A stretch of 64,000 bases of DNA from Paracoccaceae bacterium (lineage in GTDB: Bacteria > Pseudomonadota > Alphaproteobacteria > Rhodobacterales > Rhodobacteraceae), in contig JASBSV010000044.1 of assembly GCA_030148745.1 (NCBI GenBank), positions 62,001-126,000 on the forward strand, given 5' to 3'. Below, piece by piece: positions 1-64,000 of this stretch. A program made the position numbers and the translations under genes. The notes below the pieces were generated by a model. It had not been told where the DNA came from. It saw only the letters and a list, made by a program, of their open reading frames with translations, and did not search any database. Within the stretch, counting starts at the first letter, position 1. The number at the start of each line of letters is the position of its first letter.

Positions 1-1
1 C

Positions 2-199
2 GAAACCATGCGCACGGCTGAACTTTTGCGCAATATAGCCGGCGAACGGTCGGTCGTGGTGGTCGAACATGACATGCAGTTCGTCGCCGCGCTTGGCTGC
101 AAGGTGACGGTTTTGCATCAGGGGCATGTTCTGGCCGAGGGATCGCTGGACCACGTCTCGGCCAACCCCGAGGTTGTCGAAGTTTATCTGGGACGCTAG
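2..199 (+). CDS. urtD: UrtD, urea ABC transporter ATPase (3' end only)
   Basis: This is the C-terminal 65 residues or so of an ABC ATPase whose start lies before the window. The segment VVVVEHDMQFV contains the switch (H-loop) histidine. The tail VLHQGHVLAEGS followed by EVVEVYLGR is characteristic of UrtD, one of two cytoplasmic ATPases of the UrtABCDE urea importer. The next gene is UrtE, three bases after the TAG stop, which matches the usual urtABCDE order. The stop is clear. Nothing can be said about the N-terminal domain. Confidence 0.9.
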   Translation, partial: ETMRTAELLRNIAGERSVVVVEHDMQFVAALGCKVTVLHQGHVLAEGSLDHVSANPEVVEVYLGR

Positions 200-202
200 G
201 CG

Positions 203-898
203 ATGCTGCAGGCCGAAAATATCGATCTTTACTATGGTGCCAGCCAGATCCTGCGCGATGTGTCGCTGACCGCGCGGCCGGGCCGGGTGACGGCGGTGAT
301 GGGGCGCAACGGGGTTGGAAAAACCTCGCTCATGCGGGCGCTAAGCGGGCGTCAGCCGATCCGAGGTGGCCGGATCCTGTGGGACGGTCGGGATATCGCC
401 CGAACCCCGCCAGCGGCGCGGGCGCGGGCGGGATTTGGCGCGGTGCCGCAGGGGCGCGAGATTTTTCCGCTGTTGACGGTTGAGGAAAACCTCAGGACCG
501 GGTTTGCCTGCCTTGCCCGCGACCAGCGGCGGGTCCCGGATGTGGTTTTTGAGCTGTTCCCCGTCCTGCGCGATATGCTGGGGCGCAGGGGTGGCGATCT
601 GTCGGGCGGACAGCAACAGCAGCTTGCCATAGGCCGGGCGCTGGTGACGCGGCCAAGGCTGCTTTTGCTCGATGAGCCGACCGAGGGGATCCAGCCCTCG
701 ATCATCCGCGACATTGGCCGCGCCATTGCCTATCTGCGCGATCAGGGCGATGTGGCGATTGTTCTGGTCGAGCAATATTTCGAATTTGCCCGCGATCTGG
801 CCGATGATTTCGCGGTGATGGACCGGGGCGAGATCGTTCTGTCGGGCACCGCAGATGAGATGGTCAGCGATCAGATCCGCCGTTATCTGACGGTCTGA
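203..898 (+). CDS. urtE: UrtE, urea ABC transporter ATPase
   Basis: This 231-residue ATPase energises urea import together with UrtD. It has a Walker A GRNGVGKT (residues 34-41), a signature LSGGQQQQLAIGRAL near residue 133, a Walker B LLLLDEPTEG near residue 154, and an H-loop near LVEQYFEFA, where Gln-Tyr replaces the usual His region as is common in LivF/UrtE proteins. The phrase EPTEGIQPSII is typical of UrtE rather than the amino-acid transporter LivF. It starts 3 bp after urtD, so the two are presumably co-translated. It is the last gene of the operon here. No urease gene follows, because the next 850 bp hold gene remnants. Confidence 0.93.
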   Translation: MLQAENIDLYYGASQILRDVSLTARPGRVTAVMGRNGVGKTSLMRALSGRQPIRGGRILWDGRDIARTPPAARARAGFGAVPQGREIFPLLTVEENLRTGFACLARDQRRVPDVVFELFPVLRDMLGRRGGDLSGGQQQQLAIGRALVTRPRLLLLDEPTEGIQPSIIRDIGRAIAYLRDQGDVAIVLVEQYFEFARDLADDFAVMDRGEIVLSGTADEMVSDQIRRYLTV

Positions 899-913
899 TC
901 CCGCACCAAGGCG

Positions 914-1165
914 CTATTGCTGCAAAATGGCATTGGTCCAGCTGCGCAGAAAGCTTTCCCGCTTGAGCCGGTCGAGAAACACCAGAAGGCCCGCCACTTC
1001 GCCGGCGCGGCTGCCGAGGGTCACCAGAAAGTCGATCATCGCCTGCGCGGGCGCCAGATTGCGGGCGGTTACCGGGATCAGCGCGCTGCGCAGCATCACG
1101 CTCAGAAAATCGTTCAGCTCGACAATCCTGATCCCTGCAGTTTCGGCGCATATGCTTTGTGAGAA
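914..1165 (-). pseudogene. C-terminal remnant of an extracellular solute-binding protein
   Basis: The minus-strand reading frame ending at the TAG at 914-916 gives a C-terminus with SALIPVTARNLAPAQAMIDF, then LLVFLDRLKRESFLRSW. This resembles the end of periplasmic solute-binding proteins that carry a 'GPGLLVYLDRLKR..FL..W' ending. Only about 80 residues look genuine. Between 'LGSR' and 'LLVFLD' the spacing seems shorter than in intact proteins, suggesting an internal deletion. Upstream of about 1165 the frame runs antisense to another remnant, so the rest of the gene is missing. Family assignment is from memory of the motif and is tentative. Confidence 0.45.
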
Positions 1166-1228
1166 TGCCGATCCATTTATCCTGCTCGCGCCGGACGAGG
1201 ATCTGGTTCTCAGGGGGCACAAAGCGAA

Positions 1229-1435
1229 GTGCTGAGCGATGAGATCGGGAAGATGCTGAACCCCTATCTTCTGCACCACCCGCTGGATCCCGCCGAGGAG
1301 CAGCCAAGCTTTGCCTTTCCCTTCTCCCCGGCCGAGCTGAGCCGGGGCGCGGTTTATGAATTCTGCCTGCATCATGTGCTTGAGCTTGCCGATCCGATGG
1401 AGGCTTTCCGTCTTGAGGTGATCGAAATTGGCTGA
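1229..1435 (+). pseudogene. C-terminal remnant of an AtuA-like (DUF1446) protein
   Basis: The 68 codons from a GTG at 1229 read LNPYLLHHPLDPAEE, PSFAFPFSPAEL and VYEFCLHHVLELADP. This is the conserved C-terminal end of acyclic-terpene-utilisation AtuA/DUF1446 proteins, which are normally several hundred residues long. About the last sixth remains and the N-terminal part is absent. Its stop overlaps the start of a DUF4387 gene, the usual partner of AtuA-like genes, so the surviving pair is the 3' end of a real two-gene operon. The frame stays open for some way upstream of 1229, but the residues there do not look like AtuA. Confidence 0.7.
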
Positions 1436-1733
1436 ACTGGGACAGATCGTCGAAAAGATACGCAGCAAAAACGCCGGGCCCTTCTGGCTGACGGTGGATG
1501 TGTTCTGTGGCACGCCCGAGGTGTTTGAAAAACTTTGCAACGGGTTGCCGACCGGCGCTGTGGCGGCGGTTTTCGGGGCGCCGGAGGCTGAGGTGCTGCG
1601 CTTTGAGATCGGCGCTTTGAATGTGCTGAAATTCAGCCTTCCACGCCCGCATGTACAGGGCTCGCGCCGCGACCGCGATATGCATGGCGCGTCATGGGGC
1701 GCGCTTTTATCAGAGCTTGAGGTTGAGCTATGA
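1428..1733 (+). CDS. DUF4387 family protein
   Basis: This 101-residue protein starts at a TTG that overlaps the upstream AtuA-like stop by eight bases. It shows the family pattern: IRSKNAGPFWLTVDVF near the N-terminus, GAPEAEVLRFE in the middle, and SLPRPHVQGSRRDRDMHGAS near the C-terminus. DUF4387 proteins accompany AtuA/DUF1446 proteins in many bacteria, either as a separate gene or fused. Their exact reaction is not established. This copy looks full length although its partner is truncated, so it is probably a stranded, non-functional leftover. No other partner gene is nearby. Confidence 0.8.
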   Translation: MAELGQIVEKIRSKNAGPFWLTVDVFCGTPEVFEKLCNGLPTGAVAAVFGAPEAEVLRFEIGALNVLKFSLPRPHVQGSRRDRDMHGASWGALLSELEVEL

Positions 1734-1744
1734 CGGCGCCCTGA

Positions 1745-2965
1745 TCAGGCGGCCATCGCCGGCCGCCCTACGCCGCGCGATTTTATCAGGATGAAAAATA
1801 GGATCGAAAGGTTCATCAGGTTCCAGCCGATCCCGTTCACAAAGGCCATCCGGTAAGATCCGGTCAGGTCATAGATCCAGCCCGACATCCAGCCGCCCAA
1901 TGCCATACCCATGATCGTTGCCATCATCACCAGCCCGACGCGCGCGCCTGCCTCGCGCGCGGGCAGGTATTCGCGCACGATCACCGCATAGCTTGGCACG
2001 ATCCCACCCTGCGAAAGCCCGAATATCAGGCTGACGAGATAAAGAGAGTTTTGGCCGCTGAAGGGCAAAAAGAGAAAAAGCGCGGTGGTCTGAAGGCCCG
2101 AGCCGATCAAAAGCGTCACCAGCCCGCCCAGCCGGTCGGCCAGAAGCCCCGAGAAGAGGCGCGAGACGACCCCGCCCATCAGCATCAGCGACAGCATCTG
2201 CGCGCCGACCTGAGGGCCATAGCCCAGATCGACGCTATAGGCGACGATGTGAACCTGCGGCATCGACATCGCCACGCAGCAGCCGATTCCGGCAAGCCCC
2301 AGCAGCAGGGCCAGACCACGGGGTGAAAACCTGAAGCCGCCGGCGTTGGCGCGCGATCTGCTGTCAGCGGCGGCGGTGGCGCTTTGCGGGATCTGACGCC
2401 GCAGCAAAAGCGAGATCGGCACGACAAGGCCGATGGTCACAACCGCAAGAACCCCATAGACCGCGCGCCAGCCGTAATCGGCCAGAATACCGCTCAGCAG
2501 CATTGGCCAGATGGCGCCCGACAGGTAATTGCCGCTGGCGGTGATCGCCACGGCGATCCCCCGGCGGCGGTAGAACCAATGCGAGATATCGGCAATCAGC
2601 GGTCCAAAGCTTGCCGCGGTGCCAAAGCCGATGACAAATTGCAGCGCCGATAACATCAGGATCGATCCCGAAAGCGCGGCAGCGGCATAGCCCAGCGTGA
2701 TGATCGTGGCCGCCCCGATCAGGGCTGTGGTCACGCCAAAGCGGTCCACGGTGCGGCCGATAAAGAGATTTCCAAGGGCAAAGCCGACCATGGTCAGCGT
2801 ATAGGGCATGGATGCCGCCGCGCGGGCGGTGGCAAATTCGGCCTGCACCGCGGGCATGATCACGATGATCGCCCACATCCCCACATTACCGATCATCGCG
2901 ATCAGCAATGTGATGCCCAGCCGCGTCCAGGAATAGCGGCTGTCGAGGATGTCAGGAACGCTCAT
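1745..2965 (-). CDS. MFS transporter, probable solute uptake
   Basis: This major facilitator protein has 406 residues when read from the ATG at 2965 (MSVPDILDSRYSW). An upstream in-frame extension exists but runs through the preceding gene's terminator and is unlikely to be used. About twelve hydrophobic segments are visible. A loop FIGRTVDRFGVTT after the second helix matches the MFS motif A region, and a second copy occurs mid-protein as LADRLGGLVTLL. It is the last gene downstream of the eut-like catabolic genes on the same strand, separated by a hairpin. Import of an ectoine-type or related substrate is inferred from position only. Confidence 0.8.
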   Translation of the reverse strand: MSVPDILDSRYSWTRLGITLLIAMIGNVGMWAIIVIMPAVQAEFATARAAASMPYTLTMVGFALGNLFIGRTVDRFGVTTALIGAATIITLGYAAAALSGSILMLSALQFVIGFGTAASFGPLIADISHWFYRRRGIAVAITASGNYLSGAIWPMLLSGILADYGWRAVYGVLAVVTIGLVVPISLLLRRQIPQSATAAADSRSRANAGGFRFSPRGLALLLGLAGIGCCVAMSMPQVHIVAYSVDLGYGPQVGAQMLSLMLMGGVVSRLFSGLLADRLGGLVTLLIGSGLQTTALFLFLPFSGQNSLYLVSLIFGLSQGGIVPSYAVIVREYLPAREAGARVGLVMMATIMGMALGGWMSGWIYDLTGSYRMAFVNGIGWNLMNLSILFFILIKSRGVGRPAMAA

Positions 2966-3027
2966 GCGCGCGACGTTATGGGGCAGCGGGGTGATTGTAT
3001 AGCCGTCTTCGCCGCCGGAAACGAAAT

Positions 3028-3057
3028 GCCCGGCGGGCGGCGGTGCGCCCGCCGGGC
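3028..3057 (-). terminator. GC-rich hairpin after the aminotransferase gene
   Basis: A perfect 12-bp inverted repeat (GCCCGGCGGGCG and its complement, 6-nt loop) begins 18 bp beyond the aminotransferase stop. Reading on the minus strand it is followed by a modest T-rich stretch (ATTTCGTTTCC). It probably reduces read-through from the eut-like operon into the MFS gene. Confidence 0.6.
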
Positions 3058-3074
3058 CCCGCCGGCCCAAAGCA

Positions 3075-4445
3075 TCAGAGCCCCGCCGCCGCGACGGCGC
3101 GCTTGGTCTTGGCCACGATCTCATCTGCCTGCGCAGGCGTCAGGCAGAAGGGCGGTGCAAAGCCAAGGATATCGCCCTGAGGCATGGCGCGGGCAATCAC
3201 GCCTTCCTCCAACATGGCCGCCGAGACCCGCGCCCCGACCTTTTGGGCGGGATCGAAAAAGCGGCGGTCGTCGCGGTCTTCGACAAATTCGACGGCCGCA
3301 AGCATCCCCGCGCCGCGGATATCCCCAACATTGGGGTGACCGCCCAGAGCCTCGCACAGGGCCTGCGTAAGATAGGCGCCGGTCTGGCCGGCGTTCTGCA
3401 CCAGATCCAGCTGATCGAGAAGTTTGAGGTTGGCAACCCCCGCCGCCGCGCCGATGGGGTGGGCCGAATAGGTCCAGCCGTGGCCGATGGGCCCGTTTTC
3501 ATCTGTGCCCTGCTCAAGCACTTTCCAGACCTTGTCACCGACGATGGAGCCCGAAAGCGGCGCATAGGCCGAGGTAAGGCCCTTGGCGATGGTGATGATA
3601 TCGGCCTCGATCCCATAATGATCCGAGCCGAACATCGTGCCCAGCCGGCCAAAGCCGGTCACAACCTCATCGGCGATCAGAAGGATGTCGTATTTCCTGA
3701 GCACCGCCTGAATGGCGGGCCAATAGCCTTCGGGCGGGGGCACGATGCCGCCGGTGCCCAGAACCGGCTCGCCGATGAAGGCGGCGATGGTGTCGGGGCC
3801 TTCGCGCTCGATCAGCACTTCCAGTTCGGCGGCGCAATGGGCGACAAACTGCGCCTCGCTCTGGCCGAGGTCGTCGCGGCGATAGTAATAGGGCGCTTCG
3901 GTATGGATCACCTGCGCCAGCGGCAGGTCGAATTTCTTGTGAAACAGCTCAAGGCCCGTCAGCGAGCCGGTCATCAGCCCCGAGCCATGATAGCCGCGCC
4001 AGCGCGAGATGATCTTTTTCTTTTCCGGACGGCCAAGGATGTTGTTGTAATACCAAACCAGCTTGACGTTGGTTTCATTGGCGTCCGATCCGCCCAGACC
4101 GAAATAGACCTTGGACATATTGGCCGGCGCCCGATCAAGGATCATCTTGGACAGGGTGATCGAGGCTTCGGTGCCATGGCCGACATAGGAATGATAATAG
4201 GCCAGCTCGCGCGCCTGCTCGGCGATGGCTTCGGCGATCTCCTGACGGCCATAGCCGACATTGACGCAATAAAGCCCGGCAAAAGCATCCAGCAAACGGG
4301 TGCCGTCGCGGTCCTCGATATGCACGCCCGAGGCGGTGCGGATCACGCGCGAGGGCGTTTCGCCGCGCGCGTGCTGGGCCAGATGGGTGGAGGGGTGAAA
4401 GAAATTCTCGCGGTCCCATTGATCCAGTTGGTCGTTTCTCAGCAT
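3075..4445 (-). CDS. atf: Class III aminotransferase (Atf of the eut/doe pathway)
   Basis: This PLP-dependent fold-type I aminotransferase has 456 residues, a usual family length. Visible features are the N-terminal substrate region DAFAGLYCVNVGYG, the cofactor segment GSDANETNVKLVWYY, the Asp of LLIADEVVTGFGR, and the PLP lysine in TIAKGLTSAYAPL near residue 287. I chose the ATG at 4445 because GGAAGAA lies six bases upstream. An alternative ATG at 4484 overlaps the preceding stop as ATGA. In ectoine degradation the equivalent enzyme (DoeD/Atf) transaminates 2,4-diaminobutyrate to aspartate semialdehyde. That role is inferred from gene order. Confidence 0.85.
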   Translation of the reverse strand: MLRNDQLDQWDRENFFHPSTHLAQHARGETPSRVIRTASGVHIEDRDGTRLLDAFAGLYCVNVGYGRQEIAEAIAEQARELAYYHSYVGHGTEASITLSKMILDRAPANMSKVYFGLGGSDANETNVKLVWYYNNILGRPEKKKIISRWRGYHGSGLMTGSLTGLELFHKKFDLPLAQVIHTEAPYYYRRDDLGQSEAQFVAHCAAELEVLIEREGPDTIAAFIGEPVLGTGGIVPPPEGYWPAIQAVLRKYDILLIADEVVTGFGRLGTMFGSDHYGIEADIITIAKGLTSAYAPLSGSIVGDKVWKVLEQGTDENGPIGHGWTYSAHPIGAAAGVANLKLLDQLDLVQNAGQTGAYLTQALCEALGGHPNVGDIRGAGMLAAVEFVEDRDDRRFFDPAQKVGARVSAAMLEEGVIARAMPQGDILGFAPPFCLTPAQADEIVAKTKRAVAAAGL

Positions 4446-4480
4446 TTTGGGTTCTTCCTTTTTCTTGCGTTCCAGCGATG

Positions 4481-5956
4481 TCATGCCCAGTCACGGCAGA
4501 CGTATTTGATATCCATGAATTCTTCCATCCCGCGCCGCGCCCCTTCGCGGCCCAGACCCGATTGCTTGGTGCCGCCAAAGGGGATCGGTGCGCCGGTGAC
4601 CTTGGTGCGGTTCACCGCGATCATGCCAAATTGTAGCGCCCGCGACATGCGGTAGATGCGGCGCGGATCATTGCTGTGAAGATAGGCGACAAGGCCATAG
4701 TCGGTCGCATTGGCGCGGGCGATCACCTCATCCTCGCTGTCAAAGGGGGTAAGGGGCGCGATCGGGCCAAAGGTTTCATCCGACATGATCAGCGCGTCGT
4801 CGGGCACATCGGCCAGAACCGTGGGCTGAAAATAGTTTGGGCCCAGTTCATGGTGCCCGCCGCCGGTCAAAAGTTTGGCCCCGCGCTCCATCGCATCGTC
4901 CAGATGGCTTTGCTGTTTGGCGATGGCCTTTTCGTTCATCAGCGGGCCGATGTCGGGATCTTCCATCCCCGGCCCGACCGTCAGCGCCCGGGTGGCGGCG
5001 GTAAAGCCCTCGCAGAATTCGTCATAGATCGCGCGTTCGACGTAAATCCGGTTGGCGGCAAGGCAATCCTGCCCTGAGGTAGCGAATTTCGCCTTGATCG
5101 TCTCGGCAATCGCCTTTTGCATGTCGGCGCCCCGGAAGACGATGACCGGGGCGTGGCCGCCCAGCTCCATCACCAGCCGCTTCATGGTGCTTGCCGACTG
5201 GCGGTACAAAAGCCGACCAACCTCGGTCGAGCCGGTAAAGGACAGGGCGCGCAGACGCATATCGCGGGTCCAGGGTTCGACGATGGTGGGGGCATCGCCG
5301 GTGACGACGTTGAACACCCCTGCCGGAAGGCCGGCGCGGTCGGCAAGCTCGGCCAGTGCCAGCGCCGAAAAGGGGGTTTCGGCCGAGGGGTGGGCAACGA
5401 CGGTGCATCCCGCGGCCAGCGCCGCCGCCGCCTTGCGCGTCAGCATCGCCGAGGGGAAGTTCCACGGCGTGATCAGGGCCGCAACGCCCACAGGTTCCAG
5501 CCAAAGCTCAACCTCGGCGTCGGGCAGATGGCTGGTGATGCCTTCGATATTGGGGCGCTTGGCCTCTTCGGCGTAAAATTCGACGAAGGAGGCGGCATAG
5601 TCGATTTCGCCGCGTGCTTCGGACAGGGGCTTGCCCTGTTCCAGCACCATCAGCCGCGCCAGATCTTCGCGGTGGGTCAGCATCAGTTCAAACCATTTGC
5701 GCAGCAGCGCCGAACGCGCCTGCGGCAAAAGTTGTGCCCATGGCGCAAAGGCGCGGTGGGCCGCGCTGACCGCATTTTCTGCCTCGGCCGCACTCAGGCT
5801 GGCCACGTCGCCCAGAACCTCGCCGTTTGCGGGATTATGAACCGCAAAGGTTTCGCGCCCTGCGCCGTCGCACCATCTGCCGCCGATAAAGGCCTGATGA
5901 TGTACCAAAGCCTGATCGGTGATTGCTTTCAGGCTCGGGCTGGCCCGCTCTGACAT
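4481..5956 (-). CDS. ssd: NAD(P)-dependent (semi)aldehyde dehydrogenase (Ssd/DoeC type)
   Basis: This aldehyde dehydrogenase has 491 residues from the ATG at 5956, which has AGGA just upstream. It shows the catalytic Glu in ELGGHAPVIVF, the catalytic Cys in SGQDCLAANRIY near residue 296, the FTGSTEVGR nucleotide-binding turn, and the C-terminal PFGGTKQSGLGREG of succinate-semialdehyde dehydrogenase-like enzymes. In eut/doe clusters the homologue oxidises aspartate semialdehyde to aspartate. It ends in an ATGA overlap with a possible aminotransferase start, so the two are likely co-translated. Confidence 0.88.
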   Translation of the reverse strand: MSERASPSLKAITDQALVHHQAFIGGRWCDGAGRETFAVHNPANGEVLGDVASLSAAEAENAVSAAHRAFAPWAQLLPQARSALLRKWFELMLTHREDLARLMVLEQGKPLSEARGEIDYAASFVEFYAEEAKRPNIEGITSHLPDAEVELWLEPVGVAALITPWNFPSAMLTRKAAAALAAGCTVVAHPSAETPFSALALAELADRAGLPAGVFNVVTGDAPTIVEPWTRDMRLRALSFTGSTEVGRLLYRQSASTMKRLVMELGGHAPVIVFRGADMQKAIAETIKAKFATSGQDCLAANRIYVERAIYDEFCEGFTAATRALTVGPGMEDPDIGPLMNEKAIAKQQSHLDDAMERGAKLLTGGGHHELGPNYFQPTVLADVPDDALIMSDETFGPIAPLTPFDSEDEVIARANATDYGLVAYLHSNDPRRIYRMSRALQFGMIAVNRTKVTGAPIPFGGTKQSGLGREGARRGMEEFMDIKYVCRDWA

Positions 5957-6042
5957 TCCTGTACTCCTGCCGCTGCATGTTTCTCCGGCGACAGATTGTC
6001 CGATCTGCCCCCCCTTGTGGGGCTGAATTATGCAGCTGGCGC

Positions 6043-6085
6043 AGAGGTTTCCTCTGTTTTCGGCGCTGTGCCAGAGGTTTCCTCT
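6043..6085. promoter_or_regulatory. Two identical 13-bp palindromes, 30 bp apart
   Basis: AGAGGTTTCCTCT occurs at 6043-6055 and again at 6073-6085. Each copy is an inverted repeat (AGAGG/CCTCT, 3-nt centre), and the offset of 30 bp is close to three helical turns. The second copy overlaps the asnC stop codon, and both lie within 130 bp upstream of the dehydrogenase gene. Identical, helically phased copies fit an operator. The adjacent Lrp/AsnC regulator is the obvious candidate ligand, but that is inference. Confidence 0.55.
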
Positions 6086-6563
6086 AGCGCCCGAGCAAAA
6101 GGTCAATCGGCGGGATGTTGTCGCCCTTGACCGCTTTGGTGACAACATAGGTGAAATAGCGCGACAGGCCGATGCGCGCCTCGAGCATTTCGTCCATCAG
6201 CCGCTGATAGGCCTCGATATCGCGGGTGACGATCTGCAGGATATAGTCAAAGCCGCCGCCCAGGGCCCAGCAGGCGGTGATTTCATCGTATTTGGCCACG
6301 GCGGTTTCAAAGGCATGAAAGCTTGCCGAGGTGTGATCGGAAAGCTCGACCGTGACAAAAACGGTGACATGCCGGCCCAGTTTCCTGAGGTTGATCCGCG
6401 CCTGATAGCCTTCGATCAGCCCTGCCGTTTCCAGCTTTTTCAGACGCTCCCAGCAGGGGGTGGGCGACAGGCCCACGCGATCGGCAAGGGCGGCTTTGGT
6501 GATCCGCCCCTCTTTTGACAGGACCTTGAGGATGGCGATGTCGCGGGCGTCGAGTTTAATCAT
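6084..6563 (-). CDS. asnC: Lrp/AsnC family regulator of the eut-like cluster
   Basis: This 159-residue Lrp/AsnC regulator has an N-terminal winged helix (LDARDIAILKVLSKEGR, then the recognition region LADRVGLSPTPCWERLKKLE) and a C-terminal RAM ligand-binding domain (VTVFVTVELSDHT, WALGGGFDYILQIVT). It starts three bases after eutC and lies between eutC and the dehydrogenase gene, as the AsnC-type regulator (DoeX) does in known ectoine-degradation clusters. DoeX-type regulators respond to pathway intermediates. Autoregulation through the nearby palindromes is plausible. Confidence 0.88.
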   Translation of the reverse strand: MIKLDARDIAILKVLSKEGRITKAALADRVGLSPTPCWERLKKLETAGLIEGYQARINLRKLGRHVTVFVTVELSDHTSASFHAFETAVAKYDEITACWALGGGFDYILQIVTRDIEAYQRLMDEMLEARIGLSRYFTYVVTKAVKGDNIPPIDLLLGR

Positions 6564-6566
6564 CGT

Positions 6567-7556
6567 TCAAGCCTTTATCACCGTGCCTGCATCGCTCAGA
6601 GCCGAGCTGACATAGGTCGCGATTGCGGTGTCCTGCGCGCCGGTTCCGGTCAGATCGGCGATGGTTATGTCGGCCTGACTTTGGCGTCCGGGGTGCCGGG
6701 CGTTGATGATCTGGCCCAGTTCGGGCGGGGTGCGGTCCTGTGGCCAGAGCCCTGCGGCAAGCGCCGCCCGAAGCTCGCCCAGTTTAGCACATTGCGCGGC
6801 ATTGTCGGCAACATAGAGATCGGCCGCTGTCAGCGCTTTTGGGTCAAGCTCGTTCTTGCCCGGCGCGTCCGAGCCCATGGCGGTGACATGCAGCTCGGGA
6901 TGAAGCCATTCGGCGCGCAGCACCGGCGCGCGCGCCGGGGTCGTGGTGACCACCAGTTGGCTGCGCCGGACCAGTTCGGCGGGATTGCTGACAACCTCGG
7001 CCTCGATATCCAGCGAGGTCGCCAGATCGCGGGCGCAAAGGGCGGCCTTGGTCAGATCGCGGCCCCAGACCAGAACCCGGTTGAACGGGCGCACCAGATG
7101 CGCCGCCTCGATCTGAAGCCGTGCCTGAAGCCCGGTGCCGATGACCCCGGCGGTGGTGACGCCCTCGGGCGCCAGATGGCGCGCGGCCACGGCGCCGGCG
7201 GCGGCGGTGCGCAGATCGGTCAGAAACCCGTTGTCGAGATAAACCGCACGGACCGCGCCGGTAGCCGCGCTGAACAGCGTCATCATCCCGCCAAGGCTGG
7301 GCAGGCCCAGCGCGGGGTTGTTGAAAAATCCGGTGCTGACCTTGAGCGCAAAGCCGTCAAATCCGTCGATATAGGCGGTTTTGACGTCCACCTCGCCATG
7401 GGCGGCGGGCAGGTCCATCGACAGGATCGGCGGCATGATTACACGGCCCTCGGTCAGCGCGGCAAAGGCTGGTTCGATGACATCCACGGTGGTCAGGTCA
7501 AGCCGAAGCGCTGCGCGCAGCCCGGCCTCGGTCAGGATTTGTATCTCATGCGCCAT
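6567..7556 (-). CDS. eutC: EutC, ornithine-cyclodeaminase-like enzyme of hydroxyectoine use
   Basis: This 329-residue member of the ornithine cyclodeaminase/mu-crystallin family has the EutC-specific run VMPPILSMDLP, HGEVDVKTAYI, KVSTGFFNNPALGLPS, LDNGFLTDLRTAAAGA and the Rossmann motif GVIGTGLQARLQ. EutC works with EutB in converting 5-hydroxyectoine towards ectoine in Ruegeria-type pathways. The detailed chemistry is not settled. Its start overlaps the end of eutB by 11 bp. This Eut is ectoine utilisation, not ethanolamine utilisation, despite the shared symbol. Confidence 0.88.
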   Translation of the reverse strand: MAHEIQILTEAGLRAALRLDLTTVDVIEPAFAALTEGRVIMPPILSMDLPAAHGEVDVKTAYIDGFDGFALKVSTGFFNNPALGLPSLGGMMTLFSAATGAVRAVYLDNGFLTDLRTAAAGAVAARHLAPEGVTTAGVIGTGLQARLQIEAAHLVRPFNRVLVWGRDLTKAALCARDLATSLDIEAEVVSNPAELVRRSQLVVTTTPARAPVLRAEWLHPELHVTAMGSDAPGKNELDPKALTAADLYVADNAAQCAKLGELRAALAAGLWPQDRTPPELGQIINARHPGRQSQADITIADLTGTGAQDTAIATYVSSALSDAGTVIKA

Positions 7557-8553
7557 AAGGCCGCCCTTTTATCGTAACATCGCCCAGAGTGACCTCTTGT
7601 CCGGTTATAACGCGGGTGAAAACCCCCATATCCAGATTTCGGCCGGTCAGGATGGTTGCCACCGGTCCCCGCGAGGGGGGGAGCCTGCCCGCGATCACCG
7701 CCGCCAGACCGACCACGCTGGCGCCTTCGGCGATCAGCCGGTCTTCGTAGTAAAGCACCTGCATGGCGCGATAAATCTCTTCTTCGGTCACCAGAACGGT
7801 ATCGTCCAGATACTCGCGGCACAGCGGGAATGACAATGCGTTATCGGCGCCGATCCCGCCGCCAAGGCTATCGGCAAGGCTGGGCACTTCGGTGACCGCG
7901 ACGGGCTGTCCGGCGGCGAGCGAGGCATGCATGGCAGCGCCGCGATCCATCGAGATGCCGATCACCGAAATATCGGGTTTGAGCGTCTTGGCCGCCAGCG
8001 CCACGCCTGCCGCCAGCCCACCGCCCGAAAGCGGCACAAGGATGCACGTCAGATCGGGCCGCCGGGCCAGAAGCTCAAGCCCGATGGTGCCTTGCCCGGC
8101 GATCACGAGCGGGTCGTCAAAGGGCGAGATATGCGTCAGACCCTCGCTCAGCGCCAGTCTCTCGGCCTCAGCAAGGGCGCTGTCCTGACTTTCGCCGCAG
8201 ATCCGTATCTCGGCCCCAAGGGCACGGATGCCGGCGACTTTCGCCTCGGGCACCAGCGCGGACATGCAGATCACAGCACGCATACCGCGCCTTGCGGCGG
8301 CATAGGCCACCCCGCGCCCGTGGTTTCCGGTCGAGCAGCAGGTGACCCCGGCGGCCCCTTCGGGCAGCGACAGGACGGCATTCATCGCCCCGCGCAGTTT
8401 GAAGGCGCCAATCGGCTGGGCGATTTCGAGCTTTAGCAGAAACTCGTGACCGCGAAGGCCGCTCATGAAGGGTGAGGGGACAAGCGGCGTGGCATCGGCC
8501 TGCCCCCTGATGGTGCGTGCAGCGGCGTTTATATCGCTAATGCTCAGCGTCAT
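7546..8553 (-). CDS. eutB: EutB, threonine-dehydratase-like enzyme of hydroxyectoine use
   Basis: This fold-type II PLP enzyme has 335 residues from the ATG at 8553, preceded by AGAGGGGGGGCCGG. The PLP lysine lies in GAFKLRGAM (about Lys52). The phosphate/substrate loop is STGNHGRGVAYA and the glycine-rich cofactor loop is PLSGGGLAAGVAL. The runs MDRGAAMHASLAAGQPV and SLADSLGGGIGADN match EutB rather than biosynthetic threonine dehydratase. It is the first gene of the minus-strand operon eutB-eutC-asnC-ssd-atf. The ectoine hydrolase (EutD/DoeA), deacetylase (EutE/DoeB) and EutA genes that usually accompany it are not in this window. Confidence 0.88.
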   Translation of the reverse strand: MTLSISDINAAARTIRGQADATPLVPSPFMSGLRGHEFLLKLEIAQPIGAFKLRGAMNAVLSLPEGAAGVTCCSTGNHGRGVAYAAARRGMRAVICMSALVPEAKVAGIRALGAEIRICGESQDSALAEAERLALSEGLTHISPFDDPLVIAGQGTIGLELLARRPDLTCILVPLSGGGLAAGVALAAKTLKPDISVIGISMDRGAAMHASLAAGQPVAVTEVPSLADSLGGGIGADNALSFPLCREYLDDTVLVTEEEIYRAMQVLYYEDRLIAEGASVVGLAAVIAGRLPPSRGPVATILTGRNLDMGVFTRVITGQEVTLGDVTIKGRPYGA

Positions 8554-8661
8554 CCGGCCCCCCCTCTTTCTCGCGCAATCAAAGTCTTGCAGCGACTGCC
8601 TTACACGATGCCTAGCACGGGCGCCGACCGGCGGGCCAGCCGTTTGCCAAGGGGCCCTTCG

Positions 8662-8683
8662 CGGCGGGGCGGGGCGGGGCGGC
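8662..8683. other. Run of three G4 tracts (possible G-quadruplex)
   Basis: GGGGCGGGGCGGGGC with further GG pairs lies on the plus strand between eutB and the end of the Wzc-like gene, just beyond the latter's stop. Single-base spacers between G4 tracts could allow a quadruplex-type structure in single-stranded DNA. On the transcribed minus strand the RNA would be C-rich. A role is unknown. Confidence 0.35.
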
Positions 8684-8686
8684 GTC

Positions 8687-10819
8687 TCAGGCGCCGGCGT
8701 CCTGATCGTAATAGTCGTGATAGCGATAAGACCGGGGCCGGGTTTCGTCATGGTTCAGCACGGCGATGATCGGGGTGCCGGGGCGCACTGTCTGTAACAG
8801 GCGGGTATAGCTTTGGCGCAGCTCATTCTGGGCGGTGGTGCCGAAACGCACGCATAAGACCACCACATCGGCCAGCGGCGCGACATAGCGGGCATCGACG
8901 ATCGGGCCGATCGGCGGGGTGTCGATGATCGTCACATTCTTTGCCGCGCGCGCCTTGCCGATAAGATCGGTGAAACGGCCCGACTGCAAAAGCTGATCGG
9001 TAGGAAACGCGCCCCTTTCATTGCTCAAAATCACGCCCGCTTCGGATTTCGGATCGGCGGTGGCAAGCCGGGGCAGTTCGGCCTGCGCGTCCTTGCCGCG
9101 CAGATAGCCCAGCAGGCTCAATTTCGGGATCAGGTCGAGATATCGGTAAAGGCGCGGCTTGCGCAGATCGGCATCGATCAGCAGGGTCGACTGACCGGCC
9201 TGGGCATAGGTACGCGCCAGCGCCAGCGACAGGGTTGTCTTGCCCTCGGCCGGTGCGCTTGAGGTCACCATGATAACCTTGCCGCCCGGAGCGGTGCCAT
9301 GCGCGCCCTGATCTATTGTCGCGCGCAAATGGCGCAATGCTTCTGCATAGGCCGACAGGGGCGCCTCGGTGATCAGATCGGCCAGGCTGCTTTGGGCATC
9401 GCCTTGGGGCCGGGATGGCACGCTGGTGACCAGCCTTGTGGCGATGATATTGGACAGCTGACTGGTCGAGGTGACGCCGCCGATATGATATTCGTTGACA
9501 AAGGCCAGCCCGGTTCCCAGCACCAGCGCAAGGATCAGCGCCGATCCAAGGATCAGCTTGCGGTTGGGCGAGCTGGCCTTGCGCGGGGGGATCGCCGGCG
9601 AGACGATGCGCGCATCCGCCACCTGTACCAAGGCCTGCCGTTCGGTATCGCGCAGCCGTGTCAGCAGGGTGCCATATTGCCGTTGCGAGATGTCGGATTC
9701 CTGCTGAAGCTCATAAATATCGGCCAGAACCTCGGGCGCCAGATCGCCCTGAAAGGCCAGCTCGCGGATCCGGTTGCGGTAATCGCTGGCCTCTCGGTCA
9801 AGCTTGGCCGCCGTGTCGCGCAGCGCGCCGATGGCCATATCGGCGCGCCCGTTCAGCCCCTCTTCGAGCCGTGCCAGCCGGGCCCTGAGGCCGAGCTTAT
9901 CCGCTTCAGCCGTGGCGCCGGTGCCGGACAGGCGCTGTTCAAGGCGCATCCGCTGATTGGCCAGAACCGACATCGCATCGTCGCCCAGCGTGCGCGACAG
10001 CGAATTCCAGTCCTTTTGCATCAGCGCCTTTTCGGCTGCGCTTGCGGTGATTTTCGCGCTAAGCCGGGCGGCGTTGGTGCGCGAAAGAGCCTTGCTCAGA
10101 TCGGCGGCATCGGTCGGGGCGTTGTCGCGGGCCAGCCGATTAAGGTTATTGTCGATATAAGTGTTGAGCGCCTGTTCGGAGGCCGCCAGATTTTGCCGCG
10201 CATCATCGATCAGCCCGCGCAGGATATCGCCCGTTGCAAGCGCGGCGCTGACTTTGGACTGGACCTGAAGGTCGATATAGGTCTGGGCCAGCGTATTGGC
10301 AAAAAGCGCCGCATCGGACGGATCGCGCGAGGACACCGAGACGCCGATCAGATAGGTCGCGCCCTTGCGCCTGATCACCGCCGATTGCGAAAACCGCGCC
10401 AGTGTTTCATTGATCAGATCGCTCCCCGTCTCATCGGGTTTGATCGCAAAGCCCAGGGCGCGGGCCAGTTTCTCGGGCAGGCCGATCGTCGGCCCGAACT
10501 CGGGTCTGGACAAAAGATCGAGCCGGCCAATGGTCTCCAGCAGCACCTTGTCCGAGCTTAAGATCGCGGCCTGGCTTTCGATCCGGGCGTTTTCAACCCC
10601 GCTTGAGGTGGTGGCCTGTTCGGCCGGGCCAAGAAGGTTCTTGCGCGCCGGATCAACAAGGATCAGGGCGGTCGCGGTATAAAGCGGCGTTACCAGCAAA
10701 AGGTACCCCAAAGCCGCCCCGAGAACCAGGATCGCGGCCATCACAAACAGGCGGAACTGGCGCTTGATCAGGGCCAATGTGCCGCTTAGGTCCAGAAATT
10801 CGTCTGGTGAGGATTTCAT
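8687..10819 (-). CDS. Wzc/GumC-like polysaccharide co-polymerase with tyrosine autokinase
   Basis: This 710-residue inner-membrane protein controls exopolysaccharide polymerisation and export. It has a Wzz domain, a first membrane helix at about residues 25-46, a long coiled-coil periplasmic region with GNVR-type sequence, a second helix near residue 426 (LILGSALILALVLGTGLAFV), and a cytoplasmic BY-kinase. The kinase shows Walker A SSAPAEGKTTLS near residue 520, Walker A' LLIDADLRKPR and Walker B TIIDTPPIGPI. The C-terminus is a tyrosine cluster (SYRYHDYYDQD), the usual autophosphorylation tail. The ATG at 10819 was chosen; a GTG at 10837 is possible. It follows the ligase/polymerase gene closely. 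Confidence 0.92.
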   Translation of the reverse strand: MKSSPDEFLDLSGTLALIKRQFRLFVMAAILVLGAALGYLLLVTPLYTATALILVDPARKNLLGPAEQATTSSGVENARIESQAAILSSDKVLLETIGRLDLLSRPEFGPTIGLPEKLARALGFAIKPDETGSDLINETLARFSQSAVIRRKGATYLIGVSVSSRDPSDAALFANTLAQTYIDLQVQSKVSAALATGDILRGLIDDARQNLAASEQALNTYIDNNLNRLARDNAPTDAADLSKALSRTNAARLSAKITASAAEKALMQKDWNSLSRTLGDDAMSVLANQRMRLEQRLSGTGATAEADKLGLRARLARLEEGLNGRADMAIGALRDTAAKLDREASDYRNRIRELAFQGDLAPEVLADIYELQQESDISQRQYGTLLTRLRDTERQALVQVADARIVSPAIPPRKASSPNRKLILGSALILALVLGTGLAFVNEYHIGGVTSTSQLSNIIATRLVTSVPSRPQGDAQSSLADLITEAPLSAYAEALRHLRATIDQGAHGTAPGGKVIMVTSSAPAEGKTTLSLALARTYAQAGQSTLLIDADLRKPRLYRYLDLIPKLSLLGYLRGKDAQAELPRLATADPKSEAGVILSNERGAFPTDQLLQSGRFTDLIGKARAAKNVTIIDTPPIGPIVDARYVAPLADVVVLCVRFGTTAQNELRQSYTRLLQTVRPGTPIIAVLNHDETRPRSYRYHDYYDQDAGA

Positions 10820-10833
10820 CGGGGAGCCATCAT

Positions 10834-12261
10834 TCACGGGAAACGGGGCGCGCGGCCGGGCCGGCTGATCTGGCGGTAGGGGGTCAGGCCCATCGCCAGA
10901 AGCGCCAGAAACAAAAAGACATTGGCCTGAATTTCCAGCGGAAAATCGACCAGCGAATGCAGCGCGCCCAGACATAATGCGCCCATGGCGGCGCTGGCGC
11001 TGGCAAAGCCTGCATCCCGGCGCCGCAGAACGCCCGCCAGCCGCACAGCAATGAGCGCCAGAAAGACGATGGGCAGCGAGCCGGCGATCAGCCCAAGTTC
11101 GGCCCAATAGGTCAGATAGGTGGAATGGGCATGGGTCCATGTCACCGCGCTGGACAGGGGCGGTTTGTGGAAAAGCTCAAACGCGACGTCAAAACTGTCG
11201 AGGCCATATCCCGACCATGGGCGTTCAAGGATCATGCCGGTGATCTGGCGGTAAAGCTCACTGCGGGTTTCGCCGTGTTGCACAATAAAGATGCTGCGCT
11301 CGATCAGGACGCGGCCAAATCCGGCGATGACGGCGATTATCACCAGCAGGCCAAGCGCAATTCCGCGCGCCGAAACCATCGCGCGGCGGCGCGGAGGCAG
11401 GCCCACCATCAGGCCAAGAACGACGGCGGCGCCGGCAAGGGCCGCCAGCATTCCCATGCGCGAGCCGCTGGCCACAAGCGCGGCAAGGATGAACATCAGG
11501 CCCATGGCGAAAACCGCCCTTTCGATGGTTCGGGGGGCGGCAAACCCGCCGGCGGCGGTGCGCGCGTCGTCCCGGCGCAGGCGCGCAAACCCAAGCGACA
11601 GCCCCAGTATCAGCCCCATTCCCATGAAGGCCGCGAAAGAGTTGCGGTTGATGAATGTTCCGGTCGCCGATCCGGCATATGCCGTCTTGGGGCCCCAGAA
11701 AAAACTGTCGCCAAGCAGGTTGAGCGATATCAGCGCCCAGATGGCATGAAGCGAAATGCCCAGAAAAAGCGCCCCGGCGATGCGGCCCGCGCGGCTGGCG
11801 TTGGCCGATACCTCAAGCATCAGGATGAAAAATACGCCATAGGACAGAAGCCTTACGACCCCCAATGTCGTGGCCGTTGGCGCAAGGCTGAGAGTGTCGG
11901 GCGCAAAGCTACCCGCAAGCGGCAGGGCTGTTATCGCGGCGGGCAGGGCGGCGGCGACTGGCAGGGTCTGCAGGATGGCGGCCAGCGGTATTGAAAGCCC
12001 GACCAGCAAAAGCGGCGCCTGCTGAATGAAATGAAAGCGATAGCGCGGCGCCAGTTTCATCATGAGCAGGAAATATGCGCCAAAAAGCAGACCCAGAACC
12101 GCCGCCCATGCCAGCCAGAAAATCGGCCTGTTCGATCCTGCCGGAAGCGGGGCCAGAAGCACGACCGCCACCATCGCCGTCGCCATAAAATCATTCAGCC
12201 GTGCCGCCGGGCGGGCCGGGCGATGCGCCGGGGCGCCGGTAATGGCCATGGCAACGCTCAC
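10834..12261 (-). CDS. O-antigen ligase/polymerase family membrane protein (Wzy_C)
   Basis: This 475-residue protein has about eleven or twelve hydrophobic helices and a large periplasmic loop before the last helices. The loop has GYGLDSFDVAFELFHKPP and then THAHSTYLTYWAELGLIAG, the typical Wzy_C signature with a functional His. Such proteins polymerise repeat units or ligate chains at the periplasmic face of the inner membrane. The start is a GTG overlapping the preceding stop (GTGA); an ATG at 12249 is an alternative. A second polymerase-like protein is encoded at 16926, so the division of labour between them is unclear. Confidence 0.85.
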   Translation of the reverse strand: MSVAMAITGAPAHRPARPAARLNDFMATAMVAVVLLAPLPAGSNRPIFWLAWAAVLGLLFGAYFLLMMKLAPRYRFHFIQQAPLLLVGLSIPLAAILQTLPVAAALPAAITALPLAGSFAPDTLSLAPTATTLGVVRLLSYGVFFILMLEVSANASRAGRIAGALFLGISLHAIWALISLNLLGDSFFWGPKTAYAGSATGTFINRNSFAAFMGMGLILGLSLGFARLRRDDARTAAGGFAAPRTIERAVFAMGLMFILAALVASGSRMGMLAALAGAAVVLGLMVGLPPRRRAMVSARGIALGLLVIIAVIAGFGRVLIERSIFIVQHGETRSELYRQITGMILERPWSGYGLDSFDVAFELFHKPPLSSAVTWTHAHSTYLTYWAELGLIAGSLPIVFLALIAVRLAGVLRRRDAGFASASAAMGALCLGALHSLVDFPLEIQANVFLFLALLAMGLTPYRQISRPGRAPRFP

Positions 12262-12944
12262 TTCGCCGGGGCCCGGGCGGATTGCAGGCTGACGCGCCGC
12301 AGGAAAAGCTCCTGCAGGCGGGGGGGCTGTCTTTCGATGGTAGCCAGAAGAAAGCCGCGCCTTTGCGGATAAAGCGCAAGCATCTGGCCCAGATTGGCCG
12401 TGGTGGCGCCATTGCTCAAAAGCACGGCAAGATCCTGTTCCAGCCCGGCCAGATCCTGCGCCGGCAGCCGGTCAAAGGCGATCAGGCCAAGGTTCAGACG
12501 GCGCGAGGCAAGCCAGGCCTCATTGGCGCCGGTCGTTCGGGCAGTGATCAGCGCATGGCGAAAGAGGCGCCTGTCGCCCATCTGGAGCGCCGAGACCGCC
12601 ACGGCGTAATGCGCAAGTGACAGCGTGGGGCTGCCGCGCAGCACCGACCGCGCAAGGCGCAGGCAGGTTCGGGCGCTTGCACGCCGCTCTGCCATGGGCA
12701 GAAAAGGCGCCTCGCGACGCATCTGGACAGAGGCGCAATCGTCAAGCTGGGCGAGCCGCGAAGAAGTGGCCCAGGCCGCCTGCGGCCGGGTCTCCAGCGC
12801 GGAAATCGCCGTTGATTTTTGTGGCAGAGCCCCGGCTTTGAACGCCCGAAATTCCGGGCCCAGAAAATACAACGACAGGCCAAAAAACGCGAGGCCGAAA
12901 AAACCCAATGCAGCCGGCAAAACGGGCAGATTTGATTTATTCAT
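12258..12944 (-). CDS. Membrane-anchored protein of the EPS operon, unknown function
   Basis: I do not recognise a family for this 228-residue protein. It has one N-terminal membrane helix (LPAALGFFGLAFFGLSLYFL) followed by a soluble, Ala/Arg/Leu-rich helical region that may contain tetratricopeptide-like helical repeats (ALQMGDRRLFRHALITAR, AWLASRRLNLGLIAFDRLP). It is the first gene of the minus-strand operon with the polymerase/ligase and the Wzc-like kinase and is coupled to the former by GTGA. A scaffold or assembly factor for the polysaccharide machine is a reasonable guess only. Confidence 0.7.
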   Translation of the reverse strand: MNKSNLPVLPAALGFFGLAFFGLSLYFLGPEFRAFKAGALPQKSTAISALETRPQAAWATSSRLAQLDDCASVQMRREAPFLPMAERRASARTCLRLARSVLRGSPTLSLAHYAVAVSALQMGDRRLFRHALITARTTGANEAWLASRRLNLGLIAFDRLPAQDLAGLEQDLAVLLSNGATTANLGQMLALYPQRRGFLLATIERQPPRLQELFLRRVSLQSARAPAK

Positions 12945-13002
12945 GCCGGCAAAGACCTCAATTGGTTAACAACGCTTCCGGCCTGAGAATTATGGATAAG
13001 TA

Positions 13003-13018
13003 TTAAGACAAATTTAAC
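13003..13018. promoter_or_regulatory. CtrA-type box TTAA-N7-TTAAC
   Basis: TTAAGACAAATTTAAC is an exact match to the CtrA consensus TTAA-N7-TTAA(C). It lies in the AT-rich divergent intergenic region (12945-13135) between the minus-strand polymerase/Wzc operon and the plus-strand genes leading to the GTA-spike pair. I found no other perfect match in the window. In Rhodobacteraceae CtrA activates gene transfer agents, motility and some envelope genes. Regulation here is inferred from the motif. Confidence 0.55.
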
Positions 13019-13135
13019 AAATCTTCCTGAGTTTGAAAAATAAGGGACATGATCGTAAGGGTGTATAATTGTTAACTTTTATTACCCGCTCGGAATTGCC
13101 CCGATGTTAACGAAGATGAACCTGGGGGCGTTAAA

Positions 13136-13564
13136 TTGAATAAATGTGCAATTAAATATCCGGCTGCCGCCGCATTGTTTTTCCTGAGCAGTTCGATTTC
13201 GGCTCAAGCCCAAGCGCAATTCCAGAATCGGGCGTTTGCCGGCCTTCTGCCCGGATGCATCCAATCGGCAAGTCAATGCGTGACATTGGTCGATAAGGAA
13301 TTGAACCTTCTGCGTCAGGCGTCGCTTCCCGACGCGCGGCTGAATGCGCAAATCCGCGCTTTGGCGGCCAGTGTCATCCGGGCCGCGCGCGAAAAAGCGG
13401 CGGGCAACGAAAACAGCCAATACAGCATCGCATTGGAAAAGATTGCCGCCGCGGCGACCAATGCAAATCTGGGCCGTTCGGTCGGGCGCGCGGCGTCGGC
13501 GATTGCAAGGGAGCGGTCAAATTCCTTCCTTCCCGTACCGCCTGTGGCGGCAAGCCCCGCGTAA
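13136..13564 (+). CDS. Small secreted protein of unknown function
   Basis: This 142-residue protein uses a TTG start at 13136 with GGGGG about eight bases upstream. No in-frame ATG exists. The N-terminus is a signal peptide (KYPAAAALFFLSSSISAQAQA, cleavage likely after AQA). The mature part has two cysteines (LPGCIQSASQCV) that may form a disulfide, and a helical Ala-rich region. I do not recognise a family. Its position between the CtrA-type box and the sugar transferase gene suggests a periplasmic accessory role in polysaccharide production. Function is not determined. Confidence 0.65.
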   Translation: MNKCAIKYPAAAALFFLSSSISAQAQAQFQNRAFAGLLPGCIQSASQCVTLVDKELNLLRQASLPDARLNAQIRALAASVIRAAREKAAGNENSQYSIALEKIAAAATNANLGRSVGRAASAIARERSNSFLPVPPVAASPA

Positions 13565-13652
13565 TCGCCGCAAGGCCGGGGCCGCGCCGCTGCCCTGAGG
13601 GTCACCCATTAATGATTGCGGGCCCACGACGGCCCTGTTTGGAGACGATGCG

Positions 13653-14333
13653 TTGAAAGATATTGTCAGTGAGTATGGAGAGGTCCCGGTTGACCTGAGT
13701 TTCAAGCGCGATGTTTCGGGATTTTATCGCGCTTCGGGAAAACGCGTTTTCGACATTTTGATCACCCTTGCGCTTTTGCCCGTTCTGCTGCCGCTTGTCG
13801 GGCTGATCTGGGCCGTGGTGCGGGCCGGCGGCGGGCCGGGGTTTTACAGTCAGGAGCGGGTCGGTTTCGAAGGGCGGGTATTCAGGTGCTGGAAAGTCAG
13901 GACCATGGTGCCCGATGCCGACAGGGCGCTGGAGCGGCTGTGCCGGGCCGACCCCCGGCTGGCCCGCGAATGGCGCAAGAACCAGAAACTCAGAAACGAT
14001 CCGCGCGTCACCGCCTTTGGCCGGTTCCTCAGAATGACCAGTTTTGATGAGCTGCCGCAGTTCTGGAACGTGCTGCGCGGCGAGATGAGCCTGATCGGAC
14101 CGCGCCCCTTCATGCGCGAACAAGAGGCGCTTTATCGCGATGCGGGCGGGATTGCCTATTACCGGATGCGGCCGGCGATTACCGGGCCGTGGCAGGTTTC
14201 GGCGCGGGGGCAAAGCTCATTTATCGAACGTGTAAAATTTGACAATGATTATTGGAAAAACGTGTCCTTCGCGTCCGATCTGAAAATATTCTGGAAAACC
14301 TTTGGTGCGGTGCTGCGATGCGTCGGCGAATGA
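13653..14333 (+). CDS. Polyprenyl-phosphate sugar-1-phosphate transferase (initiating enzyme)
   Basis: This 226-residue bacterial sugar transferase of the WcaJ/ExoY type starts at a TTG with GGAG nine bases upstream. It has one N-terminal hydrophobic helix (FDILITLALLPVLLPLVGLI), the KVRTM catalytic region after FYSQERVGFEG, DPRVTAFGRFLR, and the diagnostic SFDELPQFWNVLRGEMSLIG followed by PRP. It should transfer the first sugar phosphate of the repeat unit to undecaprenyl phosphate on the cytoplasmic face of the membrane. It lacks the large N-terminal helical domain of full WbaP-type enzymes, as is normal for the short class. Confidence 0.92.
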   Translation: MKDIVSEYGEVPVDLSFKRDVSGFYRASGKRVFDILITLALLPVLLPLVGLIWAVVRAGGGPGFYSQERVGFEGRVFRCWKVRTMVPDADRALERLCRADPRLAREWRKNQKLRNDPRVTAFGRFLRMTSFDELPQFWNVLRGEMSLIGPRPFMREQEALYRDAGGIAYYRMRPAITGPWQVSARGQSSFIERVKFDNDYWKNVSFASDLKIFWKTFGAVLRCVGE

Positions 14334-14499
14334 GCGCGCCCGGGTAGCCGTTCTTACCGCATCCCGGGGGTTGCGCGAATTGCCGGGCTGCGCACGGGCG
14401 ATTCAGATACGGGCAGGACATTTCACCTATCACTTGGCGCGTCATCGGGGCGTTCGGCGATCTTCGGCGTTCCGGCATCTTGGGTGAAAAGGATTTATT

Positions 14500-14763
14500 A
14501 TGAACAACCCGTTTGATAATCGTGTGCCGTCTCTTAACGGGCCCTCGGCCGATCTTGAGCCGGTCACCCCCAGCGATACCACGGATCTGCCCGCGATCGC
14601 GCTTGGCCTTTATATCGAAGGCGCCGGCGCCGTGACTTTCGTCAGCGCGCGTGGCCAGACCCGCGTTGTGAATGTGTCGAGCTTTTCGATCCTTCCCACC
14701 GGGGCACAGCGTGTGATGTCGACGGGCACAACGGCGACCGGCATTCACGCGTTCACGGTTTGA
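14500..14763 (+). CDS. ghsA: GTA head-spike base protein-like (RCAP_Rcc01079/GhsA family)
   Basis: This 87-residue protein begins at an ATG with an AAAAGGA element upstream. Its pattern (NPFDNRVPSLNGPSADLEPV, TPSDTTDLP, LGLYIEGAGAVTFVSARGQ, ILPTGAQRVMSTGTTATGI) matches the spike base protein family named after Rhodobacter capsulatus rcc01079 (GhsA). In R. capsulatus GhsA and GhsB form head spikes that help the gene transfer agent bind the capsule of recipient cells. It is followed at once by a fibre-like gene, as in that organism. I see no other virion genes nearby. Confidence 0.78.
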   Translation: MNNPFDNRVPSLNGPSADLEPVTPSDTTDLPAIALGLYIEGAGAVTFVSARGQTRVVNVSSFSILPTGAQRVMSTGTTATGIHAFTV

Positions 14764-15680
14764 AAATGCTTGGGATCGGCTATTCGTTTGCGTCTTCAAC
14801 GCTAAAATCCGTGCGTGACGTCTTTTTGCAATTTGCCGGCGGCGCGATGCCGGCCGGGGTCAGCTTTACCCGCGCCTCACAGGCCAGTTTCTGGGATGCG
14901 GCGGGAAATCTGAGCATTGCCCCGCTCGATACGCCCCGCTTTGATCATGACCCGGTGACCCTTGGCGCGCGCGGCCTGCTGATCGAGGCATCGGCGAGCA
15001 ATCTGCTTTTGAACTCCACCGCCTCAGCGGCGAACTGGACCGCGGATTCATCGGTCGCCACCGATCTGACGCTGAATGCGCTTGGCTATTTTCCGGGGGT
15101 CGATGTTGCCTCGACCGGTGTGATGTGGTCGCGCCTGAAAGCTTCGGCCGATGTAACGGGCGGTGTTCCTTATGCGCTGACCCTGTTTTATCGCGCCGGA
15201 ACCTCGGGCAAGGCGCGGGTGGTCTTTAGCGGGCTTCCCGGCGGCGAAAGCCAGTATTCCGGCACGGTCGGCGCCCTGACCGTCTCGCGCAGCGATATCG
15301 GCCCGATCACCGCGGCCAGTGAGACGCTGCTGGCCGACGGGCTGACCTATATGGTGCGGCTTGTGTTTACGCCCTCATCTTCGGGCGCGCTGTCGGTGGG
15401 GCTTGGCCCGCATACGGCGGTTGCGGATGAGACGGTTGTTTTCCTTGGCGCGCAATTGTCGCAAGGCACGGATCTTACGTCCTTTATTCCAACGGCCGGG
15501 GCGGTGGCGAGCCGCGCCGCCGACACGCCGGGCCTGACCGGCCTGTCGGGTGCTCATGACATTCTGGCCAGCTATAGCGACGGAACGACGGAAAAATTCA
15601 CCGGTCAGATCCTTGGTGAAGGGTTCTGGCCGGCGCTTGGCAACCGGCACCTGTCATCGCTGACGCTGTCACCGCTCTGA
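14760..15680 (+). CDS. ghsB: Head-spike/tail-fibre-like protein (GhsB-like)
   Basis: This 306-residue protein has a TTG start that overlaps the ghsA stop as TTGA, with an ATG at 14766 as alternative. The N-terminal part FTRASQASFWDAAGNL, then DTPRFDHDPVTLGARGLLIE and SNLLLNS, is the module common in phage tail fibres and GTA spikes. The rest is rich in beta-prone Ser/Thr/Gly stretches (GLTYMVRLVFTPSSSGALSV, VVFLGAQLSQGTDLTSFIPT), consistent with a carbohydrate-binding jelly-roll. The likely role is receptor recognition on a GTA or phage particle. Location inside a polysaccharide locus fits a capsule-binding spike. Whether it is made with GTA genes elsewhere in the genome cannot be seen. Confidence 0.7.
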   Translation: MKMLGIGYSFASSTLKSVRDVFLQFAGGAMPAGVSFTRASQASFWDAAGNLSIAPLDTPRFDHDPVTLGARGLLIEASASNLLLNSTASAANWTADSSVATDLTLNALGYFPGVDVASTGVMWSRLKASADVTGGVPYALTLFYRAGTSGKARVVFSGLPGGESQYSGTVGALTVSRSDIGPITAASETLLADGLTYMVRLVFTPSSSGALSVGLGPHTAVADETVVFLGAQLSQGTDLTSFIPTAGAVASRAADTPGLTGLSGAHDILASYSDGTTEKFTGQILGEGFWPALGNRHLSSLTLSPL

Positions 15681-15715
15681 GCTGTGGCGCCGGCTCATCC
15701 GTGATCCGGCGCCCC

Positions 15716-16807
15716 TTATTGCCCGCAGATCAGCCGCTCATACTCCGACAAAACCCGGTCCCAGAGAAAGCGCGCCTCATGGCGCGCCCGCGCCGATTTG
15801 CGCGCGGCCTCTACGCGGGCGGTATCGGCAAGAACGCCGCGCATCTGATCGGCGCAGCCGGCGCTATCGGCAAAATAGAACTGACCCTCGCCCGCGACCC
15901 AGCGGTTGAAACGGTTGTCATGCGCGATCACCGCATTGCCCGCGCCCAAAGCCTCGACAAGGCTGGGATTGGTGCCGCCGACCTGATGGCCATGCAGATA
16001 GGCGCGGCAATGAAACCGCAGGGCCGCAACCGCCGGGGGGTCGTAAATCGCGCCGGGAAACCTGACCGAAGGCCCCGCAGCGGCGCGCACCCGGCGGTGA
16101 TAGTCATTATCCGGATCCAGATTTCCCAAGATCACGCAGTCCGCCCCGCTTTGGGTCGTGCTAAAGGCGCGGACGAGTTCGAGAATGGAGTTTTCAGGCT
16201 CAATCCTTGCAATTGAGATCAGGTAATTGTCCGGCGTCAGGCCCAGATCCTGAACATATTTCGCATCCGCCTTGGTGACCTGCTCGGCGCCATAGGGGAT
16301 CATCACCGGCGTCTTGAAACAGCGCCTTGCGACGTGGCGCTGAATTTCGGGATGATCGGCGATGGCCTGACTGCTGATATTGGCGCCGATAACCTCATTT
16401 AGAAAGAACCACAGTTTCGCCGGCGCCGACCATTTGGCGCGTTTCCATTCAATTCCGTCCATATTCATCAAAACCCGGCGCCGGCGAATGCGCTGGCCGA
16501 TATTGAAAACGGCGGTGTTATAGCCAAGCACCAGATCGACACCGGGCTGGCCGGTGACATCGCGCGCGGCGGCCAGATCAAAATCCATCGTTGCGGCGGC
16601 GCCGGACAGGCGGGGGCGGAAATGGCGGCGCATGATCCCGTGCCATTCGTCCTGATGCCACTGCCGGACCGGGCCGGTTTCGGCCTGACAATAGACCAAG
16701 ACCTGGTGCCCGCGCCGGGTCAGATAGGGCGCCAGCCGTGCGGCGAAGGTTTCAAACCCGCCATGCTGGGCGGGGATACCGCGAATGCCGAGTATATTGA
16801 CCTGCAT
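15716..16807 (-). CDS. GT4-type glycosyltransferase (DUF1972, rhamnosyltransferase-like)
   Basis: This 363-residue GT-B glycosyltransferase starts at an ATG at 16807 with GGAAAAG directly upstream. The N-terminus QVNILGIRGIPAQHGGFETF is the hallmark of the DUF1972 group, which contains beta-1,4-rhamnosyltransferases. The C-terminal domain shows ISIARIEPENSILELVRAF and the donor-binding stretch GTNPSLVEALGAGNAVIAHD. With rmlABCD in the same locus, transfer of L-rhamnose onto the growing repeat unit is a sensible inference. It is a cytoplasmic, membrane-associated enzyme, transcribed convergently to the spike genes. Confidence 0.85.
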   Translation of the reverse strand: MQVNILGIRGIPAQHGGFETFAARLAPYLTRRGHQVLVYCQAETGPVRQWHQDEWHGIMRRHFRPRLSGAAATMDFDLAAARDVTGQPGVDLVLGYNTAVFNIGQRIRRRRVLMNMDGIEWKRAKWSAPAKLWFFLNEVIGANISSQAIADHPEIQRHVARRCFKTPVMIPYGAEQVTKADAKYVQDLGLTPDNYLISIARIEPENSILELVRAFSTTQSGADCVILGNLDPDNDYHRRVRAAAGPSVRFPGAIYDPPAVAALRFHCRAYLHGHQVGGTNPSLVEALGAGNAVIAHDNRFNRWVAGEGQFYFADSAGCADQMRGVLADTARVEAARKSARARHEARFLWDRVLSEYERLICGQ

Positions 16808-16925
16808 CTTTTCCAAACCCCCTTCAGTGTTCTGATTTTCTTGCTGATTTCATGTCCCGAAGGGGCTAAACTTGTCGACTTTTCTGGTGCATCCGCGCTA
16901 GGATCGCCTGCGTGGACGGAGAATT

Positions 16926-18371
16926 TTGCGTGCAAAAATCAGCCAGTGTTTTTTTGAGTGCCAGAGCGCCATGCAGGGCGCCCCCGGTCGCAGCGGCCCG
17001 GTGATGAGCGCTGGCGAAATCTATCACACCCATACCGCCAAACCCGGGCAGCAATTGCGCTATTGGGTGGTTCTGCCGCTTGCCCTGCATCTTCTGGTTC
17101 TGCTGGCCGGCTATCTGATCTGGGGCAGGGCGCCTTTTGGCGGCTTCAGTGACGAGGCCTTTGTTTTGGTCATGCTGGCGGCGGCCATTGTCAGAATTCT
17201 GCGCGAGGGGATATTGAAACGCGCGGCCATTGTGGCCGCAGCGGGGTCGGCGATATTCATTATCGGCTTCATTTCCGATCTGGCCAATCCCGAACTGACC
17301 GGCCTTCCGGTTTGGCGTGGGGCGATCATTGCCGCTTCGATCGATCTGAAAATATATATTCTGGTCTTTTGCTATATCGTTCTTTTCCATTCGGAAGATC
17401 GCGGCAGCGTTGAAAATGCCGTCGCCCTTATCTGCAAGGCGGTGATCATTTACAGCCTGATCAATCTTGTGCTGAGTTTTGCCGATACAATTCGCGGCAT
17501 CGGATTGCACAATCAGATATTGGAAACCCGCGCCGGGCTTTTGGTGCCGCAAGGGCTTTTCGATCATAAATTCAAAACCGCCTTTACCCATTTCATCGGC
17601 TTTGCCAGTGCCATGGCGCTGATCGGGGCCGGGCGCCACCGCTGGCTTTACGGCGCGCTTGCGGGGCTTTTCTTTCTGGGGCTTGTCCAGACCGCCAGTG
17701 TCAAAGAGCTGATCGGCGCGCTTGTTATCCTGCCGCTTTTCGTCGCCTTTCAGCCGGTGATCATCGCCCGGATCGGGTTTTTCCTGTTGGCGCCGGTGGT
17801 GATCTTGCTGCTTGGCACAAGCGACAACCGCATCTCGCACGCCATTGGCGAGAGGATGGATATGTTTGTCGCTCAGGACGCGCCGCAAACCGTTCGCGGA
17901 ACGCTTTATGCCCGCGCGCCCGAGGTTGCCGCCGATTATTTCCCGCTTGGTTCGGGCTGGGCGACATTCGGTTCCTCGGCCTCGCGCGATGTCTTTTACA
18001 GCCCGCTTTACTATATCTACGGCATCGCCTTTACTCATGGCGGCACCGAGAGTGACGGCAGTTTCCTTGTCGATACGTTCTGGCCCAAGATATTGGCCGA
18101 GCTGGGGTTTTTTGGCGCTGCGCTTTATGGTGCGCTTTGGGTTGCGGGTCTGGTGGCGATCCTGCGGCGCTGGCAAACTCATCACTCTTCTCTTGCATTC
18201 CGTTTTGCCGTCTTTGTCTTTGCGGGCGAGCTTGCAATCTCTCTGGCCACGCCGGTTTACAATTACGCCGATGGCGCCATTTTCGGGGCTCTGTCGCTGG
18301 CTTTGCTTCTGGGTGCTGGCACGCCGGTTTCGGAGCGGCGGGCGGTCACGCGCGCGCCGCTGGCGCCATAG
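16926..18371 (+). CDS. Wzy-like polysaccharide polymerase membrane protein
   Basis: This 481-residue protein has about eleven hydrophobic helices and a large hydrophilic loop before the final helices (from about residue 300, with GTLYARAPEVAADYFPLG and THGGTESDGSFLVDTFWPKI). That architecture is typical of Wzy polymerases, though the sequence is not of the canonical Wzy_C type. A TTG at 16926 with GGAG six to seven bases upstream is taken as start; ATG codons at 16971 and 17004 would shorten it by 15 or 26 residues. The last 109 bp overlap the 3' end of the opposing sulfotransferase gene. Confidence 0.75.
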   Translation: MRAKISQCFFECQSAMQGAPGRSGPVMSAGEIYHTHTAKPGQQLRYWVVLPLALHLLVLLAGYLIWGRAPFGGFSDEAFVLVMLAAAIVRILREGILKRAAIVAAAGSAIFIIGFISDLANPELTGLPVWRGAIIAASIDLKIYILVFCYIVLFHSEDRGSVENAVALICKAVIIYSLINLVLSFADTIRGIGLHNQILETRAGLLVPQGLFDHKFKTAFTHFIGFASAMALIGAGRHRWLYGALAGLFFLGLVQTASVKELIGALVILPLFVAFQPVIIARIGFFLLAPVVILLLGTSDNRISHAIGERMDMFVAQDAPQTVRGTLYARAPEVAADYFPLGSGWATFGSSASRDVFYSPLYYIYGIAFTHGGTESDGSFLVDTFWPKILAELGFFGAALYGALWVAGLVAILRRWQTHHSSLAFRFAVFVFAGELAISLATPVYNYADGAIFGALSLALLLGAGTPVSERRAVTRAPLAP

Positions 18372-19357
18372 CCTGTCTGCTCAAGCGTTTTGCGAAACGG
18401 CGCGACCAGTTCGGGCATCAGGGCAAGCGTTCCACGCGCCGGGGCCGGGCCGAGGGCCGCGCTTGCATAGGCGTCAAAGACCGGATCGGGGCGCAGGTCG
18501 CAATGCGCCCGAACCTTGCCTAGAACCCGGCGCGGGTCTGCGCAAAGCTGTTCGTATCCGATGCAAAGCACCGCGCGGGGATGATCGGCCTCAGCCTTTA
18601 GCGCCGCGCGCATGGCCAAAATCCACTCCACTGCGGCACGGTCACGGCGATCGCGCGCGCCCGCCAGATGCGCCGCAAGCGGGGCCAGATCCGGATCGGC
18701 GGGGACAAGCTGATCGACGATTGCGCGCCATTTGCGGTCATTGCGGCCCCACCAGTCGTGGCACTGGCCCGGGCGGCGCCGGCCATGCGCGCCGGACCAT
18801 TGCACGACCGAGACGCAGGTATCGACCCCGTCGCGCAGGATGGCGATGAACCGGGCCTGACCGAAAAGGCTCTGAACAAAGGGGATGCGGAATACCAGTT
18901 CGGGGTATTTGTCAACGATGCGTCGCCCCATGCCCCAAAACAGCGCCCAGCGGTAAACGCGGCGAAGCCTTGCGGCGATTTGGGGCGCGCGCGGCGACGG
19001 CCCAAGGGCGATGCGCGCCGGGGCGCTGGAATAGCTGCCGATGATATCCTCGCCGCCATGGGCATGATGCCAAAGCGCTTTTGGCTCGTTCAGGAAAACC
19101 GCATCGCGGTGCATGGCCAGTATCTTGCCAAGGATCGTGGTGCCGCTGCGCCCGGTGCCGATGATGAAAATCGGCGGGCCTGCGCGCCACGGCGCCGGCA
19201 CCAGCCGGGCCAGCCGGTACCCGGCAAAGACCAATGGGTTGATCCAGCGCCCGCGCGTGGTCAGCGGGCGCCCTTCGATCAGCGCATAACAGATCAGCCG
19301 CCCGGGGATTTTCCAAGGCCGGCGCAGGATCATCTGTCTGTCGATCTGGGCAACCAT
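18263..19357 (-). CDS. Sulfotransferase, probable polysaccharide sulfation
   Basis: This 364-residue protein has the 5'-phosphosulfate loop IFIIGTGRSGTTILGKILA near residue 69 and the 3'-phosphate-binding segment ARFIAILRDGVDTCVSVVQW near residue 180, the two PAPS-binding signatures of sulfotransferases. The start at 19357 overlaps the flippase stop (TGATG). In this locus it probably sulfates a sugar of the exopolysaccharide. The last 36 residues or so overlap the opposing polymerase gene and are Arg/Ser/Ala-rich, which suggests a recently extended C-terminus. Sulfation of another acceptor is possible. Confidence 0.82.
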   Translation of the reverse strand: MVAQIDRQMILRRPWKIPGRLICYALIEGRPLTTRGRWINPLVFAGYRLARLVPAPWRAGPPIFIIGTGRSGTTILGKILAMHRDAVFLNEPKALWHHAHGGEDIIGSYSSAPARIALGPSPRAPQIAARLRRVYRWALFWGMGRRIVDKYPELVFRIPFVQSLFGQARFIAILRDGVDTCVSVVQWSGAHGRRRPGQCHDWWGRNDRKWRAIVDQLVPADPDLAPLAAHLAGARDRRDRAAVEWILAMRAALKAEADHPRAVLCIGYEQLCADPRRVLGKVRAHCDLRPDPVFDAYASAALGPAPARGTLALMPELVAPFRKTLEQTGYGASGARVTARRSETGVPAPRSKASDRAPKMAPSA

Positions 19358-20739
19358 CACGAGACCTTCTGCAATTTGCGCGGCCCCTGCCGCCGCGGCC
19401 CGCGCGCCAGCGTCAAAGCGGCCGAGATCACATCGCTGGAAATGCCAAGCCGGCGCCGCGCCAGCGCCCATGAGGCGCCCTTGCGAAATACCACCGCGAT
19501 ACAGACGCCCCAGGCGATCCCGGCCGTGCCCCATCCCAGACCCAGCGCCAGCGCCGGCATCGCCAATGTGCCCAGACCGATCGACCAGAGGCTGATCTTC
19601 ATCGCCGCGCGATCCTCGGCGCACATGGTCAGGACAAGATCGCCGGGGCCGAAGGCGGCATTAAGGACCCCGGCCAGAACCAGAACCTGCAAAAGGGGGG
19701 CCGCGACCGGAAACTCGGGCCCGAAAAGGCGCAAAAGCGGCGCCGCCCAGAGCCACAGAAAAAGGGCCAGAACAAGCGTGGGCAAAAAAGCACCAAGGCT
19801 GGCGCGGGCGACAAGAGGGGCGAGATCGCCGCGCCCTTGGGCCGCAAAACGCTCGGACAATGCGGGCTGGATCGCGATGTTATAGCTGATCAGAAAGAAG
19901 GCCAGCGCCTGAGCGATGCGATTGGCCAGAAAATAACCGGCGGCCTCGCTTCCGCCAAAGAAAAAACCGGCCAGAGCGACATCGATATTGGCAAAATAGA
20001 TGGCCGAGACGGAAAACACCCAGAACGGCACGACCGAGGCGCGCCACTCTGCCGCCGCCTGCGCCGGGCAGGGGGCCTTGCCGGCCTGCGCCGCATCGAT
20101 GCGCCGCCCGATCAGCGCGCCCTGCACCAATGTCAGGGCCGCCAGCACGATGATCAGCGTTATGATCGCCGGATAAAGGCCCACCGGCCGCCCCCCGCCC
20201 CAAAACGCCGCCAGCGCAAGGATCGCCGCCCCGGCAATGGCCCGCCACAGCACCTCTTTGGGGATCAGCGCCAGTGCGATGGCGCGAAAGGCGCGCGCAA
20301 GGCTGGCCTGCATGTCGATGCGGCACAGCAAAACCACGAGGGCCAGCCCCAGTGCGGGCGCGCGCCAGTCGCCGATATAGCCCGCCGCCGCCGCCAGATA
20401 GCCAAGCCCCGCCCCCATGGCCCAGAGCGTAAGCGATCCGGCAAGGCTCAGCCGAAGGGCCCGGCGCCATGTCGCCGCCACGGCCCTGTGATCGCGGGCC
20501 GCGATCAGCGGCGGCAAATACCGCAGCATCGCGACCTGCTGGCCCATCGCCCCCAGAACCGAGAGCACGAAAGCGCCGGTCATAAGCGCGCCGACAAAGC
20601 CGAAATCAGCCAGAGCCATATTCTGTGACAGGACAAAGACAAAGCCATAAGAGGTCGCGGCGGCGGCAAGTTTGATCGCCAGCGTCAGCGCCGCATCCCG
20701 GCCCAGCGATCTTTGCGGTCTATGCGGTGTCGCGCTCAT
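19357..20739 (-). CDS. Wzx-like oligosaccharide flippase
   Basis: This 460-residue polysaccharide flippase of the MATE/MVF-type superfamily has about twelve to fourteen membrane helices. An N-terminal Arg-rich segment (HRPQRSLGRDAALTLAIKLA) precedes the first helix. The helix content and the region FGFVGALMTGAFVLSVLG fit Wzx proteins, which move undecaprenyl-linked repeat units across the inner membrane. The start ATG at 20739 overlaps the stop of the epimerase gene (ATGA). It sits between the epimerase and the sulfotransferase genes in one tightly packed operon. Confidence 0.85.
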   Translation of the reverse strand: MSATPHRPQRSLGRDAALTLAIKLAAAATSYGFVFVLSQNMALADFGFVGALMTGAFVLSVLGAMGQQVAMLRYLPPLIAARDHRAVAATWRRALRLSLAGSLTLWAMGAGLGYLAAAAGYIGDWRAPALGLALVVLLCRIDMQASLARAFRAIALALIPKEVLWRAIAGAAILALAAFWGGGRPVGLYPAIITLIIVLAALTLVQGALIGRRIDAAQAGKAPCPAQAAAEWRASVVPFWVFSVSAIYFANIDVALAGFFFGGSEAAGYFLANRIAQALAFFLISYNIAIQPALSERFAAQGRGDLAPLVARASLGAFLPTLVLALFLWLWAAPLLRLFGPEFPVAAPLLQVLVLAGVLNAAFGPGDLVLTMCAEDRAAMKISLWSIGLGTLAMPALALGLGWGTAGIAWGVCIAVVFRKGASWALARRRLGISSDVISAALTLARGPRRQGPRKLQKVS

Positions 20740-21653
20740 CCTGCGGTGCCCCTCATGGCATCGGTCGTCAGGGCGATCCCCTGATCCAGCGTCACCTGCG
20801 GGCACCAGCCGAAATCGCCCCGGGCGCGCTCGATCTCCATCACGATGGCGCGCGGATCAAAGGCGCGGGCGGGGCGGTGGTTGCGCGCGATGGGGGTGCC
20901 AAGCGCGGTTTCAATCGCCGCAAGCAGCCGGTTGAGCGATGTGCCCACCCCGGCGCCGCAATTGTAAACCCCGCGCCCCCCCGCTTCGAGCGCGCGCAGC
21001 ATCAGATCGGTCAGATCGCTGACATAGATGAAATCGCGCACGATGCTGCCATCGCCAAAAATATCGACGCGCTCTCCGGCCAGCGCCTTGTTGACAAAGG
21101 TTGTCACCGCGCCCAGCTGGCCCAGACTTCCCTGACCCGGCCCATAGGGGTTCGAGGGGCGGATCGTCAGCGTTTCGAACCCGTAAAGGGTTTCATACAT
21201 GGTGACATATTTCTCGACCGCCAGTTTGGTGATGCCATAGGCGCTGATCGGGTTCAGCGGGTGGGTTTCGGCAATCGGTGTGCGAAGGGGATGGCCATAG
21301 ACCGCCCCGCCCGAGGACATGAACATAAACCGCCGGTTGCCGCTGGCGCGCATCGCTTCTAGCAGACGGATGGTCGAGGATAGGTTGCGCTCGATATCGC
21401 CCACAGGGTCCGCCGTAGCCGTCGCCGGGATCGAGCTTGACGCCAGATGACAGATCAGATCGGCCGAAGATAAAAGCGCGGGCATTGCGGCCAGCGCATT
21501 GGTGCCGCCTTCGACAAAGTCAAAGGCGCGGCCATGGTCGATCTGTGGCTCGGCACTGTTGCCGACGACGGTGATCCGGTGACCCCGGTCCACCGCGCGC
21601 GGCACAAAATGGCTGCCGATGAACCCGTTACCGCCGGTGACGACGATGTGCAT
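20736..21653 (-). CDS. NAD-dependent epimerase/dehydratase (nucleotide-sugar modifying)
   Basis: This extended short-chain dehydrogenase has 305 residues from the ATG at 21653, which has AAAGGGGGGG upstream. It shows the NAD-binding motif VTGGNGFIGSHF at the N-terminus and the catalytic YGITKLAVEKY (YxxxK), with the Ser region FMSSGGAVYGHP. NPYGPGQG and DFIYVSDLTDLML are typical of UDP-glucose 4-epimerase or UDP-glucuronate epimerase relatives. The substrate cannot be fixed from sequence. It likely supplies an epimerised or dehydrated sugar nucleotide to the repeat unit. Its start overlaps the upstream glycosyltransferase by about 26 bp. Confidence 0.85.
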   Translation of the reverse strand: MHIVVTGGNGFIGSHFVPRAVDRGHRITVVGNSAEPQIDHGRAFDFVEGGTNALAAMPALLSSADLICHLASSSIPATATADPVGDIERNLSSTIRLLEAMRASGNRRFMFMSSGGAVYGHPLRTPIAETHPLNPISAYGITKLAVEKYVTMYETLYGFETLTIRPSNPYGPGQGSLGQLGAVTTFVNKALAGERVDIFGDGSIVRDFIYVSDLTDLMLRALEAGGRGVYNCGAGVGTSLNRLLAAIETALGTPIARNHRPARAFDPRAIVMEIERARGDFGWCPQVTLDQGIALTTDAMRGTAG

Positions 21654-22863
21654 CACCCCCCCTTTCATAGGCCGCCATCAGATCGGCCAGAAAAACGGTA
21701 TCGTTGAAGGTCTTGTCGGAATATTGCTTGGCCTTGCGGCCCATGCGCCGGGCCAGTTCGGGGTCCTGCGCAAGGGCGGTGATTTTCGCGGCCAGATCGG
21801 CGCGGTCATCGGGGTCAAAGACCAGCCCCCTTTCGCCATCGGCGATCAGTTCGGGGATACCGCCGCGCCGCGCGCCGATGACCGGGCGGGCAAGGGCAAA
21901 GGCCTGATTGATCACATAGGGAAAATTCTCGTGCCAGATCGAGGGGACGATGACAAACCGCGCCCGCGACAGGATCGGGATCAGATCATCGCCCCATTTC
22001 GGCCCGGTAAAGGTGACATTCGTCAGCCCCTCGCACGCGGCGCGGGCCCTGAGCGCCTCCAGATCCGGGCCATCGCCGACGATCTTGACCCTGAAACCGT
22101 CGATCCGGCCAGCCGCGTCGATAATCCGGTCGACGCCTTTTTCATCGATGATCCGCCCGAAATAGAGGCCATAAGCCTCATCCCCCTCATGCGGCGTGAA
22201 AGCAGCGCTGTCGAAAGGGTTGCGCATCTTGGACCAGCTGATCGCGCGGTCGGGCCAGAAATCCCGGGTCTGGCGGGCCATGAAATCGCTGGAAAAGGTG
22301 AAATGCGAAAACTGCGCGTAAACGCCCAGCCATTTGTGAACATAAGCCTCGATCATGCTGGCCGCCGACAGGGCGCGGCTTGATTTGCAGCATCCGTTGC
22401 GCGCAGCGTTATAAAACCTGCCGCCCTTGCAGTCGGTACAGATGCGCCCGTGGTGGAAAAGCTTGTAATTGGGGCATATATGTTTGTAATCGTTGAAGCT
22501 TCCTACCATCGGGATGCCCGCATCGGTCGCGGCGGTAACGATTGCCGGGCTGAGGTGCACATTGATGCTGAAGACATGCAAAAGGTCGGGCCGGAAGGTC
22601 GAGATGACCTCTGCCATCTTGTGTTTCTTGCGCCGGTCATAGATCGCCGCTGGCAGGCTGGCCGCCTTTTTGAGCAGTGAGGCATCGTCGTAATCGGGCG
22701 CGGCCATTCGGATCAGGTTGCCCGGATCGTCGCTGCGCGCCTCGCCGGTGGTGATCATCAGCGTTTCGTGACCGTTCTGGCGCAAGACCCTCTCGGTCTC
22801 GCGGAAAAAGACCTCGGCGCCGCCGGTCAGCTCATAGAACTTATGCGCAAGGATCACCCTCAT
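21628..22863 (-). CDS. GT4 family glycosyltransferase
   Basis: This 411-residue GT-B glycosyltransferase has the N-terminal acceptor domain beginning RVILAHKFYELTGGAEVFF and a C-terminal donor domain with YGLYFGRIIDEKGVDRIIDA, VKIVGDGPDLEALRA and EALGAG-like IGARRGGIPELIADGERG. A cysteine-rich insert (HHGRICTDCKGGRFYNAARN followed by GCCK) lies between about residues 130 and 160, as in a subset of bacterial GT4 enzymes. It should add a sugar to the lipid-linked repeat unit in the cytoplasm. Linkage specificity is unknown. Confidence 0.87.
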   Translation of the reverse strand: MRVILAHKFYELTGGAEVFFRETERVLRQNGHETLMITTGEARSDDPGNLIRMAAPDYDDASLLKKAASLPAAIYDRRKKHKMAEVISTFRPDLLHVFSINVHLSPAIVTAATDAGIPMVGSFNDYKHICPNYKLFHHGRICTDCKGGRFYNAARNGCCKSSRALSAASMIEAYVHKWLGVYAQFSHFTFSSDFMARQTRDFWPDRAISWSKMRNPFDSAAFTPHEGDEAYGLYFGRIIDEKGVDRIIDAAGRIDGFRVKIVGDGPDLEALRARAACEGLTNVTFTGPKWGDDLIPILSRARFVIVPSIWHENFPYVINQAFALARPVIGARRGGIPELIADGERGLVFDPDDRADLAAKITALAQDPELARRMGRKAKQYSDKTFNDTVFLADLMAAYERGGDAHRRHRR

Positions 22864-22905
22864 GGGCGGCGCCGCTGCGGGCCGTATCGGCGCGCGCGCA
22901 TGGCC

Positions 22906-23781
22906 CTAGCCCTCGATCAGGGCGGTCAGATGCCGGCCATAACGGGTCTTGGTGAAGAGCGCGGCGCGGCGGGCGACATCCTCGCCGGTGATCCAGCCGG
23001 CCTGATAGGCGATCTCATCAGGGCTGCCGGTCAGCATCGCCTGACGCTGCTCAAGCGTGCGCACGAAATTGCCTGCATCCAGAAGGCTGCCATGGGTGCC
23101 GGTATCCAGCCATGCATAGCCGCGGCCCATCGTCTCTACGTTCAGGCTCCCCTCGCGCAGATAGATCTCAAGAAGCGCGGTAATCTCCACCTCGCCCCGG
23201 GCCGAGGGCCTGATCGTGCGGGCCCGCGCCGGGGCCTCATTGTCCAACAGATAAAGCCCGGTCACCGCATAGTTCGACTTGGGCTTGCTGGGCTTTTCCA
23301 CGATCTCGCAGGCCTTGCCGCAAGCATCAAAGCTGACCACGCCATAGCGTTCGGGATCGGCGACGTGATAGCCAAAAACAGTGCCGCCGCTGGTCTTTTC
23401 GTCGGCCCGGCGAAGCCGGTCGGGCAACCCGTGACCGAAAAAGATATTGTCGCCCAGAACCATCGCCGATGGCGCGCCGTGCAGAAAATCCTCGGCCAGA
23501 ATATAGGCCTGCGCCAGACCGTCGGGCGAGGGCTGCGCGATATAGCTCAGGTTCAGGCCCCACTGGCTTCCGTCGCCAAGGGTCTGGCGGAACTGCGGCT
23601 GATCCTGCGGCGTGGTGATCACCGCGATCTCGCGAATGCCCGCCAGCATCAGAACCGACAGCGGGTAATAGATCATCGGTTTGTCATAGACCGGCAACAG
23701 CTGTTTGGAGATGCCAAGCGTGATCGGATAAAGCCGCGATCCGGTGCCGCCGGCCAATATGATGCCCTTGCGCCGGGTCAT
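22906..23781 (-). CDS. rmlA: RmlA, glucose-1-phosphate thymidylyltransferase
   Basis: This 291-residue enzyme makes dTDP-glucose from glucose-1-phosphate and dTTP. It has the nucleotide-binding signature GIILAGGTGSRLYPIT at the N-terminus, SKQLLPVYDKPMIYYPLSVL, and the catalytic Asp/metal region VLGDNIFFGHGL and EKPSKPKSNYAVTGLY. Length and motifs are those of canonical RmlA/RfbA. It is the last gene of rmlC-rmlB-rmlD-rmlA and joins rmlD by a four-base ATGA overlap. Confidence 0.96.
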   Translation of the reverse strand: MTRRKGIILAGGTGSRLYPITLGISKQLLPVYDKPMIYYPLSVLMLAGIREIAVITTPQDQPQFRQTLGDGSQWGLNLSYIAQPSPDGLAQAYILAEDFLHGAPSAMVLGDNIFFGHGLPDRLRRADEKTSGGTVFGYHVADPERYGVVSFDACGKACEIVEKPSKPKSNYAVTGLYLLDNEAPARARTIRPSARGEVEITALLEIYLREGSLNVETMGRGYAWLDTGTHGSLLDAGNFVRTLEQRQAMLTGSPDEIAYQAGWITGEDVARRAALFTKTRYGRHLTALIEG

Positions 23782-24623
23782 TGGGGCGCTCCTGCGGTTG
23801 TGAACATCGCTCCAAGCGCCGCGCGCCAGTCAGGGCGTGACAGGCCAAAGGCCGAAAGCGTGTCGCAGTTCAGGCGCGAATTGGCGGGCCGCCGGGCCGG
23901 CGTGGGAAAGGCGTCGGTCATGATGTCCTGAACTTTCGTGTCCATACCGGCGGCGGTAAAAATTTCGCGCGCGAAATCGGCCCATGTCACATCCGGGGCG
24001 CCGGAAAAGTGATGGATGCCGCCGTCGCCGGGGGCGCGGCAAAGGTGATCGGCAATCGTCAGGCAGGTGGCGGCGATAGCGCCCGCAGGGGTCGGGCCGC
24101 CGTGCTGATCGGCCACCACGCGCAAGCTGCTCTGCTGGCGCCCAAGGCGCAGCATGGTGGTGGCAAAATTCCGCCCCCGCCCTGAAAAGACCCAGGACGT
24201 GCGCAGGATCACGCTTGTGCCGCCGGCTGCCTGCACTGCGCGCTCACCGGCAAGTTTGCTCTGGCCATAGAGGTTGACGGGATCGGGCCTGTCACCGGGC
24301 GCCCATGGCCGGGCACCGCCGCCGTCAAAGACATAATCGGTCGAGATATGCACAAAAGGGATCGCCCGTTCGGCGCAGGCCGTGGCCATCGCGCCCGGCG
24401 CCCGGGCGTTGATCAGATGCGCGCGCTCTGCATCCGCCTCGGCGCCATCGACATAGGTATAGGCCGCCGCATTGATCACCGCGCGCGGGGCAAGGCGATC
24501 AATGGCGCGGGCGCAGGCGGAAGGATCGCTCAGATCCGCTGCCCCGCGGTCCAGCGCGACGACATCATCCGCCCCCGCCAGCGCGCCGCCCACCTGTCCG
24601 GTTTTGCCAAAGACCAGAATCAT
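23778..24623 (-). CDS. rmlD: RmlD, dTDP-4-dehydrorhamnose reductase
   Basis: This 281-residue short-chain dehydrogenase starts at the ATG at 24623 and performs the last step of dTDP-L-rhamnose synthesis with NAD(P)H. It has the cofactor motif [12 protein letters not shown], the active-site region [14 protein letters not shown], and [12 protein letters not shown] (YxxxK). Its start overlaps rmlB by ATGA and its end overlaps rmlA the same way, so the four genes form a translationally coupled set. Confidence 0.94.
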
Positions 24624-25660
24624 GCGAAAACGCCCAGCCGCGCGCCGACCCCGTCGCGGTTTTGCAGCGCCTGCCACCAGCGCTCATTATCCAGATACCA
24701 CTGAACCGTCCGCTCGACCCCCGCGCTCAGGCTGACCGAGGGCTGCCAGCCCAGATCGCGGCGAATGCGCGCCGGATCAATGGCATAGCGGTGATCATGG
24801 CCGGGGCGGTCATCGACAAAGGTGATCTGATCGGCATAGGGCCGCGCGCCGGGGCGTTTGGCGTCCAGCGCGGCGCAGATCATCTGCGCAAGGGTCAGAT
24901 TGCTAAGCTCATTCTCGCCGCCGATGGCATATCGCGCGCCGGGCGCCGCGCGCTGCAGAACACATAGCAGGGCATCGGCGTGATCCTCGACATAAAGCCA
25001 GTCGCGCACGTTCAGGCCGCTGCCATAGATCGGGATCGGCTGGCCCTGAAGGGCGCGCAATATCACCACCGGCACCAGCTTTTCGGGAAAGTGATAGGGC
25101 CCGTAATTGTTCGAGCAATTGGTGATCAGCGTCGGCAGGCCAAAGGTTTCCCCCCATGCCTGCACCAGATGGTCCGAGGCCGCCTTGGAAGCCGAATAGG
25201 GGCTGTTGGGCGCATAGGGGGAGTTTTCGGTGAATTTCCCGGTCTCGCCGAGCGAGCCATATACCTCATCGGTTGAAACATGCAGAAAACGAAAATCCCC
25301 GGGCCGGCCCGCCCCGTTCCAAAAACTGCGCGCCGCCTCAAGCAGGGTATAGGTGCCGTTGACATTGGTGGTGATGAAATCGCCGGGGCTGTCGATAGAG
25401 CGGTCCACATGGCTTTCGGCGGCCAGATGCAGGATCGCGTCGGGCCGGTGGCGGGCCAGAATTCGCGCCATCGCCGCGCCGTCGCGGATATCGGCATGTT
25501 CAAAGCTATAGGCGGGGTTTTGCGCCACGCCGGTCAGGTTCTCGGGGCAGGCAGCATAGGTCAGCGCGTCAAGGTTGATCACCTGATGGCCGCGCGCAAT
25601 CGCCAGCCGCACCAGCGCCGATCCGATAAAGCCTGCGCCGCCCGTCACCAAAAGCTTCAT
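24620..25660 (-). CDS. rmlB: RmlB, dTDP-glucose 4,6-dehydratase
   Basis: This 346-residue extended SDR enzyme has [16 protein letters not shown] at the N-terminus, [13 protein letters not shown], the catalytic [13 protein letters not shown] with Asp-Glu, and [15 protein letters not shown] (YxxxK). [18 protein letters not shown] is strongly diagnostic of RmlB. It converts dTDP-glucose to dTDP-4-keto-6-deoxyglucose. It is coupled to rmlC by a four-base overlap. Confidence 0.96.
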
Positions 25661-26253
25661 TGCGCGCCCCCGATGGAAAACGGGCTGTCCAATGCCGCAA
25701 AGGCCGTCGCGGACAGGTCCTTGTCCGACAGGACCGGCCCTGCCGCCGCCTGCGGCCAGTCGATGCCGATGTCGGGGTCGTCAAAGCGCACTGCGCCTTC
25801 ATGCTCGGGCGCGTAATGTTCGGTGCATTTATAGATGATTTCGGTGTTCGGGCGAAGCGTCATGAAACCATGCAAAAAGCCCTCAGGGATCAGCATCTGC
25901 CGGCCGTTATCAAAGCTCAGCTCGGTGCCCGTCCAGCGCCCGTAAGTGGGCGAGCCTTTGCGGATATCGACCGCCACATCGAAAAGCGCCCCGCGCCCGC
26001 AGCGCACCAGTTTGGCCTGCGCTGCCGGGGGGCGCTGAAAATGCAGGCCCCGCACCGTGCCCGCCTGATGCGAGAGCGAGTGATTGTCCTGCACAAAGTT
26101 CAGATCAAGCCCCGCGCGCGCCATTCTGGCCGCGCTCCAGCTTTCGCTGAAAAAGCCGCGGGCATCGCCGTGACGCGCCGGGGTGATCACCATGACGCCG
26201 GCCAGTGGGGTGGCGCTCAGCTCCACCTTGCGCCGCCTTTGGCTGGTCGCCAC
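25657..26253 (-). CDS. rmlC: RmlC, dTDP-4-dehydrorhamnose 3,5-epimerase
   Basis: This 198-residue cupin epimerase shows [32 protein letters not shown] with the catalytic His, and [28 protein letters not shown] and [16 protein letters not shown] complete the RmlC signature. It is the first gene of the rml operon. The 187 bp upstream (26254-26440) are AT-rich and likely hold its promoter. I see a one-mismatch CtrA-like sequence there (TTAA-N7-TTTA at 26405-26419) but no clear -35/-10 pair. Confidence 0.95.
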
Positions 26254-26440
26254 TGAACCGGAACGGGCCGGGCAGGGACCTTAAAAACAGCTTTCAACCC
26301 ATTGGTCTTAAGTCTTTTTATAATCATTCAACCATCAAGCCGCGCCGGCGCGATCCCCTCGAACTCACAGGAAGGGATTTTTGGTTAAAACGATTGATAA
26401 AGTCTTAACACTCTTTTTACCCCGATCAGGGGCTGGCCTG

Positions 26441-27358
26441 TCAGCCCGGGGTTTTCTGCATCAGCGCCTCGACCTCGGCGCGGGTGGGCATCGATGGGGC
26501 GGTGCCGGGGCGGGTGACGGATATGCCTGCCGTGGCGCAGCCGGTTCTGACCGCCTCGGCGGGGCTGGCGCCGCCGGCAAGGGCCGCCGCAAAGCCTCCG
26601 TTAAAGGCATCGCCCGCGCCGGTGGTTTCAACCACCGCGCCGGCATCGACCGCCGGCACCATCCCGTGACCGTGCAGATAGGCGCCCTTGTCCCCCAGCG
26701 TGATGATCGGCGTGCCCACCCCCATGGCGCAAAGCGCCTCACATGCGCGGGCGGCGTCGCCCGGGCTGTTTACCGCAATCCCGGTCAGGGCTTCGGTTTC
26801 GGTCTCATTGGGGGTGACATAGTCGCATAGCGCCAGCATCCCATCGGGCAGTGCAGCGGCAGGCGCGGGGTTGAGGATCGTCGCCACCCCCGCCTGCCGC
26901 GCCAGTTTCAGCGCGTGATGCGCCGCCGCCAGCGGCTGTTCCAGCTGGGTGACAAAGACCGAGGCGCCGGCGATCAGATCGGCATGTTCATCGACATCCG
27001 CGCCCGAGATCGTGGCCGCAGCCCCCGGCGCGATGATGATCGCGTTGTCGCCCGTGGCCTCTTCGATAAAGATATAGGCGGCGCCGGTATAGGTATCCTC
27101 CATCTGCCGGGCATGGGCGGTGACCCCCGCCTCGGCCCATGTTTTCAGCGCCATATCGGCAAAAGCGTCGCGGCCCAGCCGGGTGATCATATGCGTCTCT
27201 GCCCCCATGCGGGCACAGGCGACGGCCTGGTTCGATCCCTTGCCGCCGGGGCCCAGCGCAAAGGAATTGCCAAGGATCGTCTCGCCCATGCGGGGCATCC
27301 GTTCGGCGCGATAGGCGGTGTCGGCGACAAAAACGCCAAGGATGACAACCTGTCCCAT
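26441..27358 (-). CDS. rbsK: Ribokinase-family sugar kinase
   Basis: This 305-residue PfkB-family kinase has the N-terminal signature LGPGGKGSNQAVACARMGA, the lid region ITRLGRDAFAD, and the C-terminal catalytic/anion-hole motif ETTGAGDAFNGGFAAAL with the catalytic Asp. Features match ribokinase more closely than fructokinase. Next to a RbsD/FucU-type mutarotase gene (5 bp apart), it probably phosphorylates a pentose or deoxy-sugar taken up by the adjacent transporter. The true substrate is not evident. Confidence 0.87.
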   Translation of the reverse strand: MGQVVILGVFVADTAYRAERMPRMGETILGNSFALGPGGKGSNQAVACARMGAETHMITRLGRDAFADMALKTWAEAGVTAHARQMEDTYTGAAYIFIEEATGDNAIIIAPGAAATISGADVDEHADLIAGASVFVTQLEQPLAAAHHALKLARQAGVATILNPAPAAALPDGMLALCDYVTPNETETEALTGIAVNSPGDAARACEALCAMGVGTPIITLGDKGAYLHGHGMVPAVDAGAVVETTGAGDAFNGGFAAALAGGASPAEAVRTGCATAGISVTRPGTAPSMPTRAEVEALMQKTPG

Positions 27359-27363
27359 GCCGC

Positions 27364-27813
27364 TTACGCCTCGTCCGGCGGGATCACGCCCTTGCGAAAG
27401 GCAAAACAGCCGTAAAAGCGCCGCTCGCCGGTCTGGATCACCGCATATGCCTGTTTGGCGCGATCATAAAAGGCAAAGCGTTCGATGGGCAGCATCGGAT
27501 CGGGGCCGCCGGCGGCTTTCACTTCCGCCTGCACCTCGGCCATGACCGGCAGGATAGTGTCAGGCTCGCCCACCACCTCCATCCGGGCGGCGGCGTCATC
27601 GACGAATGTGTCGATGGGATAAAGCGACAGCACCGCGCGCACCACCTCGGCGGCGGGGCGGTCGATGCGCAAAACCTCGCCCAGCACGGTTTCGCGCGCC
27701 ACGCTGTCGGATGGAAAATTCGTATCGGCGATGATCAGGTCATCGCCATGGCCCATCGCGCGCAATGCATAAAGCACATCGGCGTTCAGGATCGGATCGA
27801 TACCTTTCAGCAT
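27364..27813 (-). CDS. fucU: RbsD/FucU family sugar mutarotase
   Basis: This 149-residue cytoplasmic protein interconverts sugar anomers. The N-terminus LKGIDPILNADVLYALRAMG, then HGDDLIIADTNFP with the active-site His and Asp, and the C-terminal RRFYGCFAFRKGVIPP are characteristic of L-fucose mutarotase (FucU) rather than RbsD. With aldose dehydrogenase and lactonase genes about 9-10 kb away, an L-fucose-like oxidative pathway is plausible. It lies between the transporter ATPase gene and the kinase gene on the same strand. Confidence 0.88.
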   Translation of the reverse strand: MLKGIDPILNADVLYALRAMGHGDDLIIADTNFPSDSVARETVLGEVLRIDRPAAEVVRAVLSLYPIDTFVDDAAARMEVVGEPDTILPVMAEVQAEVKAAGGPDPMLPIERFAFYDRAKQAYAVIQTGERRFYGCFAFRKGVIPPDEA

Positions 27814-27838
27814 GGGGTCTCCTTTTATGACTTATGAC

Positions 27839-28927
27839 TTATGAATGGGCGGGGCCCGGCGGCGCAGCTTCGGGCGCGATCCGCAGTCCGGTATCAGCAT
27901 CGAAAAGATGCAGGTTTTCAGGATCCGCCGCCAGATGGATCGTCTCGCCCGGGCGAAAGGCGTGGCGTTCGTGAAAGACCGCCGTGACATTGGCGCCGGC
28001 AAATTTCAGAAAGACGAGGGTTTCGGAGCCTGTCGGCTCCACCACCGAAACCTGCATCGCAAGGCCGCTACTGGCCAGCCTCAGATGCTCGGGCCGCACC
28101 CCAAGGCGCAGCTTTTGGCCATCGGCAATATCGCGCGCCCCGACCGGCAGGGCGCCATCGCCCAGATCGACGCAGGAGCGCGCCGCATCATATCGCCCGT
28201 CAAGGATATTCATCGAGGGCGCGCCGATGAAACTTGCCACAAACTCATTGACCGGCGCATCGTAAAGCTCAAGCGGCGCGCCGATCTGTTCGATCCGCCC
28301 CTCCTGCATCACGACCACGCGGTCGGCCAGTGTCATCGCCTCGATCTGGTCGTGGGTGACGAAAACGGTGGTGGTTTTCAGCCGCTGGTGCAGCTCTTTT
28401 ATCTCGGTACGCATCTGGATGCGCAGCTTGGCGTCAAGGTTCGACAGCGGCTCGTCGAACAAAAACACCTGCGGGTCGCGCACGATGGCGCGCCCCATCG
28501 CCACACGCTGACGCTGACCGCCCGACAAATGGCGCGGCAGACGATCCAGATAATCGGTCAGCCCAAGGATCTCGGCCGCCTGTTCGACCCTTTTGCGGAT
28601 CTCGGCCTTGTCCGTGCGGCGCAGTTTGAGGGCAAAGCCCATGTTGGCGGCCACGGTTTTATGGGGGTAAAGCGCATAGGTCTGGAACACCATGGCGATG
28701 TCACGCTCGGCCGGGGGCAGGTTATCGACCACCCGGTCACCGATCAGGATATTGCCGCCATTGATCGGCTCAAGCCCCGCGATCATCCGCAGCAGGGTGG
28801 ACTTGCCGCAGCCCGAGGGCCCGACAAGCGCTACAAACTCACCATCGGGGATATCGACATTGACGCCGTGGATAACCTCAAGCGCGCCATAGGATTTCCG
28901 AATGTCGCGAATTCTGACATCTGCCAT
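27839..28927 (-). CDS. ugpC: ABC sugar transporter ATPase (UgpC/MalK type)
   Basis: This 362-residue ATPase has Walker A GPSGCGKST (about 37-45), the signature LSGGQRQRVAMGRAIV, Walker B VFLFDEPLSNLDA, the switch His in VFVTHDQIEA, and a C-terminal TOBE-type regulatory domain. It energises import with the permeases and binding protein encoded divergently at 30046-33885. It starts at the ATG at 28927 with GGGGAGGACGGGG upstream. The promoter, Shine-Dalgarno and first four codons lie within an 88-bp sequence that is repeated 868 bp upstream, beyond the inserted Abi-type gene. Confidence 0.92.
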   Translation of the reverse strand: MADVRIRDIRKSYGALEVIHGVNVDIPDGEFVALVGPSGCGKSTLLRMIAGLEPINGGNILIGDRVVDNLPPAERDIAMVFQTYALYPHKTVAANMGFALKLRRTDKAEIRKRVEQAAEILGLTDYLDRLPRHLSGGQRQRVAMGRAIVRDPQVFLFDEPLSNLDAKLRIQMRTEIKELHQRLKTTTVFVTHDQIEAMTLADRVVVMQEGRIEQIGAPLELYDAPVNEFVASFIGAPSMNILDGRYDAARSCVDLGDGALPVGARDIADGQKLRLGVRPEHLRLASSGLAMQVSVVEPTGSETLVFLKFAGANVTAVFHERHAFRPGETIHLAADPENLHLFDADTGLRIAPEAAPPGPAHS

Positions 28928-29003
28928 AAGTCCCCGTCCTCCCCAGGTATGGTGGCGATGCTAGTCAAAGGAATTTGCCCTGTCCACGGGCTTTGCCCCG
29001 GCG
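28916..29003. repeat. 88-bp direct repeat, copy 1
   Basis: It is identical to 29784-29871 except for one base (G at 28954, A at 29822). It begins exactly after codon 4 of ugpC and covers the ugpC start, Shine-Dalgarno, leader and a likely promoter. Together the two copies bracket a lower-GC segment carrying the Abi-type gene. Confidence 0.95.
28958..28986 (-). promoter_or_regulatory. Predicted promoter of ugpC (repeat copy 1)
   Basis: On the minus strand TGGACA (28981-28986) and TAGCAT (28958-28963) are separated by 17 bp, a good match to a sigma-70 promoter. Transcription would start about 25 bp before the ugpC ATG. It lies wholly inside the 88-bp repeat, so copy 2 has the same promoter at 29826-29854. 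Confidence 0.5.
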
Positions 29004-29031
29004 GTAAACGGTGTCATTTGCGGACGATGTA

Positions 29032-29658
29032 TTACGTTGGATTCAAAACATCCAAAGTTCGGCTATGGTAATGAGCCCAAGCAGAAGTGCTTCTGCACAT
29101 CCATTCAATCGCTTCTATGATCTCGCAATGTAGCCGGGCAATATCTTTTTGGAAAATGGGTTCATGATGCGCAATTCTATTCCTAAAGCGTCGGACTGCA
29201 TTCAGACGCCCGTGAACCAAGCTTCGTTTCTTACCACCTGTTGCTAAGAATGCTTTATGACATGCCGCTCGCCACAGTGTCTGATCATAGCCCTTTGCCA
29301 GCAAACCCACCCAGAACGCAAATTTTATTTCAGTTACAATTTTTCCGTGCGTAACTTGGGTGGAAATATTACTAATCGCGTCATTGATCAATCGTCTGCT
29401 AAAGTCGCTTAAGGGTGCGGCACTGTTGTCCAAAAGCCAGTTTTTTCCGTAGGTGTGCGTCATAGCGGCATCAATCTTATTACGGAGACACACCTCAAGG
29501 GTTTGAAGCGTGACATAGAACGACTCGGACAAAAGCATATTCTTTTCGTATAATCTGATACTTGCGTCTAAGCTTCCATCGGAAGCGGCAAAATATTTCT
29601 CTAACCTGTCCGTGGAAAAGCTAGACTGGAGATCCAAATTTATTTTTGATGTTCTCAA
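29032..29658 (-). CDS. Abi_2-type abortive-infection-like protein (HEPN motif)
   Basis: This 208-residue protein uses a TTG start at 29658. The motif VRRFRNRIAHHEPIF near residue 163 contains the Arg-x4-His element of HEPN-type RNases found in Abi_2 (AbiD/AbiF-like) proteins. The N-terminal SIRLYEKNMLLSESFYVTLQ and LEVCLRNKIDAAM also fit. Such proteins abort phage infection by degrading RNA. Base composition is visibly lower in GC than all neighbours and codon use differs, so it was acquired. It lies on the ugpC strand between two 88-bp repeats, with a duplicated promoter just upstream. No transposase or integrase is nearby. Confidence 0.75.
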   Translation of the reverse strand: MRTSKINLDLQSSFSTDRLEKYFAASDGSLDASIRLYEKNMLLSESFYVTLQTLEVCLRNKIDAAMTHTYGKNWLLDNSAAPLSDFSRRLINDAISNISTQVTHGKIVTEIKFAFWVGLLAKGYDQTLWRAACHKAFLATGGKKRSLVHGRLNAVRRFRNRIAHHEPIFQKDIARLHCEIIEAIEWMCRSTSAWAHYHSRTLDVLNPT

Positions 29659-29663
29659 TTTGT

Positions 29664-29795
29664 TTACTTGCCTTTAGCTCGTTGTTTGATACCTATCTTC
29701 TCGTACACCCCCGGTCGGCCTCTGCTTTGCACGCTCCGGGGGTCAGTCGTTCTGTGGGTGTTTTGTATAGACTGCGCAGTTTCGACATCTGCCAT
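29664..29795 (-). CDS. Chimeric 43-codon leader ORF before the Abi-type gene
   Basis: From the ATG in repeat copy 2 the frame reads M-A-D-V, the first four residues of UgpC, then a new sequence (ETAQSIQNTHRTTDP and so on, Arg-rich) ending in TAA at 29664-29666. That is five bases before the TTG of the Abi-type gene. It carries the full ugpC Shine-Dalgarno. It may be translated and couple ribosomes onto the Abi gene, or simply be a by-product of the duplication. Confidence 0.4.
   Translation of the reverse strand: MADVETAQSIQNTHRTTDPRSVQSRGRPGVYEKIGIKQRAKGK
29707..29743. promoter_or_regulatory. Inverted repeat in the Abi leader
   Basis: ACCCCCGG (29707-29714) and CCGGGGGT (29736-29743) form an 8-bp perfect stem with a 21-nt loop, in the region transcribed ahead of the Abi-type gene. 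It could be an attenuator, an operator, or the scar of a mobile end. No T-run follows on the minus strand. Confidence 0.35.
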
Positions 29796-29871
29796 AAGTC
29801 CCCGTCCTCCCCAGGTATGGTAGCGATGCTAGTCAAAGGAATTTGCCCTGTCCACGGGCTTTGCCCCGGCG
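29784..29871. repeat. 88-bp direct repeat, copy 2
   Basis: This second copy carries the same promoter (TGGACA-17-TAGCAT, here 29826-29854 on the minus strand), Shine-Dalgarno and start codon. It faces the Abi-type gene and adjoins the regulatory region of the divergent binding-protein operon. It is probably the original ugpC upstream sequence, with copy 1 created at insertion, or the reverse. Confidence 0.95.
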
Positions 29872-29894
29872 TGCCGGCCAAGCGGCGGCTTTTA

Positions 29895-29922
29895 TTGACT
29901 TAACGTCAATCTGGTCCATACT
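29895..29922 (+). promoter_or_regulatory. Predicted promoter and operator of the binding-protein operon
   Basis: TTGACT (29895-29900) and CATACT (29917-29922) with a 16-bp spacer form a plausible promoter for the binding-protein gene. The -35 lies in the inverted repeat TTGACTTAACGTCAA (29895-29909; arms TTGAC/GTCAA, 5-bp centre), which looks like a repressor operator. No regulator gene is encoded next to it. Confidence 0.45.
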
Positions 29923-30045
29923 CGGCCCTCATGGGGGGCGAGACGGCGGATTTGATGCCGGGTTTAAGACCGGGCCCGTGCCTGAAACCGCCGTCAATAT
30001 CCTGCCATAACCGAAATCGGAAATTTCTGTCTGGGGAGGATGAAC

Positions 30046-31704
30046 ATGAAGGTTGAGCTTTATAATCGTATCTGTGCGGCGCAGAAACTGAGCCGACGGC
30101 GAATGCTTCAGGGAAGCGCGGCGCTGGGGGCGGCTCTGGCCATGCCAAAGGTGGCGCTGGCGGACAGCCACGCCAAATTGCGGGCCGAGATTCTGAAAAT
30201 TCCGGGTGTCGGGGCAGGCTCTCCCACCGATGCCGACTGGCAAAAGGTCGGCGAGATGGTGCTTGGCGCGACCAAGGCCAATGTCGCCGAGGGTGAGTTC
30301 AAGGGGGTCGAGCTGACCTTTATGGGGCTCAACAACCAGAACCTGCACAACTTCCTGTTCCGCGGTTTCCTCAAACCCTGGGAGGCTTATACAGGGGCCA
30401 AGATCAACTGGATCGATCTGGCGCAGGCCGACTATAACGCGCGGCTGCAGCAGTCGATCGCCACCGGCACCGTGGATTTCGACATCATCGAGATGGGCGC
30501 GCCCTTCGAGGGCGATGTTCTGGGCAAGGGGCTTGCCTCGGAAATGCCGGGCTGGGTGCGCGATCAGATCGACATGAACGACTATGTCGACTACCTCAAG
30601 GCACCTGTGGGCACCTGGGACGGCAAGACCTACCGCGTGTCGATCGACGGCGACTGCCACACCTTCAGCTATCGCAAGGATTACTATGACAATGCCGATA
30701 TGGCATCGGCCTGGGCCACCGAGGGCGACGGCAGCGCATGGGCCCCGCCCAAGACCTGGGAAATGGTGCAGAAGCATTCCAAGTTCCTTGCCGGCAAGAC
30801 CGATCCGCTGACCGGGCTTGAAGCCTATGGCTTCCTCGATCCCCTCAAGGGCTGGGGCGGTTTCGGCTTCTACTTCCTCGAAGACCGGGCGACGCCCTAT
30901 GCCAAACATCCCGGCGATCCTGCATGGCTTTTCGATCCCGACACGATGAAGCCCCGGGTCAACAACCCCGCCTTCGTGCAGGCGATCCAGGACGTCATGG
31001 ACCTGATCGCCACGCCAAACGCCTATCCGGCCGACCAGATCAATGCCGATCCCGGCACCACCGCGTTCCAGCAGTTCCTGGCTGGCACCGGCGGCATGCT
31101 GGACTGGTGGGGCGATGTCGGCTCCAGCGCGCGGACCTCCGACACATCGGTGGTGGGCGACGTGGTGGGCTTTGACATCAACCCAGGCTCGGAAAAGGTG
31201 TGGAACTCACAGACCTCGTCTTGGGAAAACACACCCAACCAGTCGCCGAACATGGCATATCTGGGCTGGGGCATCTATGTGATGGCCACGGTCGACAGCG
31301 ATACCAAAAAGCACAAGGCGGCATGGTCGGCGGCGGCACATCTGGGGGGCAAGGATATCGCCCTTTGGATGTCGGCATACCCGTCGGGCTTTCAGCCTTA
31401 CCGCAACTCGCAGTTCAATTATGACGAATGGGAAGCGGCAGGCTATGACCGGGCCTATATCGAGGATTACCTTGGCTCGAACCTGGAAAGCTACAACCAT
31501 CCCAATGCCGCGATTGAGCCGCGTATTCCGGGCATCTTCCAGTATTACTCGGTCGCCGAGGACGAGTTGGCCAAGGGCTATGCCGGGCAGTACAAGTCGG
31601 CTCAGGAAACCGCCGACGCCATCGCCGCGGCCTGGGAAAAGATCACCGACCAGATCGGGCGCGAAAGCCAGATCAAGCTCTACAAAGCCTCTCTGGGGAT
31701 CTGA
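30046..31704 (+). CDS. ABC transporter extracellular solute-binding protein
   Basis: This 552-residue periplasmic binding protein starts at the ATG at 30046, six bases after GGGGAGG; the ATG at 30040 abuts the Shine-Dalgarno and is less likely. It has a twin-arginine signal (KLSRRRMLQGSAALGAALA, cleavage near ALADS). The mature part has YTGAKINWIDLAQADYNARL and DFDIIEMGAPFEGDV, typical of family 1 carbohydrate-binding proteins of long type. With the following permeases and the UgpC-type ATPase it forms a CUT1 importer. The ligand is unknown; a sugar or polyol is likely from the neighbouring kinases and mutarotase. Confidence 0.87.
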   Translation: MKVELYNRICAAQKLSRRRMLQGSAALGAALAMPKVALADSHAKLRAEILKIPGVGAGSPTDADWQKVGEMVLGATKANVAEGEFKGVELTFMGLNNQNLHNFLFRGFLKPWEAYTGAKINWIDLAQADYNARLQQSIATGTVDFDIIEMGAPFEGDVLGKGLASEMPGWVRDQIDMNDYVDYLKAPVGTWDGKTYRVSIDGDCHTFSYRKDYYDNADMASAWATEGDGSAWAPPKTWEMVQKHSKFLAGKTDPLTGLEAYGFLDPLKGWGGFGFYFLEDRATPYAKHPGDPAWLFDPDTMKPRVNNPAFVQAIQDVMDLIATPNAYPADQINADPGTTAFQQFLAGTGGMLDWWGDVGSSARTSDTSVVGDVVGFDINPGSEKVWNSQTSSWENTPNQSPNMAYLGWGIYVMATVDSDTKKHKAAWSAAAHLGGKDIALWMSAYPSGFQPYRNSQFNYDEWEAAGYDRAYIEDYLGSNLESYNHPNAAIEPRIPGIFQYYSVAEDELAKGYAGQYKSAQETADAIAAAWEKITDQIGRESQIKLYKASLGI

Positions 31705-31736
31705 GCATCAAGGAACTGGTTGAAAATACGAGTATG

Positions 31737-31761
31737 AAGGGCGCGCCATGGCCGCGCCCTT
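31737..31761 (+). terminator. Intercistronic hairpin after the binding-protein gene
   Basis: A perfect 9-bp stem, AAGGGCGCG with CGCGCCCTT around a 7-nt loop, lies 33 bp after the binding-protein stop and about 100 bp before the permease. Such hairpins in transporter operons usually stabilise the binding-protein message and reduce downstream transcription. T-run is only TT. Confidence 0.6.
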
Positions 31762-31858
31762 CTGCTGCGGGCGCGCCGCACCCGGGCCTTCCCGGTGATC
31801 GGGCAGGAGATGCAATTTCGCGCTTAACAGGCCGGTGCGGCCCGGCTACCGTAGCGTC

Positions 31859-32965
31859 ATGACGACCGAGGGCGATCTTCTTCATACTGTCACATCGGAA
31901 CGGATCTCGGCCCTGCGCCGGCGCGCCGGGCGCAGTCTGGTCTGGGTCACGGGCCTTGGCTTTCTGGCCATTGCGCTCTGGCAGGGGCTTTACAGCTTTC
32001 AGAAGGTCGGCTGGGGCTTTGACACATGGCGCCCGGTGCTGTTCGCCTATCTGGTCTGGGCCACGGCGCTTTGCGCCGCTCAGGTGATCGTGCGGGGCGA
32101 GGCGGGCAAGCGCACGCTTTTCATCCTGCCTGCGGTGCTGTTCGTGGTCAGCCTTGTAGTCTTTCCGTTGCTCTTTGGGCTCTATATCTCGTTCACCGAC
32201 TGGAACCTTGCCTCGCAGGATGGGATGAAGCCCAACGGCCTCGATAACCTCCGCCAGATGTGGAACGATACGTTTTTCTGGAACGCCCTGAAAAACATGA
32301 TCTATTACGTGCTTGCGGTGCTGGTTGAATATGCCATCGCCTTTGGCCTTGCGGTGTTGCTCAACGCCCAGATCCGCGGGCGCAAGTTCTTTCGGGTGGC
32401 CTTTCTGCTGCCGCTGATGCTCTCGCCCGTGGCCGTGTCATGGATGATCGGCAAATCCATGATGGAGATCCGCTTTGGCCCTCTGGCAAGGCTCGCGCGC
32501 GAGCTTGGCTGGGACCGGCCCAGCTTTTTCGGCACGCCCGAGATGGCCCGCTTCACGATCATGGCCATGGACGCCTGGACCTTCATTCCCTTCATGATGA
32601 TCATGCTTCTGGCGGGGCTTCAGGCCCTGCCCAAAGAGGTGATCGAAGCCTCCAAAGTCGATGGCGCCACCCCATGGCAAAGCTTTCGCGAGGTGATCTT
32701 CCCGCTGATGCTGCCGGTCTCGGTCACCGCCATCGTGATCCGCATCATCTTCAAGCTTAAACTGGCCGATATCATCATCAACGTCACCTCCGGGGGGCCG
32801 GGCGGGGCCACCGACAGCGTGACCAGCTTTATCTTCCGCGAATACCGGGACCGCTCGAACGTGGGCTACGGCACACTTCTGGCGATGGTCTATCTGGTGC
32901 TGATCGTGATCTTCATCACGCTTTTGCTGAAATTCGCCAGCCGCTTTCTGGAGCGCCCGCAATGA
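31859..32965 (+). CDS. ABC sugar transporter permease, subunit 1
   Basis: This 368-residue inner-membrane protein of the binding-protein-dependent permease family has about eight hydrophobic helices, two of them in an N-terminal extension before the core. The EAA loop is EVIEASKVDGATPWQSFREV near residue 262, which contacts the ATPase. The ATG at 31859 is used. A GTG at 31835 would add eight residues, and neither start has a strong Shine-Dalgarno. It overlaps the second permease by ATGA. Confidence 0.88.
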   Translation: MTTEGDLLHTVTSERISALRRRAGRSLVWVTGLGFLAIALWQGLYSFQKVGWGFDTWRPVLFAYLVWATALCAAQVIVRGEAGKRTLFILPAVLFVVSLVVFPLLFGLYISFTDWNLASQDGMKPNGLDNLRQMWNDTFFWNALKNMIYYVLAVLVEYAIAFGLAVLLNAQIRGRKFFRVAFLLPLMLSPVAVSWMIGKSMMEIRFGPLARLARELGWDRPSFFGTPEMARFTIMAMDAWTFIPFMMIMLLAGLQALPKEVIEASKVDGATPWQSFREVIFPLMLPVSVTAIVIRIIFKLKLADIIINVTSGGPGGATDSVTSFIFREYRDRSNVGYGTLLAMVYLVLIVIFITLLLKFASRFLERPQ

Positions 32966-33885
32966 CCGACACCGCCCGGATTTTCCGCGACAGCGCCGCC
33001 GACCGCGCCCATCGCGCCAAATGGTGGACCAGCCGCATCGCTATCTACGGCGTGCTGATCCTCTGGGCCTTCATCTGCCTCTTTCCGATCTATTGGACGG
33101 TGACGACCTCCTTCAAACTGGCGCCCGATGTGATGAAGGGCAATATGGTGCCCTGGTGGGATTACACCCCGCGCTGGAAGGGCTGGCAATCGCTGGGCCT
33201 GTCGCCGGATGCGATCTTTCAGACCTCGACGGTGCGTGAAGAGTTTCTCAAGCGCTTTCTCAACAGCCTCGTCACCTCGGTCACCTCCTCGGGGCTTGCC
33301 GTGGCGCTGGGCAGCCTTGCCGCCTACGGGCTGTCGCGGTTTTCCTATCGCTTTGGTTTTATGAAAAACTCCGACATCTCGTTTTTCTTTCTCAGCCAGA
33401 TGATCCTGCCGCCGGTGGTGCTGGCACTGCCCTTTCTGGTGCTCTACAAATCGTTGGCACTGCTGGACACGCGCGTGGGGCTGATCCTGCTCTATACGCT
33501 GATGGTCCTGCCGATCGTGATCTGGATCATGCGCGATCAGTTCGCGGGCATCCCGGTCGAACTGGAAGAGGCCGCCTTGGTCGATGGTCTTGGCATCTGG
33601 GGCGCGTTTTTCCAGATCGTCCTGCCGATCGCCCTGCCGGGCATGGTCGCCGCCTTCATCCTCAGTCTGGTTCTGACCTGGAACGAATATTTCTTCGCCG
33701 CCCTTCTGACCTCAACCGACGCCAAGACCCTACCGGTCATGGTCGCCTCGCAAACCGGCAGTCAGGGCATCAACTGGTGGTCGATGGCCGCGCTATCGAG
33801 CGCGGCGATCCTGCCCTTGGTGCTGGTTGCCGTCTTTCTTGAAAAATACATCATCAAGGGCATGGCCGCCGGCGCCGTCAAATAA
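32962..33885 (+). CDS. ABC sugar transporter permease, subunit 2
   Basis: This 307-residue permease has six hydrophobic helices and the EAA loop ELEEAALVDGLGIWGAFFQI. It is the MalG/UgpE-like partner of the preceding permease and is translationally coupled to it. The C-terminal EKYIIKGMAAGAVK is typical of this subunit. The two permeases, binding protein and divergent ATPase form a complete importer. Confidence 0.9.
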   Translation: MTDTARIFRDSAADRAHRAKWWTSRIAIYGVLILWAFICLFPIYWTVTTSFKLAPDVMKGNMVPWWDYTPRWKGWQSLGLSPDAIFQTSTVREEFLKRFLNSLVTSVTSSGLAVALGSLAAYGLSRFSYRFGFMKNSDISFFFLSQMILPPVVLALPFLVLYKSLALLDTRVGLILLYTLMVLPIVIWIMRDQFAGIPVELEEAALVDGLGIWGAFFQIVLPIALPGMVAAFILSLVLTWNEYFFAALLTSTDAKTLPVMVASQTGSQGINWWSMAALSSAAILPLVLVAVFLEKYIIKGMAAGAVK

Positions 33886-33901
33886 CCCGGCATCTTTCCA
33901 C

Positions 33902-33915
33902 TTGGCAAAATATCC
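33902..33915. repeat. Intergenic motif TTGGCAAAATATCC, copy A
   Basis: This motif lies 17 bp after the permease stop in a convergent gap. A near-identical sequence (TTGGCAAAAATATCC, 48876-48890) occurs 29 bp after the thioesterase stop, also in a convergent gap. Both are preceded by TTCCA and followed by CC-rich sequence. Meaning is unknown. Confidence 0.5.
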
Positions 33916-33932
33916 CCGCCGGAGGCCCCGCG

Positions 33933-33982
33933 GCGCCGAAGGCGGCGCAAAAATAAAGCATCGACGCCGAAGGCGGCGCAAA
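33933..33982. repeat. Tandem hairpin repeat in a convergent gap
   Basis: CGCCGAAGGCGGCGCAAA occurs at 33934-33951 and 33965-33982, 31 bp apart. Each copy forms a hairpin (GCGCCG-AAGG-CGGCGC; 6-bp and 5-bp stems) followed by an A-rich stretch. They lie between the permease and FGGY kinase genes, which converge, and may act as transcript ends. The A-rich rather than T-rich flank is unusual for plus-strand termination. Confidence 0.6.
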
Positions 33983-34008
33983 CGTAAAAGGTCGCGCGCC
34001 CTGCGCGC

Positions 34009-35502
34009 TCACCCCTGATCCAGCGCGGCGGCAATATCCCGGGTCTGCTCATAAAGCCGCCGGAACAGCGCGTAATGGCGGTCATAAACCGGATGATGCC
34101 GCGCGCGGATTGTCTGGCGCGGCGGGTTCCAGCGGGCGATGTCGCCACGCCGCACCGCGCCGATGGCCAGCGCGGCCAGAAAACCGTTGCCATAACTCGC
34201 CCCCAGCGTCTTTTCGCACAGGCTCTGATCAATGCCGGTGATATCGGATGTCGCCTGCAGCCACAGCCGGTTTTTCGTACCCCCGCCCACCGCCAAAAGC
34301 CGCTTTGGCGCCTGCCCCAGCTCGGCAAAGGTTTCGGTCACATGGCGGGTGCCAAAGCCGATCCCTTCGATCAGCGCACGGTAAAGATCACGGCGTTTGT
34401 GGGTCAGGTTCAGGCCGAAAAAAACGCCCTTGGCCGCCGGGTCGTGGATCGGCGTGCGCTCGCCCGAAAAATACGGCAGACAAAGCAGGCCGTTGGCGCC
34501 CGGCGGCGATTGTTCCGCCTCCTGCGCCAGCCGCGCAAAGGCGTCGGCCTTATCCAGATCGCCGGCCAGCTCGTCACGGAACCAATGGGTCAGGGTGCCG
34601 CTGGTCGCAAGCCCCGCCATCGCCGCGCTTTGCCCCTCAAAAAGCCATGGCGCCGACCAGAGCCGCCCGTCGCTGACCGGCGCCTTGCCGGGCTGGATCA
34701 TGAAAATGGTCGAGCCATACATCATCATCATCTCGCCCGGCTCCATGACACCCACCGACAGCGCCTCGGCGGCGGCATCGATGGTGCCCGCCGTCACCGG
34801 GGTGCCGGGCGCCAGACCGGTCTGGGCGGCGGCCTCGGCGGTCACCTCGCCGGCAATCTCACCCGACCACATCAGCCGCGGCAGCATCGCGCGCGCCACG
34901 ATCCCGGGGGCCAGAGCCTCGCTCCAGTCGCGGCGGGTGATATCGTAGAAGGGCGCGAAATTGGCGGCCGTGTAATGGTCGATCACCGATTGCCCGGTCA
35001 GCCGCTGCACCAGAAAGGAGGTCGAGGTCAGGATCTGCGCGGTTTTGTCAAACAGCTCTGGCCGGTTGCGCTTCAGCCAGAGGATCTTTGGCCCCACCGA
35101 TTGCGAGGTCAGTGCATTGCCGCAGTGGCGCAGCAGCGCGTCCTCGCCGATCTTGGCGGTCAGCTCGGCTATTTCGGCCCCGGCGCGGGTATCGACCCCG
35201 TAAAGAACCGCGTTCATCAGCGGCGCGCCATCGGCATCGACCGGCAACATGCAGGGGCCGATGGCGCTGCAGGCGACGGCCTTGACCGCGCGGGGGTCAA
35301 TGCCGCTCTCCTGCAAAAGGCGGCGGCTGATAAAGGTGAAATCCTCCCACCAATCCTCGATCGGGCGATGCTCGGCCCAGCCGGGGCGCGGCACGATCAT
35401 CTTATGGGCGCGCGCGGCCTGCGCCAGCACCGCGCCTGAATGATCGACCAGAACGCCCTTGCTCTCAAAGGTGCCGATGTCGATGCCCAGCGTGTACCCC
35501 AT
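34009..35502 (-). CDS. FGGY-family carbohydrate kinase
   Basis: This 497-residue kinase has the N-terminal phosphate-binding motif LGIDIGTFESKGVLVD, the catalytic Asp region PVTAGTIDAAAEALSVG, and the C-terminal nucleotide-binding segment LLAVGGGTKNRLWLQATSDI. Overall it is of the xylulokinase-like type, but the substrate cannot be fixed. Its start overlaps the stop of the M42 peptidase gene by one base (TAATG). It likely serves the sugar imported by the neighbouring ABC system. Confidence 0.87.
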   Translation of the reverse strand: MGYTLGIDIGTFESKGVLVDHSGAVLAQAARAHKMIVPRPGWAEHRPIEDWWEDFTFISRRLLQESGIDPRAVKAVACSAIGPCMLPVDADGAPLMNAVLYGVDTRAGAEIAELTAKIGEDALLRHCGNALTSQSVGPKILWLKRNRPELFDKTAQILTSTSFLVQRLTGQSVIDHYTAANFAPFYDITRRDWSEALAPGIVARAMLPRLMWSGEIAGEVTAEAAAQTGLAPGTPVTAGTIDAAAEALSVGVMEPGEMMMMYGSTIFMIQPGKAPVSDGRLWSAPWLFEGQSAAMAGLATSGTLTHWFRDELAGDLDKADAFARLAQEAEQSPPGANGLLCLPYFSGERTPIHDPAAKGVFFGLNLTHKRRDLYRALIEGIGFGTRHVTETFAELGQAPKRLLAVGGGTKNRLWLQATSDITGIDQSLCEKTLGASYGNGFLAALAIGAVRRGDIARWNPPRQTIRARHHPVYDRHYALFRRLYEQTRDIAAALDQG

Positions 35503-36602
35503 TAGCGGTAATCGTCCCGATCAAGCGAAAATTCGGGCGTGATCGCCGCCAGCATAGCCTGCAAAAGCGTCACCAGCCCGGCCAGATCGCCCAGATCGCA
35601 AACCTCAAGCGCGCTGTGCGAATAGCGCATGGGAAATCCCAGATCCAATGCGGCCACGCCTTCGCCCAGCAGCTGCACATATGACAGATCGGTCAGCACC
35701 CCGGTCTGGGCAGAGCGTTGCAGCGGCAGGCCCGCGCCCGCCGCCGCCCCTTCGGCCAGATGCACCAGCGCCGGATGGGCGATCACACCGTTCAGCGTGC
35801 CGCGGCCATGAAAGGAATAAAGGCTCATCCCCGGCCCGCCGCCCAGATCCATCTGGCCGCGCTCTGCCATGTCGGGCGTGTCGCAGGCCAGCATCAGATC
35901 GATCTGAATGGCGATATCGGGGGCCAGCGCCCGCGCCGCCGGCAAAACGCCGCGCAGATTGAACTCTTCCTGCACCGAAAACACCAGATCGACCGGCGGC
36001 CCGGTCTTGCGCGCGCTCAGCGCCCGCGCCAGTTCGATCAGCACCGCGCATCCGGCCCTGTCATCGACTGCGGTTCCGGCAATGCGCCCGCCCGCCAGAT
36101 TCAGAACCTGCGGGCGATAGACCACCGGCGTGCCGATGGTCACGCCCGCCGCCGCCGCCTCGCTGGCCGAGCCAAAGCCGGCATCGACCCGCAGCTCGCG
36201 ATAGGGCAGGACCCGGTATTTTTCCTCGGGCGCCGTGGCATGGTGGCTTTTGTTGCCGATCACCCCCGGCAGATCGCGCCCTTCGCCCAGACAAAGCGTC
36301 ACCGCCTGCGCCGCCAGCGCCCGTTCGGGCATACCGCCCAGCCGCTCAAGCGCGATCAGCCCGCTGTCCTCGATCTTGCGCACGACAAAGCCAAGCTGAT
36401 CCATATGCGCGAAAATCATCACCCTTGGCAGATCCGCCTGACCGGGAAAGCGGGCGATCAGATTGCCCATGGGGTCGGCCCGGCTTTCAATGCCCGCATC
36501 CGTCAGCAGCGCGGCGATGGTCCGGCGCACCCGGTCTTCGTGGCCCGAAAGCCCCGGAACCAGCATCAGCTTTGTTACAAGCTCTCTGAGGCTGTCTGTC
36601 AT
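35502..36602 (-). CDS. M42 family metallopeptidase
   Basis: This 366-residue di-metal aminopeptidase of the M42/FrvX type shows metal ligands in IFAHMDQLGFVVRKI (His, Asp), GTAVDDRAGCAVLIELA (Asp), VFSVQEEFNLRG (catalytic Glu pair) and a late His in PMRYSHSALEV. The PA-like insert domain between about residues 70 and 160 is present. It is co-translated with the FGGY kinase. M42 enzymes are sometimes found beside sugar operons (FrvX, formerly called endoglucanase), where their role is unclear. Confidence 0.88.
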   Translation of the reverse strand: MTDSLRELVTKLMLVPGLSGHEDRVRRTIAALLTDAGIESRADPMGNLIARFPGQADLPRVMIFAHMDQLGFVVRKIEDSGLIALERLGGMPERALAAQAVTLCLGEGRDLPGVIGNKSHHATAPEEKYRVLPYRELRVDAGFGSASEAAAAGVTIGTPVVYRPQVLNLAGGRIAGTAVDDRAGCAVLIELARALSARKTGPPVDLVFSVQEEFNLRGVLPAARALAPDIAIQIDLMLACDTPDMAERGQMDLGGGPGMSLYSFHGRGTLNGVIAHPALVHLAEGAAAGAGLPLQRSAQTGVLTDLSYVQLLGEGVAALDLGFPMRYSHSALEVCDLGDLAGLVTLLQAMLAAITPEFSLDRDDYR

Positions 36603-36733
36603 CTCGCCACCCGGCGCCCGGCCGCCTTTTGTCGCTCAATTTCAGACAGTAGGGTTGTTGCGCTGTTCAGGCAAAGGAAAATCGGGTTAGACTTGGCGCG
36701 ATCCGTCTTACATCTCAGCAACCGGGGGCAGCC

Positions 36734-37765
36734 ATGGCCTTGAAAACCCGTCATTGGGATCGCCGCAATACCGGCGGTCTGACCTTTACCGAACTTGGTT
36801 TCGGCTCGGCGCCTTTGGGCAATCTTTACCGCGCGATCAGCGATGCCGAGGCGCGCGCGACGCTGGATGCGGCCTGGCAGGGTGGGGTGAGGTATTTTGA
36901 CACCGCGCCGCTTTACGGGCTTGGCCTTGCCGAAACGCGGCTGAACGGGTTTCTGCGCGGCAAGGATCGCGACGAATACGTGCTGTCGACCAAGGTCGGC
37001 CGGCTGATGCGCCCCTGCGCCCCGGATGAGCGTACCGGCATCGGCAAATGGTTCGAAGTGCCGCAAAGGCGCGAGGTTTACGACTATAGCTATGACGGGG
37101 TCATGCGCTCGTTCGAGTTCTCGCTTGAAAGGCTGGGCGTCAGCCGGATCGATATTCTTTACGTGCATGATCTGTGCATCTTCACCCATGGCTCCAAAGC
37201 CGCATCAGATGCGCGTATCGCCGAGTTTTTTGACGGCAAAGGCTATGACGCCATGATCTCGCTGCGCGATCAGGGGGTGATTTCGGCCATTGGCGGGGGC
37301 ATCAACGAATGGCAGGTCTGTCAGACGCTGGCCGAGCGCGGCGATTTCGATCTGTTCCTGCTGGCCGGGCGCTATACGCTTCTGGAGCAGGAGGCGCTGG
37401 AGACATTTCTGCCGCTCTGTCAGGAACGCGGCATCGGAATAGTCACCGGCGGGCCCTATAACTCGGGCATTCTGGCCACCGGCGCGGTGCCCGGCGCGTT
37501 TTACAATTACGACCCGGCACCGGCGCATATCATCGACAAGGTCAACCGGATCGAGGCGATCTGCAAGAACCACGGCGTGGCGATGGTCGATGCCGCCTTT
37601 CAGTTCCCGCTGCTGCATCCCACCCATGTCAGCGTGATCCCCGGCGGCCAGAGCGTGGCCGAGATGCAGGCAAACCTGCGCGCGGCCACGGCCAAAATCC
37701 CCGATGCGCTGTGGCATGACCTGAAATCGGCGGGGCTGATGCGACCGGACGCGCCCACGCCATGA
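36734..37765 (+). CDS. Aldo/keto reductase, aldose (L-fucose/D-threo-aldose) dehydrogenase-like
   Basis: This 343-residue aldo/keto reductase carries the catalytic tetrad: Asp in VRYFDTAPLYGLG, Tyr in the same segment, Lys in VLSTKVGRLMRP, and His in DILYVHDLCIF. NAD(P)-binding residues lie near VIPGGQSVAEMQANL. RYFDTAPLYG with RLMRPCAPDE is typical of the D-threo-aldose/L-fucose/pyridoxal dehydrogenase group. It should oxidise an aldose at C1 to a lactone, which the next gene's product would open. It is coupled to that gene by a four-base overlap. Confidence 0.85.
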   Translation: MALKTRHWDRRNTGGLTFTELGFGSAPLGNLYRAISDAEARATLDAAWQGGVRYFDTAPLYGLGLAETRLNGFLRGKDRDEYVLSTKVGRLMRPCAPDERTGIGKWFEVPQRREVYDYSYDGVMRSFEFSLERLGVSRIDILYVHDLCIFTHGSKAASDARIAEFFDGKGYDAMISLRDQGVISAIGGGINEWQVCQTLAERGDFDLFLLAGRYTLLEQEALETFLPLCQERGIGIVTGGPYNSGILATGAVPGAFYNYDPAPAHIIDKVNRIEAICKNHGVAMVDAAFQFPLLHPTHVSVIPGGQSVAEMQANLRAATAKIPDALWHDLKSAGLMRPDAPTP

Positions 37766-38616
37766 TGACGATCGACGCCCATCACCATTTCTGGCAGCCG
37801 CTGCGCGGCGATTACGGCTGGATGCCCAAGGATGACCCGACGCTCAGCCGGGCCTATGGGCCGGCCGATCTGGCTCCGCATCTGGCGGCGGCAGGGGTGG
37901 ATGGTACGGTTCTGGTTCAGGCCGCCGCAACCCTGCATGAGACCGAGTATCTTTTGGGGCTGGCGGACGCCACGGCGCATGTCAAAGCGGTGGTCGGCTG
38001 GGTCGATTTCGAAGACCCCGGCCAGCTGGCGCAGCTTGAGCGCCTCAAAGAGCACCCCAAGTTTGTCGGCGTGCGCCCGATGATACAGGATATCCCCGAT
38101 CTGAACTGGATGCTGCGCGAGGATGTCCAATGGGCCTGGCGCGCCATTATCGATCTGGATCTGACCTTCGATGCGCTGGGCTATCCGCAGCATCAAGAGA
38201 ATTTCCATGCGCTGCTCCAGCGCTATCCGGAAATGCGCGTGGTGCTGGATCATTGCATGAAACCGCGGATCCGCGATGCCATGGCCGGGCAGGACGCCTT
38301 TACCGGCTGGGCCCGCGGGATCGAGCGTCTGGCGAGCGATACCGGGGCGATGTGCAAATTCTCGGGTCTGGTGACCGAGGCCGCGCCGGGCTGGTCCATT
38401 GACGATCTGCGCCCCTTTGCGCGCCATGTGCTGGATTGTTTTGGCGCGGGCCGGGTGATGTGGGGCTCGGACTGGCCGGTGTGCCGGCTGGGCGCGGAAT
38501 ATGACCACTGGCACGCGGTGGCGCGCGATCTGACGGCGCATCTGTCGCCGGGCGATCAGGCGCAGGTCTTTGGCGGCAATGCCGCCCGCTTCTACCGGCT
38601 GGGCGGGGCGGCTTAA
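37762..38616 (+). CDS. Amidohydrolase-family sugar lactonase (L-fuconolactonase-like)
   Basis: This 284-residue metal-dependent hydrolase of the amidohydrolase-2 family begins MMTIDAHHHFWQPLRGDYGW, the motif of L-fucono-1,5-lactonase and related enzymes. Other ligands are in VVLDHCMKPRI and VMWGSDWPVCRL. The preceding aldose dehydrogenase produces its presumed substrate. FucU at 27364 supports an L-fucose-like sugar, but the dehydratase and aldolase steps of that pathway are not in this window. Confidence 0.87.
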   Translation: MMTIDAHHHFWQPLRGDYGWMPKDDPTLSRAYGPADLAPHLAAAGVDGTVLVQAAATLHETEYLLGLADATAHVKAVVGWVDFEDPGQLAQLERLKEHPKFVGVRPMIQDIPDLNWMLREDVQWAWRAIIDLDLTFDALGYPQHQENFHALLQRYPEMRVVLDHCMKPRIRDAMAGQDAFTGWARGIERLASDTGAMCKFSGLVTEAAPGWSIDDLRPFARHVLDCFGAGRVMWGSDWPVCRLGAEYDHWHAVARDLTAHLSPGDQAQVFGGNAARFYRLGGAA

Positions 38617-38627
38617 AGCGACACGCT

Positions 38628-39389
38628 CTAGCCCTTGGTCTGACTATCGGCGGCGACCTGTTCAAGATCGCTCAGAAACGCGCGAATGCGATTGGCGTTC
38701 ACGCCCCGGTCCATCTGTCCCACGCGCGAGCGCGAGCGCATGTCGACGACCGTGCCATCGCCGCCGGGCTGAATGCGCAGGATCACCTCATCGGCGAAAC
38801 CAAAGAGCGCGGAATAGACCACCGCCTCGATCCGCCCGTCCTGCCGGTCCTGACCGGCCAGCGACCAGCCGCGCTGATCGATCAGCGCCAGCGCCAGATC
38901 ATAGACCGTCTGTGGCGCCGCCTTCAGTGTCAGGGGCGCGATATCGGGATAGGCCTGTCGCTGTTTGGCCGCGGTGCCGTCGCCGGGGTAATCCATCGGA
39001 TTGGGCACATCCCAGAACATCGGCGGATCTTCGGTGTCGGTGGTGATGTCGTTGATCGGGGCGTAATAGCTGGCGGCATATTGCCAGTTGATCGCCATGG
39101 CGACGACCGGCGCCGACAAGACAAGCGCCACCAGCGAGGGGATCAGGCTCTGACCTTTGGCGCGCAGGGCAAAGATCAGCGTGGCCAGAGCCAGAACCAG
39201 CGCCAAAGAGGCGCCATAGACCCCCCATTCGGCATAACGCAGCCCGGCCGAGAAATGCCACCAGCCCGATCTGGTGCCGACAGCGCCGATCAGGATGCCG
39301 GCGATGCCCGATAGTGCCAAAAGCACCGCAAGCACCGCCGACCAGAAGAGGAGCGGGCGATAGGCATTCCGTGAGTGGCTCCTGGTCAT
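38628..39389 (-). CDS. DUF1499 family membrane protein
   Basis: This 253-residue protein has three or four N-terminal membrane helices followed by a soluble DUF1499 domain (from about residue 130: PPMFWDVPNPMDYPG, ALALIDQRGWSLAGQDRQDG and IEAVVYSALFGFADEVILRI). The C-terminal DMRSRSRVGQMDRGVNANRI is the strongest family signature. Function is unknown. Its start overlaps the MFS gene stop by four bases, so it is the last gene of a three-gene operon with the MFS transporter and sterol desaturase. Confidence 0.88.
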   Translation of the reverse strand: MTRSHSRNAYRPLLFWSAVLAVLLALSGIAGILIGAVGTRSGWWHFSAGLRYAEWGVYGASLALVLALATLIFALRAKGQSLIPSLVALVLSAPVVAMAINWQYAASYYAPINDITTDTEDPPMFWDVPNPMDYPGDGTAAKQRQAYPDIAPLTLKAAPQTVYDLALALIDQRGWSLAGQDRQDGRIEAVVYSALFGFADEVILRIQPGGDGTVVDMRSRSRVGQMDRGVNANRIRAFLSDLEQVAADSQTKG

Positions 39390-40696
39390 CGCTTGTTCTC
39401 CCCTTTTTCGGGATTAAGATGTGGGTGGGTTTCGGTCAAGGCCAGCGCCAGCCAGAGGCCCGACAGCCCCATGGCCGCCCCGGCAAACCAAAAGCCCGCC
39501 TCAAGCTGGCCGGTCCCTTCGGCCAGAAGCCCCATCGCCAGCGCGCCGACGCCGTAACCCAGATCGCGCCAGAAGCGGTAAACCCCAAGGCTCGAGCCGC
39601 GCCATGATGGGTGCGAGATATCGCCGACCGCCGCGATCAGCGTGGGATAAAGCAGCGCCATGCCAACCCCGGTGACCGCCGCCGCAACCGACCAGCCGAT
39701 GACCGTGGCCGCAAAGGGCAGTGCCAGAACCCCCGCCGCACAGATCCAGATCCCCGATACGGCGGGCCATTTGCGCCCCACCCGGTCCGACAGGGGGCCG
39801 GTCCAAAGCTGTGAGGCGCCCCAGATGATGCCGTAAATGCCGGTGACCCAGCCGATTTCGATCAGCGATGCGCCGCGGCCATATAGATAGACCGGCACCA
39901 GAACCCACATCAGCGTGTCGATGTATTTCTCGACATGGCCGGCCTGTGACAGGGCCGCGAAATCGCGGTTTTTGAAGCTGACAAGGCGAAAGATCTCGCC
40001 GGTGGTGGGGCGGTCCGACACGCCCTGCGCAAAGCGCGGGCGCGGCCCGGTTTCGCTTCCCTTGCTATGACGGCGCGCCTCGGCATGGGCAAAACCCAGC
40101 GTCTCGCCAAAGATGAACCAGGCATGGGCAAGCGCCAGAAGGATGATCGCCAGACCAAAGATGAAAAGGCTGGTGCGCGGGGCGAAAAAGCTGGCCGCAT
40201 AGCCGGTGCCAAGCCCGGCAAGGGCAACGCCCGAATAGCCGGCAAATTCGTTCAGCCCGGTGGCCGTGCCGCGCTGGGCGGGGCGGATGATGTCCAGTTT
40301 GGCGGTCACCGTCATCGACCATGCAAAGCCCTGATTGATGCCCAAAAGGATATTGGCCGCGATGATCCAGTTCCAGCTTGGCGCGAAAAGGATCATGAAG
40401 GGGATGGGCAGCGCCGCCAGCCATCCAAGGATCAGAACCCTTTTGCGGCCCAGCCGCTCCGACATGCGCCCCGAGACGAAATTCATCGCCCCTTTGACAA
40501 AGCCAAAGCTGACCACAAAGGCAAAAAGCAGGGTGAATGAGCCGCGCGGCACGCCGAACTCCTGCTCGGCCAGAACCGGCAGGACCGTACGCTCAAGCCC
40601 GATGGTCATGCCGACCAGAAACACCTGCACAAGCTGCTGCGCAAAGAGGTTCAGGTTTTCGCGCATCCCCAGAGTGAAACTGTCTTGTTTGGTCAT
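39386..40696 (-). CDS. MFS transporter
   Basis: This 436-residue protein has twelve predicted helices. The MFS motif A is visible as SGRMSERLGRKRVLI after helix 2 and again as TGPLSDRVGRKWPAVSG in the second half. A polar central loop contains RRHSKGSETGPRPRFAQGVS. The substrate cannot be told. It overlaps the sterol desaturase gene and the DUF1499 gene by four bases each, so it belongs to an operon divergent from the ArsR-rhodanese gene and may be controlled by it. Confidence 0.85.
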   Translation of the reverse strand: MTKQDSFTLGMRENLNLFAQQLVQVFLVGMTIGLERTVLPVLAEQEFGVPRGSFTLLFAFVVSFGFVKGAMNFVSGRMSERLGRKRVLILGWLAALPIPFMILFAPSWNWIIAANILLGINQGFAWSMTVTAKLDIIRPAQRGTATGLNEFAGYSGVALAGLGTGYAASFFAPRTSLFIFGLAIILLALAHAWFIFGETLGFAHAEARRHSKGSETGPRPRFAQGVSDRPTTGEIFRLVSFKNRDFAALSQAGHVEKYIDTLMWVLVPVYLYGRGASLIEIGWVTGIYGIIWGASQLWTGPLSDRVGRKWPAVSGIWICAAGVLALPFAATVIGWSVAAAVTGVGMALLYPTLIAAVGDISHPSWRGSSLGVYRFWRDLGYGVGALAMGLLAEGTGQLEAGFWFAGAAMGLSGLWLALALTETHPHLNPEKGENKR

Positions 40697-41556
40697 TTTT
40701 TCGTCTTTCTTTCAGGCGCTTCCAATGCGCCGCCGCTGGCCGGGCCGCGCAGCGGCTGGATCAGCAGCCGGTCCAGCCACAGATCGCGGCGGGTGCGGAA
40801 TTGTTCGATACCGATGTCCATCGCCTCATGCCCCTTGGCCGGTTGCGCACGATAGGTGCCCAACAGCCGGTCCCACCAGGGCAGGTTAAAGCCGAAGTTG
40901 CTGTTCGTTTCGGCGACATCGACCGAATGATGCACCCGGTGCATATCGGGCGTGACCATCACCAGCCGCAGCCAGCGGTCGACAGATGCGGGCAGGCGGA
41001 TATTGGCGTGGTTGAACATCGCGCTGCCGTTCAGCAACAGCTCGAATATCAGAACCGCGACGGCGGGGGGGCCAAGCGCCGCAACCACGGCCAGTTTGAT
41101 GCCCATCGAGGCCAGAATCTCAGCCGGGTGAAACCGCAGGCCGGTGGTGACATCGAACTCCAGATCCGCATGATGTACCCGGTGCAGCCGCCACAGGGCC
41201 GGAACCGCATGGAACATCACATGCTGAAGATAGATCGCCAGATCCAGCGCCATCACCGCCAGAAGAACGGCCAGCCAGCCGGGGATCTGCCAGATGTTGA
41301 AAAGCCCCCAGCCATTGGCCTGCGCGATGGTCGCAAGCCCCACCGCGACCACCGGAAAACTCAGCCGCACCAAAAGCGTGTCCAGCACGACAATGCCCAG
41401 ATTGTTGGACCAGCGCAAAAGCCGCGGGATCTCGCGGCGGCGGCGGGGGGCTGCGACCTCCCACAGGGCCATGGCGGTCAGGATACCCAGAAAGACAACA
41501 AGGCGGATGGTCGCCTCGTTGCCGATCAGAAACTCTGTTGCTCCACTGGCTTGCAT
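40693..41556 (-). CDS. Sterol desaturase/fatty acid hydroxylase family protein
   Basis: This 287-residue inner-membrane di-iron protein starts at the ATG at 41556. The histidine clusters are HVMFH near residue 110, HRVHHADLEF near residue 127, and DMHRVHHSVDVAETNSNFGF near residue 208, in the HxxxH/HxxHH arrangement of the family. Several membrane helices surround them. Family members hydroxylate or desaturate lipids and related substrates; the substrate here is unknown. It is the first gene of the operon and faces a BigR-like operator. Confidence 0.88.
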   Translation of the reverse strand: MQASGATEFLIGNEATIRLVVFLGILTAMALWEVAAPRRRREIPRLLRWSNNLGIVVLDTLLVRLSFPVVAVGLATIAQANGWGLFNIWQIPGWLAVLLAVMALDLAIYLQHVMFHAVPALWRLHRVHHADLEFDVTTGLRFHPAEILASMGIKLAVVAALGPPAVAVLIFELLLNGSAMFNHANIRLPASVDRWLRLVMVTPDMHRVHHSVDVAETNSNFGFNLPWWDRLLGTYRAQPAKGHEAMDIGIEQFRTRRDLWLDRLLIQPLRGPASGGALEAPERKTKK

Positions 41557-41574
41557 TTTCACCGCCCTCTTGTT

Positions 41575-41594
41575 ATTCAAGATATCAGTTGAAT
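41575..41594. promoter_or_regulatory. BigR/SqrR-like operator ATTCAA-N8-TTGAAT
   Basis: A perfect inverted repeat ATTCAA-N8-TTGAAT sits between the divergent sterol desaturase and ArsR-rhodanese genes. It matches the operator pattern of BigR-type ArsR repressors, which respond to reactive sulfur. The neighbouring ArsR protein is the natural ligand, so both genes are probably repressed by it. Confidence 0.65.
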
Positions 41595-41608
41595 GATTTA
41601 ATGTAGTG

Positions 41609-42292
41609 ATGCCCACAATGTCAACCTCTCCCAAACTCGCCCTTCTGGAAGAATTCGCCAGCATCGCCCGCGCGCTTGGTGCGCCGCACCGTCTGTTGCT
41701 GCTGGAGCAGCTGGGGCAGGGCGAGCGGGGGGTTGAGGATCTGGCCCGCAAGACGGATCTGACGGTCGCCAATTGCTCGCAACATCTTCAGGCGCTGCGC
41801 CGGGCCGGGCTGGTCACCTCGCGGCGCGCGGGTAAATCGGTGATCTACCGGCTGAGCGATGACAAGGTGCTGTCGCTGATGCAGATCCTGTCTGAGGTGG
41901 CCGAGCGGAACCTGGCCCAGGTCGAGCGTATTCTGCGCGATCTGTCACAGGGCGAAGAGATGCCGCGCGCGATGACCCGGCAAGAGCTTCAGGCGCGGCT
42001 GGACGATGGCAGCGTCACGGTGATCGATCTGCGCCCCGAGGATGAGTTTGACCGCGCCCATCTGCCCGGCGCGCGCAATGTGACGCTGGACGAGCTTGAG
42101 GCCTTCAGCCGCGATCACGACCCCGACAAAGAGATCATCGCCTATTGCCGCGGGCCCTATTGCATCTATTCGCATCAGGCGGTTGCCCGGCTGCGCGCCC
42201 GCGGCCTTCAGGCCCGCCGGATGGAGGGCGGATTGCCCGAATGGCGCGCCGATGCGCGGCGCATCGAGGGGGCCGAAAAAACCGCGCAATAA
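41609..42292 (+). CDS. ArsR-family regulator fused to a rhodanese domain
   Basis: This protein has about 227 residues; starts at GTG 41606, ATG 41609 and ATG 41618 are all possible, none with a clear Shine-Dalgarno. The N-terminal ArsR winged helix (EFASIARALGAPHRLLLLEQ, then TDLTVANCSQHLQALRRAGL) contains one cysteine in the recognition region. The C-terminal rhodanese domain (VTVIDLRPEDEFDRAHLPGA) has the active-site loop YCRGPYCIYSHQA near residue 180. The fusion is known and is thought to sense or transfer sulfane sulfur. The operator in the divergent gap supports repression of itself and the desaturase-MFS-DUF1499 operon. Confidence 0.9.
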   Translation: MPTMSTSPKLALLEEFASIARALGAPHRLLLLEQLGQGERGVEDLARKTDLTVANCSQHLQALRRAGLVTSRRAGKSVIYRLSDDKVLSLMQILSEVAERNLAQVERILRDLSQGEEMPRAMTRQELQARLDDGSVTVIDLRPEDEFDRAHLPGARNVTLDELEAFSRDHDPDKEIIAYCRGPYCIYSHQAVARLRARGLQARRMEGGLPEWRADARRIEGAEKTAQ

Positions 42293-42316
42293 GGCCCGCG
42301 CCTTTGGCTGCCGGGC

Positions 42317-45300
42317 TCAGGCCTTGCGCGGCTGATTGGCGCCCAGAACCGTGACCAACCCGCGGCGGATACGGTTTTTCAGGCTGTCGATCACGCTGAA
42401 CAGCGATGGCACGAACAAAAGCGACAAAAGCGTCGACAACAAAAGCCCGCCGATCACCGCCACCGCCATGGGCGCGCGAAACTCGCCCCCCGGGCCGATG
42501 GCCAGCGCACTGGGCACCATGCCTGCGGTCATGGCGATTGTGGTCATGACAATCGGGCGGGCGCGTTTGTGGCCGGCCTCAAGCATCGCCTTATTCTTTT
42601 CGATCCCGTTTTGCATCGCCTCAAGGCCGAACTCGACCAGCATAATCGCGTTTTTGGTCACAATCCCCATCAGCATCAGAAAGCCGATGACGACTGACAG
42701 GCCAATCGCCGAATTGTCCAGATAAAGCGCAAAGATCGCGCCGCCGATGGCAAGGGGCAGGGACATCAGAATGGTGATCGGGGTGATGAAGCTGGAAAAG
42801 AGCAGCACCAGAACGACATAGACCAAGAGGATGCCGGCACCCATCGCAAGGCCGAAGCTGGCGAAAACCTCGCCCATGACCTGCGCGTCCCCGGCAGGCT
42901 GGATCGAGGTGCCCTCGGGCATGGCTTTGGCAATCGGGATATTCTCCACCGCCGCCGTCGCCGGGCCCAGCAGGGCGCCTTTGGCCAGATCGGCCTGAAC
43001 CGAGGTGCGGTATTTGCGGTCATAGCGCTCGATCGAGCTGGGCCCGGTCGAGAGCGCCACATCGGCCACCGCGCCCAAGGGAATGGGGGCGCCGCCAGCG
43101 CGCGGAATACGCTCGCCCGCCATCCGGAAAAGATCGCGCCGCACCGCTTCGTTCAGGCGCACGATGATAGGGATCTGACGCTCACCGGCGTTGAACTTGG
43201 CCACATTCGATCCGCTGTCGCCAATCGTGGCAATGCGGATCGTGCTGGCCAGCGCCGAGGCAGTGACCCCCAGTTCCGCCGCCAGTTGCGGTTTCGGCGT
43301 GATCTGGATCTCGGGGCGCGGCAGCGCGGCCGAGGTCGATGCGTTCTTGACCTCGGGCAGTTTGTTCATCTGGCTGGCCACGATCTGGGCGGCATGGCTG
43401 GCCCTGGCCTCGCTGTCGCCCAGAACGCTGATCGCGATATCGCGCTGGCCGTTTTCCTTGAGGATATAAAGCCGGGCGTCGGGAATGGCGGTCAACAGGC
43501 CGGCGATCTGATCCTGAATCTGGAACGAGCTGCGCTCGCGCGTTGATTTCTGGCCAAAGTTGACGGTGATATCGGCCTTGGTGACCGACCCGCCGGTGCC
43601 GCTGTAGACAAAGACATTGGTCACCTCGGGGATCTTCTGGGCAACGCGGGTGACCTGCCGCGACAGATCGCGCGTCTGCTCGATCGTCGATCCCGGCGGC
43701 AGCTCGAGCGAGATCTTGGTGCGCCCGGTATCGGCAGGGGGCACAAACTCGGTCGGCAAAAGTGTGGCCGAATAAAGCGAGCCGGCAAAGATCGCCACAC
43801 CCAGCAACAGCGTCACCGCCCGGTGATGCAGCGTCCAGTTCAGGATGCGCATATAGCTGCGCATGATCAGACCGTCACGCTCGCTCTCGGGGGCGACGCC
43901 GTCGCGCATGAAATAGGCCGCCATCATCGGCGTGATCAGCCGCGCCACCAGCAGCGAAAACAGAACCGCCACCGCCACGGTCAGGCCGAATTGCTTGAAA
44001 TACTGGCCCGCGATGCCGGACATGAAGCTGACCGGCGCAAAAACCGCCACGATGGTGAAACTGATCGCGATCACCGTCAGGCCGATCTCGGATGCCGCCT
44101 CTTCCGAGGCTTCATAGGCTGGTTTTCCCATCTGGATATGGCGCACGATATTCTCGATCTCGACAATCGCGTCATCGACCAGAATACCGGTGACAAGGGT
44201 GATCCCCAAAAGGCTGACGGTGTTAAGCGAAAAGCCAAGCAGATCCATCACGATGAAGGTGGGGATGATCGACAGCGGCAGGGCGACGGCGGTGATCACC
44301 GTGGCGCGCCAGTTTCTGAGAAACAGAAACACCACGATGATGGCCAGCGCCGCGCCTTCGTAAAGCGTGTCCATCGCGCTTTTATAGCTGCCCTCGGTAT
44401 AGATCGTGGCGTCATCGATCAGCGAGAACGTGACATTGGGATATTTCTTGCCCAGTTCGGCAATCCGCGCCTTGGCGTTGTTGCCCGCCGAAAGATCGCT
44501 GGCGCCCGTGGCACGGAAAATGGCCATCGAGACGACCGGCTTGCCATCGAACATCGCAAATGACCGCGTCTCGCCCGAGCCATCGGTGACCGTGCCCAGA
44601 TCGTCAAGGCGCACCGTCTCGCCGCCGGCAAGGGTGATCGGCATCCGCGCCAGATCATCGACCGATTTGGCGCTTCCAAGGGTGCGGATGCTGTATTCCT
44701 GTCCCGCCAGATCGCCGCGCCCGCCGCCAAGGTTGACGTTATTGGCGCGGATCTGGTTGTTGACCTCCGAGGCCGTCAGCCCAAGTGCCAGCAGGCGATC
44801 AGGGTCCAGATTGACCCGGATCTCGCGAACCGCGCCGCCCACGCGCGAAACCTTGCCGATGCCTTTGACGGTCTGCAGATCGCGCGCCACCGTGTCATCG
44901 ACGAAATAGGACAGGCTGTCGATCGACTGGGTGTCATCGCTGACGGCATAGGTCAGAATTGGCTGGCCGGTGACATCCAGCCGCTTGATCACCGGCGTTT
45001 GCGCCGTTGCAGGCAGATCGCCCTGAACCCCCGCGACCGCGTCCTTGATATCGCTCAGGGCGCGGTCGGTCTTGGTCTCAAGCGCGAACTCGATGGTGAT
45101 CGAGGCAAGGCTGTCATTGGCGACAGCTGTGACATGTTTCACCCCGGTGACATCCGAAACCGCCCCTTCGATGGGTTTGACGATCTGGCTGATCACCTCG
45201 GCCGGGGCGGCGCCCGGCTGGGTCACGGTGACGGTGATGATCGGAATGTCGATATTGGGAAAACGGGTGACGGGCAGGCGCCCGAAGCTGACCAGACCGG

Positions 45301-45370
45301 TCAGAAACAGCACCAGAAACAGCGCCAGCGGCGGCACCGGCCGGCGGATCGCCCAGGTTGACATATTCAT
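42317..45370 (-). CDS. RND efflux pump inner-membrane transporter (AcrB/HAE1 family)
   Basis: This 1017-residue proton-driven exporter is close to the usual family length. It starts RRPVPPLALFLVLFLTGLVS and has two large periplasmic loops and twelve helices. The proton-relay Asp pair is visible in GILVDDAIVEIENIVRHI in helix 4, and the second-half signature GIVTKNAIMLVEFGLEAM is typical of HAE1 pumps rather than metal (CzcA) pumps. Its start overlaps the adaptor gene's stop (ATGA). No outer-membrane factor gene adjoins, so a TolC-type protein must come from elsewhere. Confidence 0.94.
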   Translation of the reverse strand: MNMSTWAIRRPVPPLALFLVLFLTGLVSFGRLPVTRFPNIDIPIITVTVTQPGAAPAEVISQIVKPIEGAVSDVTGVKHVTAVANDSLASITIEFALETKTDRALSDIKDAVAGVQGDLPATAQTPVIKRLDVTGQPILTYAVSDDTQSIDSLSYFVDDTVARDLQTVKGIGKVSRVGGAVREIRVNLDPDRLLALGLTASEVNNQIRANNVNLGGGRGDLAGQEYSIRTLGSAKSVDDLARMPITLAGGETVRLDDLGTVTDGSGETRSFAMFDGKPVVSMAIFRATGASDLSAGNNAKARIAELGKKYPNVTFSLIDDATIYTEGSYKSAMDTLYEGAALAIIVVFLFLRNWRATVITAVALPLSIIPTFIVMDLLGFSLNTVSLLGITLVTGILVDDAIVEIENIVRHIQMGKPAYEASEEAASEIGLTVIAISFTIVAVFAPVSFMSGIAGQYFKQFGLTVAVAVLFSLLVARLITPMMAAYFMRDGVAPESERDGLIMRSYMRILNWTLHHRAVTLLLGVAIFAGSLYSATLLPTEFVPPADTGRTKISLELPPGSTIEQTRDLSRQVTRVAQKIPEVTNVFVYSGTGGSVTKADITVNFGQKSTRERSSFQIQDQIAGLLTAIPDARLYILKENGQRDIAISVLGDSEARASHAAQIVASQMNKLPEVKNASTSAALPRPEIQITPKPQLAAELGVTASALASTIRIATIGDSGSNVAKFNAGERQIPIIVRLNEAVRRDLFRMAGERIPRAGGAPIPLGAVADVALSTGPSSIERYDRKYRTSVQADLAKGALLGPATAAVENIPIAKAMPEGTSIQPAGDAQVMGEVFASFGLAMGAGILLVYVVLVLLFSSFITPITILMSLPLAIGGAIFALYLDNSAIGLSVVIGFLMLMGIVTKNAIMLVEFGLEAMQNGIEKNKAMLEAGHKRARPIVMTTIAMTAGMVPSALAIGPGGEFRAPMAVAVIGGLLLSTLLSLLFVPSLFSVIDSLKNRIRRGLVTVLGANQPRKA

Positions 45371-46563
45371 TGGCCGGTCCCGTCTGCCGAGGGTTTCAGC
45401 GGCTTGGCACGGATCACATCGCCATCCAGAAAGAAGGCGCCGGCCTTGGCGACCACCGTGTCGCCCTTGGCAAGACCGCTCAGGATCTCGCGCTTGTCCT
45501 TCCAGATCGGCCCGGCGGTGACCGGGGTTTTCTTCAGCCGGTTATCGGCAACAACAAAAACATAGGTGCCCGCCGCATCGCTCAGAACTGCCGATGTCGG
45601 CACCGTCAGCCCCTCGTGCCGGTCAACGATGATCCAGCCGCCGGCATAAAGCCCGGTCCTGAGCGGGATGCCCGGCGCCAGCGAAATGCGCACCAGCCCC
45701 AGCCGCGTGCGCGGATCGACGGTGGGGTAAATCAGCCGCAGCTTGCCGGTGACCGGCCCCTCACCGGCGATTGTCAGCTCGGCAATATCGCCAAGGCTGA
45801 CCTGACCCAGAGAGGTCTCGATCAGCTCGGCCTCGGCTTCGATCACGCCATCTTTGATCAGTTTGAAAATAGGCGCGCCCGAGGGCGTGGCAATGGCGCC
45901 GATCTGGCCGTTGCGTTCGGATATGATCCCGGCTGCGGGGGCGCGGATCTGGCTGCGATCAAGGTTGAGCCTGGCAAGATCGCGTTGCGCTCCGGCCTGC
46001 CGCAATTGCGCGCGCGTCAGGGCAAGCCCGTCATTGGCCGCGTCAAACCCGGCTTTGGCCGTCAGGGCCGAGGTCACCGCCTGATCCAGCTGCGCCTGAC
46101 TGACATTGCCCGACCGGTTGAGCGCGCGATTACGCTCCAGCACCGCATTGGCCTGCGTCAGCGAGGCTTTGGCCGATGCGATCTGGCTTTCGGCCTGCCG
46201 GACCGAGGCTTCGGCGCGGGCGTATTCCGCCTCGGCCTGAACCAGCTGACTGCGCAGGATCTGGCTGTCCAGCGTGGCCAGAACATCGCCCTTGGCGACC
46301 CGGTCTCCGACATCGACATTGAACGTCTGGATGCTGTAGCCGCTGATCTGCGGATAGATCAGAACCTCGCTGCGGGCCACAAGCGTGGCCGAGACGGGCA
46401 CCCGGATCACCACCGGCGCCATTTCCGCCTTGGTAACGGTTACCAGTGGCGCCTGGCTTTTCTGCGCCGCCGCCGGATAGGCCGCGCTTAGCGCCGCGAT
46501 AAGGGTCACCGGAAACAGCCCCTTGGCCGCGCCTGTCCAACGCCGGAAAAAATGATCACTCAC
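45367..46563 (-). CDS. RND periplasmic adaptor (MexA/AcrA-like)
   Basis: This 398-residue membrane-fusion protein starts at a GTG at 46563 with GGGGAGA six bases upstream; a longer TTG start is less likely. A signal segment (LFPVTLIAALSAAYPAAAQ) leads into the lipoyl half-motif (SGYSIQTFNVDVGDRVAKGD), a long coiled-coil hairpin (VQAEAEYARAEASVRQAES and following), and the second lipoyl half (IRAPAAGIISERNGQIG). It joins the inner-membrane pump to an outer-membrane channel. The gene has its own promoter beside an 18-bp palindrome. Confidence 0.92.
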   Translation of the reverse strand: MSDHFFRRWTGAAKGLFPVTLIAALSAAYPAAAQKSQAPLVTVTKAEMAPVVIRVPVSATLVARSEVLIYPQISGYSIQTFNVDVGDRVAKGDVLATLDSQILRSQLVQAEAEYARAEASVRQAESQIASAKASLTQANAVLERNRALNRSGNVSQAQLDQAVTSALTAKAGFDAANDGLALTRAQLRQAGAQRDLARLNLDRSQIRAPAAGIISERNGQIGAIATPSGAPIFKLIKDGVIEAEAELIETSLGQVSLGDIAELTIAGEGPVTGKLRLIYPTVDPRTRLGLVRISLAPGIPLRTGLYAGGWIIVDRHEGLTVPTSAVLSDAAGTYVFVVADNRLKKTPVTAGPIWKDKREILSGLAKGDTVVAKAGAFFLDGDVIRAKPLKPSADGTGQ

Positions 46564-46622
46564 GGTTTTCTCCCCGGCCCGCAAAAGACCGGTTTTTATC
46601 TGTTTCGTCCCGATTGCTGTGC

Positions 46623-46651
46623 TAGGTAGGGTGCCGCGCGAGGGCTGTCAA
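46623..46651 (-). promoter_or_regulatory. Predicted promoter of the RND adaptor-pump operon
   Basis: On the minus strand TTGACA (46646-46651) and TACCTA (46623-46628) are separated by 17 bp. The -35 is a perfect consensus. The palindrome at 46659-46676 lies immediately upstream of it. Confidence 0.5.
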
Positions 46652-46658
46652 TCAATTT

Positions 46659-46676
46659 GTTCAGTATTGACTGAAC
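46659..46676. promoter_or_regulatory. 18-bp palindromic operator between efflux and MarR-like genes
   Basis: GTTCAGT-ATTG-ACTGAAC is a perfect 7-bp inverted repeat with a 4-bp centre, in the divergent region between the RND adaptor and MarR-like genes. Size and symmetry suit a dimeric MarR-type repressor. Binding would control both directions. Confidence 0.65.
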
Positions 46677-46700
46677 GTAATAAAGAAACTAAACGAAGAC

Positions 46701-47198
46701 GTGACAAAAGCAGCAGGCAGAACAGTGGAAAGCATCGACGACATCAGGGAACGCTTTATCGAGATGATCGGCATGGTCACTCAGGCCGAGGGCATGCCGC
46801 GTATCTCGGGGCGCATCATCGGGCTGCTCATCTTTGACGGATGCGCCTATTCCTTTGGCGAGCTTGCCTCGCAGCTTCAGGTCAGCCGCGGCAGCATCAG
46901 CACCAATGCGCGAATGCTGGTCGAACGCGGGGTGATCGAGCGTGTGGCCCGGCCCGGCGACCGGCAGGATTATTATCAGATCTGCGAAAACCCCTATGAC
47001 AGCATCCTGCGCGGGGTCAGCGAACGCGCGCTCCGGGCGGCCGGCGACATCGGCCGCATCGCCGGCGCCCTGCCGCCCGATCAGTCGCAGACGCGCCAGC
47101 GGCTGGATGAATACGCCGATTTCTATCGCGCCGTGGCCGAAGGCGTCAAAATCGCCTCACAGCGCGCCACCGGGCGCAGCGATGATCCCGCAGCCTGA
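46701..47198 (+). CDS. MarR/GbsR-type regulator, probable repressor of the RND pump
   Basis: This 165-residue regulator starts at a GTG with only a weak GAAG upstream. A winged helix is visible (GRIIGLLIFDGCAYSFGELA, then LQVSRGSISTNARMLVERGV) followed by the wing RVARPGDRQDYYQIC and a C-terminal helical region. It resembles the GbsR/MarR branch. It is divergent from the RND operon and separated from it by a palindrome, the standard arrangement for a local efflux repressor. The ligand is not known. Confidence 0.82.
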   Translation: MTKAAGRTVESIDDIRERFIEMIGMVTQAEGMPRISGRIIGLLIFDGCAYSFGELASQLQVSRGSISTNARMLVERGVIERVARPGDRQDYYQICENPYDSILRGVSERALRAAGDIGRIAGALPPDQSQTRQRLDEYADFYRAVAEGVKIASQRATGRSDDPAA

Positions 47199-47261
47199 AT
47201 TCAGCGGTGGCCAAGCGCCGCCGATTGCGCTCAGATAGCGGCACCAAAGGGAGGGCGGCCG

Positions 47262-48413
47262 ATGACGGGGTTCATCTTCAACACCACAGCTTCGCTGCGC
47301 ATGGGCGTGGGCATTCTGGAGGATCTGGGCCAGATCGCAGCGCCGCTCATGAGCGGGCCGGTCCTTGTCGTCACCGACCCCGGAATGCTGACCACCGGAT
47401 TTGTCGAGCGTGCAACCCGCGCGCTGGCGGCGGCGGGGCTTGAGGCGCGGGTTTTCGCCAAGGTTCAGGCCGATCCGCCCGAAGAGGTGGTGCTTGAGGC
47501 CGCGACTGCCGCCACGGGCTGCGCCGGGGTCATCGGGCTTGGCGGCGGCTCATCGCTCGATGTGGCCAAGCTCGCGGCGCTTCTGGCAGGCTCCGATCAG
47601 CCGCTCAGCGCGCTTTACGGTATCGGCAATGCGCGCGGGCCGCGCCTGCCGCTGATCGCCATCCCGACAACCGCCGGCACCGGGTCCGAGGTCACGCCGA
47701 TCTCTATCGTCACCACGGGCGCCAGCGAAAAGATGGGGGTGGTCAGCCCGGTGATCCTGCCCGATATCGCGCTTCTGGACCCTGAGCTGACATTGGGCCT
47801 TCCGGCGCATGTCACGGCGGCCACCGGGATCGATGCGATGGTCCACGCGATCGAGGCCTATGCCAGCGCCAGCGCCAACAACAACCCGATCAGCCGCACG
47901 CTGGCGCGCGAGGCGCTGCGCCTGATGGGCGGCGCAATCGAACGGGCGGTGCAGCAGCCGGACGATATCGAGGCGCGCTCCGATATGCTCCTTGGCTCGC
48001 TTCTGGCCGGTCAGGCCTTTGCCAACTCGCCGGTCGCGGCGGTACATGCGCTCGCCTATCCCATCGGCGGCCACTACAAGGTGCCGCACGGGCTCTCCAA
48101 TGCGCTGGTACTGCCGCATGTGCTGCGCTTTAACGCCGTCACCGCGCCCGGCCCTTACGCCGAGATTGCCCGCGACGCCTTCCCGGACCTGCCCGGCGGC
48201 GGCGCGCAGGAACTGGCCGCGAATTTCGCCGGGGCGCTGGCCGATCTGTCGCGCCGCTGCGGTCTGCAACAAACCCTGCGCGAGATGGGGATCACCCGCG
48301 ATGCCCTGCCGATGCTGGCGCGCGATGCGATGAACCAGACCCGGCTTCTGGTCAACAACCCCCGCCCGGTCACACAGGCCGATGCGCAGGCGATCTATGA
48401 GGCCGCGTTTTGA
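47262..48413 (+). CDS. Iron-containing alcohol dehydrogenase
   Basis: This 383-residue group III alcohol dehydrogenase has the NAD-binding motif GVIGLGGGSSLDVAKL, IPTTAGTGSEVTPISIV, and iron ligands in HVTAATGIDAMVHAIEAYAS, ANSPVAAVHALAYPIGGHYK and VPHGLSNALVLPHV. The substrate may be a short- or medium-chain alcohol or a 4-hydroxybutyrate-like compound. It overlaps the thioesterase gene by four bases, so they are co-expressed. Confidence 0.92.
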   Translation: MTGFIFNTTASLRMGVGILEDLGQIAAPLMSGPVLVVTDPGMLTTGFVERATRALAAAGLEARVFAKVQADPPEEVVLEAATAATGCAGVIGLGGGSSLDVAKLAALLAGSDQPLSALYGIGNARGPRLPLIAIPTTAGTGSEVTPISIVTTGASEKMGVVSPVILPDIALLDPELTLGLPAHVTAATGIDAMVHAIEAYASASANNNPISRTLAREALRLMGGAIERAVQQPDDIEARSDMLLGSLLAGQAFANSPVAAVHALAYPIGGHYKVPHGLSNALVLPHVLRFNAVTAPGPYAEIARDAFPDLPGGGAQELAANFAGALADLSRRCGLQQTLREMGITRDALPMLARDAMNQTRLLVNNPRPVTQADAQAIYEAAF

Positions 48414-48847
48414 GCCGCCCCACCCCCGCCACCCGCGCCGATTTCAGCACATTTCAAACCCTGACCACGCGCTGGTTTGACAATGACATCTACGGCCATA
48501 TGAACAATGCCGTTCACTATCAGCTCTTTGATACGGCGGTGAACGGCTACCTCGTCCAGCAGGGCCTGCTGGACCCCAGAGCCGGCACAAACGTCTTTCT
48601 GGTGGTCGAAACCGGCTGCCGCTATCACGCCGAACTGGCCTTTCCCGATCTGATCGACGCCGGGATCGCGGTCACCCGCCTCGGGCGCTCCTCGGTCCAT
48701 TACCGGATCGGCCTTTTTCGCAACTCGGGCAGCAGCGCCGCGGCAGAGGGGCATTTCATTCATGTCAACGTCTCGCGCCAGTCGCGCCGCCCCGAACCGA
48801 TCGATGACCGGACGCGCGCCGCGCTGCAGGCGCTGATGCCCGGCTGA
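48410..48847 (+). CDS. Acyl-CoA thioesterase, 4-hydroxybenzoyl-CoA thioesterase-like hotdog
   Basis: This 145-residue hotdog-fold thioesterase uses a TTG start overlapping the ADH stop as TTGA. The motif TTRWFDNDIYGHMNNAVHYQ is the YbgC/4HBT signature, with Asp/Asn catalytic residues and the following His. It would release a free acid from an acyl-CoA. No Shine-Dalgarno other than coupling is seen. The acyl substrate is unknown. Confidence 0.88.
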   Translation: MSRPTPATRADFSTFQTLTTRWFDNDIYGHMNNAVHYQLFDTAVNGYLVQQGLLDPRAGTNVFLVVETGCRYHAELAFPDLIDAGIAVTRLGRSSVHYRIGLFRNSGSSAAAEGHFIHVNVSRQSRRPEPIDDRTRAALQALMPG

Positions 48848-48875
48848 GGCCGGCAAAGCCGCCGCGCCCTTCCAT

Positions 48876-48890
48876 TTGGCAAAAATATCC
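48876..48890. repeat. Intergenic motif TTGGCAAAAATATCC, copy B
   Basis: This second copy of the motif seen at 33902-33915 (one extra A) lies after a stop codon in a convergent gap. Confidence 0.5.
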
Positions 48891-48909
48891 AAATTCCCGG
48901 CCCCGCCGC

Positions 48910-49611
48910 CTATTTGCCGTCCGGGTCTCCGGGCCTGCGGTGCCCGCGCAGCGCCAGAAACAAAACCGGCAGCCCGGTCACCAGCCCAAGCCCCAGAACC
49001 ATCGTTGTCGCTCCGGTCCAGTTCGCGGCGGTGACCGCCCCGCCCAGATGGGCCAGAACGAAACTGGCCGGGATGATCCCCGCCAATGTGGCCAGCGCGA
49101 AACGCCAGAAGGCCAGCCGGCTCAGCCCGGCGGCATAGCTGATCATGTCAAACGATACGAAAGGCATCAGCCGGCTGAGAAACACCAGCCATGTCAGCGC
49201 GTTTTGCGAGCCCAGAAAGCCCTTGTCGATCCGCTCGCCGAACCAGCGGGCGATCACATCGCGGCCCAGCCAGCGCGCCAGCCCAAAGGCGATTACCGCC
49301 CCCGCTTCGGCCCCGGCCATGACATAGAACGTGCCCCAGATATGGCCATAGGCCGCGCCTGCGGCCAGCGCGATGGGCGCGCTGGGGATCGGGCTTGCCA
49401 CCACCGCGATCACCATCATTGCAATCACCAGCGCCGGCCCCCACAGACCCGCCCGCGCCACCAGCGCGGCCAATCTGTCGCGATTGATCAGGCCTTTGAG
49501 ATCACCGCCCACAGGGCTGTTCCAGACGATATAGATCCCTGCGATCACCACGATCATCGCCAGAAAGCCGGCCAGTTGCCGCCGGTGGGCCCGATCATCG
49601 GTTTTGGTCAT
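48910..49611 (-). CDS. TVP38/TMEM64 (VTT domain) membrane protein
   Basis: This 233-residue inner-membrane protein has about five or six helices. The VTT/SNARE-associated domain signature is present as SPIPSAPIALAAGAAYGHIW, then GAEAGAVIAFGLARWLGRDV and FLSRLMPFVSFDMISYAAGL. DedA-superfamily members act in phospholipid scrambling or membrane homeostasis. The gene is 12 bp from ctaG on the same strand and may be co-transcribed. Confidence 0.88.
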   Translation of the reverse strand: MTKTDDRAHRRQLAGFLAMIVVIAGIYIVWNSPVGGDLKGLINRDRLAALVARAGLWGPALVIAMMVIAVVASPIPSAPIALAAGAAYGHIWGTFYVMAGAEAGAVIAFGLARWLGRDVIARWFGERIDKGFLGSQNALTWLVFLSRLMPFVSFDMISYAAGLSRLAFWRFALATLAGIIPASFVLAHLGGAVTAANWTGATTMVLGLGLVTGLPVLFLALRGHRRPGDPDGK

Positions 49612-49623
49612 GGCGCGCCGTTC

Positions 49624-50706
49624 TCAATATTGATGCGTGATCTGAATGGCCATCAGCATCACCAGCATAAACAAAGCCAGGGTGCCGATGCCAAGGCTTT
49701 GTGCGATCTGGCGGTTCGGCCTGGCGACCTTGATCCGCAATTCGGCCGCGGTTTCGGGAAATTCCAGCGCCGCAGTGTTCGACCCGGTCCATTCATAGCG
49801 CCGCGCAAGGCGTCGCTCTTCGGCGGCATTCCAGCGGTTGATCGTCAGGACGATGGCAATGATGATCATCATGCTGGAGGGCACCCAGATCACAAAACCG
49901 CCGCCGGTTTCATCGGCCAGCGGGCTGATCCCGAAAAGTCGCTGATCCATGCCATAGGCGGTATAAAGCGCCACGGTCTTGAGCGTTGTGAGCGCGCCCA
50001 GAAAGATATTGGAGATGATGGTGACGCTCAGCAATGCCACCCGCAGACCATGGCGCTGATGCGCGGCGCTGTCGCGGCGCGAAAAGACCATCGCAAAGAA
50101 CAAAAGCCCCGCGGCCAGCATGGTGGCATGCATCACATAGTGAAGCGCGGTGTTTTGCAGCGCGGCATCATGCACCGAAGGTATCTGCCACAGATATAGC
50201 GACAGCAGGAACAGCACAAAGGCGGTCCATGGCCGGGTCAGGGCGGCGATCAGCCCGCTCAGCCGGCCATTGGCAAGAAGCGGCGCAACGACAGATTTGC
50301 GCAGCCGGGGCGGCAGACCGGCGATCAGGGTTCCCCCCGGATAGGCAAGGATGATCAGCATCGGCGCCAGCATCCGCAGCAGGAAATGCTGAATCTGATG
50401 GGCCAGAAACAAACGCTCGCCCATCGGATCGATCGGCGATTGCAGCGACAGGAAAATCGTCAGCACACCGGCAAGAAAGAAGATATGGCGCCGCATTTGC
50501 CCTTTGGCCGGGGATTTGCGGCGCCGCCACGCGCCGCGCAGATAGACCAGCAGCACCAGCGCCACCATGCCGCTGACCTCGGGCGTCAGGCTCCAGGCTT
50601 GCCATGCGCTTTGTGCGCTCAGCGCCTCACCGCCATGGGCAAAACCCGTCACCGGCATCAGCGCAAGGGCGATGGTGTAAAGGCAGATCGAAAGTTTTGG
50701 GGGCAT
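49624..50706 (-). CDS. ctaG: CtaG-like cytochrome oxidase assembly protein (caa3_CtaG family)
   Basis: This 360-residue protein has a signal-like N-terminus, a periplasmic segment AHGGEALSAQSAWQAW and about seven helices. Conserved His/Met positions lie in LFLAHQIQHFLLRMLAPMLI and LHYVMHATMLAAGLLFFAMV, as in the caa3_CtaG family needed for CuA/CuB assembly of cytochrome c oxidase. This is unrelated to Cox11, which is also called CtaG. It opens the copper-related island. Upstream is a 12-bp palindrome CTTGCCGGCAAG (50765-50776). Confidence 0.85.
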   Translation of the reverse strand: MPPKLSICLYTIALALMPVTGFAHGGEALSAQSAWQAWSLTPEVSGMVALVLLVYLRGAWRRRKSPAKGQMRRHIFFLAGVLTIFLSLQSPIDPMGERLFLAHQIQHFLLRMLAPMLIILAYPGGTLIAGLPPRLRKSVVAPLLANGRLSGLIAALTRPWTAFVLFLLSLYLWQIPSVHDAALQNTALHYVMHATMLAAGLLFFAMVFSRRDSAAHQRHGLRVALLSVTIISNIFLGALTTLKTVALYTAYGMDQRLFGISPLADETGGGFVIWVPSSMMIIIAIVLTINRWNAAEERRLARRYEWTGSNTAALEFPETAAELRIKVARPNRQIAQSLGIGTLALFMLVMLMAIQITHQY

Positions 50707-50837
50707 GCTGCGTTTCCGCCGTCATTTGCTCATTGCCTATAGCGGCGCGGCGCAAATGGAAAGCCTTGCCGGCAAGAGGGCGTCAATCGACCACGGGCCA
50801 AAGGGCAGAGCGACGGCGGAGAGGCCGGAGCGCCGAA

Positions 50838-50862
50838 GGGCGCGATGGTGACCATCGCGCCC
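50838..50862 (-). terminator. Strong hairpin after the DUF302 gene
   Basis: A perfect 11-bp inverted repeat, GGGCGCGATGG-TGA-CCATCGCGCCC, lies 64 bp beyond the DUF302 stop. It has no clear T-run and may be a terminator or an RNA-stabilising stem between DUF302 and ctaG. Confidence 0.5.
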
Positions 50863-50926
50863 CGGGCGGCGAGCCCGCGCCCGAAAGAAGCGGGGCGGGA
50901 AGCAAGGGGAGGGGGGGAGAGGCGCC

Positions 50927-51313
50927 TCAGGCGGCTTCGACCGCCTTGCTCAGCAGATCGCGCACCTGACCGGCCACGGTCTTCAACTCGGCATTGTCGA
51001 TCGCGGTCATCGAGGCGACGGGATCGATTGCGCTGACCTCGACGCCGCCGTCAACCTCGCGCAGGATGACGTTACAGGGCAGCATCGCGCCGACCCGCGG
51101 CTCTAGCCCGATGGCCTGATGAGCCATCTTGGGGTTGCAGGCGCCAAGGATCAGATAGGGGGTCATCTCGACATCCAGCTTCTTTTTCATCGTCGCCTTC
51201 ACGTCGATCTCGGTCAGAACGCCAAAGCCATTATCGGCGAGCGATTTTCTTACCCGCTCGTCCACTGCCTCAAAGCTCGCGTCAGAAATTGTCCGGTTGA
51301 TCGTATAGCTCAT
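50927..51313 (-). CDS. DUF302 family protein
   Basis: This 128-residue protein starts at the ATG at 51313 with AAGGAG eight bases upstream. The pattern SYTINRTISDASFEAVDERV, DNGFGVLTEIDVKATMKKKL, YLILGACNPKMAHQAI and MLPCNVILREVDGGVEVSAI is typical of DUF302 proteins. They are small cytoplasmic or periplasmic proteins with a conserved Cys near ACNP and PCNV. Here two cysteines are present, and they occur often in copper/sulfur contexts. Function is unknown. The small membrane peptide gene lies just upstream. Confidence 0.88.
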   Translation of the reverse strand: MSYTINRTISDASFEAVDERVRKSLADNGFGVLTEIDVKATMKKKLDVEMTPYLILGACNPKMAHQAIGLEPRVGAMLPCNVILREVDGGVEVSAIDPVASMTAIDNAELKTVAGQVRDLLSKAVEAA

Positions 51314-51347
51314 CTCGTCATCTCCTTGGGTGCTGGTTACGGATTGT

Positions 51348-51425
51348 TCAGTTCCGCATGTATTTAGCCAGGGCGGCGATCGCAAGGATCGCCAGCACCG
51401 TTAGCAGTATCATTCCAAAGCCCAT
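51348..51425 (-). CDS. 25-residue single-helix membrane peptide
   Basis: A 25-codon reading frame has an ATG at 51425, GGAG six bases upstream, and TGA at 51348-51350. The product is a short Gly/Met start (MGFGM), a hydrophobic helix (ILLTVLAILAIAALA) and the charged end KYMRN. This looks like a genuine small integral membrane protein, oriented with its basic C-terminus in the cytoplasm. I do not recognise a family. It lies between the EF-hand protein gene and DUF302 on the same strand, so co-transcription is likely. Confidence 0.6.
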   Translation of the reverse strand: MGFGMILLTVLAILAIAALAKYMRN

Positions 51426-51491
51426 GACATTCTCCAGTTCGCTCAGGGGGCGGGCACCGGCGGGTTCATGCCGATGCCCTTGCCGGTTTGC

Positions 51492-52187
51492 TTAATTTTT
51501 AGGTGCCGTTTCGGTTTTCGGCGCCTGCATCATGCCGCCCTGCGGGGACTGCATCATATCGCCCTGCGCCTTTGTGCGGGCTTCTTCGCGGGCCTTGGCG
51601 GCTTTCTGCATCTTGGCCATCCTGTCAGCCGGGGCGGTGATTTCGGCGGCGGTCACCTGACCGTCACCATCATTGTCCAGCGCCTGAAAGCGGTCGACCA
51701 TCTTCTCGCGCACGGCGTCATTGAAGAGTGCCTGAAATTCGCTGAGCGAGAGGGCGCCGTCGCCGTCTGCATCATATTTCTTGAGCGCGGCCTCGCGCCC
51801 GGCCTTGGCCTCTTCGGGGGTGACCAGACCGTCGCCATTGGCGTCAAGATCGCCAAAGAGCTTGCCCTGCATTCCGCCCATGCCGCCCATGCCCTGCATG
51901 CCGCCCATGCCGCCCTGCATTTTCATCATGCGCTGCATCATCTGCATCATCTGGCCGCCGCCCATCTGGCTGTCGCCCATCTGACCCATGCCGCCTTTGC
52001 CGCCGCGCCGGTCATGATCGCCATCCTTGCCGCCCCAGCCGGGGTTGCCCATCATGCCGCTCTGATGCGCACCGTCGCGGCCATAGCCGCCTTCGCCCGA
52101 ACCATGGGCCAGAACCGGCAGCGCCACGGCGCCTCCGACAGCAGTTGCCGCGATTACAGCCAGAGCGAGTTTCGTATTCCGTTTCAT
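51492..52187 (-). CDS. Met/Gly-rich EF-hand periplasmic protein
   Basis: This 231-residue protein starts at the ATG at 52187 and has a signal peptide (KLALAVIAATAVGGAVALPV, cleavage near VLAHG). The next segment (about residues 40-105) is rich in Met, Gly and Gln (QMMQMMQRMMKMQGGMGG), as in copper-binding periplasmic proteins. Three EF-hand loops follow: DLDANGDGLVTPEE, KYDADGDGALSLSEF and ALDNDGDGQVTAAEI. A Met-containing tail (GDMMQSPQGGMMQAPK) ends the protein. It likely binds calcium and possibly copper(I). It is divergent from the two-component system gene pair, which may control it. Confidence 0.82.
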   Translation of the reverse strand: MKRNTKLALAVIAATAVGGAVALPVLAHGSGEGGYGRDGAHQSGMMGNPGWGGKDGDHDRRGGKGGMGQMGDSQMGGGQMMQMMQRMMKMQGGMGGMQGMGGMGGMQGKLFGDLDANGDGLVTPEEAKAGREAALKKYDADGDGALSLSEFQALFNDAVREKMVDRFQALDNDGDGQVTAAEITAPADRMAKMQKAAKAREEARTKAQGDMMQSPQGGMMQAPKTETAPKN

Positions 52188-52234
52188 GACATCACCTTTT
52201 GTTGTCAGTTTTGCGATGACCTCAATCTGGGGCG

Positions 52235-52352
52235 GCTTTGTCGCACAAGAATGTCGCCGGGGCAGAGATTTGTAACGCTTTGTCGCAAAACCGCCCCTTG
52301 ATACATTTCGCGACAATTTCGATCCCCCCAAGCGGAATTCTTCGCGTTACAA
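52235..52352. promoter_or_regulatory. Repeats in the divergent response-regulator/EF-hand promoter region
   Basis: GCTTTGTCGCA is present twice exactly (52235-52245 and 52277-52287), 42 bp apart. TTGTAACGC (52270-52278) is inverted as GCGTTACAA (52344-52352). Direct repeats of this kind suit an OmpR-type regulator such as the one encoded at 52360. Two candidate targets flank the region: the EF-hand gene and the regulator operon. Confidence 0.5.
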
Positions 52353-52359
52353 GGGGGGT

Positions 52360-53127
52360 ATGAGTGATGAGCCACATATCCTGATCGTCGATGATCACCG
52401 CGATATCCGCGACGCCGTAAGCCGGTATCTGGAAAAGAACGGCTTTCGCGCGACAACTGCGCGCGATGCGGCCGATATGGATGCAAGGCTGAAGGCCGGG
52501 CGGTTCGATCTGATCGTGCTGGATGTGATGATGCCGGGCGAGGATGGTCTGTCGGTCTGCCGCCGGCTGAGCGCCGAGGGGCAGGTGCCGATCCTGATGC
52601 TGACCGCCCTTGGCGAAGAGACCGACCGGATCGTGGGGCTTGAGGTCGGGGCCGATGATTACCTGCCCAAACCGTTCAACCCGCGCGAGCTTTTGGCGCG
52701 GATCAAGGCGATATTGCGCCGTGCCGGGCGGGCAGGCCCCGTGGCCACCGGGCTGAGCAGTCGCAAACTGGGCTTTGCGGGCTGGATATTGGACACTGAC
52801 ACGCGGGTGCTGACGCGCGCCGCCGCTGCCGAAGATGCCGGTGCGGACGCCGATGCCAGCGGCGATGATCAGCGCGAGGTGCGCCTGACCACTGCCGAGT
52901 TCAAGCTGTTGACGACCCTGCTGGAGCGCCCGCGCTTTGTGCTGAGCCGCGAGCAGCTTCTGGATCTGACGGCGGGGCGGGCGGCGCAGGTCTTTGACCG
53001 CACGATCGACAATCAGGTCAGCCGGCTGCGCCGCAAGATCGAACAGGACCCCTCGGCGCCGCGGATCATCACCACGGTTCGCGGTGGCGGCTATAGCCTG
53101 GCCAGCGATGTCGAGGAACTGACATGA
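52360..53127 (+). CDS. OmpR-family response regulator
   Basis: This 255-residue regulator has an N-terminal receiver domain (acidic pair at residues 11-12, phosphoacceptor Asp55 in DLIVLDVMMPG, Lys in YLPKPFNPREL) and a C-terminal winged-helix DNA-binding domain (VRLTTAEFKLLTTLLERP, FDRTIDNQVSRLRRKIEQDP). An Ala/Asp-rich spacer (EDAGADADASGDD) lies between them. It is translationally coupled to a sensor kinase by a four-base overlap. Its place in a copper-handling island suggests response to copper or envelope stress. Confidence 0.93.
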   Translation: MSDEPHILIVDDHRDIRDAVSRYLEKNGFRATTARDAADMDARLKAGRFDLIVLDVMMPGEDGLSVCRRLSAEGQVPILMLTALGEETDRIVGLEVGADDYLPKPFNPRELLARIKAILRRAGRAGPVATGLSSRKLGFAGWILDTDTRVLTRAAAAEDAGADADASGDDQREVRLTTAEFKLLTTLLERPRFVLSREQLLDLTAGRAAQVFDRTIDNQVSRLRRKIEQDPSAPRIITTVRGGGYSLASDVEELT

Positions 53128-54557
53128 GACGGCTGATGCCCGGATCGCTCAGGGCGCAGCTTGTGCTGCTGATCCTGACCGCGCTGGTTCTGGCGCAGGG
53201 GCTGAGTCTGTGGCTGTTCGCCGACGAACGCTCGCTTGCCGTGCGCGCCGCTCTGGCGCAGGAGGCGGCGGTGCGCGCGGCCAGTGTCGCGGCCCTGCTG
53301 CAGGAGGCGCCGGCCGATCTGCAGCCGTCGATCCTGCGGGCGGCGGATTCGCCGCTGGTGCGGTTTTCGGTCGGCCCGGGTGCCGCCGTTCCCAAGGGCC
53401 ATCAAAGCGCCGACCGTGTGGCCCGTGAAATCCGCAGCCTGATTGGCGCCACCCCGGGCCCCGAAGTGCGCGTTAGCCTGCGCCGCGCGGCGCGGCGCGC
53501 CTTGCCGCCGCCGCCGCCCGATGCGCCCGCCGCGATGATGCCGATGCACAAGGCGATGAATGCGATGCGGCTGACTTCGGTATCGATGCAGATTTCCATC
53601 GCCCTGAAAGACGGCAACTGGCTGAATGTGATGACCCGGTTTCGCCGCCCGCCCTATCAGATCGCCTGGAGCCAGGGCGCGACCTTTGCGGTGACCGCCG
53701 CGCTGATCGCCGCCGCGCTGTGGCTGGCGCTGGGCCGGCTGATCCGCCCGCTGCGGCGACTGGCGGGCGCAGCCGATGATTTCGGACGCGGTCAGGATGT
53801 GGCCGAGATCACCCCCTCGGGCCCCGAAGAGCTTCGCCGTCTGACCATTGCCTTCAACGACATGCAGACCCGCATCAAACGTTTTATCGAAGACCGCACG
53901 CAGCTTTTGGCGGCGCTGGGGCATGACCTGCGCTCGCCTCTGACGGCCCTGCGGGTGCGCGCCGAGATGGTGGACGAGCCTGAAACGCGCGAGCGGATGA
54001 TCGCAACGATCGAAGAAATGCAGGAGATGGTCGAGGCGACGCTGTCATTTGCGCGCGGCATTGCCACGAGCGAGCCGGCCCAGACCGTCGATCTGGGCCG
54101 TTTTATCGGCGATCTGACCGGCGAGATGGCCGAAACCGGCGGCGCGCTGCAGTTCGATCCGCCCGCGGGCGCGATCCCGGTGCGGCTGCGCCCGGCCTCG
54201 GCCCGGCGGGCGTTTCGCAATGTCATCGAAAACGCCCTTCGCTATGGCGAAAAGGCCGAAATCAGCATTGAAACCACGCCCGGGCTTGCCCACGTCCTTA
54301 TCGAGGATCAGGGGCCGGGCATCCCGCAGGCCGATCTTGAACGGGTATTTGACCCCTTCGTACGGCTTGAAACCTCGCGCTCGCGCGAGACCGGGGGCAT
54401 GGGGCTTGGGCTGTCGATCGTGCGAACGATCCTCCGGGCCCATGGCGGCGAGGCAACCCTGACCAACCGTCCGCTGGGCGGTCTGTCGGTACGGCTGTCT
54501 CTGCCGATTGCCGAAACCAGCGAATTATCGTCAGCAAACAAAGGAGACGAGTTATGA
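53124..54557 (+). CDS. Sensor histidine kinase
   Basis: This 477-residue kinase has a first membrane helix (AQLVLLILTALVLAQGLSLW), a periplasmic domain of about 150 residues, a second helix (GATFAVTAALIAAALWLALG), a HAMP domain, and the H-box LLAALGHDLRSPLTALRVRA (His near residue 267). The ATPase shows NVIENALRYGEKAEI, DQGPGIP and GGMGLGLSIVR. The periplasmic domain ends with a Pro-rich and Met/His-containing stretch (PPPPDAPAAMMPMHKAMNAM), a possible metal-sensing element. It is coupled to the SHOCT gene downstream by a four-base overlap. Confidence 0.92.
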   Translation: MRRLMPGSLRAQLVLLILTALVLAQGLSLWLFADERSLAVRAALAQEAAVRAASVAALLQEAPADLQPSILRAADSPLVRFSVGPGAAVPKGHQSADRVAREIRSLIGATPGPEVRVSLRRAARRALPPPPPDAPAAMMPMHKAMNAMRLTSVSMQISIALKDGNWLNVMTRFRRPPYQIAWSQGATFAVTAALIAAALWLALGRLIRPLRRLAGAADDFGRGQDVAEITPSGPEELRRLTIAFNDMQTRIKRFIEDRTQLLAALGHDLRSPLTALRVRAEMVDEPETRERMIATIEEMQEMVEATLSFARGIATSEPAQTVDLGRFIGDLTGEMAETGGALQFDPPAGAIPVRLRPASARRAFRNVIENALRYGEKAEISIETTPGLAHVLIEDQGPGIPQADLERVFDPFVRLETSRSRETGGMGLGLSIVRTILRAHGGEATLTNRPLGGLSVRLSLPIAETSELSSANKGDEL

Positions 54558-54865
54558 AACGGATTAGAAACTGGGCCTTGCCCGCAGTGCTGAGCCTTCC
54601 GGCACTGCCGGCCTTTGCCGATCCCGGCAACTATGGCTATGACGGCTATATGATGGGCGGTCACGGATTTTTTGGCGGTGTGATGATGCTGCTTTTCTGG
54701 ATCGTGATCATCGGCGTGATCGTTCTGGCCGTGCGCTGGCTGGGCGACAGCGACCGCAGCCGCGCGAAAGACTCCGATGCGATGAACATCCTGCGAGAGC
54801 GTCTGGCACGCGGTGAGATCGACCCCGAAGAGTTCGAAGCGCGGCGCAAATCGCTCGAGGGCTGA
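54554..54865 (+). CDS. SHOCT-domain small membrane protein
   Basis: This 103-residue protein has a signal-like N-terminus (LPAVLSLPALPAFADPG), a Gly/Tyr/Met stretch (NYGYDGYMMGGHGFFGG), one membrane helix (VMMLLFWIVIIGVIVLAVRW) and a C-terminal SHOCT motif (NILRERLARGEIDPEEFEAR). SHOCT proteins are common small accessory proteins, often in metal or stress operons, with no fixed function. It is coupled to the kinase gene. The reading frame ends before a CueR-type promoter. Confidence 0.88.
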   Translation: MKRIRNWALPAVLSLPALPAFADPGNYGYDGYMMGGHGFFGGVMMLLFWIVIIGVIVLAVRWLGDSDRSRAKDSDAMNILRERLARGEIDPEEFEARRKSLEG

Positions 54866-54943
54866 TAAATCCGCTGCCAGTGCTGTAAGAACATCCCATA
54901 CCGGCGGGTGCGGGCGCTTTTTGCCGCAAGCTGAGGTTCCTGC

Positions 54944-54974
54944 TTGACCTTCCGGTATGGGAAGGCTGTTAAAG
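54944..54974 (+). promoter_or_regulatory. MerR/CueR-type promoter, copy 1
   Basis: TTGACC (54944-54949), a 19-bp spacer with the dyad CCTTCC-GGTAT-GGGAAGG, and TTAAAG (54969-54974). The long spacer and CCTTCC/GGAAGG dyad fit copper-responsive CueR-type activation. Expected target: the L,D-transpeptidase and cytochrome genes. Confidence 0.7.
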
Positions 54975-55017
54975 GCCCCAGTTGCCAGATGACGCATGAT
55001 GCGAGGAACGATTGAAG

Positions 55018-55623
55018 ATGAGCGATCCCGATACCTCCGGCCTGACGCGCCGCGGCCTGATCGTGACCGGGCTTGCCGCCGGTCTGACGGCGGGCGGCAA
55101 GGCGGCATTGGCCGCCGAGGATACCGCCGGCGCCGGCGGGCGCGTGGCCTCGCCGGTGTTGCGCCGCAATATCTCGGCCTTTCGCGCCGAGCCGTGGCAG
55201 GATCACTTCAAAACCCTCAGGAACGGCGTGATCCTTGCCGATACCAATGCGCGGATGGTTCAGTTCTGGTCCGAGGATGAAAGCGTCTATAAACTCTATC
55301 CCAGCAGCGTGCCGCTGACGGACCAATTGACGCGGCGCGGCTTTACCAGCGTGATCCGCAAGGTCAAAGGCCCCAGCTGGGCACCGACCCCGGCGATGAA
55401 GATCCGCAACCCCGAATGGCCCGATTTCGTCGGACCGGGTCCGGATAACCCATTGGGAACTCATGCGCTTTATCTGTCTTGGCAATATTACCGCGTGCAT
55501 GGCACCAACGACACGCGCAAGATCGGGCGGCGCTCCTCGAACGGGTGTATCGGTCTTTATAACGAGCATATCGCCGAACTTTTCGCGCTGGCCAAGGTTG
55601 GCACGCAGGTGAAACTGATCTAG
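55018..55623 (+). CDS. L,D-transpeptidase (YkuD family)
   Basis: This 201-residue enzyme starts at the ATG at 55018; a TTG at 55012 is possible. It has a twin-arginine signal (SGLTRRGLIVTGLAAGLTAG) and a YkuD domain with the catalytic region YYRVHGTNDTRKIGRRSSNG followed by C (Cys near residue 176) and IGLYNEH. In the cell wall it should form 3-3 peptidoglycan cross-links or attach lipoproteins. Placement after a CueR-type promoter suggests wall repair during copper stress; such copper-linked L,D-transpeptidases (LdtD-like) are known in other bacteria. Confidence 0.88.
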   Translation: MSDPDTSGLTRRGLIVTGLAAGLTAGGKAALAAEDTAGAGGRVASPVLRRNISAFRAEPWQDHFKTLRNGVILADTNARMVQFWSEDESVYKLYPSSVPLTDQLTRRGFTSVIRKVKGPSWAPTPAMKIRNPEWPDFVGPGPDNPLGTHALYLSWQYYRVHGTNDTRKIGRRSSNGCIGLYNEHIAELFALAKVGTQVKLI

Positions 55624-55659
55624 GAAAAATCCCGGATCGATAAGGGGCATTCAGGAAAA

Positions 55660-56115
55660 ATGAGCAGGCTTTTACCATTGCTTGTGGGCGGTGTGATCGT
55701 GGCGGGGGGGCTGATCCTCTGGTTTGACCCCTCGCAGCAGCAGAGCGGCGGACATTCGATGACCCCGCCCGATACATCGAATATCGCGCAAGGCGATGCG
55801 ATCGCTCAGGTGACGCTTCCCGATACGCTTTCGGCGCGCGCGCAGATCGGCAAACGCGCTTTCGAGGCAAAATGCGCCGCCTGTCACGGCAGCAATGCCG
55901 CCGGCCAGAACGGTGTTGCCCCGCCTTTGGTGCATAAGATCTATGAACCGGCGCATCACGGCGACATGGCCTTTGTCAGTGCCGCCAAGAACGGGGTGCA
56001 GTCGCACCACTGGAACTTTGGCAATATGCCCCCGGTTCAGGGCGTGACCGACGCCGATGTCAAATATATCGCCAGTTACATCCGCGAGCTGCAGCGCGCC
56101 AACGGCATCAACTAG
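55660..56115 (+). CDS. Membrane-anchored c-type cytochrome
   Basis: This 151-residue protein has an N-terminal anchor (LLPLLVGGVIVAGGLILWFD), a disordered linker, and a cytochrome c domain with the haem motif CAACH in FEAKCAACHGSNAAGQNG. A Met in FGNMPPVQGVTDADV is the likely axial ligand. It would carry electrons in the periplasm. It follows the L,D-transpeptidase gene by 36 bp and ends in a strong terminator. Confidence 0.9.
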   Translation: MSRLLPLLVGGVIVAGGLILWFDPSQQQSGGHSMTPPDTSNIAQGDAIAQVTLPDTLSARAQIGKRAFEAKCAACHGSNAAGQNGVAPPLVHKIYEPAHHGDMAFVSAAKNGVQSHHWNFGNMPPVQGVTDADVKYIASYIRELQRANGIN

Positions 56116-56124
56116 ATTGGCCGG

Positions 56125-56162
56125 AACGCGCGCCATGCCGCCGGCAAAGGCGCGCGTTTTTT
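56125..56162 (+). terminator. Rho-independent terminator after the cytochrome gene
   Basis: AACGCGCGCC and GGCGCGCGTT form a perfect 10-bp stem around a 14-nt loop, followed by a run of T residues (TTTTTT including the stem end). It closes the L,D-transpeptidase/cytochrome operon. Confidence 0.85.
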
Positions 56163-56183
56163 AGCAAAATCCATCCATGAAAT

Positions 56184-56197
56184 TTGATTGAGATCAA
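56184..56197. promoter_or_regulatory. FNR-type box TTGAT-N4-ATCAA
   Basis: TTGATTGAGATCAA is a perfect match to the FNR/FnrL consensus. It lies about 160 bp before the cupredoxin start. A TAAATC at 56220-56225 is placed as a -10 for class II activation (centre about -41 relative to a start near 56232). Oxygen-limited activation of the cupredoxin gene is therefore likely. Confidence 0.65.
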
Positions 56198-56355
56198 GGC
56201 GCAGTTTCTGCGCTGCGGCTAAATCTGTTTTCGTGTTCGGGATTCGGGTCCTCCACGGTTTATCCGCTTGGGTCCCGGGCACGTTTTATCAAGCCGGCGG
56301 GCCGTGATTTACCGCTCGCCCGATGGGCCTTCGGGCCGGATGGAAAGGAAGTAAA

Positions 56356-56892
56356 ATGTCTTTTTTCAACACGCTACAGCGCAATCTTCTGGCGGGTGCA
56401 GGTCTGATCGCGCTGGCAGGCGCAGCCGTTGCTGACGCAGGACATGAAGATGCCGCCAATATCGGGCAGAGCGGCGACATCACCCATATCGACCGGGTGA
56501 TCGAAGTCAAAATGGGCGAGATGTTTTTCAAACCCAATGTCTTTGACATCACCAAGGGCGAGACCATCAAATTCGTGATCTCCAACAATGGCCGCGCCGT
56601 GCATGAATTTGCCATCGGCACCGAAGAGATGCAAATCAACCACGAGGCTGAGATGCGCGAGATGCAAAAGAAGGGCATGATCACCGTCAACAAGCTGCGC
56701 CACGACAAGATGCGCGCCGCCGGCATGATGCATGTCGATGCCAACGCCCGGCTTCTGGCGCCCAAGGAAAAGGCCGAGCTTGTCTGGACCTTCAGCGGCG
56801 ATGCCCCCGATATCCTGATCGCCTGCAATGTTCCGGGCCACCGTCAGGCCGGGATGCATGCCAAGATCAATATCACCGGCGCTCACTCCTGA
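56356..56892 (+). CDS. Periplasmic cupredoxin-domain protein
   Basis: This 178-residue protein starts at the ATG at 56356 with AAGGAAG upstream and has a signal peptide (LLAGAGLIALAGAAVADAG). The cupredoxin fold shows type 1 copper ligands: His in NNGRAVHEFAIG, then Cys, His and Met in ACNVPGHRQAGMHAKI. A helical Met/His-rich insert (MQINHEAEMREMQKKGM) lies between. It resembles small copper-tolerance cupredoxins (CopI-like) that carry or sequester periplasmic copper. Control by an FNR-type site is likely. Confidence 0.85.
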   Translation: MSFFNTLQRNLLAGAGLIALAGAAVADAGHEDAANIGQSGDITHIDRVIEVKMGEMFFKPNVFDITKGETIKFVISNNGRAVHEFAIGTEEMQINHEAEMREMQKKGMITVNKLRHDKMRAAGMMHVDANARLLAPKEKAELVWTFSGDAPDILIACNVPGHRQAGMHAKINITGAHS

Positions 56893-56967
56893 GCGGGGCT
56901 GCCTTAAGACGGATCGGGGTGGCCGGAGTAAATCCGGCCACCTTTTCGTCAGAACGGCAATGAGGGG

Positions 56968-56998
56968 TTGACCTTCCCGCACGGGACCCCTGCAATAG
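56968..56998 (+). promoter_or_regulatory. MerR/CueR-type promoter, copy 2
   Basis: TTGACC (56968-56973), a 19-bp spacer with CCTTCCCGCACGGGACCC, and CAATAG (56993-56998), ahead of the multicopper oxidase operon. The right half of the dyad is less complete than in copy 1. Confidence 0.6.
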
Positions 56999-57048
56999 GC
57001 TCTCGCATATGTCAGATATGCGAATGTGTTTATTGGAAGGTCGCAAAT

Positions 57049-58482
57049 ATGCACCAGAAGACTGACCCTTCAGCACCGCCGCGCGGGCCTGCGGGCCTGC
57101 GGATGACGCGGCGCGGTTTTGTGGCCGGTGCGGCGGCGCTGGCGGCGGGCCTGCCAAGGCGCGCCCCGGCGGCGGTGCAGGAGGGGGGCGGTTTGCGCGC
57201 GGCGCAGCTGACGCAGCAGATCCTGCCGGGCGATTATCCGCAAACGCCGCTTTGGGGATTTAACGGCTCGGCCCCCGGTCCGGTGTTGCGGCTGGCGCAG
57301 GGCGCGCGGCTTCGCCAGAGGCTGAGCAATGAGCTTGATCAGCCGACCTCGGTTCACTGGCACGGGATCCGGATCGACAATGCCATGGACGGGGTGCCCG
57401 ATCTGACGCAGGCGGCGGTCGCTCCGGGGCAGAGCTTTGACTATGATTTCACCGTCCCCGATGCCGGAACCTTCTGGTATCATTCGCACAACCGGTCAAC
57501 CGAGCAGGTGGCGCGCGGGATGTTCGGCGCCCTGATCGTCGAGGATGCCGATGTCCCCGATATCGATGCCGATGAGGTTCTGGTTCTGAACGACTGGCTG
57601 CTCCAGGGGGACGGCACGCTGGCCGGCGATTTCGAGGCGCCGCATGCGCGCGCCCATGCCGGGCGGATCGGAAATGTCGTCACTACCAACGCGGCCTTCG
57701 ATTACGCCCTGCCGGTGCGCCGCAATCAGCGGCTGCGGCTGCGGCTGATCAATGCCTCGAACGCGCGGGTCTTTGCGCTGGGTCTTTACGGGCTTGAGGG
57801 CTGGATCATGGCGCTGGATGGTATGCCGCTGGCGGCGCCGCGGGCGGTGGGTGATGCGCTGACGCTGGGGCCGGGGCAGCGGGCCGATCTTTTTGTCGAT
57901 GTCACCGCCGATGCGGGAGGCGAGGCCTTTGTTTACCGGCTTGAGCGTGACGGGCCGGCGGCGCAGGCGCGATTTGTGGTCGCGGATGGCAGCAGGACCC
58001 GGCGCGGCGCACCGGCCGCGCTTGCCCCCAACCGAGAGCCGGCGCTGGCCCCTGCGGATCAGAGCGAGACGCTGGTGATGAACCTTGAAGGCGGCGCGAT
58101 GGGCCGGCTTCAGACCGCAAGGCTTGACGGCCGGATGCAAAGCTTTGATCAGCTGCTCGAGGCCAATCAGTTCTGGTCGTTCAATCAGATCGTCGGCATG
58201 ACCGATACGCCCTTTGCCGATGTCGCGCTGGGGCAGACGCTGCGCGTCGATCTGCGCAATGACACGGCCTGGCCACATGCGATCCATCTGCATGGGATGC
58301 ATTTTAACGAGCTGGCCGCCGATGGCACGCCGGGGCCACTGCGCGATACGGTTTTCCTGAACCGCGGCGAGCGGCGGCAGATCGCCTTTGTCGCTGATAA
58401 CCCCGGTAACTGGCTTTTTCATTGTCATATGCTGTCGCATGCGGCATCTGGGATGGCGACTTGGATCAGGGTGAGGGCATGA
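57049..58482 (+). CDS. Multicopper oxidase (CueO/CopA-like cuproxidase)
   Basis: This 477-residue oxidase starts at the ATG at 57049 with GGAAGG upstream and has a twin-arginine signal ([20 protein letters not shown]). Copper ligands are visible in the four usual places: [35 protein letters not shown] and [13 protein letters not shown] (type 1 Cys, His and Met). It oxidises Cu(I) and phenolic substrates in the periplasm with O2 as acceptor. It overlaps the next cytochrome gene by ATGA and follows a CueR-type promoter. Confidence 0.93.
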
Positions 58483-59003
58483 AGGGTTATTTGTTAACGG
58501 CGATTGTGCTGGGCGCGGCGGCGTTCGGCGGGGGCTGGATGATGCTCAAGGCGTCAAAGCCTTCGGCAGATGCGGGCGGGACAGGCGGCGCAGAGCTGGC
58601 GCTTGCCGCTGCCGATCCGGCCACAGATCCTGCCACGCGCGGCGCACAGCTTTATCAGGGCAATTGCGCGGCCTGTCACGGCGCCAAGCTTGAGGGGCAG
58701 GCCGACTGGCAGACCCCGGGCCCCGATGGCCGCCTGCCGGCGCCGCCGCATGACGAGAGCGGCCATACATGGCATCACAGTGATGATCTGCTGTTCGATT
58801 ACACCAAACTGGGCGGTCAGGCGGCGCTGGCCGCGCAGGGCATCGCCTTTAACAGCGGCATGCCCGCATTTTCCGACATTCTGAAGGATCAGGAGATCCG
58901 CGATATCCTGGCTTTCATCAAATCAACCTGGCCTGAGCGTGTGCGCGAGCTTCAGGCGGCACGAACCAAAGCTGAGCGCCTGCAAAAGGAAGCGAATAAA
59001 TGA
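58479..59003 (+). CDS. Membrane-anchored c-type cytochrome, second copy in the island
   Basis: This 174-residue protein starts at the ATG at 58479. An N-terminal anchor ([20 protein letters not shown]) precedes a cytochrome c domain with CAACH in [20 protein letters not shown]. The likely axial Met is in [15 protein letters not shown]. The acidic linker ([18 protein letters not shown]) is His-rich. Coupled to the multicopper oxidase gene by ATGA, it may hand electrons to or from that enzyme. Confidence 0.9.
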
Positions 59004-59731
59004 AGTTTATCAAACTGGCCATTCTGGCCCTGTCCGTTCTGACCGCCCCTGTTGCCGCTGTGGCGCAGGAAATGACCGATGCAAGGGTCAAGGAGCTGGT
59101 CTATCAGGCGATCCGGGAAAACCCCGAGATCGTGATGGAGGCGGTTGCCATCCTTCAGGCACGTCAGGCCCGGCAGCAGGCCGCCGATACCGCCAATGTC
59201 CTGTCCAGCCAGCGCCAATTGCTTGAGCGTGACCCGAATGCGCCGGTTCTGGGCAATCCTGATGGGGATGTCACCGTGGTCGAGTTTTTCGATTATAACT
59301 GCCCCTATTGCAAACGCGCCGCCCCCGAGGTCGAGGCACTGGTGGCCGCCGATCCCAATGTGCGGCTGGTCTACCGCGAATGGCCGATTTTGGGCGAAGG
59401 CTCTGTCTATGCAACGCGCGCCTCGCTGGCGGCGCGCAATCAGGGTAAATACAAAGAGTTTCATGACGCGATGATGGCGCTGAAGGGCCGCGCGAACGAA
59501 CAGTCGGTTCTGCGCGTGGCGCGCCAGATCGGTCTGGATATCGACAAGCTGAAGGCCGATATGCAGTCGGACGCGGTGGCCGAGCATATCACCACCTCAA
59601 TGCGCCTGACCGAAGCGATGGGCGTGACCGGAACGCCGGCCTTTGTGATCGGCGATGCGGTTGTTCCGGGTTATGTCGATGTGGGCCAGCTTAAAGAGCT
59701 GGTCGGCAAGGCGCGCGCGGCGAAGAAATAG
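59000..59731 (+). CDS. DsbA-family thiol-disulfide oxidoreductase
   Basis: This 243-residue protein has a signal peptide ([20 protein letters not shown]), an N-terminal helical region ([20 protein letters not shown], as in Com1/ScsC-like proteins) and a thioredoxin fold with the active site [20 protein letters not shown] (CPYC near residue 100). The cis-Pro is in [12 protein letters not shown]. It would oxidise or isomerise periplasmic thiols, for example in cuproproteins. It overlaps the cytochrome gene by four bases and ends at a strong terminator. Confidence 0.9.
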
Positions 59732-59750
59732 CGCCAAACGACCCGGCATC

Positions 59751-59809
59751 GCGCCACCCGCCCGATTGCGCCGCCTTGCGGCCCCGGGGCGGGTGGCGCC
59801 GGTCTTTTT
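59751..59809 (+). terminator. Rho-independent terminator after the DsbA-like gene
   Basis: GCGCCACCCGCCC (59751-59763) and GGGCGGGTGGCGC (59787-59799) form a perfect 13-bp stem, then CTTTTT. Between convergent genes, it may serve both strands. Confidence 0.85.
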
Positions 59810-59813
59810 CCGC

Positions 59814-60014
59814 TTAGCTTGCGGGCGTTGCGGGATAGCCTGCCTCGTCCAGTGCGGCGATGATTGCCGGCTGGGGCAGCGTGCTTTCGATATCGACGGT
59901 CCGCTTGTCCAGATCGACGCGGATGGCTGCCTTCGGATCGGCGCCGGTTACCGCTTTTTCGATCGAGGCCTTGCAGTGGCCGCAGCTCATATCGGGTACG
60001 GAATAGGTTGTCAT
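59814..60014 (-). CDS. copZ: CopZ-like copper chaperone (HMA domain)
   Basis: This 66-residue protein has the metal-binding motif MSCGHCKASIEKAV (Cys11, Cys14) and the betaalphabeta pattern of heavy-metal-associated domains. It binds Cu(I) in the cytoplasm and delivers it to a P-type ATPase or regulator. AAGGAG lies about nine bases before the ATG. It has its own CueR-type promoter. No CopA ATPase gene follows. Confidence 0.92.
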   Translation of the reverse strand: MTTYSVPDMSCGHCKASIEKAVTGADPKAAIRVDLDKRTVDIESTLPQPAIIAALDEAGYPATPAS

Positions 60015-60041
60015 GGTCCTGTATCTCCTTCTTGCGCCTGA

Positions 60042-60072
60042 CAGATGGGGATTACAGCGGGGGGAAGGTCAA
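60042..60072 (-). promoter_or_regulatory. MerR/CueR-type promoter, copy 3
   Basis: On the minus strand TTGACC (60067-60072), a 19-bp spacer beginning TTCCCCCCGCTG, and CATCTG (60042-60047), ahead of copZ. The dyad is weaker than in copy 1, but -35 and spacer length are the same. Confidence 0.5.
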
Positions 60073-60123
60073 GGGGCTGTTTGCGATAAATTCGCGTCGG
60101 CCCCGGCCGTTCCCGCCGCAGGC

Positions 60124-60921
60124 TCAGCTTTGGCCGCGGGCCAGACCGGCAATATGCGTTACGGCAAAAAACAGCGCGGCGGCGCTGACGATCGACGGGC
60201 CGGCGGGCGTGTCATAGATGAACGACAGCCACAGCCCCAAAAGCACCGACAGCCCGCCGATCAGCGCGGCCAGCGCCGCCATCGCCTCGGGCGTGCGGCT
60301 GAAGGGGCGCGCGGCGGCGGGCGGGATGATCAGAAGCGCGGTGATCAAAAGCGCCCCCACGACCTTGATCGCCACCGCCACCACAAGCGCCAGCGCCAGC
60401 GTCAGAAAAAGTTTCTCGCGCCGTGGGTCGATGCCGCTGGCATAGGCCAGATCGCGGCTGAGCGTTGCGGTCAAAAGTGCCGACCAGCGCCAGATCGTCA
60501 GCCCCCCGGCCAATGCCGCCCCCGCCCAGATCGCCATCAGATCGCCGCGCGAGACCGACAATATGTCGCCAAAAAGATAGGCCATCAGATTGAGCCGCGC
60601 CCCGCCCAGAAAGGAAACCGCCACCAGACCGGCAGCCAGCGAGGAATGCGCCAGCACCCCAAGCAGCGTATCGATGCCATAGCCGCGCTCGCCCAGTGAC
60701 GCCACGATCAGCGCCATGGCCAGCGACACCGCCAGCACCCCGCCGATAAGAGAGACCGACAAGGCCAGCGACAGCGCCACGCCCAGAACCGCCGCATGGG
60801 CCGTTGCCTCGCCGAAATAGGCCATTTTGCGCCAGACCACGAAACAGCCCAGCGGCGCGGCGGCAAGGGACACGCCAAGCCCGGCAAAGATCGCGCGGGT
60901 GACAAAATCATCAAATATCAT
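60124..60921 (-). CDS. znuB: ZnuB, zinc ABC transporter permease
   Basis: This 265-residue membrane protein starts at the ATG at 60921. About eight helices, FFVVWRKMAYFGEATAHAAV-like conserved region (here VVWRKMAYFGEATAHAAVLG), and KVVGALLITALLIIPPAAA are typical of ZnuB/MntB permeases. It overlaps znuC by 11 bp. With ZnuA and ZnuC it imports Zn(II). Confidence 0.92.
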   Translation of the reverse strand: MIFDDFVTRAIFAGLGVSLAAAPLGCFVVWRKMAYFGEATAHAAVLGVALSLALSVSLIGGVLAVSLAMALIVASLGERGYGIDTLLGVLAHSSLAAGLVAVSFLGGARLNLMAYLFGDILSVSRGDLMAIWAGAALAGGLTIWRWSALLTATLSRDLAYASGIDPRREKLFLTLALALVVAVAIKVVGALLITALLIIPPAAARPFSRTPEAMAALAALIGGLSVLLGLWLSFIYDTPAGPSIVSAAALFFAVTHIAGLARGQS

Positions 60922-61717
60922 CGGCGCTCTCCCTCTCCGGGCGTGGGGCGTTTTCGCTGTGCTCGTGGTCGTGGTGATGCTCATGCGCGTGGTTGTGGTC
61001 GTGCCCGTGGTCATGTCCGTGATCGTGGTCGTGACGGTAAAGCGCCAGCGCGCCGCGTGTGCCGGTGCCGAACAGCGCCCGGTATTCAGGCGCCGAGGCG
61101 ACGACATCGGGCGTACCGTGACAGCAGACGTGACCGTTCAGGCAAATCACCCTGTCCGAGGCGCTCATCACCACATGCAACTCATGGCTGACCATCAGGA
61201 CCGCGCAGCCAAGGCTTTGGCGGATCTCTTCGATCTGGTGATAAAAGGCCGCGGATCCGGGTTGATCAAGGCCGGTCGTCGGCTCGTCCAGAACCAGTAT
61301 CTGGGGCTTTTCCAGAAGCGCCCGCGCCAGCAGAACGCGCTGAAACTGACCGCCAGACAGGGCGGTCAGCGGGCGCTGGTCCAGCCCGGCGGCCCCGGCC
61401 CGCGCCAGCGCCGCTGCGGCGGCTTTCGCGCTGCGCCGGCGCGGCAGGTTCAGAAACCGCGCCACGGTCAGCGGCAATGTCGGGTCGATCGCAAGGCCCT
61501 GCGGGACATAGCCGATGGTCAGCCCCGGCTGATGGCGCACCGATCCGCCGCTGGGCCGTATCGCGCCGATCAGCGCGCGCAAAAGCGTGGTTTTCCCCGA
61601 TCCGTTGGGGCCGACAACGGTCACGATCTCGCCCTGCGAAATCTGGAAATCGACATCGCGCAGCGCGACATGCCCGCCAAGGGTGACCGTCAGGTTTTTC
61701 GCTTCGATAAGGTTCAT
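60911..61717 (-). CDS. znuC: ZnuC, zinc ABC transporter ATPase with His-rich tail
   Basis: This 268-residue ATPase starts at the ATG at 61717. It has Walker A VVGPNGSGKTTLL, signature LSGGQFQRVLLARALL, Walker B ILVLDEPTTGLDQ and switch His in LMVSHELHVV. After the ATPase domain, from about residue 235, a tail alternates His and Asp/Gly/Glu/Asn (HDHDHGHDHGHDHNHAHEH and more). Long His-rich tails occur in some ZnuC proteins and are thought to bind zinc. It overlaps zur by four bases. Confidence 0.93.
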   Translation of the reverse strand: MNLIEAKNLTVTLGGHVALRDVDFQISQGEIVTVVGPNGSGKTTLLRALIGAIRPSGGSVRHQPGLTIGYVPQGLAIDPTLPLTVARFLNLPRRRSAKAAAAALARAGAAGLDQRPLTALSGGQFQRVLLARALLEKPQILVLDEPTTGLDQPGSAAFYHQIEEIRQSLGCAVLMVSHELHVVMSASDRVICLNGHVCCHGTPDVVASAPEYRALFGTGTRGALALYRHDHDHGHDHGHDHNHAHEHHHDHEHSENAPRPERESADDI

Positions 61718-62199
61718 GACGCGCGTTGCCCGCCCTGGCATGAGGGGCAGAGCCCCTCAACCTCGACCACGGCCGTTTCAATCGCAAAGCCGGCGCTTTT
61801 CGCCGCCCGGCCCAGATCGCCCGCCGTTGGGCGCGCCGTCGCTTCGGCCACCGCCGCGCAGCTTCGGCAGATCATGAAGGCCGGCGCGTGATCGGTTCCG
61901 GGGTGCGAACAGGCGATATAGGCGTTCAGCTTTTCGATCTTATGGGCAAAGCCGTTGCCGACCAGAAACTCAAGCGCCCGGTAGACCACCGGCGGCTGCG
62001 AGCCCAGCCCCTCGCGCGACAGTTCGGCCAGCAGATCATAGGCGCCAAGGGCCTTGTGATCGCTCAACAGAATCTCCAGCACCCGGCGCCGGGTCGGCGT
62101 CAGCCGCAGGCCCTTGTCGCGACACTCGGCCTCGGCGCTGGTCAGCGCGCCGGCGACACAGGCCTTGTGATCGTGTTTTTCGAAACCGGGTGTGGACAC
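61714..62199 (-). CDS. zur: Zur, Fur-family zinc-responsive repressor
   Basis: This 161-residue Fur-family regulator starts at a GTG at 62199 with AGAGG nine bases upstream. The DNA-binding helices are in RLTPTRRRVLEILLSDHKAL and PPVVYRALEFLVGNGFAHKI. Structural zinc Cys pairs are FMICRSC near residue 111 and LCPSC near residue 152; the His-rich segment CSHPGTDHAPAF holds regulatory ligands. It lies in the same operon as znuC and znuB and faces znuA across a Zur-like site. Confidence 0.92.
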   Translation of the reverse strand: MSTPGFEKHDHKACVAGALTSAEAECRDKGLRLTPTRRRVLEILLSDHKALGAYDLLAELSREGLGSQPPVVYRALEFLVGNGFAHKIEKLNAYIACSHPGTDHAPAFMICRSCAAVAEATARPTAGDLGRAAKSAGFAIETAVVEVEGLCPSCQGGQRAS

Positions 62200-62233
62200 C
62201 TGAAATTGCCTCTTGCCATTTTCAAGAACTGAT

Positions 62234-62245
62234 ATGATATAACAT
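62234..62245. promoter_or_regulatory. Zur-like box between zur and znuA
   Basis: ATGATATAACAT, within TGATATGATATAACATTGC, is an AT-rich imperfect palindrome of the Zur type in the 105-bp divergent gap. Zur would repress both znuA and zur-znuC-znuB when zinc is sufficient. Confidence 0.65.
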
Positions 62246-62304
62246 TGCTTGGCGGCGGGGTTCAACCGCGTTTTGAGACAATATTCAGACAATATGAGGA
62301 ACGG

Positions 62305-63261
62305 ATGCGGAAATTTTTGCTGGGTTTTTTGATCGCCGCTGCGGCGGGTTTCGGGCCGGGCGGGCCATTGCGCGCGGCGGTGCCCAATGTGGTGACCGAT
62401 ATCGCGCCGGTGCATGCGCTGGTCTCGCAGGTGATGGGCGATCTGGGGCAGCCGGATCTTCTGGTCGGGCAGGGGTATCTGCCGCATGACTATCAGCTTC
62501 GGCCATCGCAGGCGCGCGCGCTTGAGCAGGCCGATCTGGTCTTTTGGGTCGGTCCGGCCCTGACGCCATGGCTGGAACAGGCGCTTGGCGCGCTTGATCC
62601 CACGGCGGGGCAGGTGATGCTGTCGCAGGCCGAGGGCAGCCACCAGCGCCTGATGCGCCCCGGCGGCGCCTTTGACAGCACGGGTGCGGGCGCTCAGACG
62701 GGCACTCAGGCGGGCGCTAAGGCGGGGGCAGAGGCCGAACAGGACCCGCATATGTGGCTCGACCCGGCCAATGCCGAGGTCTGGCTGGGCGTGATCGCCG
62801 AGGAACTGGCGCTTGCCGATCCCGAAAATGCCGCCAGCTATCGCGCCAATGCCGCCGCCGCGCGGGCCGAGATCGCGCAGGTCACGGCGCAGGTGAAAAT
62901 CCGGCTAAAGCCGCTGCGGCAAGTGCCTTATCTGGTCTATCACGATGCCTTCCAGCACTTTGAAAAAGCCTTTGGAATGAATGCGGTCGGGGCGATTTCG
63001 GGGGGCGATGCCGCCGAACCCGGCCTCAGACGCATGGTGCAGATGCGCGATCTGGCCCGCGCGCGGAATGTGCGCTGCCTTTTTACCGAGCCGCAGATCG
63101 ACGCGGCCCGGCTGAGCGAGGTGTTTGGCGGGCTGGATATCACGCTGGCCGCGCTTGACCCTCTGGGCGCCGATCTTGAGCCGGGGCCGGGGCTTTACCC
63201 TGCGCTGATCCTTCAGATCGCCGAGGGCATGGCCAACTGCCTGTCCCAGCCCGGCAAGTAG
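62305..63261 (+). CDS. znuA: ZnuA, zinc ABC transporter binding protein
   Basis: This 318-residue periplasmic binding protein starts at the ATG at 62305 with GAGGAACGG upstream. A signal peptide (KFLLGFLIAAAAGFGPGGPL) leads to zinc ligands near His37 (DIAPVHALVSQ), His61 (GYLPHDYQLRPS), His148 (EQDPHMWLDPANAE) and YHDAFQHFEKAFG. Where most ZnuA proteins have a His-rich loop, this one has a low-complexity Gly/Ala/Gln/Thr stretch without His (about residues 129-145). Regulation by Zur is likely. Confidence 0.92.
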   Translation: MRKFLLGFLIAAAAGFGPGGPLRAAVPNVVTDIAPVHALVSQVMGDLGQPDLLVGQGYLPHDYQLRPSQARALEQADLVFWVGPALTPWLEQALGALDPTAGQVMLSQAEGSHQRLMRPGGAFDSTGAGAQTGTQAGAKAGAEAEQDPHMWLDPANAEVWLGVIAEELALADPENAASYRANAAAARAEIAQVTAQVKIRLKPLRQVPYLVYHDAFQHFEKAFGMNAVGAISGGDAAEPGLRRMVQMRDLARARNVRCLFTEPQIDAARLSEVFGGLDITLAALDPLGADLEPGPGLYPALILQIAEGMANCLSQPGK

Positions 63262-63287
63262 CGCCTGCCGCCTGGCTGGCGGGGCGC
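63262..63287 (+). terminator. Possible hairpin after znuA
   Basis: GCGCC..CCGCC with GGCGG..GGCGC forms an interrupted stem directly after the stop codon. There is no T-run, so termination is uncertain. Confidence 0.35.
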
Positions 63288-63338
63288 AGCGGTTTGCGCT
63301 AAAGACCGGGGCCATGATCACCGGCAAGGATATGGCCC

Positions 63339-64000
63339 ATGGCGCCGTCGCAGCAGGACCAGCCTGACATCCTGATCGGTGTCGATGGCGGCGGCAGCGG
63401 CTGCCGGATCGCCATGACGCGCGGCGCGCAGCGCTGGGATCACCAGAGCGGGCCGGCCAATCTGGCCAGCGATTTTACCGGCGCGCTGGAACGTCTGGCG
63501 CAGGGATTGCGCGATCTGGCCGCAAAGGCCGGTCTGAGCTTCGAGGCTATCGAGGAGGCATCCGTCTTTATGGGTCTTGCCGGTGTCCTCAGCCCGCAGG
63601 AGGGCGCGGCGGTGGCCCGGCATTTGCCGTTCACAAAGATCAGGATCGACAACGACCGGGTGGCCGCCCTGGCCGGGGCTTTTGGCGGCGGCAGCGGCAC
63701 ATTGGCCGGGATTGGCACAGGCTCCTTCCTGATCCGGCAGGATGGCGCGCGGCAGCGGGCGATCGGCGGCTGGGGTCTGGCACTGGGCGATGAGGCTTCG
63801 GGCGCATGGTTGGGCCGGGCGGCACTGGCGCGCACGCTGGCCGCTGCTGACGCGATGGGCCAGGCATCGGATCTGACGCGGCGGCTGAGCGCCGAGTTTT
63901 CCGGCTCCTGCGAGAAGATCGCCCATTTCGGCGCCGCGGCGGGCCCCGAAAATTTCGCCGCCTTTGCGCCCATGGTGTTTGAGGCCGCCGATGCGCGCGA
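63339..64000 (+). CDS. BadF/BadG-family kinase, N-acetylglucosamine kinase-like (3' end beyond window)
   Basis: At least 220 residues of an ASKHA-superfamily kinase run off the end of the window. The ATG at 63339 has AAGGA about nine bases upstream. Visible are the first phosphate loop DILIGVDGGGSGCRIAMTRG, the Asp region KIRIDNDRVAALAG, the adenosine/phosphate loop GTLAGIGTGSFLIRQ, and GGWGLALGDEASGAWLGRAA, characteristic of glucosamine/N-acetylglucosamine kinases. It would phosphorylate amino sugar from peptidoglycan or chitin turnover. Downstream neighbours are unknown. Confidence 0.85.
   Translation, partial: MAPSQQDQPDILIGVDGGGSGCRIAMTRGAQRWDHQSGPANLASDFTGALERLAQGLRDLAAKAGLSFEAIEEASVFMGLAGVLSPQEGAAVARHLPFTKIRIDNDRVAALAGAFGGGSGTLAGIGTGSFLIRQDGARQRAIGGWGLALGDEASGAWLGRAALARTLAAADAMGQASDLTRRLSAEFSGSCEKIAHFGAAAGPENFAAFAPMVFEAADAR

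Follow-up and report, generated by a model that had tools for sequence, protein, structure and literature searches.

A head-spike gene pair of gene transfer agent type inside a polysaccharide locus, and recurrence of this linkage in relatives and on plasmids

The window, the whole 64,000-nucleotide stretch of DNA analysed here, lies on contig C94 in a genome of 2.87 Mb (140 contigs, ~87% complete), and carries two adjacent, intact plus-strand open reading frames that match the two head-spike proteins of the Rhodobacter capsulatus gene transfer agent (RcGTA). The first (14500–14763, 87 residues), a ghsA-like head-spike base, scores 92.9 bits against NF048002, "spike base protein, RCAP_Rcc01079 family" (cut-off 28), in a profile search and 60.8 bits to phrog_12296, and matches the solved R. 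capsulatus base protein Rcc01079 (PDB 6tb9) with E = 2.4e-7. It is the single copy above cut-off in this genome, a second match falling below cut-off at E = 0.21. The second frame (14766–15680, 304 residues from ATG 14766), a ghsB-like head-spike fibre, scores 89.9 bits against NF048003 (cut-off 36, which three control genomes also exceed) and matches Rcc01080 of the same structure with E = 7e-10. These scores rule out a chance match of the pair, and they bear out the earlier note, which had named an 87-residue protein of the GhsA family followed by a fibre-like protein; by homology, the pair is a GhsA-type base and a GhsB-type fibre. The base stop and the fibre start are separated by a gap of 2 nt, and TTG 14760 is an alternative fibre start; ATG 14766 is the likely one, because it gives the plug-like N-terminus MLGIGYSF.

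This stretch (14766–14789, plus strand) resembles the alternating aliphatic and small residues of the RcGTA plug, where, according to passages of PMC7296036, fibre residues 2–10 bind hydrophobic pockets of five base proteins, and by analogy it is expected to seat in a base-protein pentamer. An AlphaFold2 model of the window fibre has a mean pLDDT of 92, with residues 1–3 and 5–8 below 50, i.e., with the plug modelled without confidence; a model of the base, for which a jelly-roll fold would be expected, was built from five sequences and is poor (mean pLDDT 63.5). In the predicted fibre structure, residues 76–235 (14991–15470, plus strand) form a beta-sandwich like those of carbohydrate-binding modules (CBMs), which VIA-align places at Z 12.6 to a porphyran-binding CBM and Z about 11–12 to CBM16, CBM22 and CBM4, and residues 55–302 align with Pseudomonas phage tail fibre 9b45 at Z 20.0 (rmsd 4.2, 213 aligned). 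The fibre body has a confidently predicted, carbohydrate-recognition-like fold. Insecticidal Cry proteins match the same beta-sandwich with similar Z, so a CBM-like fold alone proves no ligand; unlike the CBMs themselves, the window fibre has no Pfam match, and the common fold leaves the bound sugar unspecified.

Judged from the homologies of its neighbours, the pair is placed inside a polysaccharide locus. It lies between a sugar-phosphate transferase (Bac_transf, 13653–14333, plus strand; PF02397, E = 9e-59) and a DUF1972/Cps2T-like glycosyltransferase (15716–16807, minus strand; PF09314 and PF00534, with NF046071 below cut-off) that is 61% and 64% identical to its counterparts in two syntenic loci, those of a Halocynthiibacter sp. 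(L104/L146) and of genome G289 (L108). The earlier placing of the pair between two sugar genes thus stands, but the name rhamnosyltransferase given there to the second is a guess, as its Cps2T match of 162.5 bits is far under the equivalog cut-off of 500. Further downstream are a Wzy/O-antigen-ligase-like membrane protein (16971–18371, plus strand; PF04932 at E = 0.0013, below cut-off) and a putative flippase-like (Wzx) membrane protein (19357–20739, minus strand), its function read by eye only, which is 24% and 36% identical to proteins of L104 and L108 and whose cluster representative has no Pfam match. These are followed, all on the minus strand, by an NAD-dependent epimerase/dehydratase-like protein (20736–21668; 48–50% identical in L104 and L108, and 29% to an annotated dTDP-glucose dehydratase of the Pontibrevibacter plasmid locus L138), a GT1-group glycosyltransferase (21628–22863; 52–60% identical in L104 and L108, and 34% over 216 residues to annotated glycosyltransferases of L141 and L143) and the dTDP-rhamnose genes rfbA, rfbD, rfbB and rfbC (22906–26226), assigned by likeness to L138, where their counterparts are 74, 54, 67 and 64% identical, respectively. 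On the other side of the pair lie a Wzc-like polysaccharide tyrosine autokinase (8687–10819, minus strand; 37–38% identical to annotated polysaccharide biosynthesis tyrosine autokinases) and an O-antigen-ligase-like protein (10834–12261, minus strand; 40% over 150 residues to an annotated ligase of L139). A minus-strand frame at 18263–19357 has a weak relative annotated as a sulfotransferase (30% over ~124 residues, E = 8e-6).

The sister species G394 (76% complete) gave no match to the spike base, to the DUF1972 glycosyltransferase or to the GTA marker TIGR02217, one of these searches having been run without a positive control. Both outer flanks of the window locus are present there: on the left, ~2.2 kb past the common flank consist of other genes without the Wzc-like kinase, and on the right the contig begins within the epimerase, such that a clean empty site is not readable.

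An RcGTA-type head-tail cluster, whose existence elsewhere in the genome the earlier note had put forward as a check, is identified by profile matches on a contig other than that of the spike pair. TIGR02217 has one match in the genome, on contig C16, and the surrounding 18 kb match a terminase (PF03237, PF17289), portal, prohead protease, HK97 capsid, connector, tail completion, tail tube, GTA-gp10, distal tail and hub proteins and an NlpC-type peptidase, as well as TIGR02218 and TIGR02219; all are open frames on one strand, followed by a 1302-residue frame. When ten proteins of this cluster were compared by tblastn with the window, none had a relative there, which agrees, for genes of GTA type, with the earlier reading that capsid, portal and tail genes are absent. 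The arrangement is that of R. capsulatus GhsA/GhsB (Rcc01079/Rcc01080) in several respects: both families are recognised by sequence, base precedes fibre on one strand, the fibre N-terminus is plug-like, and the pair lies away from the head-tail cluster, beside polysaccharide genes. It differs in that the window fibre has 304 rather than 325 residues, with low identity, and in its neighbours, which are a sugar transferase, a DUF1972 glycosyltransferase and a dTDP-rhamnose locus.

A phage origin of the pair, as the remnant of a prophage or in the service of an active phage instead of a GTA, is in our view very improbable. Both spike proteins do have phage relatives (stated in passages of PMC8601537): 23 Rhodobacter phage records carry the base, fibre-domain relatives are common in viral contigs, and the spike bases of Rhodobacter phages RcapNL, RcapMu and RcWhiteOak are 36–38% identical to the window base over 91–98%. 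Those bases sit in phage genomes, whereas the window pair has no GTA-type structural genes nearby, and 89 of the 90 spike loci, that of the window among them, lack a relative of the ten GTA structural proteins, a search that reaches GTA-related phages and that GTA-unrelated phages would escape. The exception, L077, has base and fibre beside GTA-type hub, peptidase and megatron genes (40–51% identical to the own GTA) in a genome (G362) with seven TIGR02217 matches, and is probably a prophage with a GTA-like baseplate. For the window, with both frames intact, a GTA cluster present and no GTA-type structural relative of the ten proteins beside the pair, we rejected the prophage reading.

We favour the view that the pair encodes head spikes of the strain's own RcGTA-type agent. 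By homology to RcGTA, pentamers of the base protein would sit on the capsid vertices, each plugged by one fibre, and the fibre body would make the first contact with the surface polysaccharide of recipients. The least certain steps are that the polymer bound would be the product of the surrounding genes, that linkage would hold the genes for making and for binding the receptor together through exchanges of the locus, and that delivery would thereby be biased to cells with the same coat. Own-GTA spikes, a polysaccharide-contacting body and a polymer from the surrounding locus make up an explanation that, as a whole, we consider rather probable.

The spike base and GTA marker were surveyed in a sample of 394 genomes drawn from the family. 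A base match was found in 142 (141 over cut-off) and TIGR02217, which also occurs in phages, in 318; 130 genomes have both, 12 the base alone, 188 the marker alone and 64 neither, the marker being commoner with the base (130/142) than without it (188/252; Fisher p = 3e-5). For the gene neighbourhoods, stretches of up to 20 kb, one per genome, were taken for 80 of the best 97 of at least 150 listed matches, and the window was added as the sole weaker match; the 17 omitted were mostly near a contig start or second copies. Twenty stretches ~200 kb upstream on the same contigs served as controls, and genes were called with our own script, which missed several fibres. At least one strict polysaccharide gene is present within five genes upstream or six downstream of the base in 53 of 81 loci, compared to 0 of 20 controls; 43 loci have two or more and 32 have three or more. 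Because the strict profiles were seeded from spike loci, and hence favour them, less biased Pfam tallies were also made, on 140 genes out of 290 from the immediate flanks, among them three from the window, and on 140 out of 331 from the controls. The flanks are led by Glycos_transf_1 (11), Glyco_transf_4 (10), Glyco_trans_1_2 (9), Glyco_trans_1_4 (8), Glycos_transf_2 (8) and Hexapep (8), where one protein may match several families, with lower counts for UDPG_MGDP_dh (4), Bac_transf (3) and DUF1972 (3). The control tally has no glycosyltransferase among its 25 top families of 225, the others matching at most one protein each.

In the remaining 28 loci, which have no strict polysaccharide gene nearby, few of the 25 families listed (of 156, for 141 genes) are of polysaccharide type: Acyl_transf_3 (3), Epimerase (2), RmlD (2) and Polysacc_synt_2 (2). 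About one-third of the loci therefore appear to lie elsewhere; two of the 28 (L054 and L102) have two or more looser polysaccharide-type genes each.

Base genes were also found on nine plasmids, of Tritonibacter, Pontibrevibacter (typed conjugative), Roseinatronobacter, Marinovum, two Rhodovulum, Sulfitobacter, Limimaricola and Acuticoccus, and in every one the base is found among, or next to, annotated polysaccharide or sugar genes. Roseobacter plasmids often bear biofilm or rhamnose loci (passages of PMC8224337), so replicon type and polysaccharide linkage are not independent in this sample. The Acuticoccus plasmid (L142), with dTDP-rhamnose genes, a glycosyl hydrolase and a sialidase as neighbours, belongs to a host in Hyphomicrobiales, outside Rhodobacterales.

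Linkage of spike and polysaccharide genes across the family is, we conclude, well supported. That R. capsulatus GTA spikes bind the capsule and that capsule genes adjoin the spike genes, both stated in substance in the earlier note, is in print (passages of PMC10218006), and because this adjacency is already published, the layout itself is not new. What the survey adds is scale, with recurrence in many relatives and on plasmids; a polysaccharide address in most loci surveyed is a stronger claim than in the literature covered, the abstracts and passages of open-licence PMC papers, among which we find none reporting a family-wide linkage.

Fibres were picked by position alone, as frames of at least 100 residues with an ATG within 12 nt of the base stop, and such a neighbour is present in 47 of 81 loci, the window included. 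A plug motif within the first 12 residues is found in 31 of these 47, compared to 92 of 1545 other genes (6%; p = 4e-25). A first regular expression had been fitted by eye to the N-termini; the one counted was modelled on the RcGTA plug, and is not fully blind, since the N-termini had already been seen. The one in L081 is unlikely to be a fibre; the bodies of the remaining 46 form linkage families of 15, 13, 5 and 2, with 11 singletons. Pfam, scanned with 44 fibres (two others run off contig ends), gives SASA and GDSL lipase matches in three each, perhaps the same proteins, and single matches to Laminin_G_3, CBM_5_12, He_PIG and Big_3_5, leaving at least 34 of the 44 without a match; NF048003 matches 9 of 55 downstream same-strand genes, several of these not fibres. 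Fibre bodies are unrelated between families, and a few resemble sugar esterases or lectins. On the Limimaricola variabilis plasmid (L145), the gene after the base (9261–10619) is annotated as a sialate O-acetylesterase, and may be a fibre whose body is a sugar esterase.

Esterase-like bodies, together with the 12 spike-bearing genomes in which the GTA marker was not found, might suggest that the pair works for the cell outside any particle, as a capsule-binding or capsule-modifying protein or as a decoy that shields a receptor. Base and plug, however, are parts of a device for mounting on a particle, and sit on the GTA head in R. capsulatus (passages of PMC7296036); we judge a cellular role slightly more remote even than a prophage origin.

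For 35 of the 81 bases this choice by position yields no fibre; 22 of those bases belong to polysaccharide-type loci. Eight of the 35 stretches encode a protein related to the fibre of another locus. Four of these relatives (L042 7504–9744, L046 10161–12386, L049 10144–12468 and L074 10364–12133) adjoin the base on the opposite strand, such that base and fibre genes converge; their proteins are 42–44% identical over 616–745 residues to the plug-bearing fibre of L105, and three have an early MIxLSSL stretch that is plug-like by eye. L096 has its fibre relative slightly further downstream, L100 and L111 elsewhere in the stretch, and L043, which has a GTG-started frame, a short match. For two of these large proteins of fibre type, no PDB relative was found. 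The other 27 bases, including those of L037, L039, L057, L069, L099 and L103, have no fibre relative in the fetched stretch, some of which stop at contig ends.

Whether fibres vary together with the polysaccharide genes was assessed over 46 loci, in comparisons made without a species tree. Fibre and neighbourhood similarity are weakly correlated (Spearman r = 0.10, Mantel p = 0.023), and with base similarity held constant the partial Mantel test gives r = 0.063 (p = 0.08). Individual cases point both ways. The Halocynthiibacter sp. and G289 have window-like fibres (48% and 40% identical) along with the window's DUF1972 glycosyltransferase, GT1 and rfbA/rfbD, and the Pontibrevibacter plasmid combines a window-like fibre (35%) with rfb genes 54–74% identical, so that fibre and rfb genes occur together in four genomes including the window's, once on a conjugative-typed plasmid. 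The sole informative pair within one genus, G012/G380 (L068/L088), differs in fibre and in neighbourhood. On the other hand, L092, L088, L089, L096 and L116 have window-like fibres beside unrelated or barely similar neighbours, and L067 and L054 carry the fibre family of L051 with almost no common neighbours. Relatives of the rfb genes occur in 3 of 10 loci with window-like fibres versus 2 of 79 others (p = 0.009, a post hoc comparison made without a species tree), and seven of the ten lie in loci without them. The earlier claim that receptor-making and receptor-binding genes are kept together so that specificity tracks the polysaccharide thus holds in its first part, as the linkage recurs family-wide and on plasmids, but tracking is not established by a between-genus covariation this weak; from these genes, spike specificity that tracks the strain's own polymer is plausible. 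Besides the weak covariation, the 28 of 81 loci lacking a strict polysaccharide gene and the 35 of 81 bases with no position-defined fibre speak against the kin recognition that the earlier note drew from such linkage.

The same data bear on the main rival, which holds that linkage arises from co-regulation or from high turnover of polysaccharide islands rather than from matching of specificity, the fibre binding common sugars. In R. capsulatus, spike genes are regulated together with those for the capsule (passages of PMC10218006), covariation is weak, similar fibres lie beside unrelated genes (L092 versus the window), and 15 of the 53 polysaccharide-type loci with a base have no fibre relative detected in the stretch. 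Against it stand the great diversity of bodies behind a plug-like start, with a few like sugar esterases or lectins, the joint change of fibre and neighbourhood in G012/G380, and the recurrence of window-like fibre with rfb genes in four genomes. We consider this account unlikely, though the strongest of the three alternatives to own-GTA spikes that contact the polymer of their own locus.

Phage capsule-recognising fibres and tailspikes have a conserved mounting end and a variable sugar-recognising body. The spike pair is like them in its conserved mount and variable body, and differs in that its locus may itself make the polymer that is recognised. A more general proposition is that, across Rhodobacteraceae, conserved base and plug carry exchangeable sugar-recognising or sugar-modifying bodies inside a polymer-making locus, often an island or plasmid, such that tag and recogniser are co-inherited in a greenbeard-like manner; if true, this would steer suicidal gene donation to same-coat cells. 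We advance it tentatively, as possible and rather doubtful; the fibre relatives in 8 of the 35 loci favour it and are too few to change our assessment.

Cells die when they make GTAs, and whether the trait can persist therefore depends on who takes up their DNA. According to a 2024 review, the host range of GTAs is yet to be tested systematically and, where there are data, infection is limited to very close relatives; the review also asks how GTA particles recognise hosts (passages of PMC11841831). Passages of other papers report that scattered GTA loci encode receptor-binding proteins, the scattering letting some genes evolve faster (PMC13420450), that capsule and GTA have regulators in common (PMC6209664), and that capsule is tied to GTA receipt (PMC9552610); biofilms have been proposed to restrict GTA benefits to close relatives (PMC10883770, in whose main text the word "spike" is absent). 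Should the genes for recogniser and receptor move as one, kin-directed delivery could be tested directly by exchanging either of them, for which natural fibre variants beside differing polysaccharide loci are ready test material.

An exploratory scan of many words finds the 7-mer GTTGCGC 5' of the base in 16 of 81 loci versus 38 of 1447 other genes, with the window copy at 14370. Neither it nor its reverse complement occurs in L004 626–13106, a region that takes in the sequence ahead of the own GTA terminase, and a common promoter signal of spike and GTA genes is thus not shown; a CtrA-like TTAA-N7-TTAA is present in 2 of 81 spike loci versus 11 of 1447 other genes. In L065, L068, L070, L077, L091 and L101, the fibres start 4 nt before the end of the base stop codon and have an N-terminus of another class, MK-x-x-x-D/E-L/F-S, in which hydrophobic residues alternate and which is possibly a different plug.
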